Source: Prevotella sp. UBA7782
Lineage (GTDB): Bacteria; Bacteroidota; Bacteroidia; Bacteroidales; Bacteroidaceae
Length of the DNA: 9,446 nucleotides
Assembly: GCA_002480935.1 (NCBI GenBank)
Contig: DLDC01000236.1
Coordinates: 3,173-12,618, forward strand
Direction of reading: 5' to 3'
The notes under the pieces were generated by a model. The model saw only the letters and a program-made list of their open reading frames with translations, searched no databases and was not told the origin of the DNA. Shown here piece by piece: positions 1 to 9,446 of the stretch (positions are counted from its first letter, which is position 1; every line of letters starts with the position of its first letter). The translations under genes were made by a program, and so were the position numbers.

Positions 1-593
1 ACCTCGTGGACCATCTCGGGGTCGAGCGCCGAGGTGGGCTCGTCAAAGAGCATCACGTCGGGGTTCATGGCCAGTGCGCGCGCTATGGCCACGCGCTGCC
101 GTTGCCCACCCGACAGGCTGTCGGGCCATTCGTCAGCCTTGTCGGCCAATCCTATGCGCTGCAAGAGCTGCATGGCCGTGTCTGAAGCTTCCTGCCGTGA
201 CATCTTGCCCAGCGTGACCGGAGCCAGCATAATGTTGCGGCGTATGGTGAGATTGGGAAAGAGATTGAACTGCTGAAACACCATGCCGATGCGCTCGCGC
301 ATCTTGTTGATGTCTATCTCGGGCGATGTTATGTCGGTGCCCTCGAAGTATATGTGTCCGGAGGTGGGCTTCTCCAGCAGGTTGATGCTGCGCAGGAAGG
401 TGGATTTACCACAACCCGACGGACCGATGATGGCTATCACCTCGCCTTGGCGCACGGTGGTGGATATGTCTCTGAGCACGGTGTGGCTGCCGAAAGCCTT
501 GTGCAGATGCTCTATACAGATGAGCGGCTTGCGCCCATCGGCAGGGCTCAGGATGGGCTCAGCGCCCTGATGTGTGTTATCTGATGCGTTCAT
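1..593 (-). CDS. Polar amino acid ABC transporter ATP-binding protein (GlnQ/HisP-like), 3' end outside window
   Basis: Cytoplasmic ATPase that should power the binding protein-permease fusion encoded just upstream. The frame opens with ATG at 593 and runs off the left edge, giving 197 complete codons of a family usually about 240-250 residues long. The nucleotide-binding motifs are all readable: Walker A GPSGCGKST (57-65), Q-loop QQFNLF (107-112), signature LSGGQ (160-164), Walker B VMLFDE (180-185) and D-loop SALD (188-191). The H-loop lies beyond the window. Family homology normally begins near residue 23 (PLICIEHLHKAFG), so the first 20 or so residues are a short extension; I see no better in-frame start. 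The ATG lies 17 bases inside the end of the fusion gene, which suggests translational coupling and equal production of both parts. The family handles glutamine, histidine, arginine and similar solutes; the exact substrate is not readable here. Confidence 0.93.
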   Translation of the reverse strand, partial: MNASDNTHQGAEPILSPADGRKPLICIEHLHKAFGSHTVLRDISTTVRQGEVIAIIGPSGCGKSTFLRSINLLEKPTSGHIYFEGTDITSPEIDINKMRERIGMVFQQFNLFPNLTIRRNIMLAPVTLGKMSRQEASDTAMQLLQRIGLADKADEWPDSLSGGQRQRVAIARALAMNPDVMLFDEPTSALDPEMVHE

Positions 594-2067
594 TGCTTCT
601 TAATTTCTTTTCGAGTGCGCCCACGGCCGACGACAGTGTGAGCACGATGGCCAGGTAGATGAGAGCCACGATGCCCAAGGGCAGCATGGCATCGTAAGTA
701 ATGCTTCGTATGATGTCACTGCCTTTGGTAAGGTCCATAAGCCCTATGTAACCGCTGATAGACGTTTCCTTGAGCAGTGTGATAAGTTCATTGCCTATTG
801 CAGGCAGCACATTCTTGAAGGCTTGTGGCAGGATGACGTGGCGCAATGTCTGCCCGTAGCTGAGTCCCAACGAGCGTCCGGCCTCCAGCTGTCCACGATC
901 TACCGACATAATGCCGCTGCGCACCACCTCGGCAAGATAGGCCGACGAGTTGATGCCAAAGGCCACTACGGCCACAAACACCTTGCTCACATCGGCCGCG
1001 GCAAAGATAACATAGTAGATGATGAGCAGTTGCACCATGGTTGGCGTGCCCCTTATCACCACCAGGAAGAGCTTGCACAGGGCGTTGGCCACTACATAAC
1101 GCCCCGTGCGGTCGTGTGTGGTGCGCACAATGGCGATGAGTGAGCCCAGAAAAAGGGATATGAGAATGGCAAAGAAGGTGATGATGAGGGTGTTGCCCAG
1201 TCCTTGCAGCAAGTAGAGATAGCGGCCGTCTACCAGAAAGTCTTGCCTAAACTTCTGTCCTAACGACTGCGCCGCCTGCCTATGCGCGGCCACCGGAACG
1301 ATGATGACCTGCTTGCTCTGGGCATAGCACTGTGTGAAGCACACGTTCTTCCGGCGGTCGGGGGTCACCGTGAGGGCTGATGCTCCCACGTCGGCCTTGC
1401 CCGTCTGCACGGAGGTGAGCACGGCATCGAAGTTCATATCCTCTACTTGCAGTGTCATGCCCAGCACATCGGCCACGGCCTGCATGATGTCGATGTCTAT
1501 GCCCACGATGCGTCCGTCCTGATAATACTCATAAGGCTTGAAGGTGGCATTGGTGGCCACCACGAGCCTGCCGTTGGGTCTGCCTATGGCTTTGGGCTGA
1601 TAGGCCACGCCCATTCCGCCCTGCACGTGGCGCCGGCGTATGGAGTCGAGCGTGCCATCGTTGGCCAAGAGCCTCAGCGCATGGTTTATCTGCCGTGCCA
1701 GACTCTGCCTGTCGCGGCTCACGCAAAAGGCATAATCGTCTTTGCTGAAAGCCTGGGGCAGCAGTGCCAGACCGTCGTTCTGCGCCACAAAGGCACGCGC
1801 CGGAAGCTCATCTTCTATCACGCAGTCCACCTTGCCTTGCATCAGCGCCTGTATGGCATCGGCCGTCTTGGTGAACCGCTCCACCTGTGTGCCCTCCTTG
1901 TCATGCTCCATGGCCGAAGCCTTTGTGTCAGCCACGGTGCCCAGCTGCACACCTATGCGGCTGCCGGGCAGGTCGGCCTGCGAGCGTACCACCTTTTTGC
2001 GGCCTCCGCAACAGCACAGCACGACGAGCATGCAAAGGCACAACATTGTCTTGATAATGTATCTCAA
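577..2067 (-). CDS. Amino acid ABC transporter: solute-binding domain fused to permease, binding lobes in swapped order
   Basis: Inner-membrane component of a polar amino acid importer, 496 residues from a TTG at 2067. Order: hydrophobic N-terminal signal or anchor (about 8-20, cysteine-rich, with a weak lipobox-like end at C18-C20); solute-binding lobe 2 (about 30-150) with VQLGTVAD (40-47), VIEDELPA (83-90) and the closing helix ending GTLDSIRRR; a linker; solute-binding lobe 1 (about 167-257) with RLVVATNATFKPYEY and TVTPDRR (233-239, R238 matching the carboxylate-binding Arg of GlnH/HisJ); then a permease domain (about 285-490) of roughly five membrane spans with the EAA loop E395-A396...G401...I412-L413-P414 that docks on the ATPase. 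GlnH-type proteins have lobe 1 first, so the lobes are permuted. Start: TTG 2067 gives a basic n-region (R2, K6); ATG at 2046 (residue 8) is the alternative and lacks positive charge. An in-frame stop at 2107-2109 limits extension upstream. Overlaps the ATPase gene by 17 bases. Substrate unknown, probably a polar amino acid. Confidence 0.92.
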   Translation of the reverse strand: MRYIIKTMLCLCMLVVLCCCGGRKKVVRSQADLPGSRIGVQLGTVADTKASAMEHDKEGTQVERFTKTADAIQALMQGKVDCVIEDELPARAFVAQNDGLALLPQAFSKDDYAFCVSRDRQSLARQINHALRLLANDGTLDSIRRRHVQGGMGVAYQPKAIGRPNGRLVVATNATFKPYEYYQDGRIVGIDIDIMQAVADVLGMTLQVEDMNFDAVLTSVQTGKADVGASALTVTPDRRKNVCFTQCYAQSKQVIIVPVAAHRQAAQSLGQKFRQDFLVDGRYLYLLQGLGNTLIITFFAILISLFLGSLIAIVRTTHDRTGRYVVANALCKLFLVVIRGTPTMVQLLIIYYVIFAAADVSKVFVAVVAFGINSSAYLAEVVRSGIMSVDRGQLEAGRSLGLSYGQTLRHVILPQAFKNVLPAIGNELITLLKETSISGYIGLMDLTKGSDIIRSITYDAMLPLGIVALIYLAIVLTLSSAVGALEKKLRSNERIR

Positions 2068-2087
2068 AGCTTTGTATAATTTTCCGG

Positions 2088-2095
2088 CAAAATTA
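2088..2095 (-). promoter_or_regulatory. Possible Bacteroidetes -7 promoter box for the amino acid ABC transporter operon
   Basis: On the minus strand this reads TAATTTTG, an exact match to the Bacteroidetes -7 consensus TAnnTTTG. It lies 20 bases upstream of the TTG start and 41 upstream of the alternative ATG, and it sits downstream of the preceding operon's terminator. I found no TTTG at the expected -33 distance, and the stretch is AT-rich, so a chance match is quite possible. Confidence 0.3.
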
Positions 2096-2182
2096 AGAAA
2101 AAACCATTAAAAGGCGCATGTCGGCACGCTTTTTATCATCTTTTCACCCTTCCGGGCCCTTCAGCTGCCCGCTTGCAAGATG

Positions 2183-2221
2183 AAAAAAAAACGGTTGGTA
2201 CCCTCCTTCAGGCACCAACCG
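2183..2221 (-). terminator. Rho-independent terminator of the SusCD operon
   Basis: Read on the minus strand, an 8-bp perfect stem (CGGTTGGT pairing with ACCAACCG, plus strand 2214-2221 and 2192-2199) has a 14-base loop region. It is followed at once by nine T residues (plus-strand A-run 2183-2191). It starts 23 bases after the susD-like stop codon at 2245. The T-run lies only on the minus-strand exit side, so the terminator acts in that direction. It separates the SusCD unit from the ABC transporter unit. Confidence 0.88.
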
Positions 2222-2244
2222 CTCGTTAGTCATGTGTGTGAATA

Positions 2245-4080
2245 TTAATACAACGGATGCTGCTGACCTTGCAATCCCTTGTTGATGTCAATGATAGAAG
2301 TAGTGTTGAGCGGAAGTATTTCCACCTTGTTCTTCTCCAATCCACGGAAGAGAGAGGTTGTCATCCATGCTTCTTTTGCCGAGATGTTATGATTGCTGTT
2401 GATAAATCCCTTGGTAGCCTGAAACATATTCTGCACGGTATAGCCTTGCTTTGCATAAGCCGCAGAATCAGAACGAGTGATGGCAGTGTAGCTCATGCGC
2501 ACAAGAGGCGATTTAAATCCGCTTGGTGTCTCGGGCTTATAGGCCGCATAGCGGTCTATGTTGGCAAAGCGGCCCTCACCGGCAGCCATCTTCAACAGGT
2601 CGGCCTTGGTCTGCGTAAGTGTTTCATAGAGGATGTTCCATCTCACCAAATCGGTACGGCGCCATCCCTCAAAGCCCAGCTCCAGCTTTCTCTCTTCCTG
2701 AATGGCCTTCAAGAAAGCATCGTGCGCGGTAGGTATGTCGCCCACCTTTGAGGCGTCGCCACCGAAAGCGCGCAGGCGTACTTGGCGAAGTGCGTTGACA
2801 GCTTCGGGCGTAGCGCCATTGTTCAGCTCATTGAGAGCCTCAGCATACATAAGCAACACGTCAGAATATCTGAGCAGAGGAAAGTCTATCTCCCTGACAT
2901 TCACTTTCGCACCCGCATCAGTTTTCCAGTCTACACGAAACTTTCCGATGGTCATACTGGGATAGCCATTCAGCTTTCTGGTGCCCACTTTGTCTTTTGT
3001 TCCGTCATAGCCATAATTGCAAATAGCCACGTCGCGGCGCTGGTCGCCATCAGCAAAGTCGAAGTAATAAACGGGATTGGCTATCATTTGTGGCGCAGCC
3101 TTGCCATACATCGTATTAGTGTGTGAGAAGATGCCGTTGGTGTAACCTACGTTATAGCTGCTCACCTGTGTGCCATACTGGCCCACCTGAAGCATGGTCT
3201 CTTTGTCGAACTTCTTCTCAAGAATGTCTCTCCACACCGTTTCATAAGATGGCAGCAAAGAGTTTTCGCCCCGGTCGATTACTGCCTTGCAGGCATCTGC
3301 CGCAATCTGATAGAGCTGTCTGATGCGCGCTTCATCGCTACGCTTGGCCATCTTTACGGAAGAGGGATCGTAAGTGTTGAGATCCCATCTGAGCGAATAG
3401 CCTGCCGCATAGAGGGCTATACGGGCCAATGTGCCGTAAGCGGCGTTTTTGGTAAAGCGCTCGCTCTCACTTCCGACCGTCTTCTCGCTGGCCCACGACA
3501 GCAGTGACACGGCACGCTGCATATCGGCTATGATATGGTCGTATATGGTGTCACGGCTTGTGCGTGACGAGTAGAAGCTGCTGGCGTCTGAAGTAGGCGT
3601 GGTGATGAAAGGCACATCACCGAAAAAGCGTATCAAATTGAAATAGTTCTCGGCACGTATGGCCAAAGCCTCACCCAACAGATGATTGAGCTTTTTCTGC
3701 TCGGAAGCATCAGTGCTGCTCATGCCCTGCAACTTCTTGATGCACACATTGGCATACTCGATGCCCTTATACATCGCGTTATACAAGCCGGTAGGCGCAT
3801 TAGACGACGTATAGACATAATTAGCTATCTGATTTTTGGAGTTTGTCTCACCCTCGGTAGAGAAGCATTCGTCGGTGCCCATACCGAGCTGATAGAAGAA
3901 CTCGCGGTTGAATGTCTGAGGATAGCACCCCAACACGGCCATCTCTGCCTTGTTGACATCCTCGAAAACCGTTTCACTGTTATACTTGCTTTCTGAAGGC
4001 ATGTCAAGATAATCGCTGCATGAGGCAAGCCCCAACATCATCAGCGCAGACATGCACAGGCATATTATATTCTTTTTCAT
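2245..4080 (-). CDS. SusD/RagB-family outer-membrane nutrient-binding lipoprotein
   Basis: Surface lipoprotein expected to form the lid over the adjacent SusC-like channel and capture the nutrient. It has 611 residues, in the usual size range. A signal peptide (1-20) ends in the lipobox LASC with lipidated C21, followed by the typical SDYLD. The N-terminal SusD-like part contains helical TPR-type segments, including RAENYFNLIRFFGDVPFIT (142-160). The C-terminal SusD domain shows FPLLRYSDVLLMYAEALNE (400-418), NALRQVRLRAF (429-439) and ERKLELGFEGWRRTDLVRW (463-481), all hallmark family blocks. The ATG at 4080 immediately precedes the signal peptide. The gene follows the SusC-like stop by 19 bases and ends just before a terminator, so it is the last gene of a two-gene operon. 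Ligand (glycan, peptide or other) cannot be read from the sequence; there is no neighbouring enzyme to suggest it. Confidence 0.97.
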   Translation of the reverse strand: MKKNIICLCMSALMMLGLASCSDYLDMPSESKYNSETVFEDVNKAEMAVLGCYPQTFNREFFYQLGMGTDECFSTEGETNSKNQIANYVYTSSNAPTGLYNAMYKGIEYANVCIKKLQGMSSTDASEQKKLNHLLGEALAIRAENYFNLIRFFGDVPFITTPTSDASSFYSSRTSRDTIYDHIIADMQRAVSLLSWASEKTVGSESERFTKNAAYGTLARIALYAAGYSLRWDLNTYDPSSVKMAKRSDEARIRQLYQIAADACKAVIDRGENSLLPSYETVWRDILEKKFDKETMLQVGQYGTQVSSYNVGYTNGIFSHTNTMYGKAAPQMIANPVYYFDFADGDQRRDVAICNYGYDGTKDKVGTRKLNGYPSMTIGKFRVDWKTDAGAKVNVREIDFPLLRYSDVLLMYAEALNELNNGATPEAVNALRQVRLRAFGGDASKVGDIPTAHDAFLKAIQEERKLELGFEGWRRTDLVRWNILYETLTQTKADLLKMAAGEGRFANIDRYAAYKPETPSGFKSPLVRMSYTAITRSDSAAYAKQGYTVQNMFQATKGFINSNHNISAKEAWMTTSLFRGLEKNKVEILPLNTTSIIDINKGLQGQQHPLY

Positions 4081-4099
4081 GATTGTTGCTTAATTAAAA

Positions 4100-7000
4100 T
4101 TAGAACGTAAGATTCATGCCAACTACGAAACTCTTTGAACGAGGATAGGCAGAATTGTCTATACCGGGCGTAAGGGCACTGGATGAAGCTGACACTTCAG
4201 GGTCGAAGCCGTCATATCCCGTAATGGTGCAAATGTTATTGAGCGTGGCATACAGTCGCAGGCTCTGCACCTTAACCTTTTGCATCCATGTCTTGGGGAA
4301 GGTATAACCCAAAGTGATGGTGCTCAGTCTGAGGTAGCTGCCGTCTTCTATATAGGTGTCGAGTGGGTCGGATATGGCTATTCTGTTGTCGCTGTGAACG
4401 CTCCACATCTGACTTTGTGCATGCTGATTGGGGTTGAGCTGAGCCAAACGAGCCAAGTCTGTTGTTTCCTTACCGGTGAGCGGATCGATCAAGGTATACC
4501 TGTTAGCCATGGCAGCCAGTGTGTTCTGGTTGGGCAAATAGGGGCCTATATATCGCTGGGTGTTCATGTTGAACACGTCGCCACCCACAGAGAAGTTCAT
4601 GAAGATATTCAGATCAAAGCCTTTGTAGCTGAACGTGTTGCCCAAACCACCGGTAAAATCAGGGTTGGCATTGCCTATCACGGTTCTGTCATCGGTGCTC
4701 CACACGGGATTGCCTTTGGCATCTGTCTGTCCTGCCGTGCACACATACTTCACGTCACCGGGCTTGACAGCGCTTCTGGTGCGTCCTTTCAGAGAAGGCA
4801 CACCATCCTTTAAGGTATATGAACCATCAGCATTTTGCGTAAAGTCGTCGGTGGTATAGACACCCGCAACCTTGTATCCATAGAACTGTCCTAAGGGCTT
4901 TCCCTCTTCTATCTTGAACCACATACGGCTGTCATAGTCCTGTATCATATAATTGTTTTCGCTGTCGCTGCCATACAGGCTTAACACTTTGTTGTGGTTG
5001 AAAGCGATATTAAGATTGGTGTTCCAAGTGAAGTTCTTGGTAGAGATATTGGTAGAATTCAATACAATCTCTACACCTGTGTTGCGTATAGAGGCCAGGT
5101 TCTGATACTGATAAGAATAGCCTGTAGATGTAGGAATGCGGTTTTGAATGAGCAGATTGTCTGACTTGTTGTTGTAATAGTCGATGCTTCCGTTCAGCCT
5201 TCCTTTGAAGAAGCCGAAGTCAAGACCCACATTTAAAGTAGTGGTTTTCTCCCATTTCACCTCGGGATTACCAACCGTTGAACCCGGAACGAGGGTAGGT
5301 ATCACCTCAGAGCCATTGGTATAATAGCCTGCTCCATAGTCCGTGGCATACATATTGTCATCTATATTGTCGTTGCCGGTGGTACCTATACCTACTCTCA
5401 GCTTCAAGTTTGACAGCCAGTCTTTGGTGGGTCGCATCCAAGACTCCTCAGTGATGCGCCATGCAGCACTTGCTGATGGGAACCAACCCCACTTATGCCC
5501 CTTGCCGAACTTAGAGCTGCCATCGGTACGCAGGGTAGCTGTGAGGAGGTATCTTTCGTTCCAGTTGTAAGAAGCTCTGCCGAAGAAAGAAACCAATCCA
5601 CGCTCGCTCTTGCCCGATGCCCAAGAATAAGGAGTAGCCATCGTGACATTGTTCAAGCCGAAATTAGCCTCCGGGAAATTATGATACTCGTTGTTCAGAT
5701 TCATCTTTCCACGGTTGTAGACCTCATGTCCCAACAACACGTTCACGTGATGGAGCCCATACTTGTGCGCCCAGTTCAAGGTGTTGGTGATCTGCCAGGT
5801 AGATTGCTCGGCGTTGTTTCTGTATCCATAAGGGCCGCCATTGTTCTTTGCGGCACGTGTATAGCCCTTATCCCAATAGTCGGCACGCGCCTGCTGCCAC
5901 GTATAACTGTAGGCAGTGCGCCAGGTAAAGTCTTTCAGAAAGTCGAACTCTATACCTGCGTTCATCGTCCAGAGCCTTGTGCGCTTGGTATTATCTATAC
6001 TCTCGTTACTTAACAGCGGATTTTCTATATCATATTGAGAGTCGATAGACATCATGTCTTCAGAGATATCCTCGCCTAACATCTGCTCGTCTGTGAATCG
6101 GGCACCACCCGTCGCAGGCTGAAGAATAATGTTTTTGAGTGAGCCTGAGAGTGAACCGCCGCCCTCAAGTTTTGTGTTCTGAAAGCTCGTTGCAAAGTCA
6201 AAGCGCACGCCTTTCCACAACTCATGATTAAGTTTCAGGCGGATAGAATTCTTGTCAACGCCGTGCTTAGACAGTATACCGTCCTCACCCGTATAATTAT
6301 ATGATAGCAAATATTTGGTTTTATCATTTCCTCCGCTTATGCTCAGATTGTGATTCATCGACGTGCCTGTGCCTCCGAACACCTCATCTTGCCAGTCTAT
6401 GCCCTTACGGTTGGCATACATGTCGTTAATTCTGCTATAAGCACCTGTGTAAAAGTCGGCTGACGACACGTCACCACCATAGAAACTGGCAAAATTAGCC
6501 TCGTTTCCAGCCAGTGTCTGAAGCTCATACTCATACTTAACGTAATCGAGCGTACCCAATACATCCAACTTCTTGCCCAGCCAGTTCCAGCTATAATAAG
6601 TGTTATAGTTAACTTGTGTCTTTCCTTCCTTGGCACTCTTGGTGGTTATGATGATTACTCCGTTGGCACCTCTTGCACCATAAATGGCCGTAGCCGAGGC
6701 ATCCTTCATGATGTCGATGGTCTCTATATCGTTGATGTCTATCTGCTGCAAAGCATTCTCCATCTCAAAACCATCTACGATATACAATGGTGTGGTGCTC
6801 TGAGTGATAGATGTTCCGCCACGAACCGTTATGTTTACATCGGCACCGGGCGCTCCGCTCTGCGACACGATGTTCACACCGGCAGCCTTACCCTGCAGTG
6901 CTTCTGCGGCAGTGGCCACAGGCCTGGAAGCCAAGTCTTTGCCTCCTACGCTCACGGTACTACCTGTCAGGTCAGCCTTACGAACCTTGGCATAACCTAT

Positions 7001-7330
7001 TGCCACAACTTCGTCAAGCATTTGGGCATCTTCCTTAAGCACACAGTCGATGTTTGTGCGATTCTGAACATTCACCATCAGGTCTGAAAAGCCCACATAG
7101 GTAATCTTCAGCTGCTTTGTTCCATCTGGCACTTGAATCTTAAACTTACCGTCAATGTCGGTTACCGCTCCTGCCTTCGTGCCGGGTGCAGTTACTGTAG
7201 CGCCGATAATCTCAGTGCCTTTCGCGTCTTTCACTGTACCAAATATCGTATGAGTCTGCGCTATACCGCTCAGACAGCACAGCAGCATCACCAACAATAC
7301 AAGGTAACGTTTCTTTAGTTTGTTGTTCAT
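4100..7330 (-). CDS. SusC/RagA-family TonB-dependent outer-membrane transporter
   Basis: Outer-membrane active importer energised by TonB-ExbBD; partner of the SusD-like lipoprotein downstream. It has 1076 residues. A signal peptide (about 1-24) is followed by a carboxypeptidase-regulatory-like beta-sandwich (about 28-100, with GTVKDAKGTEIIGATV), then the TonB-box-like DEVVAIGY (106-113). The plug domain (about 118-230) contains the family blocks GKAAGVNI, VRGGTSI, PLYIVDGFE and MKDASATAIYGARGANG. The rest is a beta-barrel ending in a terminal phenylalanine (VVGMNLTF), the usual barrel-assembly signal. There is no N-terminal STN signalling domain, so control through an anti-sigma factor is not expected. 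Full length, with no frameshift seen. The ATG at 7330 directly precedes the basic n-region NNKLKKR. Substrate unknown: the family imports glycans, peptides and other large solutes. Confidence 0.97.
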   Translation of the reverse strand: MNNKLKKRYLVLLVMLLCCLSGIAQTHTIFGTVKDAKGTEIIGATVTAPGTKAGAVTDIDGKFKIQVPDGTKQLKITYVGFSDLMVNVQNRTNIDCVLKEDAQMLDEVVAIGYAKVRKADLTGSTVSVGGKDLASRPVATAAEALQGKAAGVNIVSQSGAPGADVNITVRGGTSITQSTTPLYIVDGFEMENALQQIDINDIETIDIMKDASATAIYGARGANGVIIITTKSAKEGKTQVNYNTYYSWNWLGKKLDVLGTLDYVKYEYELQTLAGNEANFASFYGGDVSSADFYTGAYSRINDMYANRKGIDWQDEVFGGTGTSMNHNLSISGGNDKTKYLLSYNYTGEDGILSKHGVDKNSIRLKLNHELWKGVRFDFATSFQNTKLEGGGSLSGSLKNIILQPATGGARFTDEQMLGEDISEDMMSIDSQYDIENPLLSNESIDNTKRTRLWTMNAGIEFDFLKDFTWRTAYSYTWQQARADYWDKGYTRAAKNNGGPYGYRNNAEQSTWQITNTLNWAHKYGLHHVNVLLGHEVYNRGKMNLNNEYHNFPEANFGLNNVTMATPYSWASGKSERGLVSFFGRASYNWNERYLLTATLRTDGSSKFGKGHKWGWFPSASAAWRITEESWMRPTKDWLSNLKLRVGIGTTGNDNIDDNMYATDYGAGYYTNGSEVIPTLVPGSTVGNPEVKWEKTTTLNVGLDFGFFKGRLNGSIDYYNNKSDNLLIQNRIPTSTGYSYQYQNLASIRNTGVEIVLNSTNISTKNFTWNTNLNIAFNHNKVLSLYGSDSENNYMIQDYDSRMWFKIEEGKPLGQFYGYKVAGVYTTDDFTQNADGSYTLKDGVPSLKGRTRSAVKPGDVKYVCTAGQTDAKGNPVWSTDDRTVIGNANPDFTGGLGNTFSYKGFDLNIFMNFSVGGDVFNMNTQRYIGPYLPNQNTLAAMANRYTLIDPLTGKETTDLARLAQLNPNQHAQSQMWSVHSDNRIAISDPLDTYIEDGSYLRLSTITLGYTFPKTWMQKVKVQSLRLYATLNNICTITGYDGFDPEVSASSSALTPGIDNSAYPRSKSFVVGMNLTF

Positions 7331-7514
7331 AATATTTAAAATGTAATTAATAGATATGTTTTTAATTCTCTGTTAAATGGGTCAGGCAATGCAAAAATTC
7401 ACATCTTTGACTGCCGGTGCCATTGCTTTAAGCGTTTGTTTGGCTTACTTATCCCAGCAAGAAGCCTTCGTAGGATGACCTTTATAATACTCTGAAACTC
7501 TTTGATAAACTGAA
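7331..7514 (-). other. Leader/upstream region of the SusCD operon
   Basis: Non-coding stretch between the hairpin after rnc and the SusC-like start; no reading frame of note on either strand. The 50 bases next to the start codon are strongly AT-rich, as is common in Bacteroidetes leaders. Near matches to the -7 box TAnnTTTG occur on the minus strand at 7399-7392 (AATTTTTG) and 7345-7338 (TACATTTT), but neither has a TTTG at -33 spacing. The second would leave almost no leader. A promoter must lie here if the hairpin upstream terminates, but I cannot place it confidently. No riboswitch or operator was recognised. Confidence 0.5.
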
Positions 7515-7552
7515 AATCAGCCTAGAGCTATCAGATAGCTGCTAGGCTGGTT
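7515..7552 (-). terminator. Strong imperfect hairpin after rnc, probable terminator of the fabF-rnc unit
   Basis: Inverted repeat with arms CAGCCTAG (7518-7525) and CTAGGCTG (7542-7549), then, past a one-base bulge (7541), AGCTAT (7526-7531) and ATAGCT (7535-7540) around a CAG loop. That is 14 paired bases, plus outer A-T pairs beyond position 7517/7550. It lies about 40 bases after the rnc stop. On the minus-strand transcript it is followed by ATTTTCAGTTTATC, a short and imperfect U-rich run. Termination is the simplest reading; an RNA-processing stem is the alternative. Confidence 0.6.
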
Positions 7553-7591
7553 ATGATTTATCCTAGCCATGCCCTGCGGATGTCAAGTCGG

Positions 7592-8656
7592 TTACTTATT
7601 CTCTGCACTCTCATTAAAGGCAGCCTCCTCAGCCGCGGCGATGATTTCTTCACGCGAGGGAGGCTCTTTGGCTGAGATGTCAGACAGGTCGAACTCGTCG
7701 GCATCATGCTTCTTACCGCCACCCACAGGCGTTGTCTTCGTGTGGACAGGCTCTGGTGTGTCGCTAAACACCTCTGTCTTGAAGGCTGTCTCGTGCTTCT
7801 CTTCCTGAGGCTTGCTGCCTACAATGAAATCGTTTTGTGGCTCCATTGTGGGCACCAAGTCCACCGGCTCTTCCTCCATCTTTGTTCTGTTGCCCTTAGC
7901 GGCAAACACTTGGTCGATGAATTGTGGCTCGCGACGCAGCTTTTGCAGCGTTAGCTTGGCTGCCTGTTGCTGACTTTCCTTCTTTGAGTAGCCTTTTCCC
8001 TGACCGCCTTTAAGGTCCTCTATGATTACCTGATAGTGAAACAAAGGGCTTCCGCTCTCATCTTGCTTCTGATCGAGCATCTCAAAGCTCACGTTCACTC
8101 TGTTTTTCTGACTCCACTCCAACAGTTTTGACTTGAAGTTTACCTCTTTGTAAGCCACCTTGTCTATGTTGATGAGCTCACCCAGGATGCGTTGCTTCAT
8201 GAAGAACATGCAGGCATCGTAGCCTCTGTCGAGGTATAACGCGCCCACAAGCGCCTCGAAGGCGTTGCCACCCATATAGCTGTTGTGTGACGAGCTGTGC
8301 CCGCTGGAGAGCACAAGGTTGGTTATTCCCATCTCATCGGCCAGGCGGTTGAGCGTCTCGCGCTGCACAAGCTTGGAGCGGGTATTGGTGAGAAAGCCCT
8401 CGCGCTTGCCGGGAAAGTGCTCATAAACGATATCACCTACGATGGCATCCAGTATGGCATCTCCCAGAAACTCAAGTCTCTCATTATTCACGGGTCGCCC
8501 TTTAGCGTTGCGCCGTGCCACACTCTTGTGCATGAGGGCCAGCTTATAGTAGCTGATGTTGTGGGGATAGAGACCTATGACATGATACAAAGAAGAATAA
8601 AGCTCCTTTTCCTTGCGGAAAGGGAGCCTTATCTTATCGAAAAAATTAATCAACAT
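7592..8656 (-). CDS. rnc: Ribonuclease III with long C-terminal tail
   Basis: Double-strand-specific endoribonuclease for rRNA and mRNA processing in the cytoplasm; acts as a dimer with Mg2+. The RNase III catalytic domain (about 20-160) carries the signature [14 protein letters not shown] (58-71), giving E59, E62 and D66, and the second metal-ligand block [15 protein letters not shown] (129-143) with E134. The position matching E. coli D114 is N131, a substitution I believe is usual in Bacteroidetes. A double-stranded RNA-binding domain (about 171-240) includes [16 protein letters not shown]. Residues about 245-354 form an extra charged, proline-containing, low-complexity tail, so the protein is longer than the 226-residue E. 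coli enzyme. The ATG at 8656 lies 11 bases inside the end of fabF, suggesting coupled translation. Function by homology is secure; the role of the tail is unknown. Confidence 0.96.
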
Positions 8657-9446
8657 ACTTTTTGAAAATAACGCATGCGTTATGTCCGCCGAACCCGAAG
8701 GTATTGCTAAGTGCTACACGCACCTCACGCTTCTGTGCTTTGTTGAACGTGAAGTTCATGTTATAGTCTAGCTCGGGATCGTCATCGCCTTCCACATGAT
8801 TGATGGTAGGAGGAACAACATCGTTCTTCACAGCCAGCACGCAGGCCATTGCCTCAACGGCACCGGCGGCACCCAGGAGGTGACCTGTCATACTCTTGGT
8901 AGACGAAATGTTGAGTTTATAAGCATGATCGCCGAATACATCCTTGATGGCTTTGGCCTCTGAGATGTCGCCAACGTGAGTTGACGTGCCGTGAACATTG
9001 ATGTAATCGATGTCTTCAGGCTTCAGACCGGCGTCGTCCAGGGCAGCTTGCATAACGAGCTTGGCTCCCAGACCCTCCGGATGGCTTGCCGTGATGTGGT
9101 AAGCGTCGGCACTCTCGCCCTCACCCACCATCTCTGCGTATATCTTGGCGCCACGAGCCTTTGCGTGCTCAAGGTCTTCCAGGATAAGGCAACCAGCACC
9201 TTCGCCCATCACAAAGCCGTCTCGGCTGGCCGAGAAGGGGCGTGACGCGTGCTCAGGGTCGTCGTTGCGTGTGGAGAGAGCCTTCATAGAGTTGAAGCCA
9301 CCCACACCGCAGGCGCATATAGCGCTCTCTGCACCACCTGCCACAATCATGTCGGCCTTGCCCAAACGTATGAGGTTGAAGGCATCAGCCAGGGCGTTGC
9401 TCGATGAAGCGCACGCTGACGTGGTGGCATAGTTAGGTCCATGGAA
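8646..9446 (-). CDS. fabF: Beta-ketoacyl-ACP synthase II (FabF), 5' end outside window
   Basis: Condensing enzyme of type II fatty acid synthesis: extends acyl chains using malonyl-ACP in the cytoplasm. The frame is open to the right edge and gives the last 266 residues. The active-site cysteine is visible in [10 protein letters not shown] (window residue C12), with the two catalytic histidines in NVHGTST (H152) and [10 protein letters not shown] (H189). The spacings C to H of 140 and 177 equal those of E. coli FabF (C163, H303, H340), so about 151 N-terminal residues lie outside the window and the whole protein should be about 417 long, normal for FabF. The C-terminal gate block [16 protein letters not shown] is intact. 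It overlaps rnc by 11 bases. In this phylum an acyl carrier protein gene (acpP) commonly precedes fabF, but that cannot be seen here. Confidence 0.96.

Follow-up and report, generated by a model that had tools for sequence, protein, structure and literature searches.

Binding proteins of the GlnH/HisJ type place lobe 1 ahead of lobe 2 in the chain, and a gene in the 9,446-nucleotide stretch of Prevotella sp. UBA7782 DNA analysed here (the window) encodes the two in the opposite order, which raises the questions of whether such a chain still makes one amino-acid trap and how often lobe order has changed in the family to which it belongs. The gene has the reversed order in an open frame, a predicted single domain, kept contact residues and a conserved neighbourhood, and we consider it very likely that it encodes a permuted, single-trap importer domain from a family with repeated changes of lobe order and at least four cut points. 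The importer is laid out as follows:

577..2067, minus strand: fused binding protein/permease of 496 residues, TTG start, above the cut-offs of the SBP_bac_3 and BPD_transp_1 profiles
2008..2067, minus strand: signal peptide, lipoprotein-like in sequence, with a hydrophobic stretch at residues 4-22 and cysteines at residues 18-20
1624..1986, minus strand: lobe 2 unit (L2), residues 28-148, which comes second in ordinary relatives, with contact motifs GVQLGT and VIED
1576..1623, minus strand: joining linker, residues 149-164, between old C-terminus and old N-terminus (alignment A1)
1294..1575, minus strand: lobe 1 unit (L1), residues 165-258, which comes first in ordinary relatives (sequence and structure matches)
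1213..1293, minus strand: putative tether, residues 259-285, linking the new C-terminus with the first membrane helix
598..1212, minus strand: permease domain of the polar amino-acid type, residues 286-490 (TIGR01726, 4yms_D)
3..593, minus strand: GlnQ-type ATPase frame, running off the window and overlapping the permease 3' end by 17 bases

The frame at 577-2067 (-) runs uninterrupted for 496 residues in the order lobe 2, linker, lobe 1 and GlnP-type permease; an uninterrupted frame with lobe 2 ahead of lobe 1 was what a first-pass annotation had held (its interval, 1290-1990, spans the two lobes); that annotation had the layout of the lobes right and placed their borders a few positions off, the linker being 16 residues long. 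With SBP_bac_3 (PF00497) the protein scores 107.3 bits against a cut-off of 26.4, over residues 168-262 only: the Pfam model covers just the lobe 1 half, so the swapped order is missed in annotation. The permease domain is matched by BPD_transp_1 (71 bits, above its cut-off), by TIGR01726 (HEQRo_perm_3TM, a polar amino-acid importer permease; 61.4 bits, cut-off 42.2) and, in a PDB search, by 4yms_D (157.8 bits); with the GlnP equivalog (PRK09494, NF007028) the protein reaches 130.2 bits, below the cut-off of 303. LCCC is a poor lipobox, and two relatives (P0012, P0110) have LVGC and AAAC-type runs; judging from its sequence, the window protein is secreted and probably lipid-anchored. By a motif and length test, L001, L002 and L072 are the only ones of 80 related loci to lack an ATPase frame beside the permease, which leaves 77 with one.

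The reversal appears on comparison with ordinary relatives. In a PDB search, residues 9-103 of AncQR (4zv1) matched residues 165-258 of the query (62.9 bits) and residues 109-228 matched residues 27-145 (60.0 bits), so the order is reversed. Likewise, a profile of 70 ordinary-order rows, some of them one gene fetched twice, gave two matches in reversed order on the unaltered domain (116.2 and 95.8 bits) and, once the lobes had been re-ordered, a single match of 221.1 bits over profile positions 2-216, the top score among 200 shuffles being 5.6. Each lobe was matched once, as had been claimed from the letters, and two incomplete domains in tandem are thereby ruled out. A frameshift or assembly artefact was rejected as well, since the frame is open and the L2-L1-permease arrangement recurs: in a set of 121 related proteins, made up of the window protein and the top 120 among 3174 matches, 86 have it, 34 others read L2-L1-L2-L1-permease and one is without lobe 2. 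The amino-acid contact positions are kept, among them the GVQLGT and VIED motifs of lobe 2 that had been picked out at first reading, and an arginine and an aspartate presumably have the contact roles that they have in GlnBP.

Of two traits of SBP_bac_3 proteins, lobe 1 ahead of lobe 2 in the chain is absent from the window protein, and a two-lobed fold with one ligand cleft is present in the predicted structure only. The AlphaFold2 model of the domain is a single compact, two-lobed body (pLDDT 95.1, pTM 0.89), and this confident model, the reversed matches, the re-ordering control and the kept motifs together bear out the central claim of the first-pass annotation, that of a circularly permuted GlnH/HisJ-type domain. 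Residues 142-231 of the model (lobe 1) align with 6y16 over 90 residues (rmsd 1.4, 38% identity), and the TM-scores of 0.32-0.50 returned by Foldseek, which aligns in sequence order, are expected of a permutation, yet lend it no independent support. Among solved structures, none of permuted order was recognised by sequence in the SBP_bac_3 family. In ordinary relatives the C-terminal helices of the "lobe 2" piece pack on lobe 1, so this piece is a sequence unit and not exactly one lobe.

The single chain would thus fold into one ordinary two-lobed trap with its ends at the lobe-lobe hinge, and with one covalent crossing between the lobes, not two. A putative amino acid held between the lobes would pass to a permease dimer powered by the ATPase encoded alongside; an ordinary amino-acid trap feeding its own permease is, from sequence and model, the most likely identity of the protein. 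Lobe 2 could instead pair with the partner chain's lobe 1 in the permease dimer. Permeases of the GlnP-type family act as dimers, and a linker of 16 residues could permit such an exchange, but the single chain was modelled with confidence as a compact body, the C- and N-termini of ordinary relatives lie close to each other, and same-order proteins with no permease domain are common. Because the L2-L1 unit is found both free-standing and in tandem, pairing across subunits is unnecessary, and we regard it as very improbable.

Across 80 genome loci the L2-L1 unit lies within a fused ORF in 50 cases and stands free in 28, and 2 ORFs are tandem fusions; at L009, lobe 2 extends to the contig start. 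Of the free-standing ORFs, 27 adjoin a separate permease ORF and one (L047) adjoins a fused copy. A protein search with the domain alone, which takes in proteins of 0.55-1.75 times its length, gave 1567 matches. Of the best 120, 104 are free-standing L2-L1 proteins of 243-322 residues, 87 of which have a lipobox-like motif; the rest are 7 L2-L1-L2 and 3 L1-L2-L1 proteins, 5 partly fused ones and a single case of lobe 2 by itself. The existence of these copies argues against a domain that works only across subunits, a reading that the first-pass annotation had set against its own.

The genome surveys relied on profile A1, which derives from permuted proteins, and in each genome the top candidates alone were scored; the counts are therefore minimum values with a bias towards the close family. 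The best match of the window protein is in Hallella mizrahii (G001; L001), at 83% identity. This organism's phylum gave matches in 32 of 296 genomes at E<=1e-30, and the best loci of 30 of these 32 all had L2-L1 units, 29 of them in a divergent branch that has the window's lobe order in other Bacteroidota; two L2-L1 units stand ahead of the permease at L104, L105, L107 and L110. An early suggestion that the arrangement may be widespread in Bacteroidetes has to be amended, with matches in 5 of 201 genomes of the Hallella mizrahii family, four of them divergent, against at least 55 of 250 genomes in the family of Lachnospira pectinoschiza (G004) at the stricter E<=1e-60. In the latter family, 58 of 60 match rows cover both lobes in one stretch, and all five loci inspected are free-standing L2-L1. 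In its phylum 49 of 299 genomes matched, and 30 inspected loci were permuted in 11 cases, ordinary in 18 and undecided in 1, with 19 further genomes outside the inspection. The phylum of G007 (labelled Alphaproteobacteria) gave 2 matches in 249 genomes, G007 itself and L214; the latter, a candidate permuted case, is actually three neighbouring ordinary-order genes. Of all groups in the sample, Lachnospira's family is where the close family is commonest; around Prevotella it is patchy.

Some loci carry larger assemblies. In the Hallella mizrahii phylum, open frames of 1001-1058 residues at L106, L108, L115 and L116 hold three permuted binding domains each, with the frame of a free-standing permuted binding protein just upstream, and these loci end before a permease is reached. 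From the Hallella mizrahii (G001) family come L207:670-3480 (+) and L208:1-3006 (-), apparently whole amino-acid ABC importers in single polypeptides, laid out as permease, extra membrane helix, permuted binding domain(s) (one in L207, two in L208), membrane helix and ABC ATPase; L208 is truncated where its locus ends.

A survey of homologues found the same lobe order in relatives and showed further cut points beyond the single one that the first-pass annotation had seen. At least four occur in one sequence family: one coincides with the hinge, another lies about 8 residues further along, and two fall inside lobe 2. For trees, 253 units were brought to 117 rows in order-normalised alignments, leaving out L143 (contig end, order undecided), L170, L171 and L187 (cut), near-copies and any unit aligned over fewer than 170 residues; a 113-row tree was made after removal of L096, L097 and L208 as long branches, and a careful tree from 56 rows hand-picked from the 117. 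The 117-row quick tree and the careful tree require 8 changes each among five order states, and the two single-lobe trees, which have few columns, poor resolution and, for lobe 1, an unsettled bootstrap, require 9 each. The starred branches of the careful tree force just 2 changes for the hinge-cut group. The trees are unrooted, and gains are not separable from reversions in them; four permuted orders and an ordinary one require at least four changes, and the results of AU tests point to more.

These tests used the 56 rows, and their groups were defined once the tree had been inspected. They rejected a single clade for the 22 hinge-cut rows (p 1.6e-8), for the close and Bacteroidota branches together (p 0.002), for the close branch with L199 (p 0.022) and for the close branch with L134 (p 4e-47). 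The fourth and deepest cut type as one clade was not rejected (p 0.77), and with 113 rows a tree that keeps the deepest-cut proteins together beats the free quick tree by 20 log units; the free quick tree is therefore not optimal, and the 8 changes counted on it overstate the number at least by those due to the splitting of this group. The fourth cut may have arisen once. A single ancient permutation could also underlie all the hinge-cut proteins, the ordinary relatives nested among them being reversions or tree errors, and the strong clustering of lobe order on the tree, the unrooted counts and the few changes forced by starred branches fit such a history. It is, however, unlikely in view of the rejection of one hinge-cut clade (on chosen rows and post hoc groups), the further cut points, and an operon slot that one hinge-cut protein has in common with an ordinary-order relative.

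The change of lobe order in this slot is probably recent. L134 (G383) is hinge-cut and L216 (G419, drawn among G383's relatives) has the ordinary order, and the two have DNA in common on both sides of the gene, downstream permease included; the proteins are 78% identical in lobe 2, 77% in lobe 1 and 75% in the permease. The L134 chain runs through the lobe 2 unit to the ordinary C-terminus, continues for about 15 added residues and enters the ordinary N-terminal strand, with both new ends at the hinge. The joining linker, which sits at the same place in the 83-row alignment A1, is the least constrained part in this comparison. Among 41 genomes searched, 7 matched and the other 6 have the ordinary order, so that, with the L134 order seen in one of seven, misassembly is formally possible. 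Recombination of lobe 2 and lobe 1 from separate binding proteins might give the same order, as the GlnP tandem 6h30 holds an L2-L1 succession across two ordinary domains and the single-lobe trees are poorly resolved, but those trees, with equal numbers of changes, place the window protein, L134, L199 and L182 near similar neighbours, and the lobes and permease of L134 are equally near L216; we find different parents for the halves distinctly unlikely.

Permutation of a single parent through duplication is the most likely origin. A tandem or fused L1-L2-L1-L2 would be trimmed at both ends to give L2-L1, and trimming at different points would yield each of the four cuts. A fused ordinary tandem exists (L140, L1-L2-L1-L2-permease), as do runs of neighbouring ordinary genes (L214), and the duplication route therefore fits best. 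Among the proteins classified there was no undoubted duplication intermediate. Proteins of three lobes, either L1-L2-L1 or L2-L1-L2, were also found (P0125, P0130, P0135, P0126, P0129, P0132, P0133, P0134, P0137, P0166); as candidate intermediates they were set aside as possible chimaeras, because several have long identical blocks with different flanks, which reflect either recombination between neighbours or assembly chimaeras.

The amino-acid binders of gut Clostridia and Bacteroidota are probably a natural permutation series, with at least four cuts, several of them independent and one recent in a conserved operon, in which the trap tolerates new ends at the hinge or inside lobe 2 while serving an importer. 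If this is true, lobe order is an evolving trait and not a fixed property of the fold. A permuted and an ordinary protein in one operon slot (about 77% identity), together with four cuts in one family, make direct tests possible: of the part that the second covalent hinge crossing plays in opening, closing and ligand release, of the stepwise course of permutation, and of which loops tolerate new ends, which would help biosensor design.

To our knowledge, natural circular permutations are mostly old events between distant proteins. The engineered FRET-sensor permutants attributed to Okada (2009) and Clifton (2017) reportedly show that a permuted binding protein still works as a sensor; those are man-made, whereas the permutations in the window family are natural. 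In GlnPQ, the binding domains are fused to the permease. The GlnPQ importers of Lactococcus and Enterococcus (6h30, 4kqp) are sequence relatives that, like the window importer, have the binding domain(s) ahead of the same permease type and a separate ATPase, but the GlnP domains (6h30) have the ordinary lobe order and the window-type units have lobe 2 first. TmArgBP (38% identical to window lobe 1), AncQR, GlnH and HisJ share the SBP_bac_3 family and contact motifs with the window protein and keep the ordinary order.

Precedents lie in other families. OpuAC of Bacillus subtilis (2b4l) and ProX are betaine binders permuted relative to each other (PMC2395249), and form a distant pair, less than 24% identical, whereas the window family has several cuts inside one family. 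The window domain has a predicted two-lobed fold in the same chain order as the OpuAC-type permuted binders, with no PF04069 (OpuAC-type) match in the protein at E<=0.01; PMC2861598, on OpuAC, has no word starting "permut". Excerpts of PMC4990184 describe Tp0684 (MglB-2) of Treponema pallidum as a natural circular permutation of a lipoprotein binder with Gram-positive relatives, a type I glucose binder with a single arrangement and a proposed "Type Ic"; the window family, in contrast, is SBP_bac_3 with at least four cut points. Tp0684-type entries are lacking among the 50 structure matches listed, an absence that does not exclude a permuted type I fold. The excerpts of PMC3779223, PMC3454389, PMC8666671 and PMC7683729 hold nothing on natural permutation in SBP_bac_3-type amino-acid binders, and searches of open-licence full text gave no report of natural permutation in these binders, nor of repeated re-cutting inside one amino-acid-binding family. 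Permuted binding proteins were thus already known (OpuAC/ProX; Tp0684), and what appears new, from these searches, is the repeated re-cutting.

In the rest of the window (2183-2220 and 2245-7330 (-)), a terminator-like hairpin with a T run separates the importer from an upstream pair of SusD-like and SusC-like (TonB-dependent receptor) genes. Within 7592-9446 (-) lie a ribonuclease III with a long acidic-rich C-terminal extension and a second frame, running off the window, which resembles a ketoacyl synthase.
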